A stretch of 64,000 bases of DNA from NCBI RefSeq assembly GCF_004319545.1, contig NZ_CP036313.1, positions 2,916,501 through 2,980,500 on the forward strand, read 5' to 3'. The DNA comes from Desulfobacter hydrogenophilus. GTDB taxonomy: Bacteria; Desulfobacterota; Desulfobacteria; Desulfobacterales; Desulfobacteraceae. Shown piece after piece: positions 1 through 64,000 of this stretch; the stretch's first letter is position 1, and each line of letters begins with the position of its first letter. The notes beneath the pieces were generated by a model. It ran no database searches. It was not told the DNA's origin and saw nothing but the letters and a program-made list of their open reading frames with translations. The translations under genes and the position numbers were made by a program.

Positions 1-951
1 TTCCAGAAGCTCCCGGGCCTTGGATATATCTGCCAGGGAATGACGAACATCTCCCGGTCTGAAGTCCCTGTATTCCGGAGTTACGCCGACGCGGTCCGGC
101 AGTATTTCGGTCACCCGGTCACGGATCAATGAAAACAGCTGATTTAACGTGGTGTGCTGCCCAAACGCAACATTATATACCTGGTCGGCGGCGTTTTCCC
201 CGGCCGTTGCTGCCAGCAGATTGGCCTGAACGCAATTATCGATGAAACAAAAATCCCGGCTGGTTTCACCGTCGCCATTTATATAAACCGTGTTTTTACG
301 GATTAAAGCTCCAAACCATAAAGGAATTACTGCGGCATAAGCCCCATTAGGATCCTGGCGGCGGCCAAACACATTAAAATACCGCAACCCGATGCTTTTA
401 AACCCGTAGGTGGAAGCAAACACCCGGGCGTATAACTCATTGACCAGCTTTGTCACGGCATAGGGGGAAAGAGGGTTGCCGATATTCTCTTCTTTTTTGG
501 GAAGTGTTGGATGATCCCCATAGGTGGAACTTGACGCAGCATATACAAACCGTTTTACGTCCGCGTCACGGGCTGCGGTCAGCATATTTAAAAAGCCTGT
601 AATATTGTTTTCATTGGTGGTCAAGGGATCAGCAACAGACCGGGGGACGGAACCTAAGGCGGCCTGGTGAAGTACATAGTCCTGCCCTTTGCAAGCAGCC
701 GCGCAGGTGCCGGCATTGGTGATATCCCCTTCAATAAAAGAAAATTTCTGCCATGCATTAGGACCCACGGCCTCTTTGACCTGGTCCAGATTATGCTGAA
801 ATCCTGTGGAAAAATTATCCAAGCCGGTCACTGTCTGCCCAAGATTAAGCAGGGTTTCCAGAAGATTTGAGCCAATGAACCCGGCGCATCCGGTGATCAG
901 CCAAGCTTTTGGATTCTCTTTCAAATTTTGCTGAATTAATGTAAAACGCAT
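1..951 (-). CDS. NAD-dependent UDP-sugar epimerase, WbpP/TviC-like (3' end outside window)
   Basis: Reading the minus strand from the ATG at 951 gives an open frame of 317 codons that runs off the window edge, so the C-terminus is missing. It is an extended short-chain dehydrogenase: the NAD-binding glycine motif TGCAGFIG lies at about residues 20-27, a Ser-rich strand ending SSSTYG near 140-146, and the catalytic YAVTK near 164-168. The order and spacing, and the segment [20 protein letters not shown], match UDP-N-acetylglucosamine C4-epimerases such as WbpP and Vi-antigen TviC, which supply UDP-GalNAc-type precursors for surface polysaccharide. It points the same way as the PEP-CTERM/exosortase-type genes that follow. 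The exact sugar cannot be read from the sequence. Confidence 0.85.
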
Positions 952-997
952 ATGTGTGTCCTTGATGTTTGATGTATGTCGATCACAACCTTCTGTT

Positions 998-1717
998 TTA
1001 CCACAGTTCCCAGTGCCCGAAGTAATAGACATAAAGGGCCAGTCCGATATTGGTTACCCCGTGGGCAACAATGCAGGAAATCAGATCTTTTCTAAATATC
1101 CACAAAAGGGCCATGAGTACGCCGTAGGCAATGGCTGCGGGCCATTCGGCAACTATATGGCCCGCGGCAAAAATAATAGTTGAAATTACAATGGCGTAAA
1201 CGGTCCACTGCCCTGGTGCCACATCAAAAATACTGGCCTTGTCCAGGGCTGCAGAAAAGGCTTTTGGCGTTTTTTGCCTGCGCAGCAGATCCCATTGCAG
1301 GGCTACCCGGAAGACGAATCCGCGCATGAACAACTCTTCAAAAACAGGCACCACAAAACCGGCCGTCAAAAGCCTTAGGATAAATCCGAGATCAGACCAC
1401 GGTGCCCCATCCTCAGGGTTGGTAAACGGGGTATATGAACCGCACCACACCACCAGTCCAATGATTCCGAAAACGATTCCCCACAAACAGGAAATCCATT
1501 TATTTTTGGGGCCAGTTAAAGGAATGTACCATTTCCAGGCCCAGATTAAAAGTCCGGGTACAATCACCAGCTTTATTGTATATATGATTTCTTCGGGCAG
1601 CTTATCATGCAGAACAGAAGAAAAAAATACATAAGCGAAATACGGTGCTGCATAGGGAATCAGCAGATCCATATTTTTCCATTTTTCCCGGGAAGAGGCG
1701 GTGTCGGATGTACTCAC
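998..1717 (-). CDS. CPBP/CAAX-type intramembrane metalloprotease, exosortase-locus type
   Basis: A 239-residue polytopic membrane protein with the three CPBP signatures: EELFMR at 127-132, FAAGH at 183-187 and HGVTN at 219-223. These supply the glutamates and histidines of a membrane-embedded zinc site. Length, the HGVTN motif and the short C-terminal W..W tail recall the CAAX-protease-related family found in EPS/PEP-CTERM exosortase loci. The neighbouring PEP-CTERM protein and PrsT-like lipoprotein support that. The substrate is unknown; processing of exosortase substrates is an inference from context. Confidence 0.8.
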
Positions 1718-1765
1718 AGAAATTCCTTTTTATGATCCAATTGAAAACAAATCACCTTCACAAAA

Positions 1766-1802
1766 AAATAGGCGGCATTTCCAACTTTAATGCCGCCTAT
1801 TT
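1766..1802 (-). terminator. Rho-independent terminator of the PEP-CTERM gene
   Basis: A perfect 14-bp stem (1766-1779 with 1789-1802) has a GC-rich core, GGCGGC, and a 9-nt loop. On the minus strand it is followed by a run of T (1762-1768 read in complement). It lies just past the stop codon of the minus-strand PEP-CTERM gene. Confidence 0.85.
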
Positions 1803-1829
1803 GAATCGTTTATGTATCAGCTAATTTTT

Positions 1830-2735
1830 TCAGTTTTTCAAGCGCTTTCTACGTCCCAGCGCGCCGGCGAATAGCAGTCCCATGCCAAAGAGCATCATGG
1901 TGGCGGGTTCGGGGACGGGATCGCCACCGCCAGAAGGCATTCCAGGAATGGCAGTCTGGGCAGCCAGGAAGTCGTTGCCGCAGGAGGGTTGCCAGTACAT
2001 AACCATGGAATCGTTTTGCTTGAACAGGGTCAATAATTGGTTCACGGCATCATTATTATATTTAGCAAGATCAATCATGACTTCCATTGTAGAAATGTAG
2101 TCTCCCACGTAGTAGTCTCTATAGCGGGTGTAAGCAACTTCATATTTCCCATCCAAGGGAGTATCAAATTTAAATTTCTTGGTGTCATCTGTGTCACTGA
2201 CCTGGTAGTCTGTGCGAAAATTATCAATATCTGTTTTATTGGCTGATTCGTTCGCAAATCCGCCCACAAGCAGTGTTAGATCCACATCGTAACCATTCGA
2301 CTGGTCCCAAGTAATGTCAAAGTCAAAGCCAAAATCCGCCAGCCCCCAGTCGTTTTGAATGATCTTACCGTCACTGTTGGCTGCACCAAAGTCAAAAAGG
2401 AAATCTCCTGGAGAGGTATTATCTTCTCCCTTTTTTAAATTGTATTCCGTCTGAATGGCAAAATGCAATTTATTATCCTTAATATATACCCCCAACTCCT
2501 GAAGGTCGTAGTCACTCGGACCGGATTGGTTCCCATATTCAACCATGACATTTTTTAACGTGGTGGCGCTGTCAAATTTACTAATTACATTTACTCCCGT
2601 TCCAACGTTCGCCCAGTCATTCGAATCGGTGTAAATTAGATACCCGTCAATGTTCGGGGCAGCCAACGAAGCAGATGTCCAGATAAGGCCTGCGGTAAGG
2701 AGCGTTGCGATAAAAAGGCATTTTTTCATAATCAT
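1830..2735 (-). CDS. PEP-CTERM sorting domain protein
   Basis: A 301-residue exported protein. The N-terminus is a signal peptide (MIMKK, then a hydrophobic stretch ending SLAA). The C-terminus carries the tripartite PEP-CTERM signal: VPEPAT, a hydrophobic helix (LFGMGLLFAGAL) and the basic tail GRRKRLKN. Such proteins are transported, cleaved and released or anchored by an exosortase. The body is Asp/Asn/Thr-rich with no enzymatic motif, which suggests a structural or matrix protein. It has its own terminator and a long upstream gap, so it is probably monocistronic. No exosortase gene is in the window, so the cognate enzyme must be elsewhere. Confidence 0.88.
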   Translation of the reverse strand: MIMKKCLFIATLLTAGLIWTSASLAAPNIDGYLIYTDSNDWANVGTGVNVISKFDSATTLKNVMVEYGNQSGPSDYDLQELGVYIKDNKLHFAIQTEYNLKKGEDNTSPGDFLFDFGAANSDGKIIQNDWGLADFGFDFDITWDQSNGYDVDLTLLVGGFANESANKTDIDNFRTDYQVSDTDDTKKFKFDTPLDGKYEVAYTRYRDYYVGDYISTMEVMIDLAKYNNDAVNQLLTLFKQNDSMVMYWQPSCGNDFLAAQTAIPGMPSGGGDPVPEPATMMLFGMGLLFAGALGRRKRLKN

Positions 2736-3149
2736 TTCCTAAGCTCTTAATTGTTTTTGGAAAATAATAATTTATTTTAAGTGCCTTTTTGTTATGCAAA
2801 CAAAATGCCGAACATCTTATATATATCCTTTTTAGTCAGTTTTATGTTTCATATCGGCAATCCTAAACATGAAATGTTTTAGTTTGAAATCTCGCACAAA
2901 GACACAAAATACAAGCATTTTCTCTGTTTTTACGGACCGTTGTGACTTTGTGCAAGAATAACATCAGAATTGCAGGTTCCACATATTTTTACTAAGCTGT
3001 CTCACGATTTTTTTTTGAATGATTCAGTTAAAATGATGATAGCTTGCACAATTATAAAAAATTATGAAATATTCTATTTATTATTATGAAATAAATGTAA
3101 TACATTATAGAAAAATATACATTTTTAATTATCGTCCTTCGTTCAAGCA
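2736..3149. other. AT-rich intergenic gap with a CACAAAG-type inverted repeat
   Basis: This 414-bp gap between two minus-strand genes has no ORF with coding character. It is strongly AT-rich, especially 3040-3130. It contains an inverted pair of GCACAAAG (2894-2901) and CTTTGTGC (2946-2953) with a degenerate CACAAA/TTGTG repeat between. The promoter of the PEP-CTERM gene should lie at its left end, but no clear -35/-10 pair could be chosen. Confidence 0.6.
2894..2953. repeat. CACAAAG inverted repeat, copy 1
   Basis: GCACAAAG and its exact complement CTTTGTGC are separated by 44 bp, with further ACACAAA and GTGAC echoes inside. A related arrangement occurs upstream of the tesA-like gene near 30737-30802. 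It resembles short intergenic repeats built on alternating CACAAAG words; function unknown. Confidence 0.4.
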
Positions 3150-5510
3150 TTAATTATTTTCATTAAGCATCGTTCTGGCCGTTGCGGCGTTCCTGAACCC
3201 CGGGTCGATCTTCAGGGCCTTTCTAAAGTATTGCCGTGCTTTTTCAAACTCCTGATCCCGGTAAAGGGCCATGCCGTAGTGGAAACAGGTCAGGGCAGAA
3301 TCCGGATTCAGCTTCAGGCTTTCCTCCAATTCAGACAGGGCATTGAGGTTATTGCCTTTCTGGTAATACACCCATCCCATGGTATCAAGTACATTGGCGT
3401 TTTTCGGAGCTTTTTTCCTGGCAATGCCTGCATATTTTAATGCTTCATCAGTGCCGTCCTTTTTTTCGGAGAGAATAAAGGCAAGATTGTTCGCCGCATC
3501 TATATGTTGTGGGGCTCGTTCCAATACTTTTCTATAGTAGGTCTCAGCCTGGATAAGATTGCCGGACAGGTCATAAATGAACCCCATGGCAATGAGAGCC
3601 GGTACAAAATCCGGATTACGCTCTTCCACTTCTTTATATATGGCAAGGGCCTTGTGCTGCTTTTTTTGTGCCATCAGGAGTTTTGCCATATGCATTTTAG
3701 GGGAAATAAAATCAGGGGCTTCCTGGGCTGCCTTTGAAAATTGGTCAAAGGCAATTTTAGGTTGCCCGGCGGTCAGGTAGATCTCCCCTGCCAGGTTGTC
3801 GAAAAAAGGCGCATCGCGTTTTTCAGAGGTGGCTGCCATGGTCTTTACCAGGTCAAGAGCCTGGGTATATTTTTTCTGGGACAAGTAGACATTAACCATC
3901 ATTTTTACGATGCCTGTTTGCCTGGAGTTCATATCATATGCTTTTTGAAAGTATTCCAAAGCCTGTTCCGGCTGGGCGGTAGATGCGTATAAAAGGCCCA
4001 GGCGGATATAAGCCGGTATATACCGGGGTCTGTTTGCGATAATCGTCAGGAGAATGTCTTCGGCTCTTTTTTTATCCCCTTCCAAAAGACGCAACCCGGA
4101 TAAAAGGGTCATGATCTTTGTATTGGGTTTGGACAATTTAAAAATATGCCCCATCTGCTCTTTTGCTTTGGTGAGATTCTTTTCAAGAATATAGATTTCC
4201 AGCAGTTTGATCCGGGCCTCCAGAAATTCGGGATCCAGGGTGACCGCGGCCATAAGATTGCTCTTGATCTGGTCCTGCTCAAACTCTTCGGGATTGTCCA
4301 GCATACCTTGGGCAGCCCTGAAGATTTTCTGCTCGGGCCTGTCTGTAGCACCTCGTTCGGCAATACATAAGGCTCTGTAGTAATAGGCCTTGGCATTGAG
4401 CTGGTTCAGGGAAACGACTTTGTCAAAGTTGTCCAGGGCGGCCTTGAAATTGTCCTGGGCCATAAATACCCGGCCCTGCTGAAACAGTGCGTCCGTATTA
4501 TCGTTATCCATGGACAATACTTTTTCAACAAGTGATTGGGCCTCGTCCACCATGTCGAACTGAAGGTAGATTTGGGCCAATCCGGTCAGGATCAGAGGAT
4601 TTTCAGGCTGTTTGTCCAGGGCGTTCTGCATGATGGCAATCGCCTTTTCCTTTTCTCCTTTGCGGGTATAAAACTGCGCCAGGTTCATCCGGGGCTCCAC
4701 CCTATCTTCTGCATGACGTACAGCTTCCTGGAAATAGTTCTCCGCAAGGTCAAACTGCCTGCGACTTTGATAAAACTGCGCCAGGTCCGTATATTTGTGA
4801 ATTTTGATCCCCGGGGTGTCCAGCATCTGTTTTAAAAGGGCTTCCGCCTTGTCCCATTTATTTTGAAGGCTGTAAAGGCGGGCCAGGCCTGTGTAGGCCT
4901 GGCGAGATGAGGGGTCATGCTTTATGGCGGACAAGTAGGCCTGTTCGGCCTTATCAAAGGCATTGGTTCTCAAATAGAGAGCGGCCAAAGAAACGTAGGT
5001 TTTGGTGTTTTTATCATCAAAAGATACGGCCTTGTTCAAGGTCTCAATAGCGGACTGCACATCGCGTTCCTTCAATTGAAGCCCGGAAAGAAGGTGAAGG
5101 GCTTCAACTGATGTAGGAGATGCTTCCAGGACTTTTGCAATATAGTTCCGAGCCTCAAGAAGACTGCCGGTCTGGATATAGATCTGGGCAAGCCGTAACA
5201 GTGGAAGCGTGCTGGCCGGATTGGCTTTGGCAGCCAGGTTATAATACCGAATTGCGTTGTTGATCTGCCTGTTGAGGATATATGCTTCAGCCAGTTCAAA
5301 AAGCGCGATATCGTTTTTTTGATCTAAATTGACGGCATTCCTGTATTCAATGATGGCCGTCTGGATTTTGTTTTGGGCAATGAATTTTCTTGCATTCTCA
5401 ATGTGCGATCTGGCCTGGGCGGCATTTTTGTCTGCCTCACTAGTGCATCCTGCCGTAAGGACCAGAATACAGGCGCACAGTATAAAAATAATGCGACGGT
5501 ATCGGATCAT
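3150..5510 (-). CDS. PrsT-like TPR lipoprotein of a PEP-CTERM/EPS system
   Basis: A 786-residue lipoprotein with a signal peptide ending in the lipobox LTAGC (lipidated Cys22), followed by tetratricopeptide repeats from about residue 30 to the end. More than fifteen helical pairs with the usual A-L-x-Y / A-x-x-Y-Y-R pattern are visible. Length and the lipoprotein-plus-TPR layout fit the PEP-CTERM system TPR lipoprotein PrsT, which is thought to act as a periplasmic or outer-membrane scaffold for polysaccharide export. The next gene upstream on the same strand is a secretion-type ATPase, as in such loci. A specific role here is inferred from context only. Confidence 0.75.
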   Translation of the reverse strand: MIRYRRIIFILCACILVLTAGCTSEADKNAAQARSHIENARKFIAQNKIQTAIIEYRNAVNLDQKNDIALFELAEAYILNRQINNAIRYYNLAAKANPASTLPLLRLAQIYIQTGSLLEARNYIAKVLEASPTSVEALHLLSGLQLKERDVQSAIETLNKAVSFDDKNTKTYVSLAALYLRTNAFDKAEQAYLSAIKHDPSSRQAYTGLARLYSLQNKWDKAEALLKQMLDTPGIKIHKYTDLAQFYQSRRQFDLAENYFQEAVRHAEDRVEPRMNLAQFYTRKGEKEKAIAIMQNALDKQPENPLILTGLAQIYLQFDMVDEAQSLVEKVLSMDNDNTDALFQQGRVFMAQDNFKAALDNFDKVVSLNQLNAKAYYYRALCIAERGATDRPEQKIFRAAQGMLDNPEEFEQDQIKSNLMAAVTLDPEFLEARIKLLEIYILEKNLTKAKEQMGHIFKLSKPNTKIMTLLSGLRLLEGDKKRAEDILLTIIANRPRYIPAYIRLGLLYASTAQPEQALEYFQKAYDMNSRQTGIVKMMVNVYLSQKKYTQALDLVKTMAATSEKRDAPFFDNLAGEIYLTAGQPKIAFDQFSKAAQEAPDFISPKMHMAKLLMAQKKQHKALAIYKEVEERNPDFVPALIAMGFIYDLSGNLIQAETYYRKVLERAPQHIDAANNLAFILSEKKDGTDEALKYAGIARKKAPKNANVLDTMGWVYYQKGNNLNALSELEESLKLNPDSALTCFHYGMALYRDQEFEKARQYFRKALKIDPGFRNAATARTMLNENN

Positions 5511-5567
5511 AATTATTCCTTTGTGTAATGGGCTAATATTTATCAGTTCTCATAAAATTAGTGCGTC

Positions 5568-7115
5568 CTATTCAATCACCTCTATTTCAACCCTGCGGTT
5601 CATCATCCGGCCCCATGCCGTATCATTTTTTTCAACGGGGTCCTGTCCGCCTCTGCCCTGGATTTTCATCTGATAGCTTTTGACACCCTGTCCTAGAAGA
5701 AAGCTTTTGACGATAGTCGCCCTGAATTCGGATAATTTTACATTATACGTACCATTCTCACTAGCATCCGTATATCCGGTAATGAGAATTTTTGAGTTTG
5801 GATGAACAATCAGGGATTTTGAAACAGCATTAAGCTTTCTAAGGTCTTCTTCAATAATTGCATCTCCGTTAGATTTAAACCTGATTGTAATTTTATCCTT
5901 TGGAAGTAGGCGAGGGGGATTATTTAGTTTTGGTGATGGATTTGTTTCCGGGTGTTCAATATTCCGGACAACGGGTTTATTTTCCGGCTGTAGCGTTTGA
6001 TCTGGCTTTTGTTCTTCTACTAGTTCCTGTCTTTGATCAAACGGCTGTGTTCCCTGGGAACGCATGGAGAAAAAATGGTCCGGGAACATAAAGTACCAGG
6101 CAAAAATAAAAAACAAGATTAAAGTTACCAGCTTGTCCCATGAAAATAGATTGTTTTGCGGTTGTGGAGCTGGGGAGACTGGGGGGACCGGATGCTGCAC
6201 CGGCGGATAAGGATCAAAAGCACGGTTAGACAGGTCCCCCGGGGATTCATTTTTATTTTTAGGGCGTGTACCGGACTCAAAGGGATCATTGATGTCACGG
6301 TTGTGAACATGAGCCGGGATTTTAAGCTCTTTTGCGCATTCCTTTACAATGCCTGCATCAATGACCCGCTGTTCCCTGACAAATCCGGACAACAGGGAAT
6401 GATCGCATAAAATATTAATGCGTCTTGGAAAGCCACCTGAATATAGAAAAATTTCCTGAACCGCATCCCAATCAAACAGCCGCTCCTGTGTGCCTGCAAC
6501 CTTAAGCCGGTGGCGGATATATGCATCCACCTCCTCCGGGGTCAAGGGGTCCAGGTTGAAGTTGAGGGTCATCCGCTGGAGGACCGCCCTGTTCTGGGGC
6601 CTGTTTAAAATTTCATTGAATTCGTTTTGTCCGATGAAAAAAATATTGATCAGTTTTGCATTCGGTTTTTCAATATTTGACAGCAGGCGGATCTCTTCAA
6701 GCATTTCCTGGGTGAGCAGTTGGGCTTCGTCAATGATGAGAAGCACCTTTTTATTTTTTTCACTCGCGCGGAGCAGAAAATTTTTAAAATGGGCAAGAAA
6801 TGCGCCCTTGGATGTAAATTCCCTGTCTATGCCGAAGGACGCGGCAATATAATTAAAAAAATCAAGTTTAATCAGGCTGGGATCCGGCACAGCGGTGTAG
6901 ATGATATCCTGTCCAAGGCTCTGGATTAATGCGTTGATCAGGGAGGTTTTGCCTGTTCCCACATCCCCGGTTAAAAGCAGGAACCCCTTGTTATCCAAGA
7001 TGCCGTATTTAAGTGTGGCAAGGGCTTCCTGGTGCTTTTCCCCGAACCACATAAATGCGGGATCACAGCTGATCTGAAAGGGGGGTAACTTGAGATTGTA
7101 GAATTCATTGTACAT
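5568..7115 (-). CDS. ExeA-type AAA ATPase fused to an OmpA-like peptidoglycan-binding domain
   Basis: A 515-residue fusion. Residues 1-270 form an ExeA/PEP-CTERM-locus ATPase: Walker A GDVGTGKTS (50-57), Walker B LLIIDEAQ near 125-132, and the family opening FYNLKLPPFQ. A Pro-rich linker is followed by one membrane helix near 333-348 (LILFFIFAWYFMF). Residues from about 405 to the end are an OmpA_C domain (ILITGYTDAS, then NRRVEIEV) predicted to bind peptidoglycan in the periplasm. The ATPase would thus be cytoplasmic and coupled across the inner membrane to the cell wall. Its ATG directly follows the TAA of the upstream gene, so the two are co-transcribed. Classical XrtA-associated ATPases lack the OmpA tail. 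Confidence 0.8.
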   Translation of the reverse strand: MYNEFYNLKLPPFQISCDPAFMWFGEKHQEALATLKYGILDNKGFLLLTGDVGTGKTSLINALIQSLGQDIIYTAVPDPSLIKLDFFNYIAASFGIDREFTSKGAFLAHFKNFLLRASEKNKKVLLIIDEAQLLTQEMLEEIRLLSNIEKPNAKLINIFFIGQNEFNEILNRPQNRAVLQRMTLNFNLDPLTPEEVDAYIRHRLKVAGTQERLFDWDAVQEIFLYSGGFPRRINILCDHSLLSGFVREQRVIDAGIVKECAKELKIPAHVHNRDINDPFESGTRPKNKNESPGDLSNRAFDPYPPVQHPVPPVSPAPQPQNNLFSWDKLVTLILFFIFAWYFMFPDHFFSMRSQGTQPFDQRQELVEEQKPDQTLQPENKPVVRNIEHPETNPSPKLNNPPRLLPKDKITIRFKSNGDAIIEEDLRKLNAVSKSLIVHPNSKILITGYTDASENGTYNVKLSEFRATIVKSFLLGQGVKSYQMKIQGRGGQDPVEKNDTAWGRMMNRRVEIEVIE

Positions 7116-8273
7116 TTATAAATTATGGAGATATTCCATATCCTTGGTTTGAGTCTGTTTTGTTCCGATTACCACCACCTGGGTTTTGTTGGGATGATTC
7201 ATGAAATAAAGCCTGCCGTTATATGCAAACAGTACTTCAAAGCAGGTGGCTTTATGCTTCTTGCCTGAAAATACCTTTCGTTTTACGATTACCGATCCCG
7301 GGTCCCGGTCCAGCTGGTGAATGGTTTCTTCTGCCTTGATCTGCTGGTCTTCGGTCAGGTTTATAAATCCGTTTAAGGCTTTTCTGCTCATTTCAACGTG
7401 CTTGTATAGGGTTTTGAACCGTTTGGATATAAAATTAAACTCTCCCCGTTTGGATTGTCCCGCGCTTTTTTTCCGTTCATACTTTTCAAGGTTTGACTTG
7501 AGTTCATTTATCTCAACGTCCCGCCGCTCCTTTAATTCAATATATGTGTTGAGCTGGTCTTCAAGGCCGATGATCTCGTTGAACATTTCATCTTCATTTA
7601 TTTTTGCTTTTTTTTGTTCCGATTGGTATTTTTTATCTAATTGTTTGATATTTTTGAATAGTTCCGCCCGTTCCCGCGTTAGGTCTTCCTCCAGCTTTTC
7701 ATGGCGCAGCTCATTTTTTTTTAAATCATGGATCAAGGCGTTTCTCGCTTCTCTTTCCTGCTCAGCCCTTTTGCTGCCCCGCCGATAAAATATAAAAAAG
7801 ATCAAAAGTGAAATACCGGAGTAAAGGGCAAAGATAAAATTCGCAAGAAACGATCCATGATCCATATGCAGGACGGCATGAACCTTGAGCCCGGAATTAA
7901 GAATTGAAAAGTTTTTATCTGCAACTGCCTGGGCATCGTAATAACCCGGTGAATCCTCCTTAAATCCGTCAGTTCCCACGTAGATGGGATAAATAATTTT
8001 CCCCCGGCCTTGTATTACTTGTACTTCCAGATCAAGTTTGGCCATTCGGATCAGGGCGTCCCGGTTTAAAATGGCCTGGATATTTTTTGCTATCTGGTCT
8101 TCAATGTGGACTGATCCGTTTAAAAGGTCACTGGAATTTCCGATAAACTCGTTTTCTATTTTTAAAAGATATTTTTTTTCCAGATAGTCACGGCAACCGG
8201 CGAGGGTAATCATATACAAAACCGGGGTGACGAGCAGACAGAAGACAACAACTTTAAATGGAAAATGTTTCAT
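7116..8273 (-). CDS. Membrane-anchored coiled-coil protein of unknown function
   Basis: A 385-residue protein that I do not recognise. It has an N-terminal hydrophobic segment (about residues 6-26, ending in TLAGC, a possible lipobox), an extracytoplasmic stretch of about 120 residues, a second membrane helix near 145-165 (FIFALYSGISLLIFFIFY), a long highly charged coiled coil (about 170-270) and a compact C-terminal domain (about 290-385). The C-terminal strands (VLFAYNGRLYF, then VVVIGTKQTQTK) faintly recall the RelE/HigB fold, but this is speculative. It is tightly linked to the ATPase-OmpA gene, with TAA directly followed by ATG, which suggests one membrane complex. Confidence 0.6.
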   Translation of the reverse strand: MKHFPFKVVVFCLLVTPVLYMITLAGCRDYLEKKYLLKIENEFIGNSSDLLNGSVHIEDQIAKNIQAILNRDALIRMAKLDLEVQVIQGRGKIIYPIYVGTDGFKEDSPGYYDAQAVADKNFSILNSGLKVHAVLHMDHGSFLANFIFALYSGISLLIFFIFYRRGSKRAEQEREARNALIHDLKKNELRHEKLEEDLTRERAELFKNIKQLDKKYQSEQKKAKINEDEMFNEIIGLEDQLNTYIELKERRDVEINELKSNLEKYERKKSAGQSKRGEFNFISKRFKTLYKHVEMSRKALNGFINLTEDQQIKAEETIHQLDRDPGSVIVKRKVFSGKKHKATCFEVLFAYNGRLYFMNHPNKTQVVVIGTKQTQTKDMEYLHNL

Positions 8274-8310
8274 AATGTCAAAATGAACAGCCCTGATGCA
8301 TCAGACAGGA

Positions 8311-8640
8311 TCAACGATCGGCCGAAGGAATGGTTATATCGTAGTCGCCTTTTTGTTTCTCTGCCTTGTTAAACTCTACGCTGGCGCTTAAGCGGTTTTT
8401 TACCAGAAAAAAATCAGGTCCTAAATCAGACGGGTTTGAAACCGATTCAGAATCCCGGTTTTCACCATAAAGGGCCTCAATCATATCTGATTCCAAAGTC
8501 TGGAGCTTGGCCCTTAATTCATCCGGTACAACCATAATATCCGCATTCTTTTCATCCAGAGAGCCCACAGTTAAAACACCCTGCTGCTCTATTATCCAGA
8601 TTCCTTTTTTGAATATTTTGGTTTCTTTTTTAGAGCCCAT
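8311..8640 (-). CDS. Small acidic/basic protein of unknown function
   Basis: A 109-residue soluble protein without signal peptide or membrane segment. It is 37 bp upstream of the coiled-coil gene on the same strand, so probably the first gene of the unit that ends with the ATPase-OmpA fusion. The sequence (WIIEQQGVLTVGS, then MVVPDELRAKLQTLE) shows a small beta-rich start and one amphipathic helix. No family is recognised; a cytoplasmic accessory role for the ATPase is a guess from position. Confidence 0.55.
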   Translation of the reverse strand: MGSKKETKIFKKGIWIIEQQGVLTVGSLDEKNADIMVVPDELRAKLQTLESDMIEALYGENRDSESVSNPSDLGPDFFLVKNRLSASVEFNKAEKQKGDYDITIPSADR

Positions 8641-8833
8641 ATTTTTCTCCGTCCATTTCTTGATGAGGTTATGTAAGGATTCAAATTTTGGAAACCATAG
8701 ACTAAAGAGTACCTTCTAAAGCGCAAAACTGCAAGATATTTTAGGGCCTTGCTTAAGCCACCCATATGTAAAATTAATGTGCTTTAAAATTTTAAGAAGT
8801 TTAATTTTCCTGGATTATGCGATTGTCGGCAGG

Positions 8834-10303
8834 TTAGTCGGCTGCGGGCAGGCGAAAATAAAACCGGGTTCCCTTCCCGGAGGCTGTGTCCACCTTGAGT
8901 TTTTTCCCGTGAAGTTCAACGATTTTTCGTGTAATGGCAAGGCCTAAGCCGACATGGGTAGCGCCGGTCCGATCGCAGGACCGGTAAAATCGGTCAAAAA
9001 TTTGGCCCAGCTCCCTTTCCGGGATACCGGGGCCGGAATCAGCTACTGAGATTTCAATATCCTCTTCTGCAAAAATTTCAACGGTTACCGTTCCCTTTTC
9101 GGGCGTGTGGCCAAGGGCGTTTTCAATTAAGTTTTCCAACGCCCTTTCAACCAGGGCGATATCCGCCAGGGCAAATCGGCTGGTATCGTGGAACAGGGGC
9201 TGAAATGTGACCTTTCGCTCGTCGGCCCGTAATCTGAATTTCTGGAGGATATCCCCGGCCAGCTCTGCCGGGTTAAAGGGCTCGGGACGGATCTGGTATC
9301 CGACGGATTCCACCTGGGCCAGCGCCAAAAGATCGTTGACCAGAGCATTGAGACGCAGGCAGTGCTTGATGGCTATTTCTAAATATTCCCGGCGTTGTTC
9401 CGGTGTCTGCCGGTTATCATCCATAAGCAGGGTTTCAATATACCCCTGGAGGGTAGCCAGAGGGGTTTTGAAATCGTGGGAGACGTTGGCCACAAGTTCC
9501 CGCCGCATCTGGTCCGAGGCGTTCAGGGTTTGCATTTGCTGGTGGATGCGGTCGGCCATATTTCGAAACGTCAGGGTCAACCGGTCAATTTCATCTGCGG
9601 TTTTTCCGGCGGAAATTTTTGGAAGCACAAGCGTTTCCCCAAAGCTGTCCGCCCGGAAGGCGTCCATGATTCGGGCCAGACGTTTCAACCGCCCGGTAAG
9701 CAACGCAAAAATTACAAGGCCGCTTGTAAAGGTAAACAAAAGGCTTGCCAGGATCATCCAGGTGGAAAGTCTGAAAATATAAGAGCCTTTGAGCTTATCG
9801 GCCACTGAGTCATACTGCGCTCCGCCAAGGATCACGTAAATATATCCTCCCAGTGCCTCTCCATCCATGATGGGGGCTGCGGAAAATACTTTTTGTCTGG
9901 AAGGATGTTTGGGATCATCGCCCAGGACAGGGGAGGAAGCTCCTTTGCTGCCAAGCCATTCCAGAACAGGCGTAAGGGAGACGGTTTCGCGTTTGACACT
10001 GCCCTTGGGTGCCGAATAGGTTAAAATTTTGCCTGACCGGTCCAGCAAATAGATCTCAATACCCGGGTTAACCACCATGAGCATGTGAAAAACCTCTTTC
10101 AGGGCAGATGTATTGATTCTGCCATTGTCCATGAGCAACCATTCCCGGGCAATCTGATCTGCCAGATGCCGGTTGAGTTTCTGGTTTACCTCCTGCTGAT
10201 ACATGTCCGTTGAAAACACCGTGACTCCGATAAAAATCAGGCCCAGGAGCAGGAAAAGGGCGGCCAGTCCCATGGCGATTTTGGAGTACAGGGACGATAA
10301 CAT
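8834..10303 (-). CDS. Sensor histidine kinase (EnvZ/PhoR-type)
   Basis: A 489-residue membrane sensor. Transmembrane helix 1 is about residues 9-31, then a periplasmic sensory segment of about 150 residues, helix 2 near 180-203 and a HAMP linker. The HisKA box contains VANVSHDFKTP with the phospho-acceptor His near residue 275. The ATPase has an N box (LIENALGHTP), a G1 box (DSGPGIPE) and a G2 box (GLGLAI). It starts 6 bp after the stop of the OmpR-type regulator gene, so the two form one operon. The signal is not evident; proximity to msrAB makes envelope oxidation one possibility. Confidence 0.93.
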   Translation of the reverse strand: MLSSLYSKIAMGLAALFLLLGLIFIGVTVFSTDMYQQEVNQKLNRHLADQIAREWLLMDNGRINTSALKEVFHMLMVVNPGIEIYLLDRSGKILTYSAPKGSVKRETVSLTPVLEWLGSKGASSPVLGDDPKHPSRQKVFSAAPIMDGEALGGYIYVILGGAQYDSVADKLKGSYIFRLSTWMILASLLFTFTSGLVIFALLTGRLKRLARIMDAFRADSFGETLVLPKISAGKTADEIDRLTLTFRNMADRIHQQMQTLNASDQMRRELVANVSHDFKTPLATLQGYIETLLMDDNRQTPEQRREYLEIAIKHCLRLNALVNDLLALAQVESVGYQIRPEPFNPAELAGDILQKFRLRADERKVTFQPLFHDTSRFALADIALVERALENLIENALGHTPEKGTVTVEIFAEEDIEISVADSGPGIPERELGQIFDRFYRSCDRTGATHVGLGLAITRKIVELHGKKLKVDTASGKGTRFYFRLPAAD

Positions 10304-10309
10304 TCGGGG

Positions 10310-11023
10310 TTAGCCCTCTTCCTCGTCCCGGAATTTATAGCCCACGCCCCACACCGTCAGGATGTATTCGGGCCGGGCCGGGTCGGTTTCTATTTTGCCC
10401 CTGAGGCGGTTAATATTGGAGTTGACCACATGGTCATAACCGTCATGGCCGTATCCCCATACCTGATCCAGCAGCTGGGAGCGGCTGAACACCTTTCCGG
10501 GATGTCTGGCAAAATGCAATAAAAGATCATATTCCTTGGCCGTGAGCGCCACAGGCATTCCCCCTTTGAGCACCCTGCGTTTGTCCTGAATGACCCGGAG
10601 TTCGCCGGTGGCAATGTCGGCCAGGTCCTTGGGACCTTGGGATTCTCGCACCGTCTCAATGCGCCGGAAAATGGCCTTGGCCCTGGCCACAAGCTCCCGG
10701 ATGGAAAAGGGCTTGGTGACATAATCGTCCGCCCCAATCTCCAGCCCCAGGATCCGGTCTATTTCCGATGATTTGGCGGTTAAAAGGATGACAGGGGTGG
10801 ATACCTTTTGTGTCTTAAGGGATTTGAGCACTTCCAAGCCATCCATTTCAGGCAACATGATATCCAGGATGACCAGATGGTAGCGGCCTGTCCCGGCTTT
10901 GCGCAACCCTGCCGGGCCGTCGGCCGCTATGTCCACCTGCCATCCCTCGTTGCCAAAGTGCAGCGCCACAAGATTTGCCATATCCGGGTTGTCTTCCACC
11001 ACAAGAATCTGTTGAATGGTCAC
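10310..11023 (-). CDS. OmpR-family response regulator (GTG start)
   Basis: A response regulator with an N-terminal receiver (acidic VVEDN, phospho-acceptor Asp in LVILDIMLPEMDG, Lys in YVTKPF) and a C-terminal winged-helix DNA-binding domain (LTAKEYDLLLHFARHPG and VWGVGYKF). The open frame extends upstream to an ATG at 11080, but that extension is translated from the palindromic repeat at 11042-11122. The GTG at 11023, with GGAG five bases upstream, is the likely start and gives about 237 residues. It is coupled to the kinase gene downstream and lies below msrAB on the same strand. Confidence 0.92.
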   Translation of the reverse strand: MTIQQILVVEDNPDMANLVALHFGNEGWQVDIAADGPAGLRKAGTGRYHLVILDIMLPEMDGLEVLKSLKTQKVSTPVILLTAKSSEIDRILGLEIGADDYVTKPFSIRELVARAKAIFRRIETVRESQGPKDLADIATGELRVIQDKRRVLKGGMPVALTAKEYDLLLHFARHPGKVFSRSQLLDQVWGYGHDGYDHVVNSNINRLRGKIETDPARPEYILTVWGVGYKFRDEEEG

Positions 11024-11041
11024 AGGGTCTCCATTTTGTTC

Positions 11042-11122
11042 TACCCTGGGAGCGCGGGCGTCTCGCCCGCATGTCCGCAAGTATTGTAAAGATGCAGGCG
11101 AGACGCCCGCGCTCCCAGGGTA
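11042..11122. repeat. Large palindromic intergenic repeat (31-bp arms)
   Basis: Two 31-bp arms (11042-11072 and 11092-11122) are reverse complements with one mismatch and enclose a 19-nt spacer. The arm core GCGGGCGTCTCGCCCGC is itself nearly palindromic. It lies between msrAB and the response regulator gene and can form a very stable hairpin in either transcript. GC-rich repeats of this wording are common dispersed elements in many bacterial genomes; here one also creates a false N-terminal extension of the regulator ORF. Confidence 0.85.
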
Positions 11123-11176
11123 AGTTATTTCGAACTCATTTCTAAACTGCTTAAAGCTTCGTGCTGGTAAGATCGG

Positions 11177-12412
11177 TTAGAATAAAGACGCATACTGCCC
11201 GTATCCTTCAGCCTCAATATTTGCCTTGGGGATAAACCTGAGGGCGGCGGAATTGATGCAGTACCGCAGCCCTGTGGGGGCAGGCCCGTCGTCAAACACA
11301 TGGCCCAGGTGGGAGTCGGCATGCCGACTGCGCACTTCGGTGCGGACCGTGAACAGGCTTACATCCTTTTTTTCAATGATGTTGTTCGGTTCCAGGGGAC
11401 GGGTGAAACTGGGCCATCCCGTACCGGACTTGAATTTATCATTGGAGCTGAACAAGGGCTCACCAGATACGACGTCGACATAGATGCCCTGGGCTTTATT
11501 ATCCCAGTATTTATTCCGAAAAGGCGGTTCGGTTCCGTCTTTCTGGGTGATCTTGTACTGAAGGGGCGTCAGCTTTGACCGGATCTCATTGTCATGGGGC
11601 CGTTTCCAGGATGTTTTTTCCATGGCACCGCCCATATCATTTATACGGCCTTCTTTTTTCATCATGTCCATCTGCTTTTCCGGGGCCATTTTACCGCCGT
11701 CAATTATGTCCGAACCCTTGCCCATTTCTTTGTCCATGGGGGGATGGTCCTCCCAGGCCTTTTCGAGGAACTGGTCCCGGCCGGATCTCCACCGGTAATA
11801 CTTGTAACGGGTGGAATTGCGCTTGTGGTAATCCTGGTGATATTTTTCAGCCGGATAAAATTTGACGAGCCGGGTGATGGAGGTCACAATGGGCCTGTCA
11901 AAAACCATTGATTTTTCCAGCGTCTCTTTGGACGCCTGGGCCAGGCGCTTCTGGGTGTCGTTGTGAAAGAAAATTTCCGACCGGTACTGGTTACCCCTGT
12001 CCACGAACTGTCCGCCTGGGTCCGTGGGGTTGATGTGGCGCCAGAATACATCCAGTAAATGCTCATAAGAAACTACTTTGGGATCAAAATAGACCTGGAC
12101 CGCTTCGGCATGACCGGTGGTGCCGCCAGAAACTTGCGAGTAGGACGGATGGGGGGCATGGCCGCCGGTGTATCCGGACACCGCTTCTTTAACGCCCGCC
12201 ACCTTTTCAAAGTCAGACTCCGTGCACCAAAAACAGCCCCCTGCAAAAGTCGCCTTTTCCAGCCCATCTTCCATACTGTTTTCCAGGGCCATGTCTTTGG
12301 ACATATCCTTTGGATCCATTTTGTTACCGGCATAGGCAAAGACGCTTGCCACCAGGCCTATAACGGCCAGTACACTGATAAAAATTTTTACGATATGTTT
12401 GGGATTCATCAT
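11177..12412 (-). CDS. msrAB: Bifunctional peptide methionine sulfoxide reductase MsrA-MsrB, exported
   Basis: A fusion enzyme that reduces both methionine-S- and R-sulfoxide in proteins. A signal/anchor helix ([19 protein letters not shown]) comes first, so it acts outside the cytoplasm. The MsrA domain carries the catalytic GCFWC motif and the [12 protein letters not shown] segment. The MsrB domain has GTGWPSF, SHLGHVF and the catalytic [11 protein letters not shown]. The linker is Met/Lys-rich. The frame opens at 12433, but AAAGGAG lies just before the ATGATG at 12412/12409, so the start is probably there. It is upstream of a two-component system on the same strand, which may regulate it or be read through. 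Confidence 0.93.
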
Positions 12413-12520
12413 CGGTCTCCTTTCATGTTTCAATTACAACCTTACCTGAACTGAAAGATGGGCACTTGAAATCACGAAACTTTTGAAAAAAAGTCACAAA
12501 AGTATCACAATTGCAAGGCA

Positions 12521-12546
12521 GCATTTACAGCTTAGAGGGTAAATGC
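12521..12546. promoter_or_regulatory. Small inverted repeat upstream of the arsenic-type cluster
   Basis: GCATTTAC (12521-12528) and GTAAATGC (12539-12546) form an 8-bp perfect inverted repeat with a 10-bp spacer in the divergent gap between msrAB and the TVP38-fusion gene. It could be an operator or a leader hairpin. No matching -35/-10 pair was identified with confidence. Confidence 0.25.
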
Positions 12547-12671
12547 TATCGTTTCAACAAAAAATTAACAGACAATAGCTTAACTGGCTGTTACAGAACG
12601 TTCACTGTAGTCCAGTATTTAATTTGCCTGAAGACAAGCTTGTTTACTTTTTCCGGGGAGAAGGATTTTAA

Positions 12672-14819
12672 ATGAATCACAGGATCATTAAAGTATTCAT
12701 TCTTGGGATATTTATCCTGGGTTTTATTTTGTTTTTCGCATTTGATCTCCACCATCAGGTTTCTTTTGAGAATCTTAAAGCCCAGCAAGCCACCCTGGAA
12801 AAATTTTATGCAGCAAACACCCTTCTGACCATTTTTATTTATGCTGGGACATATATCCTTATAACGGGGCTGTCACTTCCGGGGGCCGCCGTGATGACCC
12901 TGGCAGGCGGTGCCTTGTTCGGTCTGTCCGCGGGCACTGTAATTGTTTCCTTTGCCAGCACCATCGGTGCCACCCTGGCATTTCTTGCGGCGCGGTTCCT
13001 GTTAAAGGATTATATCCAGAATCGATTTGCCGATCGGCTGCGCAAAATTAATGAAGGGGTTGAAAATGACGGGCCGTTCTATCTTTTCACCCTGCGCCTG
13101 GTGCCGGTGTTTCCCTTTTTTGTTATTAACCTGGTCATGGGGCTTACCCCCATTAAGGCTGGGATGTTTTATATTATCAGTCAGGTGGGCATGCTTCCCG
13201 GAACTCTTGCCTACATCAATGCCGGCACCCAGTTAGCCCGGGTAGAAACCCCGTCTGGGATTCTTTCCCCCGCTTTGATCGCCTCCTTTGTCCTTTTGGG
13301 GATTTTTCCCTGGATCGCAAGGGCGTTTACCAAATTTTTAAAAAACCGGCGGGTCATGGCAAAATTTCATAAACCGTCTCGATTTGACTATAACCTGGTG
13401 GTCATCGGTGCCGGTTCCGCAGGTCTTGTGACCTCGTATATCGCAGCCGCTGTGAAGGCCGGTGTGGCATTGATTGAAAAGGACAAAATGGGGGGAGACT
13501 GCCTGAATACGGGGTGCGTACCCAGCAAATCATTGATCCGCAGCGCAAAAATGCTTTCCTATGCCAAACGGGCAAAGGAATTTGGTTTTGAACGTACCCG
13601 GATTGACTTTGAATTTAGTGACGTGATGGAGCGGGTGGAAAACATCATAAAAAAAATAGCGCCCCATGATTCTGTGGAACGGTATACCCAACTGGGGGTT
13701 GACTGCATTTCAGGAGAGGCCCAAATTATCTCCCCATACGAAATTAAAGTAAACGGGGAAACCATAACCACCCGCAGCATTGTGGTGGCTACGGGGGCTG
13801 GACCCCGAATCCCTTCCATCCCCGGTCTGGATCAGGTGGCGTATCTGACCTCTGACACGGTCTGGTCCTTGCGGCAACTGCCCCGGCGTCTGGTGGTGGT
13901 GGGCGGCGGCCCCATTGGGTGCGAGCTCAGTCAGGCCTTTGCCCGTCTGGGCGCCCAGGTTACCCAGGTGGGCCGGGCTCCCCGACTCATGGGCCGGGAG
14001 GATGAGGATGTAGCGGATTTTATCAAAGACATCTTCACCAAAGAGGGCATTCGGGTCCTCACCGGGCATAAGACAAAGGAAATACGGGTGGACGGGGACC
14101 ACAAAACCCTGATCTGCACACGGAATTTAGACAAACAGGACGTAGCTGTTGAGTTTGACGCGATCCTGCTTGCCGTCGGCCGCGTGGCCAATACCAAGGG
14201 CTTTGGGCTGAAAAAACTGGGGGTGGCACTGAACCCCAACGGCACCATTAAAACCAATGACTGGCTGCAGACCACTATTCCCAATATTTATGCAGCCGGT
14301 GATGTGGCAGGTCCTTATCAATTCACCCATGTGGCCTCCCACCAGGCTTGGTACGCTTGTGTAAACGCCTTGTTCGGCGGTTTTAAAAAATTCAAGGCAG
14401 ATTACCGGGTGATCCCCTGGTCCACCTTTACCGATCCCGAAGTGGCCCGGGTGGGGATGAATGAAACCGATTGCCTTGCTGCCAATATTCCGCATGAGGT
14501 TACCTGCTATGGCATTGACGACCTGGACCGGGCCATTGCCGACTCCGAAGCCCATGGGTTTGTTAAAGTTTTAACCGTCCCCAAAAAAGACAGGATTCTG
14601 GGGGTAACGATTGTGGGCGCTCATGCCGGTGATTTGATCCATGAATTTATTCTGGCCATGAAATACAATATTGGCTTGAATAAAATTCTTGGTACCATCC
14701 ATATTTATCCGACATTGGCAGAGTCCGCCCGGTCTACGGCTGGGGTCTGGAAAAGAGCCAGGGTGCCTGAAACCGTTCTGGGATTTGTGGAGCGATATCT
14801 GGCCCGGCAGCGTAAATAG
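12672..14819 (+). CDS. TVP38/TMEM64 membrane domain fused to a pyridine nucleotide-disulfide oxidoreductase
   Basis: A 715-residue fusion. Residues 1-225 are a DedA/TVP38-type membrane domain (SLPGAAVMTLAGGALFG; LRLVPVFPFFVINLVMG). Residues 237 to the end form a flavoprotein of the lipoamide dehydrogenase/mercuric reductase class: FAD motif VVIGAGSAGL, redox-active cysteines in GGDCLNTGCVPSKS, NAD(P)H motif VVVGGGPIGCE, second FAD motif YAAGDVAG and the C-terminal His-Glu dyad in HIYPTLAES. It lacks the MerA N-terminal HMA domain and C-terminal Cys pair, so mercury reduction is unlikely. It is first in the plus-strand cluster with ArsM-like and glycosyltransferase genes; a thiol/disulfide or arsenical redox role is inferred. 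Confidence 0.85.
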   Translation: MNHRIIKVFILGIFILGFILFFAFDLHHQVSFENLKAQQATLEKFYAANTLLTIFIYAGTYILITGLSLPGAAVMTLAGGALFGLSAGTVIVSFASTIGATLAFLAARFLLKDYIQNRFADRLRKINEGVENDGPFYLFTLRLVPVFPFFVINLVMGLTPIKAGMFYIISQVGMLPGTLAYINAGTQLARVETPSGILSPALIASFVLLGIFPWIARAFTKFLKNRRVMAKFHKPSRFDYNLVVIGAGSAGLVTSYIAAAVKAGVALIEKDKMGGDCLNTGCVPSKSLIRSAKMLSYAKRAKEFGFERTRIDFEFSDVMERVENIIKKIAPHDSVERYTQLGVDCISGEAQIISPYEIKVNGETITTRSIVVATGAGPRIPSIPGLDQVAYLTSDTVWSLRQLPRRLVVVGGGPIGCELSQAFARLGAQVTQVGRAPRLMGREDEDVADFIKDIFTKEGIRVLTGHKTKEIRVDGDHKTLICTRNLDKQDVAVEFDAILLAVGRVANTKGFGLKKLGVALNPNGTIKTNDWLQTTIPNIYAAGDVAGPYQFTHVASHQAWYACVNALFGGFKKFKADYRVIPWSTFTDPEVARVGMNETDCLAANIPHEVTCYGIDDLDRAIADSEAHGFVKVLTVPKKDRILGVTIVGAHAGDLIHEFILAMKYNIGLNKILGTIHIYPTLAESARSTAGVWKRARVPETVLGFVERYLARQRK

Positions 14820-14845
14820 TTTCTAAATCAGGGCCGTGGGCAGAT

Positions 14846-17800
14846 ATGGCCTTTTTCAAATGGGGATACACCTTGAGCTCAAATAGATATGACGACTGGA
14901 TCAGGCTTGAACTGGACAAAATAGCGGTATATGTCAAACCCGAATCTCCGGACTGGATTGTACCCAGTGCTTCCGGGGACCGGCTGCTTCAAAACATCAT
15001 TGCATCCGGGGGGCGGAACACGACAGATGAAAGACAGGGCCGACCTTCAATATACGGGGATGCTGATTTTTCTTCCATCGTCCGTGAATCCCAGTTTTTG
15101 TCACTGTTAAAATCTCCGGACATCGCCGATTACAAGGGCAGGGGCCAGGCATTGAGCCTGACCGCATTAAAGGAGTGCTGGCTGCATATCACAAATAAAT
15201 GTAATCTTGCCTGCCGCCACTGTCTTTTTTCCTGTTCATCCAGAACAAGTGAGACCATGGATTTTGACATGATATCCTCCATTGTCTCCCAGGCTTATAC
15301 CCTGGGCACCCGGATTTTTTATTTAACCGGAGGTGAGCCCATGGTTCACCCCGATTTTCAGGACATATGCCGCCTGATTTTAGATGAACACGCCGACACT
15401 ATGCTTGTGATTTTAACCAACGGCATATTGATTCCGGAGTACCGGGCTTTTTTAAAGTCTTTGCCGGGCGACCGCCTGTTTCTCCAGGTCAGTCTGGATG
15501 GTCTTGAAGACGCCAATGACGCATTAAGAGGAACGGGGTCTTTTGCCAAAACAACCGCGGGCCTTGCTGTTCTTGAGCAATTGAATATCATAACCACTCT
15601 GTCCATGGTTGTTCACCCGGATAATTTCTTTCAGATGGCGGAAATGGTCAGGCTCGGGGCCAAATTTTCTGTGGATAGTATCCACTATATGTGGCTTTTG
15701 ACCACTGGCCGGGCGTCATCCCAGCCAGCGGTGCCGATGGATGAATTGTTCAACAACCTGGTGCAATGCCACGGTCTTGCCGCCGCACACAATCTTACCA
15801 TTGATAATATCACCAATCTGTCCACCCGGGTGTTTTCCACCCCCGGCACCAAATATGACCTGGGTAATGCCGGGTGGGAATCGTTGGCTTTAGATCCCGG
15901 GGGCAAGATTTATCCCACCCCGGCCCTCATCGGCCGGGAAAAGACCGTATGCGGCCATATTTCCCAGGGGCTGGAGATGGTCTGGAAAAACAGTGACGCC
16001 CTGTCTTCCCTACGACGTTTATCGATCAAGGATGATGCTGTCTATGAGGCCAATCCTTTAAAATATATTGTGGGGGGTGGCGACATTGATCACAGCTTTT
16101 TGACCGGTGGCGCATATATGGGCCATGACCCTTATGTACCCTTGTATAACCGGCTGGCCTTGTGGTTGATGATTGAATCGGCCCGGATCACCGAAGAACA
16201 GCCCTGGCCCCAGATCCGGCGTAAGATGGGGGAAAGATTGCTGCATTGTGTCCAAAACGGAGAAGGTGTGGCTTTTACCCATTCCAATTGTGTGCTCACC
16301 TTTGCCGATACCCACGGCGTTGTGGGACAATTTTACTCAGCCGCGGCCGAAGACGAGAACACGGATATTACGAATCCGGTTTGTTATCCCGATCCGGAAA
16401 TATCCCATATCCCCAAAGCCGCCAGGATTCGTTCCTATGGGTGTGGTAGCCCGGTGCTTGACGCAGGCGTTTCCCCTGGTGAAATCGTTGTGGACCTCGG
16501 TTCCGGGGCCGGGGTGGAGTGCTATATTGCCGCTCGTAAAGCAGGTTCCCGGGGACGGGTTATCGGTATTGATATGCTTGATAACATGCTGGCTCTGGCC
16601 CGCCAATCACTTGATGATGTGGCCGACCGCCTGGGGTACCGGAATGTAGATTTTAAAAAGGGGTTTCTGGAACAGCTGCCCCTGGATGACAATACCGCAG
16701 ATGTGGTCATTTCCAATTGCGTCATAAACCTCTCTGAGGACAAGCGACAGACTTTTTCGGAAATATTGCGCATACTTAAACCCGGCGGGCGGATTTTTAT
16801 TTCCGACGTGGTTACGGATGACCCCTGTCCCCCCGAAATCCAGAATGACGCCAAACTTCGGGGGGAGTGTCTTTCAGGGGCCCTTGTACAGCCCCATCTG
16901 ATAAGCATCCTTGAATCTGCCGGGTTCAGCCGAATCAGGATTGTGAAACGCTTTTTTTACAAAGAGGTTCTGGGTCATAAATTTTATTCCATCACCTATA
17001 CGGCCTTTCGATCCCTGCCGCCTGAAAAATCCAGAATTTTGTACCCCGGACCCTATGCGGCGGTTATGACCGACGATGGAGACCTGCTTTTACGCGGACA
17101 GTCATCGGAAGCCAACTGGCCCTATGATGCCTGGGGGGATACGTCTATTTTCAAGTTGGATCCCATGGGTAATGTGGCCAATATCGAGGCCGTAAACGCC
17201 TGCAGCTGCGAAGTGGCTCCCACGCCTGTCCGGAAAGACACCTCCGGTACCCAGGCAGCCCCGGCCCATGAAACAGATCAGAGATTCCAACACGACTGCA
17301 TGCTGTGCGGCAAGCCCCTGGTCTATTTAAAGGAAGACCGGCTGGAAGTTTGTGTATTTTGCAAAAATGAATACCTGGCCAACGCCGTGTGCGAAGACGG
17401 ACATTTTGTTTGCGACCACTGCCATGGCGAGGATATGGTGGATGTGGTCAAACATATCTGCGCCCATACCGATGCAACGGACATGATTGATTTGATGAAT
17501 CAGCTCCGGAGTCATCAATCATTTCCCCTCCATGGCCCGGAACATCATTTTGCGGTGCCCGGCGTCATCACGGCCGTTTACAGAAACCTGGGCGGCGATA
17601 TCACGGATAAGGATATCACCACGGCCATTGACCGGGGCTGTAGTGTTCCCGGCGGCGTGTGCGCCTTCTGGGGCACCTGTGGAGCCGCAGTGGGTGCGGG
17701 GATCGCTTTTGGGGTCATTTTGAAAAGCACCCCCCTGGTGCCCGGTGCCAGGCAGATTGTCCAGAAGGTCTCCGAAGCCATTATCCATGACCTGAACCAG

Positions 17801-17974
17801 GCATCGGCGGCCCGCTGCTGCCAGAGGGAAGTATGGACGACCTTTAAAGCAGTGGCCCGGTTGTCAAAAATTCACCTGCCTTTGACCCTGAAGGCCCAGG
17901 GAGACGTTCAATGTCGACAGCAGGGAAAAAACAGGGAGTGCATCCGGGAGGAGTGCCCCTATTTCAAGGTATAA
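14846..17974 (+). CDS. Radical SAM - ArsM-like methyltransferase - DUF5714 fusion protein
   Basis: A 1042-residue, three-part protein. After a PqqD-like start, the radical SAM domain (about 100-450) holds the cluster motif CNLACRHC, LTGGEP and LQVSLDG. The methyltransferase (about 490-750) has VDLGSGAGVECYIAA, SNCVINLSEDK and GECLSGAL. The cysteines in these three motifs, together with SYGCGSP before them, match those conserved in arsenite S-adenosylmethionine methyltransferases (ArsM). The C-terminal Cys/His-rich region (about 815-1042, CMLCGK, CVFCKNE, CDHCHGE, GGVCAFWGTCGA) matches DUF5714. Flanking genes encode families tied to arsenosugar synthesis, so an organoarsenical pathway is plausible. 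The substrate is not proven. The ATG at 14846 follows the upstream stop by 26 bp. Confidence 0.85.
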   Translation: MAFFKWGYTLSSNRYDDWIRLELDKIAVYVKPESPDWIVPSASGDRLLQNIIASGGRNTTDERQGRPSIYGDADFSSIVRESQFLSLLKSPDIADYKGRGQALSLTALKECWLHITNKCNLACRHCLFSCSSRTSETMDFDMISSIVSQAYTLGTRIFYLTGGEPMVHPDFQDICRLILDEHADTMLVILTNGILIPEYRAFLKSLPGDRLFLQVSLDGLEDANDALRGTGSFAKTTAGLAVLEQLNIITTLSMVVHPDNFFQMAEMVRLGAKFSVDSIHYMWLLTTGRASSQPAVPMDELFNNLVQCHGLAAAHNLTIDNITNLSTRVFSTPGTKYDLGNAGWESLALDPGGKIYPTPALIGREKTVCGHISQGLEMVWKNSDALSSLRRLSIKDDAVYEANPLKYIVGGGDIDHSFLTGGAYMGHDPYVPLYNRLALWLMIESARITEEQPWPQIRRKMGERLLHCVQNGEGVAFTHSNCVLTFADTHGVVGQFYSAAAEDENTDITNPVCYPDPEISHIPKAARIRSYGCGSPVLDAGVSPGEIVVDLGSGAGVECYIAARKAGSRGRVIGIDMLDNMLALARQSLDDVADRLGYRNVDFKKGFLEQLPLDDNTADVVISNCVINLSEDKRQTFSEILRILKPGGRIFISDVVTDDPCPPEIQNDAKLRGECLSGALVQPHLISILESAGFSRIRIVKRFFYKEVLGHKFYSITYTAFRSLPPEKSRILYPGPYAAVMTDDGDLLLRGQSSEANWPYDAWGDTSIFKLDPMGNVANIEAVNACSCEVAPTPVRKDTSGTQAAPAHETDQRFQHDCMLCGKPLVYLKEDRLEVCVFCKNEYLANAVCEDGHFVCDHCHGEDMVDVVKHICAHTDATDMIDLMNQLRSHQSFPLHGPEHHFAVPGVITAVYRNLGGDITDKDITTAIDRGCSVPGGVCAFWGTCGAAVGAGIAFGVILKSTPLVPGARQIVQKVSEAIIHDLNQASAARCCQREVWTTFKAVARLSKIHLPLTLKAQGDVQCRQQGKNRECIREECPYFKV

Positions 17975-17976
17975 AA

Positions 17977-18645
17977 ATGACAAAAAATAATGCGGTCATT
18001 CTTTTTATCAAATCCCCGGAAAAGGGCCGGGTCAAGACCCGACTGGCAAAGGGCGTGGGGGAAAAAGCCGCTTTGGCGCTGTATCAATGTTTTGTGATGG
18101 ATGTTCTGGATATGGTTCGATCAACACCCTGGGCGTTAAGAGTTTACTATTATCCTGAAAAGGGTTGCCGTCGCATCCGGTCATGGCTGGGGAACGATTG
18201 GGACCTTTTCCCCCAGGTCGGTACCACACTGGGCGATAAAATGAAAAATGCCCTGGCAGATACTTTTGCCGCTGGGTATGAGAGAGCTGTTCTTATTGGG
18301 TCTGATTTACCCGACATTCCGTCTGACATCATTAATACTGCCTTTAACGCATTGAACAGCACAGATGGGGTATTAGGACCAAGTTCGGACGGCGGGTATT
18401 ATCTGATCGGATTCACGGCCAAGGGTTTTGTTCCCCGGATTTTTAATAATATTCCCTGGGGAACCAACCGTGTATTTGAGTTGACCCTGAATAATTTCCA
18501 GGACCATGCTGTTTCACCCTTTTGCCTCCCGGTCTGGCAGGATATCGACACCAAAGAGGATTTGCAGGCCCTGGGCCTTGATCCAGCAACCGGTCCTGCC
18601 ATGCACACCACCCGTTACCTACAAAAAAAAGGACTGACGTTTTGA
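17977..18645 (+). CDS. TIGR04282-type glycosyltransferase (arsenosugar/rSAM-associated transferase 1)
   Basis: About 222 residues with a nucleotide-diphospho-sugar transferase fold. Motifs are FIKSPEKGRVKTRLA (nucleotide binding), IGSDLPDIP (metal-binding acidic loop) and GPSSDGGYYLIG. These are the hallmarks of the family first named rSAM/selenodomain-associated transferase 1 and later linked to arsenosugar synthesis. The frame is open from an upstream ATG at 17911, inside the preceding gene. The ATG at 17977, with AAGG eight bases before it and just 2 bp past the upstream stop, is the better start. It ends in a TTGA overlap with the next gene. Confidence 0.85.
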   Translation: MTKNNAVILFIKSPEKGRVKTRLAKGVGEKAALALYQCFVMDVLDMVRSTPWALRVYYYPEKGCRRIRSWLGNDWDLFPQVGTTLGDKMKNALADTFAAGYERAVLIGSDLPDIPSDIINTAFNALNSTDGVLGPSSDGGYYLIGFTAKGFVPRIFNNIPWGTNRVFELTLNNFQDHAVSPFCLPVWQDIDTKEDLQALGLDPATGPAMHTTRYLQKKGLTF

Positions 18646-19400
18646 GCACGCAAAAGCAAAATCGGATTTTGGCCGGTATCATCATGGTTTTAAGTTTTGC
18701 AGGCGTTCTCCACGCCGGACAGGTGTTGACCGTGGCGGACTTTTCCCGGGCGGATGTGGGGAAAACGCCGCCGCAATACTGGGAGGCGTTGACATTTAAA
18801 AAGATAACGGCTCACACAATATATGAGATGGTCAAAGATCAGGGCCGAACCGTTATCAAAGCCCAGAGCCACGCATCAGCTTCCGGGCTAATCCGCAAAA
18901 TCCGCATTGATCTGAAAAAATATCCTGTGATCCAATGGCAATGGAAAATTACCGGCATATATAAAAAAGGCGATGTTACTATAAAAAGCGGGGATGATTA
19001 CCCGGCAAGGATTTATGTGGCTTTTGAATATGACCCCGGCAGGGTGGGGTTCTGGGAAAAAGCCAAATTTGAGACCATCCGTTTGGTATATGGCCAATAT
19101 CCGCCTGTAAGTTCCGTAACCTATATCTGGGCCAACCACGCACCCATCGGAACCCGGATACCCAATCCCTATACCAAACGTGTGATGATGATTGCTGTCC
19201 AAAGTGGTGTAAACAAGGTCGGCACCTGGGTGACCGAAGAACGCAATATTTATCAAGATTATGTGGACAGTTTCGGCCACTCGCCTCCCATGACTTCCGG
19301 TGTGGCAATCATGACGGACTCGGACAATACTGGTGAGACCGCAACGGCCTTTTACGGTGATATTATTTTTAAATCAAGCCCGGGAGCCGCAACGCCTTGA
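18642..19400 (+). CDS. DUF3047 exported protein (TTG start)
   Basis: A 252-residue protein with a signal peptide (GIIMVLSFAGVLHA). The mature part is beta-rich (WQWKITGIYKKGDV, RIYVAFEYD, TYIWANHAP, AVQSG, ETATAFYGDI), matching DUF3047, a jelly-roll-like family of unknown function. It starts with TTG overlapping the TGA of the glycosyltransferase before it and overlaps the next gene by 4 bp, so translation is coupled. A periplasmic binding role in the same pathway is inferred from this coupling only. Confidence 0.8.
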   Translation: MSTQKQNRILAGIIMVLSFAGVLHAGQVLTVADFSRADVGKTPPQYWEALTFKKITAHTIYEMVKDQGRTVIKAQSHASASGLIRKIRIDLKKYPVIQWQWKITGIYKKGDVTIKSGDDYPARIYVAFEYDPGRVGFWEKAKFETIRLVYGQYPPVSSVTYIWANHAPIGTRIPNPYTKRVMMIAVQSGVNKVGTWVTEERNIYQDYVDSFGHSPPMTSGVAIMTDSDNTGETATAFYGDIIFKSSPGAATP

Positions 19401-20095
19401 GTCCCCTGATATCTGTCATCATACCGGTATATTGCGAAGGCAATCGCATAAACCTGGCCATTGACCGCGTAAAATTATCGGTGTCAGGAATGATGTCGGC
19501 GGCAGAAATCATTGTGGTGGACGGAGATCCGGGAAAAAGCACTCTGAAGGTCATCAATGACCCGGATATTATAAAAAAAGCATCTGTGGCGGGTCGGGGC
19601 GTGCAGATGAACCATGGCGCCCGGGCCGCAACCGCAGATGTGCTGTTGTTTCTTCACGCAGATACCATTCTGCCTGCCAATGCGTTTAGCAAGGTTCTGG
19701 ATGTCTGCCGGGACAAGGAGATTGTTGCCGGTGCTTTTGATCTGGTGATTGACGCACCGCATCCGGGTTTTCGACTCATCGAAAAAAGCGCAACCCTTCG
19801 TTCCAGGATCACCCGTATTCCCTTTGGGGACCAGGCCATATTCATTAAGGCGGACTGCTTCCGTAAATTGGGGGGATATAAACCTATTGCACTGATGGAA
19901 GATGTCGACATCATGCTTAGAATCAGACAAAGGGGGTACCGGATCCGGTTCATTTCCGATCCGGTGCTCACTTCGGCCCGGCGCTGGAAAAAAGAGGGCA
20001 TGATATACACAACCATCCGCAACTGGATACTCCAACTACTGTTTTATATCGGGGTCAGCCCTGAAAAATTGAAAAACTACTATCACTCTTTATAA
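19397..20095 (+). CDS. TIGR04283-type family 2 glycosyltransferase (arsenosugar/rSAM-associated transferase 2)
   Basis: A 232-residue GT-A enzyme. It opens with ISVIIPVYCEG, has the donor-binding FLHADT (DxD-like) and IPFGDQAIFI, then MEDVDIMLRIRQRG. This is the pattern of rSAM/selenodomain-associated transferase 2, which accompanies TIGR04282 enzymes in arsenosugar-type gene sets. Translation starts at TTG overlapping the upstream stop. It is the last gene of the cluster; a copy of the 96-bp repeat family begins at its stop codon. Confidence 0.85.
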   Translation: MSPLISVIIPVYCEGNRINLAIDRVKLSVSGMMSAAEIIVVDGDPGKSTLKVINDPDIIKKASVAGRGVQMNHGARAATADVLLFLHADTILPANAFSKVLDVCRDKEIVAGAFDLVIDAPHPGFRLIEKSATLRSRITRIPFGDQAIFIKADCFRKLGGYKPIALMEDVDIMLRIRQRGYRIRFISDPVLTSARRWKKEGMIYTTIRNWILQLLFYIGVSPEKLKNYYHSL

Positions 20096-20160
20096 CAGTC
20101 ATGGGCTGGCATAGGCTATCAGCATCCAGGCTCAACCCACAACAAAACATGAACGTAATT
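20094..20160 (-). repeat. Intergenic repeat family, copy A (reverse orientation)
   Basis: Read on the minus strand, the segment contains AATTACGTTCATG, TTTGTTGTGGGTTGA, TGATAG and CAGCCCATG before CTGTT. These are the same words in the same order and spacing as the identical pair at 41693-41788 and 45414-45509. It fills the gap between two convergent genes and starts at the stop codon of the glycosyltransferase. Confidence 0.8.
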
Positions 20161-20171
20161 TAACCTAACGG

Positions 20172-21275
20172 CTATGTTGAAATCGGCTGATCAGATGGTT
20201 TATAGGGCTGATAATCTGTGTACCCTTCAGGTCCCGGGGTGTACCATAAGGACATATCTTCTGAAGGATTCAGCGGCCAGCCATTCTTTAACCGTTCCGG
20301 CAAATCGGGATTGGTAATATAGGGTCTGCCAAAGGCTGCCAGGTCCGCATCTCCACTTGCGATTCGCGCTTCAGCCGATTCTTTTGTGTATCCGCAATTG
20401 CCCATAATGATACCTTTGTATATCTTCCGGAACTCGGACAAAGTCATGGAATCGCCCTTTTCATGGAAGCCAAAAGCAAGGCCATCCATGATGTGCAGAT
20501 ACCCCAGGTGCAATTTATTCAGTTCTTCTGCGACATACAGGAAGGTCTGTCTAAAATCACTGCTGCCCATATCGTTAAAAATACCATTGGGGGATATCCG
20601 GACACCAACCTGTTCTGGAGGCCAGACTTCTAAAATAGTATCCAGCACTTCTTTTAAAAACCGGAATTTATTTTCCAGGCTGCCGCCGTACGCATCGTCC
20701 CTGAGATTGGATTTTGAATCAAGGAACTGATTGATCAGGTACCCGTTGGCCGCATGCACCTCTACGCCTGAAAAACCAGCTTCTTTTGCATTCACGGCTG
20801 CTTTCCGGTAATCATCCACGGTGGCTTTAATTTCATCAATGGTCAGGGGACGGGGTATTTCATACTCTTTTTTCCCTAAAGGCGTGTGGATGCCGTCGCC
20901 TTCCAGCCGGACAGCTGAAGCCGAAACCGGAGCATCTCCATTGTGGAAATCGCTGTGAGACGCTCTGCCGCAGTGCCAGAGTTGTAGAAAAATCGGAGTT
21001 CCTGTGGGGTTTAATTTCCGGGTGACTTTTTGCCATCCCTCTACCATTTCGCTGGTGTATATTCCCGGGGAATCAATCCACCCGATACCTTGCTTTGAAA
21101 TCACTGTTGCTTCCGTGATGAGTAACCCGGCCGATGAACGCTGAAAATAATAGTCGGCCATCAAGTCATTGGGTATGCGTTCGGATCCGGCACGTCCCCG
21201 GGTCATGGGGGCCAATACAATTCTATTTTTTAGATTATAGTTTCCTATTGAAATTGGATCGAATAAACTTTTCAT
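20172..21275 (-). CDS. Old yellow enzyme family ene-reductase (NemA-like)
   Basis: A 367-residue FMN-dependent alkene/nitro-reductase. The TIM barrel opens with LFDPISIGNYNLKNRIVLAPMTR; FLQLWHCGRASH and VEVHAANGYLINQFLDS contain FMN- and substrate-binding residues, including the His/Asn pair. The C-terminal FMN-phosphate segment is IIMGNCGYTKESAE, then AAFGRPYITNPDLP. Such enzymes reduce electrophilic enones, nitroesters or quinones with NAD(P)H in the cytoplasm. It has AAGGAGAG before the ATG, its own promoter-like sequence and a palindrome just upstream. Confidence 0.92.
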   Translation of the reverse strand: MKSLFDPISIGNYNLKNRIVLAPMTRGRAGSERIPNDLMADYYFQRSSAGLLITEATVISKQGIGWIDSPGIYTSEMVEGWQKVTRKLNPTGTPIFLQLWHCGRASHSDFHNGDAPVSASAVRLEGDGIHTPLGKKEYEIPRPLTIDEIKATVDDYRKAAVNAKEAGFSGVEVHAANGYLINQFLDSKSNLRDDAYGGSLENKFRFLKEVLDTILEVWPPEQVGVRISPNGIFNDMGSSDFRQTFLYVAEELNKLHLGYLHIMDGLAFGFHEKGDSMTLSEFRKIYKGIIMGNCGYTKESAEARIASGDADLAAFGRPYITNPDLPERLKNGWPLNPSEDMSLWYTPGPEGYTDYQPYKPSDQPIST

Positions 21276-21298
21276 GTTGAAGCTCTCCTTGATTAAGA

Positions 21299-21343
21299 AT
21301 GATAGATCATCTTAAGTATAAACTGGACAGAATCGTTGAACAA
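21299..21343 (-). promoter_or_regulatory. Promoter and palindromic operator candidate of the OYE gene
   Basis: On the minus strand, TTGTTC (21338-21343) and TATACT (21315-21320) are separated by 17 bp, a sigma-70-like arrangement. Between the -10 and the gene lies ATGATAGATCAT (21299-21310), a perfect palindrome with a 2-bp centre that could bind a repressor. ene-Reductase genes are often under redox- or electrophile-sensing repressors; none is adjacent here. Confidence 0.45.
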
Positions 21344-21353
21344 TAGGGGATAT

Positions 21354-24300
21354 CTATTTGGAAAAATGAAATACCGCATTTTGGGCCCGGCAATGGGTCA
21401 GTAGCTGTTTGAAGCAGCAGTGTCTGGCCAGCAGGGCGTCTGAATCGGGAATGACCGAGAAAAAGGCCTGGCTGCCCATGATGACCAGTTTCTTTCTGGC
21501 CCGGGTCATGGCTACATTGAGGCGGTTGGGGCTGTTTAAAAATTCGCTGGTCAGATGATCTGGGTCCGAGGCGGTGAGACCGAAGAGGATGACGTCCCGC
21601 TCGGCACCCTGGATTCGTTCTACGGTGTCCACGAGGGGTAGGGGGGGAAGGGAGGGATAGCCTGCCATGGATTTTCCCAGGCGCTGGAGGATGGCGTTGT
21701 TCTGGGCCCGGTGGGGCGTGATGATGGCCATCCGGTCCGGGGCGAGACCGTGGCCCAGGATCAGGCGCCCGGCCAGGGCGGCCATAAGATTCGCCTCCAC
21801 ATCCGATTGCTGGCCGCACCCCTGGTGATCCGTTAATACCAAGGTCACAGGCTGTTCCGGATTCAGGATGTCGCTGAGTATCGATTCGTCCCCTGTTGGA
21901 CTGTATGTTTCGTCTGGGTCGTTCAGGTAAAGCCGTGCATTTTCCACTGAAGGGTCCGGGTAAAGCCGGCTGTGGTACCAGGTTTTGGATGGAAATGCGC
22001 AGATTTCTTTGTTCATCCGGTAGGTGGTGTCCAGGGTGACCTGGCAGTCTTCAGGATACAGGTCACGGATATTGGAGAGAATGGAACTGTTCAAGCGTAT
22101 TTCGTTTTCATCGTCATCTTTATTGTCATCAGGGTCATGGGGATCATAATTGCCCATGACAATGGGGGGAAGCTGATGGATATCGCCCAGGAAAAGAAAA
22201 TTTCCCCTGGCGTAGATGAGACTGAGCAGGGCCTGGGGCACCGGGACCTGGGAGGCTTCGTCAAAAATCATCCAGTCCAGGGCCAGGGGAAAGCCTTTGT
22301 CCTTGCTGTTGAACAGGGAATAAAATCCGTATCCGGTGGCGCCTAAAATCAACCAGGACCGGGTTGGCAGATCCCGGACGTCCTTTGTATATTCCACCTT
22401 CATGACGGCATCGTCGGGATTGGATGTTTCGGATGCCAGAGCGTTGTCTTCTCCCCATTTCACGCATTGGCCCGGAAACTCACCCGGCAGATATTGGTTG
22501 ACCAGTTGGACCACTTTTTCCAATACCGTGTCAATGGCCTGGTGGGTCAGGGCGCTGATGCCGATGCGCAGGGGATTTCCGGCCTCATGGGCTTCAATGA
22601 TCAGGGCAATGATGATCCATCCCAGCAAATGGGTTTTCCCAGTGCCGGGCGGTCCCTGGATCATGGCGGTGCGGTATTGGAAGGGGAGCTTTAAGGCCTG
22701 CTGCTGTGAGGGGTTGAGGCCGTGGTGGTCCCGGGCCAGCCATTTTTCCACCCAGGCTGCCGATGTAGGTGTCTGCCTTTCCAGGGCTGTTCCGGCCAGA
22801 AGCTGCTGGAGATGGAAATATCTGCTTTTTGAAAACAGGGTCTGGGAGGCGTGGTGCAGCTTTTCCCGGTTCCAGTCATCCATATCTTCTTCAAGGGAGT
22901 AGAACAACGTTTTGTTGAGATTTATCTTGCCGGACCGGGAAAGCAGCCCGATGTCACCGGCTTGCCTATCATATTCGACCATGATCACGGGAAAGCCGTT
23001 TTGCAGATCGACCATGCCATGGGGAACCAGTTTGAGGAAATCCCCCTGTCGGAATTTGGCCGGCTGGGTCTGGTCTGTGGGCCTGAAAATATTGATAAAG
23101 CGCCCGGTGTTGTCCAGCCGGGTCTGGTGGAATTTCAGGTATCCCAGGGACCTGAACCGCAGCATTCGCTCTTCCAGGGGCTGTTCCTGGAGCATCATGA
23201 TATCTGCCTCTTTCAGGCGTTGCTCCTCCTGGATAAATGTTGTATAGGCCCGGGCTTTTTTATCCACATCGTTGCTTGAGGGCCACTCCTTGATCCACTG
23301 GCTTTGCAATTGGGACACGGCGGTCTGATACAGCTCTGCCATGAGCGCAAGGCATTTTTTTGCTTCGGCTGCAGCTTGGCCTATATCGCTGATAAATCCG
23401 CTGTTGTGGTGAAATAGGGTCGGTGGTGGTGCAGGGATGGTTTGGCATTTGAAGATGCGGCCCAGGGTATAAAGGGATGCTGTGCCCGGAGCGGGCATGT
23501 AAAAATGGGCGGTCAGGACCTTTTGTATGTCCGTCCAGGAAGAGGGCTGGGTTTGGTTGAGAAATTCCCAGGATAGTCTCTGTGCCTCCCCAAGCCATTT
23601 ATTTATTGTCGCGGGTGTCTGGGATCCAAAATGGAAAATATGGGGACACTGACCGGTATGGATGCTCTCTTTCCACAATCGCGTCAATTCCTTTAAAAAG
23701 GTCTGTCGGACTGCCTGCCGTTCCGTTTCGGTTTCCATGGTCCATACATTTGATTCAATAATTGTCCGGCCGTCTGTATCCAATACCAACCACCCCAGGA
23801 CCCGGGGCAGGCCGTCCAGGGGATTTTTTTCCAGGTGGATGAAAATGCGCCTGGATAGGTTGGCCGGGAAGCGGTGGGTCTTTTTTTCATGGCAGCTTAT
23901 ACGGCCGGTTAAAAAGGCGTCACACCACCCAATTAATTTTTTCTGCTGTCCAGGAGAGAGGTGACCGGTCTCTTTTTCAAGGGCACCGGATAGCTGTTCA
24001 AGGGTGGTGCAGCCCATCTGCTGCAGGGCAACCAGTTCGCCTTTGGTTAATTTTGGCAGAAATCGGATATCCTCATGGATCAGGGCATGGTGGTAGCAGC
24101 CAGGAAATCCCGAACAGGCGGTGCACAGGCTTTGAAGCCTGTAATCTGCATGGGCCGGCAGGCCGGAAAGCACATGGCAAAGGTGGTGCAGAAGGGTTGG
24201 CAGGGCCGCCATGTAAGGGCTTAAATCAAATTCATGGATCCGATACTGTTCTGTTTCCCGGACGTCACTTAACGGCGGCGGGGTAATGATGAACCCTTTG

Positions 24301-27176
24301 CGGGAGATCCGGGCAGGCAGCTTGCAGCGTTCAATAATTTGTTCTATGGCCAGGGCATAGAAGGCCACCTGCCATTTATGGTGGTATCCTGGTGTCCGGC
24401 TGTGCTTGATATCCCCGGCTTTAATGATTGCCTGTCCGCCTTTGCCTGGGGACAGTTTCAGAAGATCGGGGATGCCGATACCTGTGATATGGGGGAATTG
24501 ATGGATGGGCGCTTCTGTCTTGAGATAGCACTGGGACAGCCAGACCGGCCGGGCTTTTTCCGGATCACGGTCGGCCAGTTGTTTTATTGTTTCTTCCAGC
24601 AGCTTAACGGAAGGGGCCCACCGGGGCTCTTCGGTCGCTGCAGGTTCCGGAACCGCCGGTTGGTTCCCCTGTTGTTCAAGGGCGGCCAGCACCGCCTGTT
24701 CATGTTGGACGCCCTGTTCCCGGACAAGGGCCATGACATCTTCCTGCTCTTTTACAGGGTGGGCCAAGCCAAGGTAGGACAGACAGAACCTGCGGTCACA
24801 CTGCCCGTGAAAAATATAATCACTGACCATGGTGGCGGTGAGGGAGCGAGCATCGCCCGGGTCCGGGTCAAGGCAGGGAGATTGCCATACGGGGGATAAA
24901 AAGGGTGAATTTTCCGGCGGTTTTGCCGTCTGTTTTTCATGGGACAGGAGCGCGGTTCCGGCTTCCATCTCAAAGCGTGGAGATTCGTCGGTCGTTATGG
25001 GCAATGGTCCGGAAAGGTCGGCCATATCCCCGGAAACAATATCCGAATCCAATTTTAGGTACCGGGCAAAGGTATCCGCCACCCGTTGATCAAAGAGGAA
25101 ATCCGCCACCTCTTCCACCATCTGTTTTCTGGGCAGGGTTCGCCAAAAAATATTCAAGGGGATCATGCTGCGCAGGACCCTTAAATGGGCGGATACCCAT
25201 GTGTGAAATTTTTTTTCTGTAACGGGCAGGTTCAGTTTTTGAAAGTCAATCCAGCAGGAGCATTCCACCCCGGTTTCGCTGGAGGCCACCTCCAGGTCAT
25301 CATCCTGGAAATGGTCCCGGACGGCCCATTCCAGCACCAGGTTACCGGCGGACCCCAGAAAGGTGCGGAAGTGGAACCTTGCCCGGGTCCCCGGAACCAC
25401 CTCAATGCCGTTGGCCAGCGTCACCCGGTTTTCAGAATATGACAGCTCCCGGCGGAATAATTTTTGGGTCCGGGCCATGAGGCCGCTGTCTTGGGGCAGG
25501 GTGCCGGTGCCCAGGATACGCCCCATGGCCTGGGCTGTTTCCCAGGAGACATGTGCACCCAACCCTACCCAGACCAGGTCTTTATCATCTTTTTTCATGG
25601 TCGGCCGGGCCGTGACCTTGCCGGGATCACCCGCTTCAATTTTCAAAATTTTAAGGCGCCGGCCCGAAAGATAGACCCGGTCCCCCACCTCCATCTGGTC
25701 CACAATGGATTGGGGGATATCGGCAATGGATTCCATGTCTACTTCAAGGATGTATTCCTTTTCGCTTTCCGGAAAGTTTCCCCATATTTTGTATTCCATA
25801 AAATGGTTCCGGTACTGCCAGCCGCCTCGAAGCAGGCCGGGCCGCTTGGTCCGTCTCAGCCAGCCCTTTTTTTCAAGGGCCTTGAAAATATCCGGCAACA
25901 GGCTTTTGCGGTCCGGAAACAGGGATTTCAGGGCGTTGAGGGAAATTTCCTTTTTTTCGTAGAGACAGGAGATGACCTGCTGGCTCAACACACTGGGCAG
26001 GGTTTTGGGGGTCGGGGCCTCGATTCTTCCCTGGCGGCCCAGCGCCAGCAGGGCAAGAAAGCGGATCGCCTGGTTGCCGGCGGATTCCCCGGCGGTGATG
26101 CCCCAGAAATTGATGGACTGCCCCCGGCGGTTGGACCGGCCGATGCGCTGGAGAAAGGCCGACACCGAGCCCGGGGGCTGATAAAGGAGCACCGCATCCA
26201 CATCCCCCACATCAATGCCCAGCTCCAGGGTTGAGGTGGCAATGCACAGGGCATGGGGATTTTTCCGGAACCGGTCTTCCGCTTTTTTCCTTTCCTTTGC
26301 CTTGAGGTTGGAGTAGTGCAGCTCGGTGACATCCCTGAACACCCCGTTGCGCCGGACAATGCCGGAAAGTCGGTCGCAGGCCGACCGGCTGTTGCAGAAA
26401 ATAAGAATTTTTCGATACGCCCATTCCCGGTATAAATCATTGAGCAGGGCGGGCAGCTCGGTCTTCTCTTGTTTCAGATGAAGAAGCCGGGCCTGAATCT
26501 GTCGGTCCTGGCGGGTCGCACCGGCCGAGATGGCGGTGCTGCAAGGTCTGAAATTAAGGAAATCCATGACCTGGGGGATACCGGCAATGGTCGCGGACAT
26601 GGCAATTTTTTGTATGGGCTCGCTCGTTCTGCGTTCCAGGCGGGTGAACAGATAGACCAGGTGTCGGCCCCGGTACTGGTGGACCAGGGGATGGACTTCA
26701 TCGACAATCACGGTGCCCACCCGGGCCAAAAAGGCTTTAAGATTGGCATTGCCGCTGCCCAGCATTACATCCAGGGATTCCGGGGTGGTGAACATGATGT
26801 CCGGCCGCTTGGTTCCCCCCTTTTTGATGTCCCCGGTCCGGATGGCCAGGATCAGGTTCAGCCGCTCGGTGATGATGGGTTCAAACCGGCGCATGAGGTC
26901 CTTGGCCAGGGCCCGGGTGGGAATGATGTATAAAACGCCATGGGCACAGCCCGAGGTGATGACCCGTTCCAGGGCCGGGGCCAGTACAGCCTCACTTTTG
27001 CCCGATCCGGTGGCTGCCTGGACGATGAGATCCCGGCCCTCAAGGATGGGGGCGATAGTTTCAATCTGGACGGGCCGCAGACCGGCAAAAGCCCCATAAA
27101 AGGGGCGGAAGGTGTTGGGGAGCCTTAAAAGGGGGTTGGGTAGGGGGGCTGATTGCGGATCAGGGTCCTGGACCAT
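21354..27176 (-). CDS. Giant SF2 helicase - Cas4/RecB-like nuclease - SF1 helicase fusion
   Basis: A 1940-residue protein with three catalytic modules. (1) Residues 30-400 are an Lhr-like SF2 helicase: AATGSGKSE (54-62), DEVH (159-162), MSATI, TSTLELGID, QRIGRSNRRG. (2) About 780-1060 is a TM0106/Cas4-type nuclease: Cys in CDRRFC, GIGIPD, GDIKHS and QVAFYALA (the D, D-x-K and QxxxY pattern), with C-terminal cysteines CTACSGFPGC that could hold an iron-sulfur cluster. (3) About 1490-1920 is a UPF1/Dna2-like SF1 helicase: GPPGTGKTH (near 1507), DEASQVP, LGDIHQLPPI, RIQGAERDVI, NVAMTRARKKL. All motifs are intact. It is the last gene of a four-gene operon with two BrxD-like ATPases, starting 5 bp after the preceding stop. 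Confidence 0.88.
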   Translation of the reverse strand: MVQDPDPQSAPLPNPLLRLPNTFRPFYGAFAGLRPVQIETIAPILEGRDLIVQAATGSGKSEAVLAPALERVITSGCAHGVLYIIPTRALAKDLMRRFEPIITERLNLILAIRTGDIKKGGTKRPDIMFTTPESLDVMLGSGNANLKAFLARVGTVIVDEVHPLVHQYRGRHLVYLFTRLERRTSEPIQKIAMSATIAGIPQVMDFLNFRPCSTAISAGATRQDRQIQARLLHLKQEKTELPALLNDLYREWAYRKILIFCNSRSACDRLSGIVRRNGVFRDVTELHYSNLKAKERKKAEDRFRKNPHALCIATSTLELGIDVGDVDAVLLYQPPGSVSAFLQRIGRSNRRGQSINFWGITAGESAGNQAIRFLALLALGRQGRIEAPTPKTLPSVLSQQVISCLYEKKEISLNALKSLFPDRKSLLPDIFKALEKKGWLRRTKRPGLLRGGWQYRNHFMEYKIWGNFPESEKEYILEVDMESIADIPQSIVDQMEVGDRVYLSGRRLKILKIEAGDPGKVTARPTMKKDDKDLVWVGLGAHVSWETAQAMGRILGTGTLPQDSGLMARTQKLFRRELSYSENRVTLANGIEVVPGTRARFHFRTFLGSAGNLVLEWAVRDHFQDDDLEVASSETGVECSCWIDFQKLNLPVTEKKFHTWVSAHLRVLRSMIPLNIFWRTLPRKQMVEEVADFLFDQRVADTFARYLKLDSDIVSGDMADLSGPLPITTDESPRFEMEAGTALLSHEKQTAKPPENSPFLSPVWQSPCLDPDPGDARSLTATMVSDYIFHGQCDRRFCLSYLGLAHPVKEQEDVMALVREQGVQHEQAVLAALEQQGNQPAVPEPAATEEPRWAPSVKLLEETIKQLADRDPEKARPVWLSQCYLKTEAPIHQFPHITGIGIPDLLKLSPGKGGQAIIKAGDIKHSRTPGYHHKWQVAFYALAIEQIIERCKLPARISRKGFIITPPPLSDVRETEQYRIHEFDLSPYMAALPTLLHHLCHVLSGLPAHADYRLQSLCTACSGFPGCYHHALIHEDIRFLPKLTKGELVALQQMGCTTLEQLSGALEKETGHLSPGQQKKLIGWCDAFLTGRISCHEKKTHRFPANLSRRIFIHLEKNPLDGLPRVLGWLVLDTDGRTIIESNVWTMETETERQAVRQTFLKELTRLWKESIHTGQCPHIFHFGSQTPATINKWLGEAQRLSWEFLNQTQPSSWTDIQKVLTAHFYMPAPGTASLYTLGRIFKCQTIPAPPPTLFHHNSGFISDIGQAAAEAKKCLALMAELYQTAVSQLQSQWIKEWPSSNDVDKKARAYTTFIQEEQRLKEADIMMLQEQPLEERMLRFRSLGYLKFHQTRLDNTGRFINIFRPTDQTQPAKFRQGDFLKLVPHGMVDLQNGFPVIMVEYDRQAGDIGLLSRSGKINLNKTLFYSLEEDMDDWNREKLHHASQTLFSKSRYFHLQQLLAGTALERQTPTSAAWVEKWLARDHHGLNPSQQQALKLPFQYRTAMIQGPPGTGKTHLLGWIIIALIIEAHEAGNPLRIGISALTHQAIDTVLEKVVQLVNQYLPGEFPGQCVKWGEDNALASETSNPDDAVMKVEYTKDVRDLPTRSWLILGATGYGFYSLFNSKDKGFPLALDWMIFDEASQVPVPQALLSLIYARGNFLFLGDIHQLPPIVMGNYDPHDPDDNKDDDENEIRLNSSILSNIRDLYPEDCQVTLDTTYRMNKEICAFPSKTWYHSRLYPDPSVENARLYLNDPDETYSPTGDESILSDILNPEQPVTLVLTDHQGCGQQSDVEANLMAALAGRLILGHGLAPDRMAIITPHRAQNNAILQRLGKSMAGYPSLPPLPLVDTVERIQGAERDVILFGLTASDPDHLTSEFLNSPNRLNVAMTRARKKLVIMGSQAFFSVIPDSDALLARHCCFKQLLTHCRAQNAVFHFSK

Positions 27177-27181
27177 AAGGC

Positions 27182-28438
27182 TCAGCAGGATTCTTTTTGC
27201 TGTTCCAGGTCCAGCTGGTTGACCAGAAGTCTTAATTTCATTCTGGATTCGGCCCCTTTGTTTTGGGATAGGATCTGCTTCATTTCCCGGTCTATGTCAG
27301 CGGTCTCCGGTGCCCATTCGTAGGCCCGGCTGTGGAGGATTCTAAGCTTGCCCGATAGTGTCTCCCATTCACCGGGTGACAGGTCCTGGAGAGAATGGAT
27401 ATTTATTTTTTTCCAGGCCTTGTGGTAATCGCGGGCAAAGCAGGGAATCTCTTCGGTCGGCTGGTCGGCTTTCTGCCGTCCGCCGGGTCTGCGGGTCCGG
27501 TCCCAGGGCTCGGTTTCAACCAGGGTAAAAAAATCATGGGTAAAGGCAAATACCGGGTAAAATCCCTGTGCCGGACGTTCCGGGCAGAAGATTTCATGGA
27601 GGAGATCATAGCTTTTGCTGCGGCTGGTGATGCGGGTCTGGCCGATGGATTCCCCTTCATCAAAAAGCAGGACCCATCCCCCGTATCCCATCTCTTTGAA
27701 CAACCGGGCCAGTCCTTTTACCATGGCCAGATATTCCTTTGGTTCCCGGCACACCAGGGAGCCGCCCTTATAAAACGGCACTTCCCGGTAATGGAATGCT
27801 GCAGCAAGCTTATGGGCCGGGATCTCTTTGCCCATAAGGGCATTTTTCAGGGTCCAGGCAAAGGATCTGGGCTGAAACCGGGCATGTTTTTTAAGTTTGC
27901 GCTTGTTTGCCGGAATCTCCATGTTATTGTGGACCATGGCCGCCAGGATGGCCCGGAATCGGTGGGGCATGTCACCGGTGATGAAATCGCCGATAGCCTT
28001 ATCCTTATTTTCCGGCCGGGCCAGCCATTGGGCGGCTGATTCCTTCCATACTTTTACCAGGTTGGTTTCCTCATTGGGAAAAACCATGGCCCCCATCAGG
28101 GCCCGGTAGACCGCTTTGAAATCGTGGAAGGGGATCTGCCGGGGGTCCAGGTTGATATAGCTGACCACAAAATTATTTTCCAGGGCCCGCTGTTTCAAAT
28201 AGGTGAGGCTGTGGGATTTGCCCTGGCCGTATGCGCCGCAGACACAGAGGTGGTAAGGCGTTCCCTTGTCCAGGGCTTCGACCCCCCGGTCAAAAAGCTG
28301 GTTGAGCTTTTCTTCCCCCGAGGTGAGCCATTGAACCCCCAGTGGATCAAACAGACCCTCCCTAATGCGTTCTACCGCCCTGCGCAGATAAAAATTTTTG
28401 GTACCGTTGATCTGCTCGCTAAATGCCTTTTCATCCAT
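27182..28438 (-). CDS. BrxD-like P-loop ATPase 2 (DUF2791-type)
   Basis: A 418-residue ATP-binding protein. Walker A is CGAYGQGKSH (68-75), followed by a strand with YINLDPRQIPFHDF; Walker B is GWVLLFDEGES near 254-264. The wording resembles the BREX BrxD/DUF2791 ATPase family and the downstream partner of the same name type. It lies 29 bp after the first ATPase gene and 5 bp before the giant helicase gene. Its role could be loading or regulating the helicase-nuclease; this is inferred from operon structure and from BREX, where BrxD accompanies an Lhr-like helicase. Confidence 0.75.
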   Translation of the reverse strand: MDEKAFSEQINGTKNFYLRRAVERIREGLFDPLGVQWLTSGEEKLNQLFDRGVEALDKGTPYHLCVCGAYGQGKSHSLTYLKQRALENNFVVSYINLDPRQIPFHDFKAVYRALMGAMVFPNEETNLVKVWKESAAQWLARPENKDKAIGDFITGDMPHRFRAILAAMVHNNMEIPANKRKLKKHARFQPRSFAWTLKNALMGKEIPAHKLAAAFHYREVPFYKGGSLVCREPKEYLAMVKGLARLFKEMGYGGWVLLFDEGESIGQTRITSRSKSYDLLHEIFCPERPAQGFYPVFAFTHDFFTLVETEPWDRTRRPGGRQKADQPTEEIPCFARDYHKAWKKINIHSLQDLSPGEWETLSGKLRILHSRAYEWAPETADIDREMKQILSQNKGAESRMKLRLLVNQLDLEQQKESC

Positions 28439-28467
28439 GGTATCATTTCCGGTTTAAGAGTCCCGAT

Positions 28468-29781
28468 TTAATTGTCCCAAGAGGGCTCCATCTGTTTCAT
28501 CTTTTCCTCTTCCATCTCTTTCCGGGTTTCGACCATCTGCCGGGCCATGTCCATATCCTCCGGGGACTGGCCCTGTTCGGCCAGGTCCAGGACGCCGATG
28601 AGCTGCTTGATGAAAAGCCGCACCTCGCTGATGACACCCATTCTTTTCTGACTGGCACAGATATCCTCTATGACCTTGTCCGTGACCAACGCTTGCGGGG
28701 ACCAGCGGTAGGCGACGCCGTGCAAAGACAAAAGGCACCGGCCCAGGTCCACCAGTTCTTCGGTTTGAAGGGGCGTCTGGTGGATATCCACAAGGACCCC
28801 TCGATAATTGAGGCGTTTGGCGTCGCCCATTGATGTCCCGATGGACCGCACCCGGCTCCACAGGGCGTCGTAGGACTTAAATCCTTTTTCCGATACCAGT
28901 ACGTCCGGGATGATGGAAAAAAAGATGTGAAGGTATTGGGCGGTCTCGCTGTTATCTATGAAGAGGCGGACATTTTCGTAGGCGGCATTGCGCACCGAGG
29001 CACTCATGGTCACCACCGTCTCCATTTCATCCATGAGCAGGATTAAGCCCTGGTGTCCAAACCGTCGCAAAAACAGGATCAGGGAATTCATCAGCTGCCG
29101 GGCATTGGTCTTGGTCAGGTATTCGTAAATCTGGAAGGGCTTGATTTCCCGTTTAGTGACCTTGCCGCCGTCAAACCAGTGCATGAGGATTTCCCGGTCT
29201 GCTTTGCGGCTCACCTCATCCTCCTCCTCTGCCATGGGGGCAAACCGGTTGTTCACCAGGGCGGCCAGTGCATTGGCAAAGTTGATATCCATGTCCGGGA
29301 TATCCCTGAATCCTTCGGCCAGGGCCGTGCATTTTTCTGTGGCGGCTTCTGCTTTGGCGTCTTGGAATTCCGTTGACAGGGAGTCCAGCCAGGCGGTCAG
29401 CAGATCCCGGATGCCCACGCCGTCAAAATTACCCTGGAGCTGCCGGACAATGGATTGGTAAACGGTTTCAAATTTGTGGATGGGCACATCCCGGGTCAGG
29501 ACCACAAAGGAGACGGCAAATCCTTTTTCCATAGCCAGGTGCTGGACTACGGACATGAAATGGGTTTTACCATCTCCGTAATCCCCGCTGATGAACCGTA
29601 CCTTGGCTCCGCCTTGGGCAATGTAGTTTTCAAGATCGTCTTCGATATAGGAAAGCCATTTTTGACGGCCCACGGTAAATACCGGCACATATTCCACAGG
29701 CACGCTGCCCTTGCGCAGATCTTCGATGATGGATCTGGCCTGGAAGGGTTTGAGTTCTTTGAGGGCATCCAATGATATCAT
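28468..29781 (-). CDS. BrxD-like P-loop ATPase 1 (DUF2791-type)
   Basis: About 437 residues. Walker A is SGDYGDGKTH, Walker B GLILLMDEMET near residue 250, and the stretch after Walker A (VVLTRDVPIHKFETVYQ) aligns with YINLDPRQIPFHDFKAVY of the next gene, so the two are distant paralogues. The frame opens at a TTG (29787), but the ATG at 29781 has better spacing from AAGGA. The end is Met/Glu/Lys-rich and probably helical. It is similar to BREX BrxD (DUF2791). It lies a few bases after the stop of the upstream gene. Confidence 0.78.
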   Translation of the reverse strand: MISLDALKELKPFQARSIIEDLRKGSVPVEYVPVFTVGRQKWLSYIEDDLENYIAQGGAKVRFISGDYGDGKTHFMSVVQHLAMEKGFAVSFVVLTRDVPIHKFETVYQSIVRQLQGNFDGVGIRDLLTAWLDSLSTEFQDAKAEAATEKCTALAEGFRDIPDMDINFANALAALVNNRFAPMAEEEDEVSRKADREILMHWFDGGKVTKREIKPFQIYEYLTKTNARQLMNSLILFLRRFGHQGLILLMDEMETVVTMSASVRNAAYENVRLFIDNSETAQYLHIFFSIIPDVLVSEKGFKSYDALWSRVRSIGTSMGDAKRLNYRGVLVDIHQTPLQTEELVDLGRCLLSLHGVAYRWSPQALVTDKVIEDICASQKRMGVISEVRLFIKQLIGVLDLAEQGQSPEDMDMARQMVETRKEMEEEKMKQMEPSWDN

Positions 29782-29793
29782 GACCAAGATTCC

Positions 29794-30630
29794 TTAGGAT
29801 TTATGGAAAGAGATGGCAGTGATCTGGCGCAGTTCCCCCTGGGTGTCCAGGAGCCACAGGGCCTTGTTACGCCCCGGGGTGAGTTGAAGTTCGTACCCTT
29901 GCGACGAGCCGCCGATGCCCGCCTGGTAGTAGCGCCACAGGTCCACTGAAAATTGATCCAGGCTGTAACCGTTGAATTTTCCCTTGTCCATGTTTTGGAA
30001 AAAGGTTTTGGACTGCAGGGAGATCACATAGGCCAGGTAAAAGTGCTGCATGGGAACGGGACGGGCGGCAGGTAGATCTTCTTTTTCAAGGAGTTCCAGG
30101 TAGACCTTGCACAGGGCATCAATGAATGCCTGGGGATCATAGGGTTTCTCATACAATTGTTTCTTTAGCCGGACCACCATGGCCATGATCCGCCGGGGAT
30201 CAATGGATTTGAGCACCTTTTTGTTGATCTTTGTGGAACGGCTGGCGAAATCAATCTCCCCGGTGATGCCCTTTAAAACCGTGAACCTGGGAAAATCCAT
30301 CTCCATTTCGAGACCGGCCTCTTCGCATTTCTGGGTCAGGTCTTCGATGAGATCCATGCGGTACTGCTCCACCTTTTTATCGGCATAGGCCCCCAGGGTT
30401 TCAAATACCGGGGCGCAGCTTTCAAGGGTTTCGTCCTCGCATATATCCCTGGCCAGTTTGCTTTTGAGCAGTTCATCCAGTTGGAGAAAGTCATCTCTTT
30501 CCGCACACCGGATGCATTGTTTGATCAAATCGGCTTTTTTTTGTTTTTGGTTCAGATCCCGCTGAAAGGGCTGAACAATCTGTTTTAAATTTTCTTGTAC
30601 ATTCTCAAGAAATTCATTTGGTTCCGGCAT
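29794..30630 (-). CDS. Unknown protein, first gene of the helicase-ATPase operon
   Basis: A 278-residue soluble protein that I do not recognise. It is mainly helical and charged in the first 110 residues (a coiled-coil-like start with QKQKKADLIKQCIRC and CAERDDF) and has a mixed C-terminal half with WRYYQAGIGGSS and ITAISFHKS. No nuclease, methyltransferase or TerB signature was seen. ATG at 30630 is preceded by GAGGAA. Its stop lies only bases before the first ATPase start, so it should be co-expressed with the two ATPases and the giant helicase. It may be the adaptor or sensor of that system (inference). Confidence 0.6.
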   Translation of the reverse strand: MPEPNEFLENVQENLKQIVQPFQRDLNQKQKKADLIKQCIRCAERDDFLQLDELLKSKLARDICEDETLESCAPVFETLGAYADKKVEQYRMDLIEDLTQKCEEAGLEMEMDFPRFTVLKGITGEIDFASRSTKINKKVLKSIDPRRIMAMVVRLKKQLYEKPYDPQAFIDALCKVYLELLEKEDLPAARPVPMQHFYLAYVISLQSKTFFQNMDKGKFNGYSLDQFSVDLWRYYQAGIGGSSQGYELQLTPGRNKALWLLDTQGELRQITAISFHKS

Positions 30631-30736
30631 TTGATTCCTCGTTTGTTTTCAAATTTTAATTGATCAATTTTCTACACTGATGCCGGAAAAATTTCAATGG
30701 TTAAGGAATAAGTACCAGCAATTCCAAATTTATTTT

Positions 30737-30802
30737 GCACAAAGCCTCAAAGGGCCATCAAATAAAATAAATTTTTCTTTGTGGACGCTGTGTCCTTTGT
30801 GG
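30737..30802. repeat. CACAAAG inverted repeat, copy 2
   Basis: GCACAAAG (30737-30744) is followed by CTCAAAG and then by two inverted copies, CTTTGTGG at 30777-30784 and 30795-30802. It is the same word pattern as at 2894-2953 and lies in the divergent gap between the helicase-ATPase operon and the tesA-like gene, where both promoters should be. Confidence 0.4.
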
Positions 30803-30855
30803 CTTACTTTTATATATTATTTGTATTTAGTATAAAATTAGAGAAAAGAGTGAGT

Positions 30856-31500
30856 ATGAAAAAAAGATATGTAACAGTCTTGCTGGTTTTAATGGTTTGG
30901 GGTGGCTTGCTGCCGGGCATTTTCCCGGAAGCATGGGGAGTTCCAAAAATAAAAATTCTGTTCATAGGGGATTCCATTACCGCCGGATACGGGATCGCCA
31001 AGGAAGAAGCCTATCCAGCCCTGTTGGGACAGAAACTTGAATCGCTCGGGATTCATCATGTTGAGATCATCAACGGCAGCATCAGCGGTTCGACTACGGC
31101 CAGTGCCCTTTCCCGGCTCAAATGGTTCCGGAAAACGTCTCCTGATATTCTGGTACTGGCCTTGGGGGCCAATGACGGCTTAAGGGGCCTGTCCGTGGAA
31201 AATATGGAAGACAACCTGGGCAGGGCCATTACATTTGCAAAAAATAACAACATGGATGTCATCCTGGCCGGTATGCAAATCCCCCCCAATTACGGGCCGG
31301 AATATGCTGATGATTTCAAACAGGTTTTTACCACACTGGCCGATGACCACGAAATTGTTCTGATTCCTTTTCTCCTGGAAGGGGTAGGGGGCAGGTCGAA
31401 CATGAACCAGCCCGACGGGATTCATCCCAACCGGGCAGGGCATCAACAAATCGCGAAAACCGTATTTCCTTTTATTTTAAAACAGATTCAGGAGCCGTGA
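30856..31500 (+). CDS. tesA: SGNH/GDSL esterase, TesA-like
   Basis: About 214 residues. The ATG at 30856 begins MKKRY and a signal peptide; the frame extends upstream to a GTG at 30781 through a hydrophobic, AT-rich leader that is unlikely to be coded. The four SGNH blocks are intact: FIGDSITAGYG (Ser), SGSTT (Gly), LGANDGL (Asn) and DGIHPNRAGH (Asp and His). This is a periplasmic acyl-ester/thioester hydrolase of the TesA (thioesterase I/arylesterase) group. It overlaps the ABC transporter genes behind it, the same order as tesA-ybbA-ybbP in enterobacteria. Confidence 0.9.
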   Translation: MKKRYVTVLLVLMVWGGLLPGIFPEAWGVPKIKILFIGDSITAGYGIAKEEAYPALLGQKLESLGIHHVEIINGSISGSTTASALSRLKWFRKTSPDILVLALGANDGLRGLSVENMEDNLGRAITFAKNNNMDVILAGMQIPPNYGPEYADDFKQVFTTLADDHEIVLIPFLLEGVGGRSNMNQPDGIHPNRAGHQQIAKTVFPFILKQIQEP

Positions 31501-32162
31501 TGGGACTGGAAATTAATCATCTTTGCAAGTCTTTTTATTCTCCGGGAACCGGTATGATCCAGGTCCTGAATGATGTGAACCTTGAGGTCAGGCCTGGCCA
31601 AACCCATGCCGTCATCGGACAATCCGGTTCGGGCAAGACCACCCTTTTGTCCCTGATTGCCGGTCTGGACCGCCCGGACAGCGGGGATATCATTCTGGAC
31701 GGCGAAAACCTGTCCATCATGAATGAAGACCGGCTGGCCCGGTTCCGGGCAGAGAAAATCGGGATTATTTTTCAGCAGTTTCACCTCATGCCCCATTTGA
31801 CGGCACAGGAGAACATCAGCCTGCCTTTGGAAATCCTCAAGGCCCCGGACATTGAAAAACAGACCCATGCCATGCTGGAAATGGTGGGTCTCTCCCACCG
31901 GCGGCACCACCTGCCCGGCGCCTTGTCCGGCGGAGAATGCCAGCGGGTGGCCATTGCCCGTGCTTTGATCATCAAACCCTCCCTGATCCTGGCCGACGAA
32001 CCCACGGGTAACCTGGATACGGCCACCGGCGAAACAGTGTCTGATTTGCTGTTTAATCTGGTGGAAACCGAACATAAAAGCCTGATCCTGGTGACCCACA
32101 ATGTTTCCCTGGCCGACCGGTGCCGCAGTACGTTCACCCTTGAACGGGGGGTGCTGTACTGA
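31500..32162 (+). CDS. ybbA: ABC transporter ATPase, YbbA/LolD-like
   Basis: About 220 residues with Walker A GQSGSGKTT, signature LSGGECQRVAIARAL and Walker B LILADEPTGNLD, followed by the switch His in LVTHN. This belongs to the MacB/LolD/FtsE-type ATPases that pair with FtsX-like permeases rather than with channel permeases. ATG at 31500 overlaps the TGA of the tesA-like gene (ATGA), with GGAG five bases before it. An upstream GTG at 31497 is possible but worse placed. It overlaps the permease gene by one base. Confidence 0.92.
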   Translation: MGLEINHLCKSFYSPGTGMIQVLNDVNLEVRPGQTHAVIGQSGSGKTTLLSLIAGLDRPDSGDIILDGENLSIMNEDRLARFRAEKIGIIFQQFHLMPHLTAQENISLPLEILKAPDIEKQTHAMLEMVGLSHRRHHLPGALSGGECQRVAIARALIIKPSLILADEPTGNLDTATGETVSDLLFNLVETEHKSLILVTHNVSLADRCRSTFTLERGVLY

Positions 32163-34714
32163 TGTTTTGGATACGGACGGCGTTCAAGGAACTGATCACC
32201 CACAAGGGGTTTTCCCTGTTTTTCATCCTGAACCTGGCCCTGGGACTGGCCGGGTTTATCGCTATCCAGTCTTTCCGCGAGTCCCTGGACCGCCACATGG
32301 ATGACAACCTTAAAGAAATTCTCACTGCCGACCTGGTGCTGAGTTCATATGATCCCCTGACACAGCAGGAAATGCAGCAGGCCGACCGGATACTGGCCGG
32401 ATACCGGGACAAGGCACGGCTGGTCACGTTTTTTTCCATGGCCCGGGGACATGACCGGTCCAGGCTGGTCAGGGTTATGGCCATGGACGGGGCCTATCCC
32501 CTGTACGGTAGCTTTACATTTGAAGGAGAGACCGGTTCAAAAGATATCCAGGGCAACCCCGGGCTGTTTATGACCCGGGACACGGCCCGGGCCCTTGGGA
32601 TTAAGACCGATTTCGACCGTGGAAAACCGGTGACGCTGGGAGAAAAAGATTTTATGATCCGGGATTTTTTCAAGGATGATCCGGACAAAAACCTGACCGG
32701 GTTTGAATTGGCCCCTAAGGTTTATATGGGTCTGGACCAGTTGGCCGGGACCGGGTTGATCCGGTTTGGCAGTCGGGTCCGGTATCGGTATTACTACCGA
32801 TTCGAACCTGGCGTTAATCTGGAAGGAAAAATCCGTGACATAAAACAGTATTTCTATGATCCGGCCCGGAACCAGCCCCGGCTTAATGTCCATGACGCCC
32901 GGGACGTCAACCAGCGACTGGGGCGTATCAGCCGGTATTTTACCCGGTACATGGGCCTGGTCAGTATCATTGCCCTGTTTCTGGCCGGCATGGCGGCGGC
33001 TTATCTTTTCAGGGGTTTTTTAACTTTGAAGTCAAAGGAAATGGCCATTTTGATGGCCGTGGGGGCGGCCCGGAAACATATTTATTTTTATGTGAGTTGT
33101 CAGCTCATGTTCCTGGGTACACTTTCAGCCATCCTGGCGGTGATCGTCTCCATGGTGCTTCTGCCGGTTTTTCCCGTGATTTTCAAGGACCTGATACCGG
33201 CTCACCTGAACCTGGGGGTCTCCTTTGAAACCCTGGCTGTTGCCCTGGTTGTGGGCGTAGCCGGCAGCCTGATGTTTTGTCTGCCCCTGTTTGTCACGAT
33301 TTTCAGTATCCGGCCCATGACCTTGCTCCAGGGACATTCCGTGACGGTCCGGCTTTCAAAACGCAAAACCCTGTGGCAGGTATTGTCATTTGTGCCGGTC
33401 ATTGGAGCGCTTTTCCTGATGTCTGTAATGGTGTCCGGGACCATCGCCGACGGAATCCTGTTTGCCGGCGGGTTTATCCTGGCTTTGGGCGTGTTTTCCC
33501 TGATCGGTGGTCTGGTGTTTTGGGGATGCCGTTTTCCGGCCGCTTCAAAGCAAATCCCGGTGAAGATCGCTTTCCGGAACCTGTTCCGCAACAAATGGTC
33601 GTCCCTGTCCTGTTTTGTAACCATTGCCATGGGCGTGTTCCTGATTGCCATTGTCCCCCAGGTCCGCAAAGGCCTGGAAACCGAGATTATCCGGCCCGAA
33701 GGATTGAAAATTCCGGCATTGTTCCTGGCCGATATCCAGGAAGAGCAAAAAGCACCCCTGATCCGGTTCATGGAGGCGCAGGAGGGGGACCTGACCCGGA
33801 TTTCCCCCATGGTCCGGGGACGAATCAACACCGTGAACGGCCAGCCCTTTTTCGGGCGGCAGGATAAATCCGGAAAAAGGACCCGGGGCAGACGGCTGGA
33901 GTTTATTTTTTCTTTTCGCAAAACCCTTGATGCGTCCGAAACGGTGATCCAGGGAGTGTCCATGTCCAAAACCCCCTGGGAATTTGGCAGCAACACACCT
34001 TTTGAAATTTCCCTGGAACGGTCCTTTGCCGAGCGCCATGACCTAAAGATTGGTGACGCGCTGGAAGTGGATATCCAGGGGATTTCCATGACCGGGAAAG
34101 TGGTCAACCTGCGTCAGGTAAAATGGGCCAGCTTCCAGCCCAATTTTTTTATGTTGTTCCAGGATGGGGTTCTCAACGATGCCCCCAAAACCTATCTGGC
34201 CAGCGTTTCAAACCTGGCCCAGCCCCGCCACCATGAACTGAAAAATAAAATCGTAGATCGGTTTTCCAATATTTCCGTCATTGATGTGACCCAGACGGCC
34301 CAGACCATTCTGGGTGTGACCGACCGGCTGTCCCTGTCGGTGAAATTTATGGCCTGGCTGGCCATTGCTGCGGGGCTTTTGTCCATCTTTTCCATTTCCC
34401 GGCATGAGGCCTTTAAAAACCGTAACCAGATCAACCTGCTCAAGGTCCTGGGCACGGATTTCAACACCCTAACGCTCATTACCCTGCTGGAGTCCGGGTT
34501 TGTCGGGTTTTCGGCAGGAATTACGGCCCTGTGTCTGAGCGTCGCGGTCTCCTTTGGGATCTCCTGGTATTTTTTTGACAGCTTGTGGCAGCTGGACGGG
34601 GGAACCCTTTTCCTGATCCTGTGCCTCTCAACGGTGACCTGCATGGCCACCGGCCTTGGGGCGGCCTGGCAAGTCATGAAGGCCCGGCCGGTTCAGCTAC
34701 TGGGTCAAGGGTAA
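32162..34714 (+). CDS. ybbP: FtsX-like ABC permease, YbbP-like
   Basis: An 850-residue membrane protein. One N-terminal helix (about 18-40) is followed by a large periplasmic domain, a set of membrane helices near 265-400, a second periplasmic domain and C-terminal helices with an FtsX pattern (residues about 730-850). The two FtsX repeats and the size fit YbbP. It pairs with the preceding ATPase and, by synteny, with the TesA-like esterase. In other bacteria the module is suspected to move lipids or lipoprotein-like cargo; the cargo is not established. The ATG uses the last base of the ATPase stop codon. Confidence 0.88.
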   Translation: MFWIRTAFKELITHKGFSLFFILNLALGLAGFIAIQSFRESLDRHMDDNLKEILTADLVLSSYDPLTQQEMQQADRILAGYRDKARLVTFFSMARGHDRSRLVRVMAMDGAYPLYGSFTFEGETGSKDIQGNPGLFMTRDTARALGIKTDFDRGKPVTLGEKDFMIRDFFKDDPDKNLTGFELAPKVYMGLDQLAGTGLIRFGSRVRYRYYYRFEPGVNLEGKIRDIKQYFYDPARNQPRLNVHDARDVNQRLGRISRYFTRYMGLVSIIALFLAGMAAAYLFRGFLTLKSKEMAILMAVGAARKHIYFYVSCQLMFLGTLSAILAVIVSMVLLPVFPVIFKDLIPAHLNLGVSFETLAVALVVGVAGSLMFCLPLFVTIFSIRPMTLLQGHSVTVRLSKRKTLWQVLSFVPVIGALFLMSVMVSGTIADGILFAGGFILALGVFSLIGGLVFWGCRFPAASKQIPVKIAFRNLFRNKWSSLSCFVTIAMGVFLIAIVPQVRKGLETEIIRPEGLKIPALFLADIQEEQKAPLIRFMEAQEGDLTRISPMVRGRINTVNGQPFFGRQDKSGKRTRGRRLEFIFSFRKTLDASETVIQGVSMSKTPWEFGSNTPFEISLERSFAERHDLKIGDALEVDIQGISMTGKVVNLRQVKWASFQPNFFMLFQDGVLNDAPKTYLASVSNLAQPRHHELKNKIVDRFSNISVIDVTQTAQTILGVTDRLSLSVKFMAWLAIAAGLLSIFSISRHEAFKNRNQINLLKVLGTDFNTLTLITLLESGFVGFSAGITALCLSVAVSFGISWYFFDSLWQLDGGTLFLILCLSTVTCMATGLGAAWQVMKARPVQLLGQG

Positions 34715-34810
34715 TCAAAAAGTAGAGGATTGTCCTTGAATCCTGTTATGCATTGATTTATAACTCCTATAACTTAAGGCGTAACTATTTAAAATAATGG
34801 ATAATAAGAA

Positions 34811-35353
34811 ATGACCACGGCATGTGTAAGAAAGATATTGCCCAATGTTAAGGATTTTAAAACGTTTTGGAAAAAACAAGGTCCTTTCAGGTACGCTCTG
34901 ACAAGCAATGAATACCCGCCGGTGCTGCTGGATCTCGAAGAGTGGATATTTGGTCAGGATAAACAGGCGGTGCTTAAAGAGCTGATGCAGTTCTCCCGTA
35001 TGAAAATGTCTTTTGTATCAGCCCCGTTTAACCCGGACAATAAAAGTATCCTGCGTCCTGATGATCTCTGTGCCTGGAAGATTGTCCATTTCCCGGAAGC
35101 CTGGAATGCCATGGTATGCGAAGGGTTTCTGCCCGAAGGCCAGCTCACCCGGGCGGTGGTGGATGAATGTATTGCCCTGGGTTTGAACCAGGATAAATCA
35201 GGTATAGAACAGGCTTTTTTCAGCCTGCTGGAAAGGCAGCTGGATTGCATGGGTTATGTATGGCTGCCGCCCCGGGGGAACGCAAAGAGCGCCTTTATTC
35301 ATGAATACCTGGATGAGTGGCGTCAGGATGAGGAAGAGGCCGGGCTACTGTAG
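34811..35353 (+). CDS. Hypothetical protein
   Basis: A 180-residue soluble protein with no signal peptide or membrane segment. It is compact and rich in aromatic residues (FKTFWKKQGPFRYALTSNEYPPVLLDLEEW), with a helical C-terminal end. I do not recognise the family. It is 96 bp after ybbP on the same strand; the gap has no obvious terminator, so it may be read through. Coding character is good: normal amino-acid use and a proper stop before a convergent gene. Confidence 0.65.
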   Translation: MTTACVRKILPNVKDFKTFWKKQGPFRYALTSNEYPPVLLDLEEWIFGQDKQAVLKELMQFSRMKMSFVSAPFNPDNKSILRPDDLCAWKIVHFPEAWNAMVCEGFLPEGQLTRAVVDECIALGLNQDKSGIEQAFFSLLERQLDCMGYVWLPPRGNAKSAFIHEYLDEWRQDEEEAGLL

Positions 35354-35385
35354 TATGTGTAAATATCAATCTTGTTTTTATATCA

Positions 35386-35724
35386 TTAATCTGCGGTCCT
35401 TAATGACGCAGGGCCCACTTGTTCCCTCACCCAATCCAAAAATGCGTTATTGCCACCAGACACATCCACCCCAACGATACAGGGACAATCATAGCTATGC
35501 ATGCTCTTCACCGCCTCCTCCAGTTCAGGCAGACAATCCGCATGGGTTTTTGCAATTATGACCACCTCGCGTTCTTCCTGGATGGTCCCTTCCCATTCAT
35601 AAACCGAACGCATACCATCAATGATGTTTACACAGGCGGCCAACCGCCGTTGAACCAATACTTTTGCTATTCGCAATGCTTCGTCCATATTTCCGGCTGT
35701 CATGTAAACAATTTTGATCTCCAT
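35386..35724 (-). CDS. cutA: Divalent-ion tolerance protein CutA
   Basis: About 112 residues. The signature LAACVNII, VYEWEGTIQEEREVVIIAKT and the C-terminal YDCPCIVGVDV are typical of the small trimeric CutA1 family, linked to metal tolerance in E. coli though the role elsewhere is unclear. The ORF opens at 35736, but GGAGG precedes the second Met at 35724, giving MEIKIVYMTAG as the usual start. It is convergent with the upstream hypothetical gene. Confidence 0.9.
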   Translation of the reverse strand: MEIKIVYMTAGNMDEALRIAKVLVQRRLAACVNIIDGMRSVYEWEGTIQEEREVVIIAKTHADCLPELEEAVKSMHSYDCPCIVGVDVSGGNNAFLDWVREQVGPASLRTAD

Positions 35725-35814
35725 GCGTCCCTCCATTCTTTTTCGTCTTTTGAGGTCATACCTTTGGGTTTAGGTCTTGAATTATAAGGTTTTTTTGGGT
35801 TAAAAAGTAACAAT

Positions 35815-36207
35815 TCAAGACTTGACCCTGCCTCCCCTGTGATTCAACCACACAAGCCCTGCAAATAGAACAAGCCATACAAAGGTTCTTAAAATCATTG
35901 CCCGCACGCTATCAATTGCAACGGCACTTCCTGTTTTGTAGAGGTAAACAATTGCCAAAAGCACGACCGCATTAAGAATAAAGATTACACCCGCCATAGC
36001 CTTTCCTACAACCAGGTTACGCCATGCAATTATACCTGTGGCAATATAGGCAAAACCCATAAGCGCATTATAAATCAGTAGTGGCCTATACACAATATAT
36101 CCCGGATCAGATCCGCCAAGGACCCGCAATCCGACGATGATTGTTAATGCACCAAACAGAATGGCGATGAGTACCAACACACGTTGTGCAATTTTGTCTG
36201 CCTTCAT
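35815..36207 (-). CDS. Small four-helix membrane protein of unknown function
   Basis: A 130-residue protein with four predicted membrane helices (about 9-30, 40-62, 68-92 and 104-122) and short polar loops. AGGAGAAACG lies just before the ATG. No catalytic motif is visible; the family is not recognised. It lies between cutA and a hydrolase gene on the same strand. Confidence 0.65.
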   Translation of the reverse strand: MKADKIAQRVLVLIAILFGALTIIVGLRVLGGSDPGYIVYRPLLIYNALMGFAYIATGIIAWRNLVVGKAMAGVIFILNAVVLLAIVYLYKTGSAVAIDSVRAMILRTFVWLVLFAGLVWLNHRGGRVKS

Positions 36208-36279
36208 TCGTTTCTCCTACAATTTCAGATAGCTGTCCAACGTGCGGTCCACGTGGAATCAGTGGGGCTGGCTTATCAT

Positions 36280-37299
36280 TTATTTCTTCGAAGTCTCCAA
36301 CGCCTTCCCCAGAACACCCGTAAATTCAGCAAAACTTTCAATATGAGGTAAATGCCCCAGGCCGGGCAATTCATATAGTTCGGCATCAGGGATAAGTTTG
36401 GTTGCAATTTTGCCCAACCGATCATAACGCCCAAGCTCATAATCTACATTTTCTTTTTTCCATTTGCGGCCTGGTCCGGTACGATCTCGTGTGCCAATAA
36501 TCAGGCTGACAGGAACAGATAAATTATTAAACTCAGTAATAACCGGTTGGGTAAAAATCATATCGTAAGTCAGGGCATTGACCCAGGCAATTTGTTCTTT
36601 GTCCGGCCCTTGCAGTTGCCCAATCATGAAATAAGTCAGCGCGGCATATTGATCATTCCATTGACCGTCATAGTAATTTTTTTGTTGATAATGCCTGATT
36701 GCCTCCGGAGTTTTTGCCAACTCGTTTTTATAAAAGAAGTCAGCATCTTTGTACTCTACGTATTTTAAGTAATTTTCTAACCCAATAGGATTAACAAGAA
36801 TCAGCTGTTGTGTAGATTGCGGATACATAAGGGCAAAGCGACTCGCTAACATTCCTCCCATTGAATGCCCCATGACAATTGACTTTTGGATTTTCAGGGA
36901 CGCCATCAAGTTTTTAGTATGATGCGCCAAAACCGAAAAAGAATATTGATAGTGCGTTGGTTTGGATGATTTGCCAAAACCGATTTGGTCGGGAATTAGT
37001 ACCCCATACCCTTTTTTGTTTAGATAAATTGCTGTGGGCGTCCAATAGTCGGCGTTGAAATTTTTTCCATGCATCAAGGTAACCACCGGTTTATTTTGCT
37101 CACCTTTTAGATAGATGTAAGCCATGCGTAACTCTTGGCGTTGAGATGTTAATGGGAAAAAGTTCACCGCAAAATCATATTTATATCTACTTAATTCAGC
37201 GTCAAAAGAAAGTTTAGTTATATTTTTATTATCTTGGGCAAAAACAAACTGAGACGCCAACAAAAGATAAACAATGCTAATCAATTTAAATTTTGACAT
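36280..37299 (-). CDS. Exported alpha/beta hydrolase
   Basis: A 339-residue protein with a signal peptide (LISIVYLLLASQFVFAQ). The core has the oxyanion loop LMHGKNFN, the nucleophile elbow GHSMGG, an acid in GTRDRTGPG and the catalytic His in GLGHLPHIE. Substrate unknown; it could be an esterase, lactonase or peptidase. The gene is noticeably more AT-rich than its neighbours and its codon choice (many AAA, ATT, TTA) differs, which suggests horizontal transfer. An inverted, unrelated gap of 72 bp separates it from the membrane protein gene. Confidence 0.85.
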   Translation of the reverse strand: MSKFKLISIVYLLLASQFVFAQDNKNITKLSFDAELSRYKYDFAVNFFPLTSQRQELRMAYIYLKGEQNKPVVTLMHGKNFNADYWTPTAIYLNKKGYGVLIPDQIGFGKSSKPTHYQYSFSVLAHHTKNLMASLKIQKSIVMGHSMGGMLASRFALMYPQSTQQLILVNPIGLENYLKYVEYKDADFFYKNELAKTPEAIRHYQQKNYYDGQWNDQYAALTYFMIGQLQGPDKEQIAWVNALTYDMIFTQPVITEFNNLSVPVSLIIGTRDRTGPGRKWKKENVDYELGRYDRLGKIATKLIPDAELYELPGLGHLPHIESFAEFTGVLGKALETSKK

Positions 37300-37346
37300 A
37301 TAATTCTCCTAATAACTGTCATGACCGACCTGGTCTTTCACCGAGG

Positions 37347-39017
37347 TCAGGCCAATGATTTGATCTGGCTGGGTTTTGGTGGAAATTCCCAGAATCCTTT
37401 AATGCCGAAGGTCTGGAACATTGATGCTAAATTACTTTTGTCCAGATGCCGCTGGAGGGAGCTTACCATGAGTGGGACCTCTTCTGCGGGATAAAGCGCT
37501 CTGATTTCCCGGGCAAGATCGTTGACCCGCATCTGTCTGATGAAAAAATCCGTTATGATTGCCGCCGGTTTTTTGCTTACAATGAACTCGAATGCCTCCT
37601 GGGGGTCTGAAAAGGTTCGAGCGCAGAATCCACATCCGTGAATGAGTCTTGAAAAAACATCCGTATAGGGGGCTGATTGATGAATCACCACAACCACCGG
37701 GCTGTCTGTCCGGATTCGATTTTCCCTGATTTGGGCAAATTTTTTGGCGGTTGAGGTCCGTTTGCGTTTTTCAAGAATGCTGATCCAGGTGTCAATAGTC
37801 CTGACCTGGGCAGACGATTTTAGATAATTTGAACTTATATATGAAAATGTATCCGAGGTCATCAACGCTTCTATGAGCCGAGGTGCGCATGTGTCCAGGA
37901 TAGTCGTGGCCACAGTTTCTCCAGTTTTGGTGCCCGATTCAATTTTTTTTCTTATTTCGGCGACCACATAATCCGAGCAGTGTGTGTCCAAAGCCCTGAT
38001 GGCTGCCATGCTCACAAAAATAGCCGGATCTGCGACCGCGGTTACAATGGGCGCTGTGGATTCAAGTTCAGGGTAATGTGACAGGGCTGTATACAAAGAA
38101 AAACGGACCGAATTTTTAAGCTCTTTTTTTTCGGTAAGGGTCAGAAGATCGCCCAACGATTCCTGGGGAATGGTCCTGGCAATAAGCCTTAACAGGTTCT
38201 CCAGCAGATCGGGTGTCTGATTTTCCAGATTGTCATGCAGGGCATCGGCCACTTCAGGTCCTTTGTCCCCAAAGTATTCAAAGGCCTTTAGACGGTCTTC
38301 AATTTGAGGAGAGACCAGCAGCTGGACATTGGGGTCCTCAGGGGCCCGGCAGGGTGGTGTCTGTTTGGGCGGTTGGAGTTGCCTGGATGGGTTTGACAGT
38401 TGAGATGGTTTTGACTTTTTCCGGGACTGGGGCATGGGAGGTACTTTTCGTTTCCCCCTTAAAAAGGCCAGTGCATCCAGAATATCGGAATCACATTTGT
38501 CGGTTTGCGCAATTTGTTCCAGTCTCTGTACAGCCTTGTCCGTGCCGATACGTTCCATGGCCGTGACCGCTTCCTGCCGCAGTTCAAGATCATCGTAAAA
38601 AATAAATTCCGCCAGATCATCAACGAGAAATTCCATGCCAAGTCGGCCTGCGGCCCGGAAAATGTCCTTGAGCAGATCCTTGTCGGTCGCCTTGCTCAGA
38701 ATATGTTTGATTAAATGGGTGATGGGGCCGGGACGGTCCGGGTTGGTGTGGTTGATCAGGATCATGGAAAATTTAAAATTGATATGTGCCCTGTCCATGA
38801 TGAGTTGATACAGACGTGGGTGAAGGGGATGGGTGGGCCCCATGGTGTTCATAAGAAAAAATAAAATATTATAGGCAACATCGTCCGGCGCCAGGGCAAG
38901 CGGTTCAATTATAGCCTGATATTGGTCTTCATCAAGGGTTAAAGTCTGTAGCAGGGTCTCTGAATTTATTTCCCCTGTGTTGATAATCCTTTCAAATTCC
39001 GAAATAAATGACGCCAT
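37347..39017 (-). CDS. HEAT-repeat protein with a degenerate C-terminal receiver domain
   Basis: A 556-residue soluble protein. Two blocks of HEAT-like helical repeats (about 80-200 and 250-420: ELRQEAVTAMERIG, AAIRALDTH) flank a Pro/Lys-rich linker. The last 120 residues resemble a CheY-like receiver: hydrophobic strand VVVVIHQSAP (the usual acidic pair is missing), a possible phospho-acceptor in AAIITDFFIRQM, and a Lys in FPPKPS. It may be a scaffold or sensor rather than a classical regulator. The gene is 9 bp downstream of galE on the same strand. Confidence 0.7.
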   Translation of the reverse strand: MASFISEFERIINTGEINSETLLQTLTLDEDQYQAIIEPLALAPDDVAYNILFFLMNTMGPTHPLHPRLYQLIMDRAHINFKFSMILINHTNPDRPGPITHLIKHILSKATDKDLLKDIFRAAGRLGMEFLVDDLAEFIFYDDLELRQEAVTAMERIGTDKAVQRLEQIAQTDKCDSDILDALAFLRGKRKVPPMPQSRKKSKPSQLSNPSRQLQPPKQTPPCRAPEDPNVQLLVSPQIEDRLKAFEYFGDKGPEVADALHDNLENQTPDLLENLLRLIARTIPQESLGDLLTLTEKKELKNSVRFSLYTALSHYPELESTAPIVTAVADPAIFVSMAAIRALDTHCSDYVVAEIRKKIESGTKTGETVATTILDTCAPRLIEALMTSDTFSYISSNYLKSSAQVRTIDTWISILEKRKRTSTAKKFAQIRENRIRTDSPVVVVIHQSAPYTDVFSRLIHGCGFCARTFSDPQEAFEFIVSKKPAAIITDFFIRQMRVNDLAREIRALYPAEEVPLMVSSLQRHLDKSNLASMFQTFGIKGFWEFPPKPSQIKSLA

Positions 39018-39026
39018 ACATTCTCC

Positions 39027-40043
39027 CTATGAATCATACCCTTTGGGATTTTTTTGCTGCCAGTGCCATGCATCTTTGCACATATCTTCAATGTCCAGGG
39101 TGGCTTCCCAGCCAAGCTCGCGCCCGGCTTTAGACGGGTCTGCCCAGCATGCGGCAATGTCGCCCGGTCTGCGGGGAACAATTTCGTAGGGGATCTTGTG
39201 TCCGCAGGCTTTTTCAAATCCTTTGATCATCTCAATTACGGAATATCCCCGGCCGGTGCCAAGGTTGTAAATACCTACACCTGGGGTTTCCATGAGTCTT
39301 TGAAGGCAGCAGATATGTCCTTTGGCAAGGTCGGTGACATGGATGAAATCCCGGACCCCTGTTCCGTCCGGGGTATCGTAATCATCGCCGAAAACATTGA
39401 CCCGGGGCAGCTGTCCTATGGCCACCCGGGCTACATAAGGCATCAGGTTGTTGGGAATGTCCCTGGGATCTTCGCCAATATCTCCGGATGGATGTGCCCC
39501 CACCGGGTTGAAATATCGCAACAGGGTAATGTGCCATTTGGGGTCGGCTGTATAAAGATCGGACAGGATTTCTTCGATCATCAGTTTGGTTCTGCCGTAG
39601 GGGTTGGTGACGGACAACGGAAAATCTTCGGTGATGGGCAGGCGGGCCGGGTTGCCGTAAACCGTGGCAGATGATGAAAATACAATGGCGGTAACACCTG
39701 CTTTTTCCATGGCTGCCATCAGGTTCAACGTGCCGGTGATATTGTTGTGGTAATAGCGCAGGGGCTGTGAAACCGATTCGCCCACAGCTTTAAGCCCTGC
39801 AAAGTGGATCACGGCCTCAATATTTTTATGGGCTTTGAACACTGCATGGGTGCCGGCTTCATCCAGCAAGTCCGTTTTGAAAAACGCAAGGTCTTTTCCC
39901 GTAATGTTTCTAACCCGGTCAAGGGCCTTGGCGGACGAGTTGACAAGATTATCCAGTACGACCACTTCGTGGCCTTGGTTAAGCAGTTCGACGCAGGTAT
40001 GGCTACCGATATATCCGGCTCCGCCAGTGACAAGAATTTTCAT
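39027..40043 (-). CDS. galE: UDP-glucose 4-epimerase GalE
   Basis: A 338-residue short-chain dehydrogenase: NAD motif TGGAGYIGS at the N-terminus, Ser/Thr and Tyr of the catalytic site in SSSATVYG and NPYGRTK, and the GalE-specific segments RYFNPVGAHPSG and DGTGVRDFIHV. It interconverts UDP-glucose and UDP-galactose, feeding LPS or EPS synthesis. The start overlaps the stop of the preceding U32-like gene by 4 bp. Length and motifs fit the standard enzyme. Confidence 0.95.
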   Translation of the reverse strand: MKILVTGGAGYIGSHTCVELLNQGHEVVVLDNLVNSSAKALDRVRNITGKDLAFFKTDLLDEAGTHAVFKAHKNIEAVIHFAGLKAVGESVSQPLRYYHNNITGTLNLMAAMEKAGVTAIVFSSSATVYGNPARLPITEDFPLSVTNPYGRTKLMIEEILSDLYTADPKWHITLLRYFNPVGAHPSGDIGEDPRDIPNNLMPYVARVAIGQLPRVNVFGDDYDTPDGTGVRDFIHVTDLAKGHICCLQRLMETPGVGIYNLGTGRGYSVIEMIKGFEKACGHKIPYEIVPRRPGDIAACWADPSKAGRELGWEATLDIEDMCKDAWHWQQKNPKGYDS

Positions 40044-41131
40044 TTGAATTCCTTGTAAGATTTGAAAGTTATCGCTTTTTTCCAGGATGCCTTGTTGAAT
40101 ATTTCAGAACATATTTTACATGTTTCGCACACTTTTGTACAGGAGGTAAGGGGGGTGAAAAACTGCCTCCCCAGACGGGAATTGTCTATGTGGCATTGCC
40201 GGGCAAGTGTTTCCGGTGTATCCATTAGATCAAGAAGGTTGCCGTTAAAAGACTCTTCAATATAAGCACTGATGCACCTTTTTAAAAACCGCACGCCCCG
40301 GGTACGGCCGCAAAGCTTTATCCCGTCGGCAACACCCTGATAGTGGTGAATGTCTTCGGGCCGGATAAAAGGGGATTTAAGAAACGCGTGGGGTTGAACG
40401 TTAAAATAGGCCTGGCACCCCAGATCTTGATTCATTCGAAATGTGGCTTCCCTGGCAAGTCCGGTATTGGAAAGGGCAATATGGGCATCGTGGGTGAGTT
40501 TGAACGGGCATTGGTAAATGCAGCCTTCATTGGCCAAAAGTTCAATGCGTATGTTCGGGTCGTACGCTTTGACTGACTTTGACAGGAAGGTCAGTTTTTC
40601 GGGGTTTCTGTTTAAGGCGCGGTCAGGCACAATGCGACTCGGCTCTTTAAACCGGGAAAGGGTAAGCAGATCAAAAAAAGAGAAGAATTTTTCAGGGCTG
40701 TCCAGCATGGCGTTTATTCCCGGTATCGCTTCAAGGCGAGGGACGATTTCATGTCCGGTTTGGTCAAGGGCGCGCAAAAGATACATATCTGAAAGCACAA
40801 TGCCTTTTATGCCGACGGTATTGTCAAGGTGCGCAATATCATCGAGTATGCCGGATAAAATAGTGTTGTCCGCATATACATGGGGGGGCATGAAGCGGGT
40901 GTTCATTAAAATATATTTGTCAACCGCTTTTAAGCCGGACAGGGTGGCGCATAGATCCTGGGTCCCGGAGGTAAGATTGTCACCGATTCGTACCCTTGCA
41001 TCGGTGACAGGCCCTGAAGGCAATGGAAAATATATGGATGAAAGGCTTGATGCGTGTCTGATGAGAAATTGAGCATAGCCTTCGTCCGGAACAAAGGGAA
41101 CAGATAGTTTCATAAATAAATCGAAGTCCAA
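40040..41131 (-). CDS. U32-peptidase-like TIM-barrel protein, Cys-rich C-terminus
   Basis: A 363-residue protein. Its middle shows LLANEGCIYQCPFKLTHD, a Cys pattern similar to that of the U32 peptidase/UbiU-UbiV family, whose members coordinate a 4Fe-4S cluster. The C-terminal end has CTKVCETCKIC, four closely spaced cysteines that could hold a cluster. No classical U32 peptidase signature is complete, so peptidase activity is doubtful and the assignment is tentative. It is coupled by overlap with galE, so the two should be co-expressed. Confidence 0.5.
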   Translation of the reverse strand: MDFDLFMKLSVPFVPDEGYAQFLIRHASSLSSIYFPLPSGPVTDARVRIGDNLTSGTQDLCATLSGLKAVDKYILMNTRFMPPHVYADNTILSGILDDIAHLDNTVGIKGIVLSDMYLLRALDQTGHEIVPRLEAIPGINAMLDSPEKFFSFFDLLTLSRFKEPSRIVPDRALNRNPEKLTFLSKSVKAYDPNIRIELLANEGCIYQCPFKLTHDAHIALSNTGLAREATFRMNQDLGCQAYFNVQPHAFLKSPFIRPEDIHHYQGVADGIKLCGRTRGVRFLKRCISAYIEESFNGNLLDLMDTPETLARQCHIDNSRLGRQFFTPLTSCTKVCETCKICSEIFNKASWKKAITFKSYKEFK

Positions 41132-41190
41132 AGCAAAGGTGACAAAACTTTAATATGTTACAAATGCATCAAAAAGGCAAGATCAAGATA

Positions 41191-41218
41191 TTGACACACA
41201 ATAATGCATGGTTAAACT
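41191..41218 (+). promoter_or_regulatory. Sigma-70 promoter of the selenoprotein gene
   Basis: TTGACA (41191-41196) is a perfect -35 box. TAAACT (41213-41218) follows after 16 bp and matches four of six -10 positions. About 55 bp lie between it and the ATG, with AAAAGGAG as ribosome-binding site. Confidence 0.55.
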
Positions 41219-41277
41219 TTAATTTAATCCCGGGCGAAAGTCTGGAATCCATACACTGAATAAAAGGAGTGTTTTTA

Positions 41278-41592
41278 ATGATTGAACTTACAGATGCTGC
41301 AAAAACGCAGATCGACAATTATTTCCAGGGGAATGAACCCTCCCCCATCCGGATTTTTCTTAACTCTGGTGGCTGAGCGGGTCCGTCTTTAGCAATGGCT
41401 CTGGATGAGCCTAAAGACAGCGACGACCTCTTTGACGTTAAAGGGCTTAAATTTGTGGTAGACAAAGAGTTTATGGAAAAAGCACAACAGATTAATATTG
41501 ATTTTAACGGTATGGGCTTTAGCCTTGATTCCGGTATTGACCTGGGCCAGGGCGGTAACTGCGGGGGATGCTCAGGCGGATCCTGCGGATAG
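41278..41592 (+). CDS. HesB/IscA-like selenoprotein (in-frame UGA = Sec33)
   Basis: The frame from ATG 41278 is continuous through a TGA at 41374-41376 to the TAG at 41590-41592, giving 104 residues with selenocysteine at position 33. The context NSGG-U-AGPSLAMALDEP is the HesB-like selenoprotein motif, where U replaces the Cys of the A-type iron-sulfur family; the downstream part continues with normal coding to a Cys/Gly-rich tail (GGNCGGCSGGSCG). A strong promoter and RBS precede it, a SECIS-like hairpin sits just after the UGA and a terminator follows. A role in redox or metal-cluster chemistry is inferred. A gene finder would report only the piece from 41395. Confidence 0.92.
41385..41418 (+). 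promoter_or_regulatory. Bacterial SECIS element
   Basis: Directly after the UGA, GTCTTTA (41385-41391) pairs with TAAAGAC (41412-41418) and GGCTC (41397-41401) with GAGCC (41407-41411), leaving a 5-nt bulge and the apical loop TGGAT. The loop lies 25-30 nt from the UGA, within the distance expected for SelB-binding bacterial SECIS hairpins, and carries the GG of such loops. Confidence 0.82.
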
Positions 41593-41618
41593 ACCGGCTC
41601 AACCTGTGACTGTTATTG

Positions 41619-41658
41619 AAAAGGCGTCTTTGCATGAAAAAAGCAAAAGACGCCTTTT
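41619..41658 (+). terminator. Terminator of the selenoprotein gene
   Basis: AAAAGGCGTCTT (41619-41630) pairs perfectly with AAGACGCCTTTT (41647-41658) over a 16-nt loop, and the right arm runs into T-rich sequence (41655-41666). It lies 27 bp past the stop codon. Confidence 0.85.
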
Positions 41659-41692
41659 TACTTTTTCTAAAAAGAAAATCGTTCGTAATTTT

Positions 41693-41788
41693 TTTTATAT
41701 GAAAGTTCCAATAAGTTACTGAATTACTTTCATGCTTTGTTGTGGGTTGAACCTCGGTATTGATAGACCAAGTCAGCCCATGGCTGTT
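41693..41788 (+). repeat. 96-bp intergenic repeat, copy B
   Basis: Identical over 96 bp to 45414-45509. It contains GAAAGT...ACTTTC in inverted orientation, the words TTTGTTGTGGGTTGA and a small palindrome CAGCCCATGGCTG near its end. It stands next to a divergent copy (41799-41879), in tandem, beyond the stop of lutC on the minus strand. Confidence 0.9.
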
Positions 41789-41798
41789 TATATGAAAT

Positions 41799-41879
41799 AA
41801 CCACCAACTACTTGAATCCTTTCATCGTTTGTTGTGGGCACGATGACGAACGTTCAAGGCGGCCTATGGCCGTTATTCA
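41799..41879 (+). repeat. Intergenic repeat family, divergent copy C
   Basis: Aligns in the same order with copies B and D (ACTTGAAT, CTTTCAT, TTTGTTGTGGG, GGCCTATGGCC then GTTA) but with many substitutions. Read on the minus strand it begins at the stop codon of lutC, so the family is placed directly behind this gene. Confidence 0.65.
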
Positions 41880-42667
41880 GTAATTACATAGAGATAAAGG
41901 GCCCGGGGACCATGGGCGCCGTGTACCATGACCAGTTCAATGTCCGCGGTTTTGCTGGGACCCGAGATCATGGTCATGTGGTGGGGAAGCACTCCGGGGT
42001 CCCTTGTGTCCGGATCATATTTAAGCAGGGTATAAAGTTCTTTTAAATTGGTAAGTATCTGTTCTTTTCTAATCACTGCCACATGGATGGCGGGCAGCAA
42101 TGAGACGGCCCGGGCCTCTTTGGGCCTGGATCTCATGACCAGCGTGGCCGTGTCTGCCAGGCAGAAATCAGCCGAGGTTACACCGATATAGGAATCAATC
42201 ATTTGTTGCCGCACCCGTTCCTTAGCCTTGGATCTTTTGATGTTATCCATGCCTGCGCTGTCGAAAACCGCCGTGTGAACCGGCACGTTCTGGCCTTTTA
42301 ATGCGGTTTTAAGATCCAGGGCATTGACCAGGGGATGATCCCACTGGACCACACTTTTTTTTGTGCCCCATTCCGGCTCCGTCTCTTTCACCAGTTCGAC
42401 AATGGCTTTTGACACCTGGGCTTCATCCTTTACCGGAATGACATTGAGCTTCAATGGTACCGCCTCCCGGCAAAGATGATCTATCAGACCCATGTAATCT
42501 TTACCTTGGCGGGATTTTATTGTTTCCACAATGCCAGTCTGTTCCGGATTCGGGTCATTAGGGGATGTAAAAATTTGTGCAGCACGTTTTTCAGCATTAT
42601 CCTGTTTAATGCCTAACGCTGCCCGAAGGGTTGCCATAAATTGAGTTTCATTGGTATTGGCTTGCAT
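41873..42667 (-). CDS. lutC: Lactate utilization protein LutC/LldG
   Basis: A 264-residue LUD-domain protein (also called DUF162), with the conserved C-terminal segment SADFCLADTATLVMRS and HMTMISGPSKTADIE. LutC/LldG is one of three subunits of the iron-sulfur L-lactate dehydrogenase complex LutABC, which oxidises lactate to pyruvate in the cytoplasm. It is the last gene of the marR-lutABC operon, 13 bp behind lutB. Confidence 0.9.
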   Translation of the reverse strand: MQANTNETQFMATLRAALGIKQDNAEKRAAQIFTSPNDPNPEQTGIVETIKSRQGKDYMGLIDHLCREAVPLKLNVIPVKDEAQVSKAIVELVKETEPEWGTKKSVVQWDHPLVNALDLKTALKGQNVPVHTAVFDSAGMDNIKRSKAKERVRQQMIDSYIGVTSADFCLADTATLVMRSRPKEARAVSLLPAIHVAVIRKEQILTNLKELYTLLKYDPDTRDPGVLPHHMTMISGPSKTADIELVMVHGAHGPRALYLYVITE

Positions 42668-42680
42668 AAATTTTAGGTCC

Positions 42681-44129
42681 TCAACGATCTGCCTTTTGGG
42701 CGTTTAGCTTTTTAAACCGTTTTCGGAAAGGGGTTTGGGAAAGCGGTTGTATATCCCTGGATTTAGTCCAGCCCGCACCGGGTCCCGGCATTTTGGTAAT
42801 CATGCCCTTGGATGTGGGAAATATTTTCTGGCCCAGGGCAAAGGTTGTAAGCACGGCGCGGTACAGGGCAGGGTGCCCGGCCAGAAGCGCCCACGCCTGG
42901 TGGATGGTTTTTTCCACAACGCTGACCGGTTTGGTCTCCCACTGGTCATCTCCGTATGCCAGCCGGTACCGCAATTCAAGCAGCATCCGGGGCAAATCAA
43001 TGTTCACCGAGCAGGCCTGCTTGCAGGCACCGCATAATGATTCTCCCAGGCAAAGGTCTTTTGCCTGGTTCATGCCCTCCATCAGCGGTGTGAGCACCGC
43101 TCCGATGGGACCGCAATAGGTTGAGTCATAGGCATGACCGCCGATTTTACCGTAAACCGGGCAGGCGTTGAGACAGGCCGAACAGCGGATACAGCACAAA
43201 ATTTCCCTGAATTTGGGATCTGCAAGGATACGGCTTCTGCCGTTGTCCAGAATAACCAGGTGAAATTCTTCGGGACCGTCGGGAAATTCCGGTCCGCCCG
43301 GTCCGCCGATGTAGGAGACGTACCCGCCCAGTTTTTGGGCCGCCGCTCCCCTGGACAGAAGGCGGAACAGGATGTCGTGGTCCTCGAGATTGGGCACCAC
43401 CCGCTCCATACCCATGATGGCCACATGTACTTTGGGCAGGGTGGTGGACATGCGGATATTGCCTTCGTTGGATACCACGGTCATATGGCCGGTTTCCGCA
43501 CAGGCCAGGTTGCAGCCGGAAATTCCCATATCTGCGGTGAGGAACTTTTCACGCAGGGCTTTTCTGGCGATCCGGGTCAGTTCTGGCGGATCTTCAGTAT
43601 AGGGAACCCCCAGTTTTTGTTCAAACAGCCTACCTACCTGCTGCCGGGTTTTATGGGCCGCCGGGGCAATGATGTGGGAGGGTTTTTCTCCGGCAAGCTG
43701 CACGATGTATTCGCCCAGGTCGGTTTCGTTGACTTCAATGCCCTTTGCTTCAAAGGCAGGATTCAGGCCGATTTCCTCTGTGACCATGGACTTGCCCTTG
43801 ACCACCTGTTTGACATGGTGCTGTTGGGCTACTTTAAGACAGTAGTCCACGGCTTGCTTATCTGTCCGGGCAAAATAAACTTTTCCGCCGTTATCCCGGA
43901 CTTTGGCAGCTAACCGGGTCAGCACAACATCCAGGTTGTTGATGGTTTTTTCCCGGATTTCATGGGCTTTAAGGCGCAGGGGCGGGCCTTCGTCCAGGTT
44001 CTGGTAGGAAAGCGCCGTGGCCTTACCCAGGCCCGACTGAATTTTATTTAAAGCACTTTGCAGGATTTCATCTTTGATGGCTAACGCGGAATTTTGTACA
44101 TATTTTTTTGTGGCTGTATCGTGGTTCAT
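42681..44129 (-). CDS. lutB: Lactate utilization iron-sulfur protein LutB/LldF
   Basis: About 482 residues. The N-terminal LUD domain contains TGHMTVVSNEGN. Two ferredoxin-like 4Fe-4S sites follow: CIRCSACLNACPVYG and CGACKQACSVNID, with YCGPIGAVLTP in between. This is the electron-transferring subunit of the lactate oxidation complex. The ORF runs on upstream to 44228, but the ATG at 44129 overlaps the stop of lutA (ATGA), so that is the start. Confidence 0.93.
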   Translation of the reverse strand: MNHDTATKKYVQNSALAIKDEILQSALNKIQSGLGKATALSYQNLDEGPPLRLKAHEIREKTINNLDVVLTRLAAKVRDNGGKVYFARTDKQAVDYCLKVAQQHHVKQVVKGKSMVTEEIGLNPAFEAKGIEVNETDLGEYIVQLAGEKPSHIIAPAAHKTRQQVGRLFEQKLGVPYTEDPPELTRIARKALREKFLTADMGISGCNLACAETGHMTVVSNEGNIRMSTTLPKVHVAIMGMERVVPNLEDHDILFRLLSRGAAAQKLGGYVSYIGGPGGPEFPDGPEEFHLVILDNGRSRILADPKFREILCCIRCSACLNACPVYGKIGGHAYDSTYCGPIGAVLTPLMEGMNQAKDLCLGESLCGACKQACSVNIDLPRMLLELRYRLAYGDDQWETKPVSVVEKTIHQAWALLAGHPALYRAVLTTFALGQKIFPTSKGMITKMPGPGAGWTKSRDIQPLSQTPFRKRFKKLNAQKADR

Positions 44130-44863
44130 ACCGCACCTGCCTTTTGGCCTGCCAGAAGCTGGGCAATGTGCATCACCCTGACATTGAGGTTGTGACGGTT
44201 CAGATACCCCTTGATGTTCATCAGGCATCCCATATCACAGCCCACCACGGCATCGGCTCCAGAATCAAGAATGTTTTTTACCTTTTCTTTGACCATGGCC
44301 GTAGAGATATCCGGGTATTTGGTTGAAAATGCACCCCCAAAGCCGCAGCATGTGTCCGAATCCTTCATCTCCACAAATGTGGCGCCCTTGACCTGGTTGA
44401 TCAAGGCCCGGGGCTGAGCTGCCACGCCAAGATAACGTTTCAGGTGGCAGGAGTCATGGTAGGTGATGGTCCCGTCATAATAGGCGTCTGTGTTTTCGAT
44501 CTTGAGCACGTCAATCAGGTACTCGGTGAGTTCAAAGGTCCTTTTTCCCACATCAATGGCCCGGTTTTTCCACGCCGGCTCATTTTCAAACAGTTCGGGA
44601 TAGTGATGCCGGACCATGGAAACGCAGGAACCTGACGGACAAACAATGGTTTCAGCATCTTCAAAGGTCTCAATATAATGCTTTGCCGCCTTTGCCGCTT
44701 CTTTCCGGTATCCGGAGTTGAACGAGGGCTGTCCGCAGCAGGTCTGATTTTCCGGGTAGTCCATGGTAATGTCAAGACGCTGGAACAGCTTGACCATGGC
44801 CTCTCCGACTTCCGGGTACATGCCATCCACGATGCACTGGATGAACAGGGTTGCATGTGTCAT
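44126..44863 (-). CDS. lutA: Lactate utilization protein LutA/LldE
   Basis: A 245-residue protein with two CCG domains, each with the heterodisulfide-reductase-like cysteine motif: CCGQPSFNSG and CCGFGGAFS. Further cysteines in CPSGSCVSM and CDMGCLMN fit metal/cluster binding. This is the third subunit of LutABC. The start is 11 bp after the marR stop, and the gene overlaps lutB, so all are in one operon. Confidence 0.93.
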   Translation of the reverse strand: MTHATLFIQCIVDGMYPEVGEAMVKLFQRLDITMDYPENQTCCGQPSFNSGYRKEAAKAAKHYIETFEDAETIVCPSGSCVSMVRHHYPELFENEPAWKNRAIDVGKRTFELTEYLIDVLKIENTDAYYDGTITYHDSCHLKRYLGVAAQPRALINQVKGATFVEMKDSDTCCGFGGAFSTKYPDISTAMVKEKVKNILDSGADAVVGCDMGCLMNIKGYLNRHNLNVRVMHIAQLLAGQKAGAV

Positions 44864-44874
44864 TGAATTAATTC

Positions 44875-45378
44875 CTAACGGGGTGTATTTTGCCGGATGG
44901 GGCCTGTAACCAGGATCGGGGATGCCTCTAACTTCTCTGCGGCCATGAGACTGACCACCCGCTCAAAGGCGCTTATGATCATCATCTGCTCCCAGTCTTC
45001 AATATCGGAAAAATGTTTAGTGAATGTTTCCTGGAGTAGAGGTGGCAGGTTTTTGATGACATCCTGGCCCTTTTCCGTGAGGAAAAGGCTGACAGCCCGT
45101 CTGTCATCTTCTCTTTTTTTTCTAGCAATGTATCCACGGGTTTCAAGCCGCTTGGTGATATCCGTCACGGTTGCTTGACTTAAGCTTGTGCCCCGGGATA
45201 ACGGGGTAATGGAAATTTGACCATGGGAGGAAATTTCCTGGAGTACAATAAGCTGGGGGCCTGTCAGACCAAATTCTTTGTTCAGCTTTCTGGAATGAAT
45301 ATCAACTGCCTGGATAATTTTACGAATTGATATCAAAAGGGTTTGACATCTTTGTTTGCTCAGTTCTGTTACGGCCAT
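44875..45378 (-). CDS. MarR-family transcriptional regulator
   Basis: About 167 residues with the winged-helix core of MarR regulators: GQISITPLSRGTSLSQATV, ITKRLETRGYI, and the wing ARKKREDDRRAVSLFLTEKG. It precedes lutA by 11 bp in the same direction, so autoregulation together with lactate genes is likely. The frame extends to 45432, but the extension is read from the edge of the repeat; MAVTELSKQ at 45378 is the better start, although no strong RBS is seen. Confidence 0.88.
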   Translation of the reverse strand: MAVTELSKQRCQTLLISIRKIIQAVDIHSRKLNKEFGLTGPQLIVLQEISSHGQISITPLSRGTSLSQATVTDITKRLETRGYIARKKREDDRRAVSLFLTEKGQDVIKNLPPLLQETFTKHFSDIEDWEQMMIISAFERVVSLMAAEKLEASPILVTGPIRQNTPR

Positions 45379-45413
45379 AGTTATATGTATTAATATTGTA
45401 TCTGCGTTATTGA

Positions 45414-45509
45414 TTTTATATGAAAGTTCCAATAAGTTACTGAATTACTTTCATGCTTTGTTGTGGGTTGAACCTCGGTATTGATAGACCAAGTCAGCCC
45501 ATGGCTGTT
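45414..45509 (+). repeat. 96-bp intergenic repeat, copy D
   Basis: Identical over 96 bp to 41693-41788. It sits between the MarR start and a palindromic operator candidate (45533-45551), so the marR-lutABC message would carry it in its 5' leader. Together with copy B it brackets the whole operon. Confidence 0.9.
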
Positions 45510-45532
45510 ATTAAGAAAATCTGTGTAATCTA

Positions 45533-45551
45533 AATAGTATTGTATACTATT
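45533..45551. promoter_or_regulatory. Palindromic operator candidate upstream of marR-lutABC
   Basis: AATAGTAT - TGT - ATACTATT is a perfect inverted repeat of 8-bp arms around a 3-bp centre, the size bound by MarR or GntR dimers. It is about 155 bp before the MarR start and overlaps promoter-like TATACT/TATAC words. Confidence 0.4.
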
Positions 45552-45669
45552 GTCCGGGCAGGAGGCAAGCACCAATGCTTTTTGTCCTGGTTGACCTGCA
45601 ACATCGACCATGGTACCTATGTATTGGCCGACCGAAAATCGTAATTTTTGCCGATTAATTCGTTGAGCA

Positions 45670-45718
45670 CAAATTTTAATCCTCGAAATACGCCATGTAT
45701 TCCTCCGATTAAAATTTG
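45670..45718. repeat. Long hairpin element with 12-bp arms
   Basis: CAAATTTTAATC (45670-45681) pairs exactly with GATTAAAATTTG (45707-45718); further in, AATAC (45687-45691) pairs with GTATT (45697-45701) around the loop GCCAT. The two stems are separated by an asymmetric internal loop. The shape resembles dispersed palindromic elements; lying upstream of the FliL-like gene, it may be a mobile remnant or a leader structure. Confidence 0.6.
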
Positions 45719-45822
45719 CGTCCGCTTTGTATTCGACAAAATTTACAGGTTTTCGTTCAGACACTATGTCATCATAAGAAAAAATAAAACGCATTCCAAT
45801 GTCAATTTTTCGGGGAAATATC

Positions 45823-46701
45823 ATGGAACAACAGATTGGAAACGTGGTTTTGAACAGGTGTGCTGCTGTTTGCACCGTCATGTTCATGCTCCTTGTCGGT
45901 ATTGCCGGGTGCGGTGGAGAAAAAAAAGATACGGATTTAATCCTGGGTAACTGGGTTTATTACAGTAATCGCACCTATCTCCTTACCGTCATTGATATGA
46001 AAGGCACATGGACCTCTTCTGTTCGGATAGCAGACGTGACCTCCAAAATTGTTGATTCCAGGGGGACGGCCGGCGGTACCTGGGATTTGGATGAGGGTCA
46101 GCTCGTTTTTACCGTCGTGGCGTCAGATATCAACGATGTCTGGGAAAAAGAAAGCACTTACTCTTATAAGTTGCTCGAACTCAGGGACCATTTCATGGTC
46201 CTTGAGGGCGACAACGGTCGCAAGGAAGAATGGAAGAAAACGGTTCAGCTGAAGGGAAAAGAGGGCCCCGGTGCCGTCAATTCGATTGTTACCATGGCGC
46301 CCTATACTGTTAATCTGGATAAACATTCTTCCAATGCCAAGGATCGCTATTTGTGTTTGAGTATGCATTTGGAACTTATGGAACTGATGCCGGAACAGCC
46401 TGTGCCCCAATTTCATCCCAGGGCCAGGGATGCCGCCATCATGTATCTGTCTTCTTTGACCTATGAGAATGTATCTGATTTTGATCGCATCAAGGTTCAG
46501 AAAGAAAAAGTTAAGGATATACTCAACCCCTATATGGAAGGGTTAATCAAAGAAGTTGTCATTGACCATGTGGTTGTTGCCGTTTCTGCCGCAAAGGTGG
46601 AAGAATTTATCATTGAACATACGGCGGCACCAAGCGCGGAGGAACCCGCTGACGGGGAAGAGGGGGAAACCGGCGAAGAAGAGAACCCAAAAGACTCCTG
46701 A
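45823..46701 (+). CDS. Lipoprotein with a FliL-like C-terminal domain
   Basis: About 292 residues. The signal peptide ends in a lipobox, VGIAGC (Cys30). A beta-rich middle (LILGNWVYYSN, GGTWDLDEGQLVFTV) is followed by a FliL-type region (about 175-270: YTVNLDKHSSNAKDRYLCLS, then DPARDAA-like PRARDAAIMYLSS and YMEGLIKEVVIDHVVV), then an acidic tail. FliL helps flagellar stator function; no other flagellar gene is near. The ATG at 45823 has CGGGGA before it; an earlier ATG at 45799 is possible. Confidence 0.7.
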   Translation: MEQQIGNVVLNRCAAVCTVMFMLLVGIAGCGGEKKDTDLILGNWVYYSNRTYLLTVIDMKGTWTSSVRIADVTSKIVDSRGTAGGTWDLDEGQLVFTVVASDINDVWEKESTYSYKLLELRDHFMVLEGDNGRKEEWKKTVQLKGKEGPGAVNSIVTMAPYTVNLDKHSSNAKDRYLCLSMHLELMELMPEQPVPQFHPRARDAAIMYLSSLTYENVSDFDRIKVQKEKVKDILNPYMEGLIKEVVIDHVVVAVSAAKVEEFIIEHTAAPSAEEPADGEEGETGEEENPKDS

Positions 46702-46712
46702 TCGACAGGTGG

Positions 46713-47354
46713 TCAGTTTTCTTCCTTTGGCTTTATAACCAGTACGCCCCCGGATTTAAGACTGATGCTGGCTTTATCTTGTGTGAACACATTGCTGATA
46801 CCCATGGTTGACCCCATGCAAAGGTTTTTATCCGTTAACGGATACTCCAGTCCCTCCAGGGTCAGCCCTTTAACATGGTCTGATACCGGGATGACGGATA
46901 TCAGGTCGCCGGGATGGCCCGTGAGTGTCAGGCGGGAAACAACAATATGAATATCATTATGTGCATCTAAGATCGTGACCGGGATTCCCTTTGCTGCAAG
47001 TCTGCGCAGAAGGAAAATATTTGCCAGGGTATGGTCGAGTCGGGTGCTGGTAGCACCCATAATGAGAAGGTCGGTACATCCATGGTCAACGGCATATTCC
47101 ATGCACAATTCCATATCTGTCTGGTCCTTGCGTACCGGGTGCTTTAAAATTTTAACCTGTTTTTTTTCAAAAAATAAAAGGAGCTCTTTAGGAATGGAAT
47201 CAAGGTCGCCGATGATAATCCGGGGCACAATGCCCATGTGGTGAAGATGAACTGCCCCGCCGTCTGCAGCAATAACCATGTCCGCTTGTTGTATCCGGGG
47301 TAAAAGTCCGTCTGCTTCAGACAGGGTTCCGTTTGCTACAATGACTATTTTCAT
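46713..47354 (-). CDS. thiN: Thiamine pyrophosphokinase
   Basis: About 213 residues. The ADG motif (VIAADGGAVHL), the ligand-binding GDLDSIP, then HPVRKDQTDMELCMEYA and GATSTRLDHTLAN are the conserved parts of bacterial thiamine pyrophosphokinase, which makes thiamine diphosphate with ATP. The C-terminal half is a beta domain (VKGLTLEGLEYPL, GTS/MGISNVF). The ORF opens at 47465, but MKIVIVANG at 47354 is the natural start. It is divergent from lptF with an 87-bp gap. Confidence 0.9.
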   Translation of the reverse strand: MKIVIVANGTLSEADGLLPRIQQADMVIAADGGAVHLHHMGIVPRIIIGDLDSIPKELLLFFEKKQVKILKHPVRKDQTDMELCMEYAVDHGCTDLLIMGATSTRLDHTLANIFLLRRLAAKGIPVTILDAHNDIHIVVSRLTLTGHPGDLISVIPVSDHVKGLTLEGLEYPLTDKNLCMGSTMGISNVFTQDKASISLKSGGVLVIKPKEEN

Positions 47355-47441
47355 AATTCTATTTTCATACCAGAAAAATAATATAATGCAAACAATACTA
47401 TTTATTGACACAATGTCCAGAAGTTCATATTTTCCAAGCCG

Positions 47442-48632
47442 ATGAAGGTTTTCAAACGTATACATACATATCTGTTTTTTGAGTTTATCCCGCCGTTTGC
47501 CATAAGCACCTTTTTTTTAACCTCGGTGTTTTTGATGACCCGGATTCCGGATATCACGAATATGGTGGTTAACTACAACTCCAGTATTACGGACATTCTT
47601 CTTCTGATCTCTTATACTTTGCCGCGGTTCATGGAATTTACCATTCCCATGTCAACCATGATTTCGGTGCTTTTGACCATCATGCGCATGTCAGGGGAAA
47701 ATGAGATCATTGCCCTGAAAGGGGCGGGTATGTCTTTGTACAAACTTTTGCCTCCGGTACTCATATTCAGCGGGATAACCCTTTTAATAACCATGTGGGT
47801 GACGGTTTACGGGATACCCAAGGGTAAACTGGCCCTGAAGGTGAAAACCATAGAACTTGCCAGGTCCAGTATTGACGCAGCGTTGCAGGAGCGTCAGTTT
47901 AACGATCAGCTTGACGGGATCATGATTTATGTGGCCCATGTGGATATGGGTACCCGGGATTTGACGGACGTATTCATTGAGGACCGCAGGACGGCCGATA
48001 TGGTCTCTATCTCAACAGCGCCCAGAGGGCGCCTGGTGCGCCAGGAAAATCAGGATCTATACACCATCCGCCTGTATGACGGTATGATCAATCAGGTCAA
48101 TGTTCAGGATCATTCCGTGACCAATATTAATTTCGGGCACTATGACATCAACATCGATCTTACTGCCATGCAAAAAGATGGGGAAAGGGAAGTGAGAAAA
48201 AGTTTTGATGAAATGGGTCTGCATGAACTGGTCCAGCGTATCCGGAACGGTTTTAAAACGCCGGAAAGAGAGAGTGAGGCACGTCTGGTGTTGCATGAAA
48301 AGTTTTCCATCCCCTTTGCATGTCTTGCTTTGGGGATGTTGGCATTCCCTTTGGGGGTTCAGTCCACATCTTTTAGAAAATCAAACGGTTTTGGTATGGG
48401 GCTGGGTTTTTTCCTGCTGTATTATTTGCTGCTGGCCTTGGGTTGGTCCGGCGGAGAGGCCGGTCGTTATCCGCCGGTCATTGCCATGTGGCTGCCCAAT
48501 GTGGTGATGGGGATTGCGGGCATTTTTCTTTTGGTTCGTAATGCAAAGGAGCGGCCCGTACGTCTGCCCCTTTGGATTCGAAATCTTTCGGCAACTGTTG
48601 TGGCTCGTTTTAGAAAAAGGATAAAGCCGTGA
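47442..48632 (+). CDS. lptF: LPS export permease LptF
   Basis: A 396-residue inner-membrane protein of the LptF/LptG family: two N-terminal helices with PRFMEFTIPMSTMISVLLTI and LKGAGMSLYKLL, a large periplasmic beta-jellyroll (about 130-270) and C-terminal helices (FACLALGMLAFPLGVQS). With LptG and the ATPase LptB it lifts LPS out of the inner membrane. It overlaps lptG by 4 bp. Confidence 0.92.
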   Translation: MKVFKRIHTYLFFEFIPPFAISTFFLTSVFLMTRIPDITNMVVNYNSSITDILLLISYTLPRFMEFTIPMSTMISVLLTIMRMSGENEIIALKGAGMSLYKLLPPVLIFSGITLLITMWVTVYGIPKGKLALKVKTIELARSSIDAALQERQFNDQLDGIMIYVAHVDMGTRDLTDVFIEDRRTADMVSISTAPRGRLVRQENQDLYTIRLYDGMINQVNVQDHSVTNINFGHYDINIDLTAMQKDGEREVRKSFDEMGLHELVQRIRNGFKTPERESEARLVLHEKFSIPFACLALGMLAFPLGVQSTSFRKSNGFGMGLGFFLLYYLLLALGWSGGEAGRYPPVIAMWLPNVVMGIAGIFLLVRNAKERPVRLPLWIRNLSATVVARFRKRIKP

Positions 48633-49708
48633 TCCGATGCCTCCATAAATATTGGCTTAAAGAATTTGTCAGGATTTTTATTATTATCCAGGCATTGGTC
48701 ATGGTATTGTTCATTTTTATTGATTACCTGTCCCATATGGACAGAATTCTTGAATATGATGTGACCTTTGCCAGGGGCCTTTGGTATGTGCTGCTTAAGC
48801 TGCCGTATATGTTTGTTCAATTCACCCCGGCAGGACTGCTTCTTGCTGTTATTTCCGTGTTTGGTCTCATGAACCGGAATCAGGAAATTACTGCTTTAAA
48901 GTCTTCGGGTGTCTCCGTTTATTTCTTGGTTAAGCCAGCCATTTGGGTAGGATGTCTTCTGGCGCTGTTGATGCTGTTTTTGGGTGAAACCGTGATCCCC
49001 TTGTCCATGGCGCGTTCCAACTACATCCGTTACCATGAGATGAGTGGAAATAAGGGGGTTGTTCATAGTCAAAAAGACATCTGGATTCGCTCGGATAAAA
49101 CGCTGGTACACATTAATTTTTTTGACCCGGTTCAAAAGACAGTGGCCGGCATCACATGTACCACTATGGGCGCAGGATTCAAGATTGCCTCGCGCATTGA
49201 TGCGGCAAAAGGGTATTATGACAACGGTCAATGGATTCTGGACGATGTCGCTGAACAGGTGTATGACCCCAAAATTGACGACTATCATGTGGCCATAAGG
49301 CCCAGAAAGGTCGTCGATCTCGACCTGAATCCTGACGATCTTGGCCGCATGACCAAAAAGACCAACGAAATGAGTTATACCGAGCTGAGACGGTATGTCG
49401 AAAAAGTAACCGGCGAAGGGTATGACGCCACCACTTATAAGGTTGATATGCATGGAAAGCTGGCCTTTCCTTTTATCTGCGTGATCATGGCGTTGACAGG
49501 GGCTGCCACGGGAATGAGGAATTTTGTGAAGAGCAATTTGCCCGTGGGCATTGCCATGGGTATCGGCTTTTGTTTTCTATACTGGTTTGTCTTTGGGTTT
49601 ACCGCTTCTTTGGGCTACGCAAAGATTTTGCCGCCTGTGGTGGCCGCCTGGGTGGGTAATCTGGTTTTTTTATGCCTGGGGTGTATCTACCTGATTCAGA
49701 CGGAATGA
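48629..49708 (+). CDS. lptG: LPS export permease LptG
   Basis: A 359-residue partner of LptF with the same plan: N-terminal helices containing QFTPAGLLLAVISVFG and NRNQEITALKSSGVSVY, a periplasmic domain and C-terminal helices (FPFICVIMALTGAATGMRN). The paired GVSVY / GMSLY cytoplasmic-loop motifs in LptG and LptF fit the coupling helices that contact LptB. It is directly followed by waaA. Confidence 0.92.
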   Translation: MIRCLHKYWLKEFVRIFIIIQALVMVLFIFIDYLSHMDRILEYDVTFARGLWYVLLKLPYMFVQFTPAGLLLAVISVFGLMNRNQEITALKSSGVSVYFLVKPAIWVGCLLALLMLFLGETVIPLSMARSNYIRYHEMSGNKGVVHSQKDIWIRSDKTLVHINFFDPVQKTVAGITCTTMGAGFKIASRIDAAKGYYDNGQWILDDVAEQVYDPKIDDYHVAIRPRKVVDLDLNPDDLGRMTKKTNEMSYTELRRYVEKVTGEGYDATTYKVDMHGKLAFPFICVIMALTGAATGMRNFVKSNLPVGIAMGIGFCFLYWFVFGFTASLGYAKILPPVVAAWVGNLVFLCLGCIYLIQTE

Positions 49709-49718
49709 TGTTGATTCC

Positions 49719-51017
49719 ATGATTTTTTTTTATCATATCATCACCCTGGTGGTGTTTTCTTTCTGCCTGCCTTTTTTACCGCTTGTCTGGATATTTTCAG
49801 CCAAACGGCGGGCCAATCTATTGCAACGTCTGGGTCTGTTTACCCGGTTTCCTAAAAAAGAAGCCAATACGCGCAGAATATGGGTTCATGCCTTGTCCGT
49901 GGGTGAAGTGAACTCAAGTTTGCCCCTGGTAAGTGCCTTAAAAAAAAATTACCCTGCCCATGATATTGTTTTTACGGCATCCACCAAAACCGGATTTGAG
50001 CGGGCCCTTGATCTGATGCCCCCGGGCCGGGCCGATTCCCCGGTCACGGCGGTGGGGTATTTCCCCTTTGATATTTGGTTTGCCGTGATACGGGTTGTCT
50101 TACGCATTTCACCGGATATCGTTTGTCTGGTGGAAACGGATTTATGGCCCGGTTTTTTGTCTGTCATGCACCAACGCCGGATTCCGGTGATCCTTGTGAA
50201 TGCCCGGTTGTCACCAAGGTCCTTAAAAGGGTACCGATGCATGGGACCGCTGAGCAATTTGTTTTTCTCAACACTTTCTTGTGTCATGGCCCAAACCCGA
50301 CAGGATGCTTTGGGCTTTGAACAGCTTGGTGTGGCCGGGAATCGTATTGAGGTTACCGGCAATATCAAGTTTGATCAGCCCTGCCCGAAGTTGTCCCGGG
50401 AAGAGATTTCAAGTCTTGTCCGGGATCTGGGATTTCACACGGGTGACCGGATAATGATGGCCGGTTCCACCCACCCCGGTGAAGAACCCATGGTGGTCCG
50501 GGCGTTTATCCAGGCAAGACAAACAGACCCTGCACTCAAACTTGTCATTGCGCCCCGGGACCCGGGCAGGTGTACCGCTTTGCTCAGGGAATTGCCTTTA
50601 GCCGGATTCAGGGTTGCATGTTACCTGGATCCGCTTGAAAGCAAGCACGGCGCAGATATTATGTTTCTTAACACCATTGGGATTCTGGCCAAGGCCTATG
50701 CGCTCTGTACATTTGCCTTTGTGGGCGGGTCCCTGGTGGCCCAAGGCGGGCATAACCTTCTGGAGCCGGCCATGTTTGGCAAGCCGGTCTTTTTTGGACC
50801 CCATATGACGGATTTTCATGATATGGCCCAGTTGTTTGTCCAGGGTGAAGGCGGCATTCAGGTTGAAGATGAAAAAGCTCTGGCCGTTGAACTGGAAAAA
50901 ATGCTGGACAATCCGGATTACTGCATCCGAACAGGGCACAATGCCCGGCAAATTTTTAAAGACAACGCAGGGGCGATAAATGCCTGTTTAACCCGGATGG
51001 AGGCATTTCTTGACTAA
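49719..51017 (+). CDS. waaA: 3-deoxy-D-manno-octulosonic acid (Kdo) transferase
   Basis: A 432-residue enzyme with an N-terminal membrane helix and the KdtA N-terminal motif HALSVGEVNSSLPLV including the catalytic Glu. Further family parts are VETDLWPGFL, GNIKFDQP, AGSTHPGEE and GGSLVAQGGHNLLEPA. It attaches Kdo from CMP-Kdo to the lipid A precursor at the inner membrane. It lies between lptG and lpxK; its TAA overlaps the TTG start of lpxK. Confidence 0.95.
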   Translation: MIFFYHIITLVVFSFCLPFLPLVWIFSAKRRANLLQRLGLFTRFPKKEANTRRIWVHALSVGEVNSSLPLVSALKKNYPAHDIVFTASTKTGFERALDLMPPGRADSPVTAVGYFPFDIWFAVIRVVLRISPDIVCLVETDLWPGFLSVMHQRRIPVILVNARLSPRSLKGYRCMGPLSNLFFSTLSCVMAQTRQDALGFEQLGVAGNRIEVTGNIKFDQPCPKLSREEISSLVRDLGFHTGDRIMMAGSTHPGEEPMVVRAFIQARQTDPALKLVIAPRDPGRCTALLRELPLAGFRVACYLDPLESKHGADIMFLNTIGILAKAYALCTFAFVGGSLVAQGGHNLLEPAMFGKPVFFGPHMTDFHDMAQLFVQGEGGIQVEDEKALAVELEKMLDNPDYCIRTGHNARQIFKDNAGAINACLTRMEAFLD

Positions 51018-52164
51018 ATCCTGGTTGGACCGGATAGAAAAACGGGTATTGCAGACCATGGAAACCCCGGGGCACTTTGCACCTTTTTCTTTTGATCAGG
51101 TGCTGGCCGGCTGCGCAAGCCTCTACAAAGCCGGGGTGAGACTACGTTATGGCATGTATGGGAGCGGTTTTTTTAAAGCCAGGCGCCTTGATTGCCCTGT
51201 GATTTCCATCGGCAACCTGGCCGTGGGCGGGTCCGGTAAAACACCCATGGCGGTTTGGCTGGCAAAAATGCTGATGAAAAAAGGGTTGCGCCCTGTGGTG
51301 ATCAGCCGGGGTTACAGAGGGACACTTGAAGATGAGGCTGCTGTGGTATCGGACGGCCGGGAGGTGTTTCTCGATGCAAAGACCTGCGGTGACGAGCCTT
51401 ATATGATGGCCATGGAAAAAGCCTTTCCCGTGGTGGTGGGAAAAGACCGGTATAAAGCGGGGCTGATGGCTGTGGAAACGTTTGCACCTGATGTGATTAT
51501 TCTTGATGACGGATTCCAACATCTGAAATTGAGCCGGGATCTGAACCTGGTGCTTCTGGATTACAAACAGCCTTTGGGGAACGGACGCATGCTCCCGGCA
51601 GGCCGGTTGCGTGAAACCCTTTGTATGGCAAAGGACAGAATTGACGCCGTCGTGTTTACCCGGTGTCCCCCGGATGCATTTCAATTGGACGCGTTTCAGG
51701 AAACTGGGAGTCGATCTTTTACAAACGATATCATTAAAACATTGCCGTCTGTGCCCGTTTTTTTCTGCACCCATGAGCCCTTTGTGGCGCAATTATTTCC
51801 GGCCGAAAGCAATAATAACACAAAGGATTTTAAATCCTGGAACCTGAAAGGGAAAACCGCTGTTCTGTTTTCAGGCCTGGCCCGGAATGCTTCCTTTGCA
51901 CAGTCCGTGCAGGATCTGGGTGTAAACGTTGCCGACCACTTTGAATTCTGTGACCATTATCGGTATAACGAGCCTGATTTTAAAAGGATTTCAGCCCGGG
52001 CTGAGGCGTTGAATGCTGATTTCATTCTGACAACCCAGAAGGACTGGGTAAAGGTGAACCCGGTATGCTTCAGGGGTGTGACGGTTGCTGTTATTGGTAT
52101 TCGGTTGCGCTTTTCTAACCCCCAGGGCCTTGAAAAATTTATTTTGAACAATAGGAAAGGGTAG
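51010..52164 (+). CDS. lpxK: Tetraacyldisaccharide 4'-kinase LpxK (TTG start)
   Basis: A 384-residue membrane-associated kinase. The P-loop is SIGNLAVGGSGKTP and the segment VVISRGYRG, then DDGFQHLKLSRDLNLVLLD is typical of LpxK. It phosphorylates the lipid A disaccharide at the 4' position. The start is TTG at 51010, overlapping the end of waaA by 8 bp. Last gene of the plus-strand lipid A/LPS export unit. Confidence 0.93.
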   Translation: MTKSWLDRIEKRVLQTMETPGHFAPFSFDQVLAGCASLYKAGVRLRYGMYGSGFFKARRLDCPVISIGNLAVGGSGKTPMAVWLAKMLMKKGLRPVVISRGYRGTLEDEAAVVSDGREVFLDAKTCGDEPYMMAMEKAFPVVVGKDRYKAGLMAVETFAPDVIILDDGFQHLKLSRDLNLVLLDYKQPLGNGRMLPAGRLRETLCMAKDRIDAVVFTRCPPDAFQLDAFQETGSRSFTNDIIKTLPSVPVFFCTHEPFVAQLFPAESNNNTKDFKSWNLKGKTAVLFSGLARNASFAQSVQDLGVNVADHFEFCDHYRYNEPDFKRISARAEALNADFILTTQKDWVKVNPVCFRGVTVAVIGIRLRFSNPQGLEKFILNNRKG

Positions 52165-52193
52165 AGCAGTGCGTCAGGGGTGCCCATGATAAT

Positions 52194-52925
52194 TTATTGA
52201 TTGCTCTTATAATCAATTTCGCGGTAGGACAGCAGTTCTCCTTTTTCGGCAAAAAGGGTCGAATTCTCACAAAATGACCGCCAAAATATATCTGACTGAC
52301 AATTGTTCAGGTGTTTTAAAAATCGGTGGTTTAGTTTCCTCATAACACTTCGGGATAGCGTTTCTTTATCTTTAAAGTGTCTTAAATCTGAATCTATCCA
52401 GGCAAGTTTACCCTCAACCGGGTGATACATGATATTCCCAAGTCCCAAATCCTTAGGATAGAGCATTGCGTTGAGCATCACTGCCAGGTCACGGCCGAAG
52501 CACTGGATGATGCCAAGGCAATCCGGACGGTGCACAAATTTAGGATTTAAATCGTCGTAACCAGATAGAAAATCCATCTCGTGCATTGATTCCACCCCTT
52601 TGCGCATTTTCGGGAATAAAGAGAAAGCTGAAAAATAAGTTTTCGGGGTGACCAGGCCAAGTTCGGACAAAATGGCGGCGCTTTTTGATTCTCTTTCAGC
52701 TTGGGATTTTAAGGCATATTTTCTAAAAATATCTTTAGGGATTGATTGCCCGTAACAAACCTTTAGAATATAATCGTCCACTTTGTAGAGGTTGGCATGC
52801 AATTGCCTTTTGAATAAAAAGGAATCGTCAAGCATTTCTCTACTTGCAATGCGGGAGTCTCCTTTGCAAACAAATAAATGCGAGATGCCGCCTATGTTTA
52901 TATTTTTAAAAAAAAAATCATTCAT
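52194..52925 (-). CDS. Kinase-like protein of the LPS core (RIO/WaaP-type fold)
   Basis: A 243-residue protein with features of small-molecule/LPS kinases: a Lys in LYKVDDYILKVCYG, the pseudo-catalytic loop YPKDLGLGNIM (D..N pattern) and a metal site WIDSDLR. These resemble the WaaP/InaA/RIO-like kinases that phosphorylate Kdo or heptose in the LPS core. The catalytic loop lacks the usual HGD; activity is uncertain. Convergent with lpxK, 30 bp apart. Confidence 0.65.
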   Translation of the reverse strand: MNDFFFKNINIGGISHLFVCKGDSRIASREMLDDSFLFKRQLHANLYKVDDYILKVCYGQSIPKDIFRKYALKSQAERESKSAAILSELGLVTPKTYFSAFSLFPKMRKGVESMHEMDFLSGYDDLNPKFVHRPDCLGIIQCFGRDLAVMLNAMLYPKDLGLGNIMYHPVEGKLAWIDSDLRHFKDKETLSRSVMRKLNHRFLKHLNNCQSDIFWRSFCENSTLFAEKGELLSYREIDYKSNQ

Positions 52926-52946
52926 AATTTTTTCAAATAGGGCCCT

Positions 52947-54227
52947 TCATATTTCAGATTCCGGTCTGTCTTTCCTGATTTTCCATATCACAGTAAGTAA
53001 AGAAAAAATTATAAATTGGACCATATCAATAAAATGCGTGGTCATGACCTGCAAAACGCCATTTGCCAGAAACATGGTTAAAAGTGCAAGACAACATCTT
53101 GAGAGGCTTTGTATGAATAAATTTTTCTCATATAAAATCAGCCGGCAACACATGAATATGCAAACGGCAAATAATCCGGCATACAGTAGCATCCCCACAA
53201 GACCTGTCCTGGTAGCCATGCTCAAAAACATATTATGGGGCCGGTCAAATCTATTCTTTCTGTATTTTTCAGGTATCTGGGAACTATATGTTTCTTTATC
53301 AATAAATTCAGGATTCCGGAAAGTATCAATTGAAAATCCAGTTCCTAAAATAGGATAATCTTTTATTATCTCTATTGAATACAGAATTAAGCCTTTTCTG
53401 GCATCATCTTCAAAGAGCTTAGCCTGAATCCTGTTTTGCATAGGGCTTAGTGCTATAATTAAAATTATGGTAATCATCAAAAAGCTTAAAATTTTTTTGT
53501 GATCCCACAGCTGTACAGGAAATGCGATGCAAAGCGTCAAGATGGCCCCCCTTGACTGGGTTGCAATAGTAGATATGACTAAAACCATAATTGCCACTGC
53601 CAGAAAAGAACGTTGAAATTTATTCCGGCATATTTGAATCAACCACACGGCCAGAAAAATACCCAACGTAAACCCAAAAGGAACCGCATCCGGGGCAACT
53701 GCTTTAAGTCCAATAAGAAAACGAGTAGCGAAATCATGCCCCATTATGCCATAATAAAAAACTAAAGCACCCACGGCAAAAATAAATTCCGAGAGAACAA
53801 CACAACCGGCAAGCAATAATAAACGTTTTTTTGTGCCGAATAAATTTATGACGACCAGATAAAAGATTAAATAACGAATCAAATGAGAGTATAGGTCGCG
53901 GGCGCTATCCTGTTTATCCAACGCAAAAATAACACTTATTGCGGCCCAGAAAAGAAATAAGACCAATGCGTAGAGCAGGGGCGTGTTATAATAAAAACCG
54001 TCAAATTTATTTCGTGCTATGGCTATCATGGGCAAAATGGCAGCATAAAAAAATAGTTGATCTAAAAATGTTGTGTGGGGGAATGGATTTAAAAAAATAA
54101 CAAGCAACATTAAAAAAACAACTATCTCTTCCAACCTGTTATTTACATTATAATCCGTTTTTTGAGCAGCTATCGAAGGCTGCAATAAAGAAGCCATTTT
54201 TTTCATAAATTTGAATAGATGAGTCAT
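52947..54227 (-). CDS. O-antigen ligase family protein (WaaL-like)
   Basis: About 426 residues with around ten membrane helices and a periplasmic loop containing RPHNMFLSMATRTG, the H-rich signature of the O-antigen ligase/polymerase family. It would join O-antigen to lipid A-core, or polymerise repeats. The ORF opens at 54287, but the upstream 60 bp are an odd, likely non-coding repeat-derived stretch; ATG at 54227 with AGAGAG upstream fits better. Confidence 0.85.
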   Translation of the reverse strand: MTHLFKFMKKMASLLQPSIAAQKTDYNVNNRLEEIVVFLMLLVIFLNPFPHTTFLDQLFFYAAILPMIAIARNKFDGFYYNTPLLYALVLFLFWAAISVIFALDKQDSARDLYSHLIRYLIFYLVVINLFGTKKRLLLLAGCVVLSEFIFAVGALVFYYGIMGHDFATRFLIGLKAVAPDAVPFGFTLGIFLAVWLIQICRNKFQRSFLAVAIMVLVISTIATQSRGAILTLCIAFPVQLWDHKKILSFLMITIILIIALSPMQNRIQAKLFEDDARKGLILYSIEIIKDYPILGTGFSIDTFRNPEFIDKETYSSQIPEKYRKNRFDRPHNMFLSMATRTGLVGMLLYAGLFAVCIFMCCRLILYEKNLFIQSLSRCCLALLTMFLANGVLQVMTTHFIDMVQFIIFSLLTVIWKIRKDRPESEI

Positions 54228-54269
54228 ATTTACTCTCTGGTGTAATTTTTCCATCATCCTGATTAACAC
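54226..54269. repeat. Degenerate copy of an internal segment of the nucleotidyltransferase-like gene
   Basis: This 44-bp stretch, in the leader of the O-antigen ligase gene, matches 55770-55813 inside the neighbouring minus-strand gene with about six differences. In the frame of that gene it reads NQDDGKITPESKY against NQNDGKITPENKY. It looks like a remnant of a paralogue or a recombination scar. Confidence 0.6.
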
Positions 54270-54323
54270 AAGACAAAGGGGTTTCAATTATCCTAGAAGG
54301 AAGACTAACATCAATCATTGGAA

Positions 54324-55088
54324 TCATTCACCCCATTTTTTTTTTACGGCTTCTGCAGTTTGATCGTCATAGAAATGTTTGAAATAAATACCCGACAATC
54401 TTTCGCTAATATATTCTTCAGAAAATTTTACTTTCTGAGTGAACTCTTTATATAATTTGCCATAGGCTTTTTCGACCCCGACATTTTGAGCCTGTAAAAC
54501 AAATTCTTCGATATTTAAAAAAGATCTAATTGCAGATTCTATAACTTTATTTTTTGCTTCAATTTTTATTAGCAGCAGACGGATACGCCCATTTTCATAT
54601 ATCTGGTAACCAGTATCAGGAATAGCCTTATTATAAACATCGATCCCAAAATTTTTTTTGATATGTTCCTGGAACCACTTATCCGCTATATCATGGTCAT
54701 AACTCTCAAGGAATTTTCTTTTTAATTTTTCTATAGGTGTTGATAACGGACCATCGTATTTTTGAAAAAAATGTGACACATTGCGACTAATTGGCTCTCT
54801 TACCATTGTAATAATATCGAGAGGGTTCCCTTTTTGAAAATATCTATACAGATACCGTGGCATCCAGTTATGAAAATTGTATGAAAACCCATGACCATGG
54901 ATAATAGGCTCACTATATGACATTTTTAGTGATTCACGAACTGAAGTAGACCCTACTTTTCCCATTTGATAAATAAATACAGGACAGGTACTTTTTTCAA
55001 GCTGTTGGACAAACAGTATCCTTTTACCATATTTTTTGCATTTCTTTAAAAGTTTATACTCAACGTTTAGTTTGATTTGTTGGAACAT
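54324..55088 (-). CDS. Sulfotransferase-like protein
   Basis: A 254-residue protein with the PAPS-binding pattern of sulfotransferases: IYQMGKVGSTSVRESL (5'-phosphosulfate loop) and IITMVREPISRNVSHFF (3'-phosphate motif). The family includes putative capsular polysaccharide-synthesis proteins. Sulfation of an LPS sugar is a reasonable inference for a marine sulfate reducer but unproven. It is AT-rich relative to the lipid A genes. Confidence 0.75.
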   Translation of the reverse strand: MFQQIKLNVEYKLLKKCKKYGKRILFVQQLEKSTCPVFIYQMGKVGSTSVRESLKMSYSEPIIHGHGFSYNFHNWMPRYLYRYFQKGNPLDIITMVREPISRNVSHFFQKYDGPLSTPIEKLKRKFLESYDHDIADKWFQEHIKKNFGIDVYNKAIPDTGYQIYENGRIRLLLIKIEAKNKVIESAIRSFLNIEEFVLQAQNVGVEKAYGKLYKEFTQKVKFSEEYISERLSGIYFKHFYDDQTAEAVKKKWGE

Positions 55089-55121
55089 TATCTGCTTTGC
55101 CTATTAATAAATGTTTTATTT

Positions 55122-56282
55122 TTAAAATTTTTTTGAAGTAATGATTTTCATGTAATCTTGAGGGAAAATTTTTTTTATATAATCCAAGGCCTCATAGGGG
55201 GAATCTGTGCCGTGTATCAGGTGACGTTTATGTTTAGACGGGAAGTTCTCATTTACATATGTACGGATTTCATTTTTTATCTTGGCACATTCTTTGGCCA
55301 AATATTCTTTGCCGCCCCCGTCGGTATCAACGTAATTGGACCGGCATACAACAATCGAATAAGGAGCGACCAGGTGAAATTTTTTTTTATCCAACTCGAT
55401 CCAATTTCCGCCACGGGTGAATTGAATGGCACAGTTTATCTGTTCTTCGGTCAATTCCTTAGAAAGCAGAATTGAATAATTATCACTGATCACCCCTTTT
55501 ATATATTCAATAATATCCGCCTGTGCCGCATCATCTCTTATAATAAAAACGACTATGTTTTTTTTATCCGTCAGAAGTTCTTCCCTTAGAGGCTGTTCTT
55601 CCATTTTGGTTATAGCGTCTATTGTTTCATTTCTTTTAGGCCATTTTACAAGCATATCATAGGGCATGTTGAAGTTTTCGTTTTTTAAAAACTGATGAAA
55701 TCCATTTAAAGAGAGTTCAAAACGGTCCTTAAAACCATTGCATTCAATCAAATATAATATTGTTTCATAATATTTATTCTCCGGTGTAATTTTTCCATCA
55801 TTCTGGTTAAACCCTTTGATAAGGCCTTTATGATAGGTAAGATGATATAAAAGCGACACTAAGTGGTAATAATCATTCGGTACATAGCAATCCTGATTGT
55901 TTTTTACCTTTTTTTCCAGAATTTTTAAAGCGAACACAGGCGGGAAATAGGGATAGCATTCTACACTTTGGTAGGTATCAAAATATACATCACAGGGAAT
56001 TGAACCTGGGAAACGGGCTGCCACTCCGATTATTTTTAGAATATGGGAGGCCTTCAGAATGAAATCGACATCTTCATCAGGACTGGGATTACCGTCATGC
56101 AACCCCCTCAATACTACATAATCCACGCCACTCTGATTCAAGGCCCGTATGAAGGCATGGAAATTACCAATCATCAATTGAAGCGCGTTCCCTTTTTTGC
56201 GAGACGTTCTCCACCGTAATCGTATTTTCGGATATTGGTATAAAAAAAACAGAAAACGCTTTAAATTCATTCGGTGTACCAT
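55122..56282 (-). CDS. Nucleotidyltransferase-like protein of unknown function
   Basis: About 386 residues. An N-terminal segment (VDYVVLRGLHDGNPSPDEDVDF) looks like a nucleotidyltransferase fold with an acidic metal motif, DVDF; the rest is not recognised. The ORF opens at 56333, but that leader is poorly coding; ATG at 56282 or 56270 is likelier, with AAGGA before it. A piece of this gene (near 55770-55813) is repeated upstream of the O-antigen ligase. AT-rich, like the neighbouring LPS genes. Confidence 0.55.
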   Translation of the reverse strand: MVHRMNLKRFLFFLYQYPKIRLRWRTSRKKGNALQLMIGNFHAFIRALNQSGVDYVVLRGLHDGNPSPDEDVDFILKASHILKIIGVAARFPGSIPCDVYFDTYQSVECYPYFPPVFALKILEKKVKNNQDCYVPNDYYHLVSLLYHLTYHKGLIKGFNQNDGKITPENKYYETILYLIECNGFKDRFELSLNGFHQFLKNENFNMPYDMLVKWPKRNETIDAITKMEEQPLREELLTDKKNIVVFIIRDDAAQADIIEYIKGVISDNYSILLSKELTEEQINCAIQFTRGGNWIELDKKKFHLVAPYSIVVCRSNYVDTDGGGKEYLAKECAKIKNEIRTYVNENFPSKHKRHLIHGTDSPYEALDYIKKIFPQDYMKIITSKKF

Positions 56283-56466
56283 AAAAAAAATTCCAGTCCT
56301 TATTGTTCGGGAACCAACTCTTAATACGGACAAAAATTCGTTTCTATTATACTTTGACCTGAGTTAGCGGCATAAAGATTGCTTTTTTGAATATAACACA
56401 TTGAAATTTTAATATAAAATTAATATAATGGCATTAAAAAAACATTCACTTCGGAGGTGAAGACCG

Positions 56467-57828
56467 ATGCCGACCACTATCAATGTAAAACATGGAAATG
56501 AAAACCTTGTCAGTCAAAGCGGATTGCTCCCTGTAGGTGCATTGCTTAAGTCCATTAATTTTGCTGAGCGCTTCAAAAATTTACCGGATGTACATTGTGT
56601 TGATCCTAATATTTCTCATGGAGAGATCCTTTCGTCCATGTTAGGACTTATTTGTGTTGGTAAGCCAGACTACATCGCTATTGAAATTTTCAGGCAGGAT
56701 CCATTTTTTTTTACCCAAGCTATGGGAATCAGCAATTGTCCTTCCCAATCAACCTTGCGTGAACGTATTGACCTGATCGGGGAATCTGCCAATGAACTTA
56801 TCAAGGAAGCTTCAGTTGAAATGATTCGAGGCAAAGCACCCGCCATTTCACCAGTTCAGACGAGTGTCGGCAATTATATTCCCTTAGACCTGGATGTCAG
56901 CCCCTTTGACAATTCAAAAACGAAAAAAGAGGGGGTTTCCAGGACATACAAAGGTTGTGATGGATATGCACCGATGTTCGGATATCTGGGAACTGAAGGA
57001 TATTTAATCAATGTGGAGCTTAGAAAAGGCAGTCAGCATTGTCAAAAAAACACCCCGGCATTCATTCAAGAAATATTGAAATTAACCAGGCAGATCACCC
57101 AAGAACCTCTTCTTATGCGTCTTGATTCAGGAAATGACAGTCAGGATAATTTTGAAATAATAAAAAAATACGAAGGTGTTGATGTCTTGGTTAAGCGCAA
57201 TTTACGTAAAGAATCTTTGGATGGCTGGTTTATCCTGGCTCAGAATACTGAAAACGTTAAATTGATTCGCTGTAAACACAAAAGTGTGTGGGTCGGGCAA
57301 ACAACTGTTGACCCCAAAGGGCATGCATTGCCACGTCCGATTGTCTTCAAAGTGACTGAACGATATGAAGAAAAAGGAGAACCCCTGCTTTTTCCCAAAA
57401 TCGAAGTAGAGACCTATTGGATTACCATAACCGGGCTGAGCCCCCAAGAGGTCATTAATTTATACCATGATCATGGAACCAGTGAACAATTTCACTCAGA
57501 AATTAAAAGTGATATTGGGTTAGAACGGTTCCCCAGCTGCCATTTTAGCAGCAACAGCCTGATTCTCCATCTCGCTCTTTTGGCGTACAACACCCTTAGA
57601 ATCATAGGCCAAATTAGTCTTGAGGAACAGGATGAGAACAATCTTCCGGTCAACCGTAGAAAAACAGTCTCACGAAGGAGGTTAAGAACAGTCATGCAGG
57701 ACTTAATGTATATGGCCGGCCGTTTAATTTATAGTGGCAGGCGGTGGAGCATTTCATTTGGTAAGATTAACCCATTCGCCCAATTGGCTGAGAACGTATT
57801 GCACCGATTACGTTGTTCTCCCGGATAA
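56467..57828 (+). mobile_element. IS1380-family transposase
   Basis: A 453-residue transposase, full length and uninterrupted. It shows the IS1380 pattern: a DDE catalytic set with Asp in LDLDVSPFDNS, Asp in LMRLDSGND and Glu in EQFHSEIKSDIG, and the HFSSNSLILHLALLAYN segment near the end. GGAGGTGAAG lies just before the ATG, a strong RBS. It is inserted on the plus strand between two minus-strand LPS genes. Element ends are not certain: CCTGAGTTAG at 56358 and CTATCTGG ending at 57901 are weak inverted-repeat candidates. Confidence 0.9.
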
Positions 57829-57992
57829 GCGCATTATTGGGTGAAAACTTGGGCTGGAAAAGTTATGCGCAGAGCGCTAATGGTGAACTATTCCTATCTG
57901 GCGTGATTTGAGCATGGGAATTGAGTATAGTTCAGTAAAAAAACGGATTAGCTAGGATTGCCAGCCAATAAACCATCAAATATGATCTTAGG

Positions 57993-59420
57993 TCAGGGTT
58001 TGCAGAGGCCAAACCTCAGCAGATTTTTATGTATCAGAGGGCAAAGGCTGATTAGGCAAATTTTATGCCGGGAATTCAGGTTTGATATAATTTTTTTATT
58101 TTGGAGATTGTATATTAAAACATGGAGGCCCTTATCTTTTATAATCAATGACGTGAGATAACCGGATATCTCATTGAGCAACACAAACAATGCACGGTCT
58201 TTTGTTTTATCCTCTATAACAGCAGACATTGAAACCGAATTCATGGGCGTATCAACTTTCTCTTTCATTCGCTTCAATTGTTTGTATACGTCGGACTGCT
58301 TTGAGATATTATCAAAATGGAAACCAATCCCGGACCTTTCAATATATTTAATCAACAGCCCGAACTGATAAATATTTTTAAAAAAGATAACCGGGTCGTC
58401 CTCTTCAGTGACGATGGGATATAAAACATTTTTGTGTTTTTTAAAAACCGCAAATCCGGAAAGGTTGTCGTCATGCCGGATCGTAACATAAAACAATTCC
58501 TCTCCACCCTTTTTCAGGGATGACAACGAATCCAATAAATTTGCCCCAAAGCCGGAAGGGGTCTCACCTATTAAATCCAAAACCTTGCTTTTCACCAAAT
58601 ACGGTAATTCAGGATAAACAATTATCTCTTTTAAATTGTTATCTATTGCAAAATTAATCCGTTCATTTAATTTAAATTTTAAGCTGTGAAGCTTTCTGTA
58701 ATAATCTTTTCTTCTCCAAAGTAATTTTGTTTTATATGTCGTCCGGCAGTACGCGTATAAATCAAACCCGGCAGGTTGTGTCTCCCGGCTGAACTCAAAA
58801 TCAATCAAATGGTTTGAATGCAAACCGGTCAATATATTATTCAGCGCAAAATCCCCGTGCTCAGGACAAATAGAAATTTCATCATAAGAGCGCAGCTGCG
58901 TAAGGTATTTTAAATATTCAGGTAGAGAACGAATGTAATTATGATATTCTTCAGGCCAGCTGTTCAGAAAGGCATCAGTAATTTCTTTGATACTTTGATC
59001 GGATATTTTCCTTACGGATGTGTGCTCTTTGTACAATGCCTTTAAAATTTTTTCGCTGTTAAGGTTCGGTTTTCCCGGCGTACCATCGAGATATGGGAAC
59101 ACCGCAAAATAGATATCGTCAATTTCGTCCACTAAAATCGGCATATTTACGGTGGCATATTTTATTATTTCTTTAAAAAATTTTGAATAATGAATAGATC
59201 TCTTAAGGTAGAATTTCTGGATACCGTTTTTAGCCAGCTCAATATAATATTGTCCCTTACGCCCTCTAACAATGATCGACTTACGGGCCCGCGGCCTATT
59301 TTTTGGATTGTGAATATATAATATGGAAAGTTGTTCTGAAAGCCTTTGAGAGATAGCGGTTAGAATGTTTTGTTCTCTTTCATTCAGGCTTGTTTTATTA
59401 TTTTCATTGATATTGATCAT
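57993..59420 (-). CDS. APH/choline-kinase-like phosphotransferase of the LPS locus
   Basis: A 475-residue protein with a phosphotransferase core: PEHGDFALNNIL (catalytic HGD..N) and LIDFEF (metal-binding D), in a region (about 170-240) like aminoglycoside/choline kinases. The N-terminal part resembles a kinase N-lobe. The last 30 residues (from about 445) look non-coding and end close to the IS1380 element, so the 3' end may have been cut by insertion. Probably modifies an LPS sugar or a membrane lipid; uncertain. Confidence 0.6.
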   Translation of the reverse strand: MININENNKTSLNEREQNILTAISQRLSEQLSILYIHNPKNRPRARKSIIVRGRKGQYYIELAKNGIQKFYLKRSIHYSKFFKEIIKYATVNMPILVDEIDDIYFAVFPYLDGTPGKPNLNSEKILKALYKEHTSVRKISDQSIKEITDAFLNSWPEEYHNYIRSLPEYLKYLTQLRSYDEISICPEHGDFALNNILTGLHSNHLIDFEFSRETQPAGFDLYAYCRTTYKTKLLWRRKDYYRKLHSLKFKLNERINFAIDNNLKEIIVYPELPYLVKSKVLDLIGETPSGFGANLLDSLSSLKKGGEELFYVTIRHDDNLSGFAVFKKHKNVLYPIVTEEDDPVIFFKNIYQFGLLIKYIERSGIGFHFDNISKQSDVYKQLKRMKEKVDTPMNSVSMSAVIEDKTKDRALFVLLNEISGYLTSLIIKDKGLHVLIYNLQNKKIISNLNSRHKICLISLCPLIHKNLLRFGLCKP

Positions 59421-59495
59421 AAAATTGATATAGGTCTTTAAACCCTAAATTAACACCCCTGGCATGCCTGGATAGCAGGTCTGTCAAAAAGCTTG

Positions 59496-60230
59496 CTACC
59501 CATCATATACGTCCAGCTTATCCAGAAATCTTTTTTGAAGCCCCTGTGGAATATTATAAAAAATATCTTTTTTAAGCCCTCTGACATCTCTATTTTTAAC
59601 ACGTGGCGGTTTGTACCATCGTTTTGGCCGCATATCATCAAAGTCCAACAAACAAATTCGATTATCCTTAAAAATCAGATTCGACATTCGTATGTCTCCA
59701 TGAATAATACCCAGTTCCCTGATTCTATCCACAAGGGAAATCACCATATCCATTCCCTGCTCTATCTTCTCGGGATATTCAATATTATTCTTAAAATACG
59801 CTTCTCCAGTGATGCCTTCCACATATTCATAAATAAAATGTGACATGCCGCGCAACACTCCGCCGATTCTTTTTTCAACAAAGGCAACCGGCGTTGGCAC
59901 AAAAAGACCTCTGGAGATTAAAAAATGCGAATAGTACCAGTTCCGGCTTGAGCGTGTCGGTCTGAAATATCGTTTAAATTTATGCCACCGGGATTTATAA
60001 TTGTGTCGTTTAATCACAAGCTTTTTACCGTCCAATACAACAATGCCGACTTTACTTTTAAAGTTATTTTGTATGATGTGGGTTGTGTTGTTGTTGAGAA
60101 AAGCATCCGGATCGTCCAGGAGTCTGAGCATGTCATCTGACAGGAATTGTTTATTGCACACCACTACGGCTGAAAACGTTTTTTTTGAATAAACCTCATC
60201 TATCATATGGTGTTTGTCATCCTGGTCCAT
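59496..60230 (-). CDS. LPS core kinase, InaA/WaaP/RIO-like
   Basis: A 244-residue protein kinase-like enzyme: Lys in KKLVIKRHNYK, catalytic loop IIHGDIRMSNLIF and metal loop LLDFDDMRP, matching Kdo/heptose kinases of LPS core assembly. The ATG directly follows the TAA of the glycosyltransferase gene, so they are co-transcribed. Mature positions fit a soluble cytoplasmic enzyme. Confidence 0.8.
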   Translation of the reverse strand: MDQDDKHHMIDEVYSKKTFSAVVVCNKQFLSDDMLRLLDDPDAFLNNNTTHIIQNNFKSKVGIVVLDGKKLVIKRHNYKSRWHKFKRYFRPTRSSRNWYYSHFLISRGLFVPTPVAFVEKRIGGVLRGMSHFIYEYVEGITGEAYFKNNIEYPEKIEQGMDMVISLVDRIRELGIIHGDIRMSNLIFKDNRICLLDFDDMRPKRWYKPPRVKNRDVRGLKKDIFYNIPQGLQKRFLDKLDVYDG

Positions 60231-61343
60231 TTACTTTTTTGATTTTTTCTTTGACAAAATTTTTTCATAAAGAGCCTCATGGGAGGCACCGACCCGTGAC
60301 CAGCCGTATTGTTCAGCTGTTTTCCTTGCGCGAAGACCAATTTCCCGTCTCTTTTCACCGGACCGCATTAATTCTAACAATCCCGGAAGCTCGGATGCCT
60401 TGTTCATCAAAAAACCATTTTCGCCGTGCCGAATCAGGTCGGCAATTCCTGAGTTATGGCTGACAATCACCGGCAACCCGCATGCCATGCCTTCAAGAAT
60501 ACTCATGCCAAAGGCTTCTGACCGGGAAGGCAGCACAACAACATCGGCAAGGGCATAATATTTTATAATATTATCCGTGATCCCTTCCATACTGATTCGC
60601 TGCCCGCAATCATGTGCCTTGATCATTTTCTTAAACTTGGGGATATGATCCCCCTTTCCAACGACCAATAAACGCATCTCCTCAGTAATGGCGGGTATCA
60701 ACCGATCAAGCCCCTTACGCTGAAACGCCGACCCGACAAAGAGCACGGCAAGCTCATTTTCTTCGATGGCTTTTTCTTTTCGGGCCTGTTCACGTATGGC
60801 ATGAATAGAGCTTCCGTCAAATACGGTCAAATCAACGCCAGGCGGAATCTCAACGATATTGCCGGTCCGATGATAGTTCTTTTCAACATCCTTTGATATG
60901 GCCGTGGAGACGGAAATCAGCCAGGGGGTTTTCATCTGCCGCCGTTCAAGCCAGAGATAAAGCAAACTGCGCAGGCTCAAGTATTTCTGATCAATTTTTC
61001 TGAATAAGGTATATTTTTCCAATCCTTCATAATAAGAAAAACTGTGTAAAGTCAAAACCTCCTGCGTATAGTTACGCTCGTGGGAATGAATAATGTCATA
61101 ATTATGATTCTTAAGTATTTTTGCCGTTTCCCTCACAAAGGAAATGGTATTTAGAACACTTGAAAACCGCATGCGATTCGGCACAGGAAAAAAACCAATT
61201 CCGTTCAAAAGTTGGGGCTCTGCTTCACAGGCAAACACATCAACATGGTGTCCACGGCGGCATAAAGCCTGAATCAGCTCCACAACATAACGTTCCTTGC
61301 CGCCCGACAAGGTAAACCGCTTCACCAAAATGGCAATTTTCAA
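60231..61343 (-). CDS. Family 4 glycosyltransferase (LPS core type)
   Basis: A 370-residue GT-B enzyme. N-terminal donor-independent domain MKIAILVKRFTLSGGKERYVV; the C-terminal UDP-sugar-binding domain has LFVGSAFQRKGLDRLIPA and LPSRSEAFGMSILEGMACGLPVI, the EX7E-like pattern. It resembles WaaG-type core glucosyl/heptosyl-transferases. It is adjacent to the kinase gene (TAA-ATG), consistent with core assembly. Exact sugar not readable. Confidence 0.85.
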   Translation of the reverse strand: MKIAILVKRFTLSGGKERYVVELIQALCRRGHHVDVFACEAEPQLLNGIGFFPVPNRMRFSSVLNTISFVRETAKILKNHNYDIIHSHERNYTQEVLTLHSFSYYEGLEKYTLFRKIDQKYLSLRSLLYLWLERRQMKTPWLISVSTAISKDVEKNYHRTGNIVEIPPGVDLTVFDGSSIHAIREQARKEKAIEENELAVLFVGSAFQRKGLDRLIPAITEEMRLLVVGKGDHIPKFKKMIKAHDCGQRISMEGITDNIIKYYALADVVVLPSRSEAFGMSILEGMACGLPVIVSHNSGIADLIRHGENGFLMNKASELPGLLELMRSGEKRREIGLRARKTAEQYGWSRVGASHEALYEKILSKKKSKK

Positions 61344-61487
61344 TGCCTTGACCCCATTCTTTCATTCCTTTAGAAAACATATATCTAAGGCAACCATTCT
61401 TGACTACGCCACATCTTTAATTTACTATAAATAGCTTATCAATAAAGTTTGAAACAAATATCATAAAACAAATATTTTTAATAGAAA

Positions 61488-62801
61488 ATGAAAAAATCAC
61501 CCGGAAAAATGACATGGTTGATACTTGCCCACTGCTATAACATGGACGGTAGGGCGGCAAGCCAAACAATAACAGACCGCATTCCGTTTCTCAGGAAGAA
61601 AGGGGTTACCCCGGTTGTAATCAGTGCCCCAACCGGTAGGAAGGCTATAGACTATCCCCATTACCAGGTGTTTTCGCCGGCACCGTCCGGACTAAAATTC
61701 GAACTGCGCCATGTCATTAAAAGCAGTGCACAGGACAGCTTTTCTGGCAGAATTATAAATTTTTTGCTGACAATGATCATCCTGCCATTTTTTCTTATAG
61801 AAAAAACGGTGATTCACTTAGACAGTCATTGGTCGTGGCTTTTATCGGCTTCATTATATGGCATCTTCATCATTCCCAAACATCGTCCAGAGCTAATTTA
61901 CTCCACAGCCGGCCCCTCTTCAACCCATTATACCGGATTCATTTTGAGCAGGATTTTTAAACTGCCCTGGGTAGCAGAACTCCATGATCCGCTGATTTAT
62001 GACAATGAAAAACAAAAATGGCATAAATATTTTTTCCACAAATACCTTGAAAAATTAATATTCAGATATGCCGACAAGATTATTTATTTTACGGACCAAG
62101 CCAGTGCAAATGCATTGAAGCGCAACCCTGGTGCCAAGGACAAATTGAGTGTTATCCGCCCCGGCGCATCCCCTGCTGAAAACTGGACCCAAACTTATCA
62201 AAAACAAGAAAAAATTCATTTCGGATATTTTGGATCCCTTGCCGCCAAACGCAACCTCAAAAAAGTATTTAAAGCCTTCCATGACCTTTTACAGGAAGAA
62301 CCGGACTTATGCAGGCAGGTTGTCATTGATATTTATGGAACAGCCCTTGACCCGGTAACCATGCAGGCCCTGGATGCGTATAATTTAAAGGCCATTGTAA
62401 CGGTTCACGGCAGGCTGGAATACGATCCAACGACGGGAAAAACAGGCAGAGAACAGGTTCTTGAAGCCATGAAGAGAATGGATGTACTCATCCTTGTTCA
62501 TGGGGATGATATTTTTCGGTGCGATGAATACATTCCCTCTAAATTCTATGATTATATGCTGGTTCAGCGTCCTATTCTGGGCTTAACCCATCCGGGCTCC
62601 GAACTTCAAACGATGCTGGAGGAGAACGGTTTTTTTGCCGCAGACAGCCAAAATGAAACAGAAATAAAGTCGACACTTCAGAGTTTGATTTCCCAATGGA
62701 AAGATACAGGCTTGCCCGATTTTGAACATGCCTCTCCTTTAACGGTCCAAGGCGCTGTCAACCAATTGATGGAAATCAGAGCGAATATTGTAAAAGACTG
62801 A
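61488..62801 (+). CDS. Glycosyltransferase, GT4-like
   Basis: A 437-residue protein with one possible membrane-associated helix (about 92-115, LLTMIILPFFLIEKT) and a GT-B layout: TAGPSSTHYTGFILSRI, the acceptor side WVAELHDPL, and a C-terminal HFGYFGSLAAKRNLKKV, then a sugar-nucleotide site near the end (CDEYIPSKFYDYMLVQRPILG). The family recalls surface-polysaccharide glycosyltransferases. Divergent from the minus-strand core genes; followed 7 bp later by another sugar-transfer gene. Confidence 0.75.
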   Translation: MKKSPGKMTWLILAHCYNMDGRAASQTITDRIPFLRKKGVTPVVISAPTGRKAIDYPHYQVFSPAPSGLKFELRHVIKSSAQDSFSGRIINFLLTMIILPFFLIEKTVIHLDSHWSWLLSASLYGIFIIPKHRPELIYSTAGPSSTHYTGFILSRIFKLPWVAELHDPLIYDNEKQKWHKYFFHKYLEKLIFRYADKIIYFTDQASANALKRNPGAKDKLSVIRPGASPAENWTQTYQKQEKIHFGYFGSLAAKRNLKKVFKAFHDLLQEEPDLCRQVVIDIYGTALDPVTMQALDAYNLKAIVTVHGRLEYDPTTGKTGREQVLEAMKRMDVLILVHGDDIFRCDEYIPSKFYDYMLVQRPILGLTHPGSELQTMLEENGFFAADSQNETEIKSTLQSLISQWKDTGLPDFEHASPLTVQGAVNQLMEIRANIVKD

Positions 62802-62808
62802 TACTTTT

Positions 62809-63708
62809 ATGGAAAAAATTGCATTATTTTGCAAATCCTACTCAAAAGATTTGCTCAGAGCAAAACGAATGGCTCAAAGCGTTCAGATGTTCAATCGTGA
62901 CGCCATCCCCCTTTACATCAGTGTGCCGTCATCTGAACTGAATTTTTTCAAGGATAAGTTTAACGATTTACCCTGCCATTTTTTAACCGATGAAAAGATA
63001 ATAGAAAACTGCATTAAAGCTTATGGGCCATTTCCCAGGCTGTTTCCAACGTATCTGATGCAACAGCTTGTAAAGCTTGAATTCTGGCGGTTAAAAAAAT
63101 GTGAGCACTATTTATGGATTGATTCGGACGCATATTTTTTAAGACCATTTTCTACAAAAGATTTTTTCCATGGCGAAAACACCCCTTTGCTTGTGATGCA
63201 TAAAGCTAAAGACTTAAGAGCCTTTTCAAAAAAACACGATCCCAGGATAGCCGAAAAATTAGATAACCGTATTAAAAAAATACAGCGATTATTTGGAAGA
63301 AAAGGAGAAGCCTTCTATTTTGGAGATCCGCCTCTTATCTGGAGCAGCTCCGTCCTTGAGGCCCTGTCCACTGAATTTCTGGAACCAAAGGGGATGACCA
63401 TATATGAACTTCTTTATTCATATCCCTGTGAAATGCAGCTCTACGGTGAATTTCTCCTGGCATCCGGCAACTATAAATTTGCCCCCACTGAACCATTTTT
63501 TAAAATTTTTCACTATGCAGAACAATTTTTTGAAGCCCAGAGGCAAGGCGAATCTGAGTTTAGCCTTGCAAAGACACATATGGGTGTCCTAATACAGTCC
63601 AACTGGACCGATCCCAAAGAAAAGAAAAAGAACAATATGGCAAGATTTAAAAAATTTTTAAGGGAACAGCAGAGAAAGCTTGGATTAATGGGATCTCAAG
63701 AGTTCTAA
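62809..63708 (+). CDS. DUF6492-like glycosyltransferase-type protein
   Basis: A 299-residue protein with a GT-A-like core: ALFCKSYSKDLLRAKRMAQSV at the start, and the DxD-like motif LWIDSDAYFLRPF, then GDPPLIWSSSVLEAL. It matches the DUF6492 group of putative sugar transferases, usually in polysaccharide loci. It is 7 bp after the preceding glycosyltransferase gene, on the same strand, and its stop codon overlaps the convergent last gene by 4 bp. Confidence 0.7.
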   Translation: MEKIALFCKSYSKDLLRAKRMAQSVQMFNRDAIPLYISVPSSELNFFKDKFNDLPCHFLTDEKIIENCIKAYGPFPRLFPTYLMQQLVKLEFWRLKKCEHYLWIDSDAYFLRPFSTKDFFHGENTPLLVMHKAKDLRAFSKKHDPRIAEKLDNRIKKIQRLFGRKGEAFYFGDPPLIWSSSVLEALSTEFLEPKGMTIYELLYSYPCEMQLYGEFLLASGNYKFAPTEPFFKIFHYAEQFFEAQRQGESEFSLAKTHMGVLIQSNWTDPKEKKKNNMARFKKFLREQQRKLGLMGSQEF

Positions 63709-64000
63709 CTATTTGTTTTTTCCACAATTTTATCATCGACAAGGCCGCTGACACACCGATAATTTCCAGAGTCCATGACTGCTTTTAGAAGTTGGTCGTT
63801 TTTTTCAAGGTTGGTTCGGTCATTTTCTTCATGCCAGAGGTGAAAACAAACAGCCATAAACGGATGTTCTCTGCGCCTTATGCCATAGTTATAGAGTCTT
63901 GCCACAAGTTCTGAGTCCTCTCTGCCCCACCCCTGAAACGCCTGATTAAATCCGTTAACTGCAAAAAGATCTTTTTTGAAGAATCCCATATTACAACTCC
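63705..64000 (-). CDS. Family 2 glycosyltransferase, C-terminal part (5' end outside window)
   Basis: The frame stays open to the window edge, with S-C-N before MGFFKKDLFAVNGF, so the ATG at 63989 is internal. The residues CNMGFFKKDL and FQGWGREDSELVARL are the C-terminal galactosyltransferase-type signature (Glyco_transf_7C) of GT2 proteins. Only about 98 residues are visible, ending at 63705. It probably belongs to the same LPS/polysaccharide locus. Confidence 0.8.
   Translation of the reverse strand, partial: SCNMGFFKKDLFAVNGFNQAFQGWGREDSELVARLYNYGIRRREHPFMAVCFHLWHEENDRTNLEKNDQLLKAVMDSGNYRCVSGLVDDKIVEKTNS

Follow-up and report, generated by a model that had tools for sequence, protein, structure and literature searches.

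Two described systems lie closest to the locus analyzed here. Shango, for which anti-phage activity has been reported (PMC10250203), consists of the TerB protein SngA, a single ATPase (SngB), and a helicase (SngC). Type 2 BREX (Pgl) contains a linked BrxD-type ATPase and BrxHI-type helicase. BrxD has been classed as an ORC-Cdc6 AAA+ ATPase that may load or activate BrxHI, and its role is called uncharacterized in the same source (PMC12839542 section 24). The mechanisms of Shango and of the BrxD-BrxHI pair are still unsettled in the literature covered.

The window, i.e., the whole 64,000-nucleotide stretch of DNA that was analyzed, spans C1:2916501-2980500 of the 5.16-Mb Desulfobacter hydrogenophilus genome. 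Four minus-strand genes, designated A, B, C, and D, run from 30630 to 21354 with spacings of 6, 29, and 5 bp in the open reading frame (ORF) call, confirming the close spacing described in an earlier sequence-only reading. Gene B starts with TTG in this call, and some relatives start at a Met two codons further on; if B does the same, A and B may in fact be 12 bp apart. The 150-bp divergent gap between gene A and a GDSL-lipase gene (30631..30780) is a possible promoter site on the A side. Beyond the cassette, the window contains a VTT domain fused with a pyridine nucleotide-disulfide oxidoreductase (12672-14819), followed by a radical SAM-methyltransferase-DUF5714 fusion (14846-17974).

The cassette shares with Shango a compact operon that opens with a non-enzyme protein and places a BrxHI/SngC-type SF2 helicase after a BrxD-like ATPase. 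With the BrxD-BrxHI dyad of type 2 BREX it shares the linkage of a BrxD-type ATPase, here two proteins matching the BrxD model, to a BrxHI-type helicase. Unlike type 2 BREX, it has no PglZ, PglX, BrxC, PglW, or modification gene, and a Pfam scan that covered the operon and 10 neighboring genes of the window detected none of PglZ, the PglX methyltransferase, BrxC, and PglW. The only PglZ match of the host genome (C1:4164668-4165201, in an 833-aa frame) is about 1.2 Mb away. In the databases and the open-license literature searched, no named system matched the cassette and no description of it was found.

Gene A (29794..30630, minus strand) encodes the 278-aa signature protein of the cassette, which had no significant family match in Pfam, PADLOC, or NCBIfam, consistent with its initial description as a protein of no known family. 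The predicted structure comprises a long helical hairpin (residues 1-104), a small alpha/beta part (residues 106-160), and a C-terminal part (residues 164-278) that may be winged-helix-like. If this match is real, the cassette would differ from ORC/Cdc6-type AAA+ loaders in carrying the winged helix on a separate protein. Neither TerB nor SngA was among the families matched by 59 A homologues (the best 25 of 43 Pfam families and all 6 PADLOC families, searched without a positive control). Compared with a pair of TerB proteins encoded on Shango-type plasmids, the window's A showed no real similarity, and its modeled fold is not TerB-like; the operon does lack a TerB protein, as had been claimed. 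Elsewhere, one genome (G053) has two equal-scoring 35-residue pieces of the start of A (C3:364313-364417 and C8:198033-198137), with the rest of the gene absent.

Genes B (28468..29787, 439 aa) and C (27182..28438, 418 aa), both on the minus strand, encode BrxC/BrxD-type AAA+ ATPases, of which C is the more divergent. Both match the Pfam BrxC_BrxD family (PF10923; E=7.4e-61 for B and 1.6e-22 for C), scoring 206.7 and 80.4 bits, respectively, above the curated cutoff of 22.2, and are the only PF10923 proteins of the host genome. Both fall far below the cutoff of 350 bits for the NCBIfam BrxD equivalog (160.6 bits for B and 72.3 bits for C). The PADLOC SngB model matches B with E=4.8e-34. The two ATPases are about 24% identical to each other. 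Each has a Walker A motif (G68-T75 in B and G68-S75 in C) and a Walker B motif (D253-E254 in B and D260-E261 in C), kept at 95% or more in alignments of 63 rows for B and 60 rows for C.

Gene D (21354..27176, minus strand) encodes a 1940-aa helicase-nuclease-helicase fusion. Its N-terminal SF2 helicase (residues 1-704, 25065..27176) is of the BrxHI/SngC type, with Walker A around G57 and DEVH from D159; Pfam places DEAD and Helicase_C domains at residues 34-352. D is a BrxHI/SngC-type SF2 helicase in the broad sense, as the profile match extends over most of the helicase protein in PADLOC (BrxHI, E=4.7e-89, residues 30-704; SngC, E=1.7e-70, residues 31-630). The second part is a RecB/Cas4/Dna2-type nuclease (residues 787-1035, 24072..24818), and the third is an SF1 helicase of the Dna2/UPF1/IGHMBP2 type (residues 1484-1930, 21387..22727), with Walker A from G1508, DEAS from D1639, and AAA_11/AAA_12 matches at residues 1487-1903. 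Residues 792-1230 match the TM0106 RecB-like nuclease model (TIGR03491; E=2.1e-11) at 43.4 bits, below the cutoff of 97.45. In a 30-row alignment, the four cysteines (C793, C1018, C1021, and C1027) and D922 are invariant, D904 is kept in 29 rows, and K924 is kept in 28. Four cysteines with a D...DxK-type active site are the motif of Fe-S RecB-type nucleases such as Dna2, Cas4, and AddB. The D nuclease carries this signature and would therefore be expected to hold an Fe-S cluster. Outside the window, a 1789-aa open frame of the host genome (G000:C1:307368-307685) also matches an SF2 helicase weakly (E 4.9e-7).

A Foldseek search with residues 781-1940 returned Dna2 nuclease-helicases as the top three PDB matches (best E=5.4e-36), and Dna2 is also the closest solved structure to the SF1 helicase. 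The cassette thus shares with Dna2 and the TM0106-family nucleases a four-cysteine RecB-type nuclease followed by an SF1 helicase and differs in that this unit follows an SF2 helicase within one protein and is linked with two AAA+ ATPases. The Dna2-like part, together with the resemblance of the SF2 helicase to helicases of the Lhr type and to ligase-associated DNA-damage helicases (scores below cutoffs), favors the main rival to a defense role, namely, accessory DNA repair or replication fork processing, in which A-B-C would recruit a Dna2-like end resection enzyme to damaged host DNA, with invaders irrelevant. We regard this reading as rather unlikely; the best PADLOC matches of D, which are helicases of defense systems, argue against it.

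The helicases and ATPases were also compared in trees. Among 40 helicase rows, the 34 that belong to this family stand apart from the 6 SngC and BrxHI rows (support of 100/99; the tree is unrooted and has two long rows), and the four SngC rows form their own branch (100/100). In the ATPase tree, main-type B, main-type C, SngB, and BrxD form four separate branches, with the five SngB rows grouped at 100/100. Profile matches, trees, and the structure search together uphold the twin BrxD-like ATPases with a helicase-nuclease-helicase that had been recognized from the sequence alone. Profiles and trees likewise support their relationship to Shango and type 2 BREX, whose other genes the cassette lacks. 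The cassette could instead be a divergent Shango, with A in place of the TerB protein and D an enlarged SngC. The matches of SngB to B and of SngC to D are consistent with this, as is the order of non-catalytic protein, ATPase, and helicase in Shango-type plasmid operons; even so, such an origin is improbable, since none of the marks of Shango (a TerB protein, a single SngB ATPase, and an SngC-branch helicase) was found, the helicase lies outside both the SngC branch and the combined SngC and BrxHI rows of the unrooted tree, and D carries an additional nuclease-helicase. Judged by the branches in both trees, the cassette is neither Shango nor type 2 BREX and represents a lineage beside both.

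Scanning with B recovered 65 loci. By their record titles, these belong to Deltaproteobacteria/Desulfobacterota groups, Latescibacterota, SAR324, Chlamydiae, Gemmatimonadota, Acidobacteria, and Gammaproteobacteria, and most are from metagenome-assembled genomes that may be misbinned. The closest named records to B among those listed, Desulfobacter latus and D. vibrioformis, are 92% identical. A adjoins B in 62 of the 65 loci, and in the remaining three B lies at or near the beginning of the contig, so that linkage holds in 62/62 testable loci. C follows B in 62 of the 65; two contigs end there (62/63 testable), and the one exception (L047) extends 5.6 kb past B with C absent. D lies downstream of C in 47/65 loci, 46 of them within about 1.6 kb and one at 8.2 kb, or in 47 of the 59 with enough sequence. 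Three of the 65 loci have the tail of D upstream of A. D was not seen in 15. Six of these stop no more than 200 bp from C, or from B if C itself is cut off, and nine do not.

Twelve genomes in which D was missing, upstream or displaced, or short were searched, and all 12 had a D-like match at E<=1e-40: a long open frame in six, pieces on different contigs in four, and only a short helicase in two. Over 27 loci, the distance matrices for A, B, C, and D show correlations of 0.82-0.90. The A-B and B-C linkage counts and this correlation indicate that the association of the genes is not due to chance, and, together with the 12 genomes carrying D, they make D a near-obligate partner of A-B-C. Upstream of the unlinked D, two genomes have an 833-aa gene at three loci (L209:14292-16793, L208:658-3159, and L213:7141-9642), which overlaps D by 4 bp in L209 and is separated from it by about 106 bp in L208 and by about 760 bp in L213. 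In L209 the gene encodes a PIF1-HRDC-HTH_40 helicase, and the L208 and L213 copies were assigned from their like starts. A MazEF-like pair, judged by inspection of the sequence, lies between C and D in one locus (L171:11903-12509), and a similar pair lies beside an unlinked D in another (L211:6378-6984).

Within the genus Desulfobacter, 9 of 19 genomes carry the cassette. In eight of the nine, the A side faces the same genes (the GDSL lipase or a 180-aa gene at 34811); these genes are about 8 kb away in G018, and the cassette is at a different location in G013. Two noncarriers (G016 and G006) have the 180-aa gene, one gene of 190 to 195 aa, and then the genes that follow D in another genome (G005), and these are empty sites as judged by eye from ORF starts. 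In G009, a 130-aa remnant of D occupies the usual place of the cassette. The shared flank, empty sites, and remnant indicate that, within the genus, the cassette is mostly inherited but has also been lost or gained; its distribution across phyla is scattered. Among the Chlamydiae carrier and its relatives, A was found in 5 of 77 genomes, the carrier included, and one of the five copies is broken. A conserved, vertically inherited housekeeping position in related genomes, which had been named in advance as evidence against a new system, is partly seen in the one flank that eight of the nine genus carriers share. The steady position also favors accessory repair, as does the PIF1-HRDC-type helicase gene found upstream of D (three loci in two genomes, with an overlap at one locus), whereas the patchy accessory spread with losses speaks against it.

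The neighborhoods of main-type loci were compared with a control. The neighbor set comprised 122 hand-chosen ORFs of 196 flanking 53 loci, with four Desulfobacter/Desulfotignum loci left out beforehand, plus three ORFs between C and D of L059, giving 125; the control was 125 random ORFs of 155 from 18 stretches hand-placed in other genomes. The neighbors included six matches to AAA_14, five to DUF4143, five to PIN, and two to MazF-like toxin families, and each of these four had at most one match in the control (AAA_14, DUF4143, and PIN, 0 or 1, among the best 25 families listed). One-sided Fisher tests gave 0.015-0.06 for AAA_14 and 0.03-0.11 for DUF4143 and PIN. Restriction enzyme and methyltransferase models had single matches each among the neighbors, and the methyltransferase matches may stem from the added L059 ORFs. 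PADLOC families matched numbered 79 for the neighbors and 20 for the same-size control, a count of models, many of which fall on the same protein; some control ORFs also matched defense models. Many neighbors are ordinary genes, which again fits a repair role. The counts suggest that main-type loci lie in variable regions that are not proven defense islands.

A short version, A-B-C followed by a helicase of about 700 aa, is present on two plasmids, one conjugative and one with an integrase gene. Desulfomonile tiedjei pDESTI.01 is a 27-kb plasmid that also carries an AbiE pair and an integrase. On Aulosira laxa plasmid3, the short operon lies 172 bp behind a BrxD-BrxHI pair (PADLOC E 2.1e-166 and 6.5e-280) and is also preceded by an "alkaline phosphatase domain" gene, which by position is a PglZ-like candidate. 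The plasmid A proteins match the window's A with E of about 1e-10, and the Desulfomonile A matches with 97.5% probability in hhalign. In the ATPase tree, short-type B and C fall outside the branches of main-type B and main-type C. Within the phylum, the A profile matched 17 of 395 genomes at E<=0.001, eight of them strongly, including the window's own. Genomes with weak matches contain two further short-type operons (L173 and L174), a locus that combines A and three ATPases (L179), and clusters of the A-ATPase-ATPase type. In one such cluster (L180:2090-7696), A, two ATPases, and a 188-aa protein are followed by an SNF2 helicase fused to an Mrr nuclease.

Both the plasmid copies and the Mrr nuclease of this related module count against a repair role. 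The plasmid copies, together with the different location in G013, could also mean that the cassette is a module by which plasmids and other mobile elements maintain themselves or act against competitors, and that it became stranded on chromosomes. This origin is very improbable: an A-like protein was found in only 2 of 72,556 plasmid records, both of them distant, and A was not found in the phage records or viral contigs searched. The suggestion that the operon is a new anti-phage system is plausible at the level of inference, with the patchy spread, the plasmid copy behind BrxD-BrxHI, and the Mrr-bearing relative in its favor and the shared flank in eight of nine genus carriers and the many ordinary neighbors against it.

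Overall, we consider it moderately probable that an ORC-like A-B-C complex loads the helicase-nuclease D, most likely to restrict incoming DNA, and that A-B-C-D is one functional unit, representing a lineage of BrxD-ATPase/BrxHI-helicase systems next to Shango and the type 2 BREX dyad. The ORC/Cdc6-like ATPases B and C would form a hetero-oligomer, with A providing the scaffold and, perhaps, a winged helix that binds DNA. A-B-C would recognize some structure or state that is characteristic of DNA that is invading or damaged, and would then load or license D, which would translocate by its SF2 helicase and degrade DNA by its Fe-S RecB-type nuclease, helped by the Dna2-like SF1 helicase. Four proteins would thereby achieve recognition, loading, and DNA destruction without a methyltransferase, with phage, plasmid, or other incoming DNA as the most likely target. 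Because the nuclease-helicase is Dna2-like, the likeliest cue by which self DNA would be spared is structural (ends, flaps, or replication intermediates). The L047 exception and the unsettled pairing of B and C slightly lower confidence in this restriction mechanism and slightly raise that in accessory repair.

It is about an even call whether the cassette represents an unnamed class of DNA surveillance systems, in which a core of A and paired BrxD-like ATPases would serve exchangeable helicase-nuclease effectors in methylation-independent restriction, as a third branch beside Shango and the BREX 2 dyad. Such effectors would be an SF2 helicase alone, an SF2 helicase with a Dna2-like nuclease-helicase, or an SNF2 helicase with an Mrr nuclease. 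Such a third lineage, which keeps the ATPase-helicase core and adds a fused, recognizable nuclease, predicts that the role of the core is to bring a DNA-destroying helicase onto its target, which is testable with active-site mutants. A may also serve as a marker protein for finding further A-ATPase-ATPase systems with swapped effectors. At L181:993-7000, A, two ATPases, and a 188-aa protein are followed by a partly masked helicase-like frame in the place of the SNF2-Mrr fusion of L180. Two proteins of about 280 aa (L177:9743-10585 and L178:6911-7747) match the A profile weakly and no Pfam family, and the genes beside them presumably encode hexulose-phosphate synthase/isomerase.
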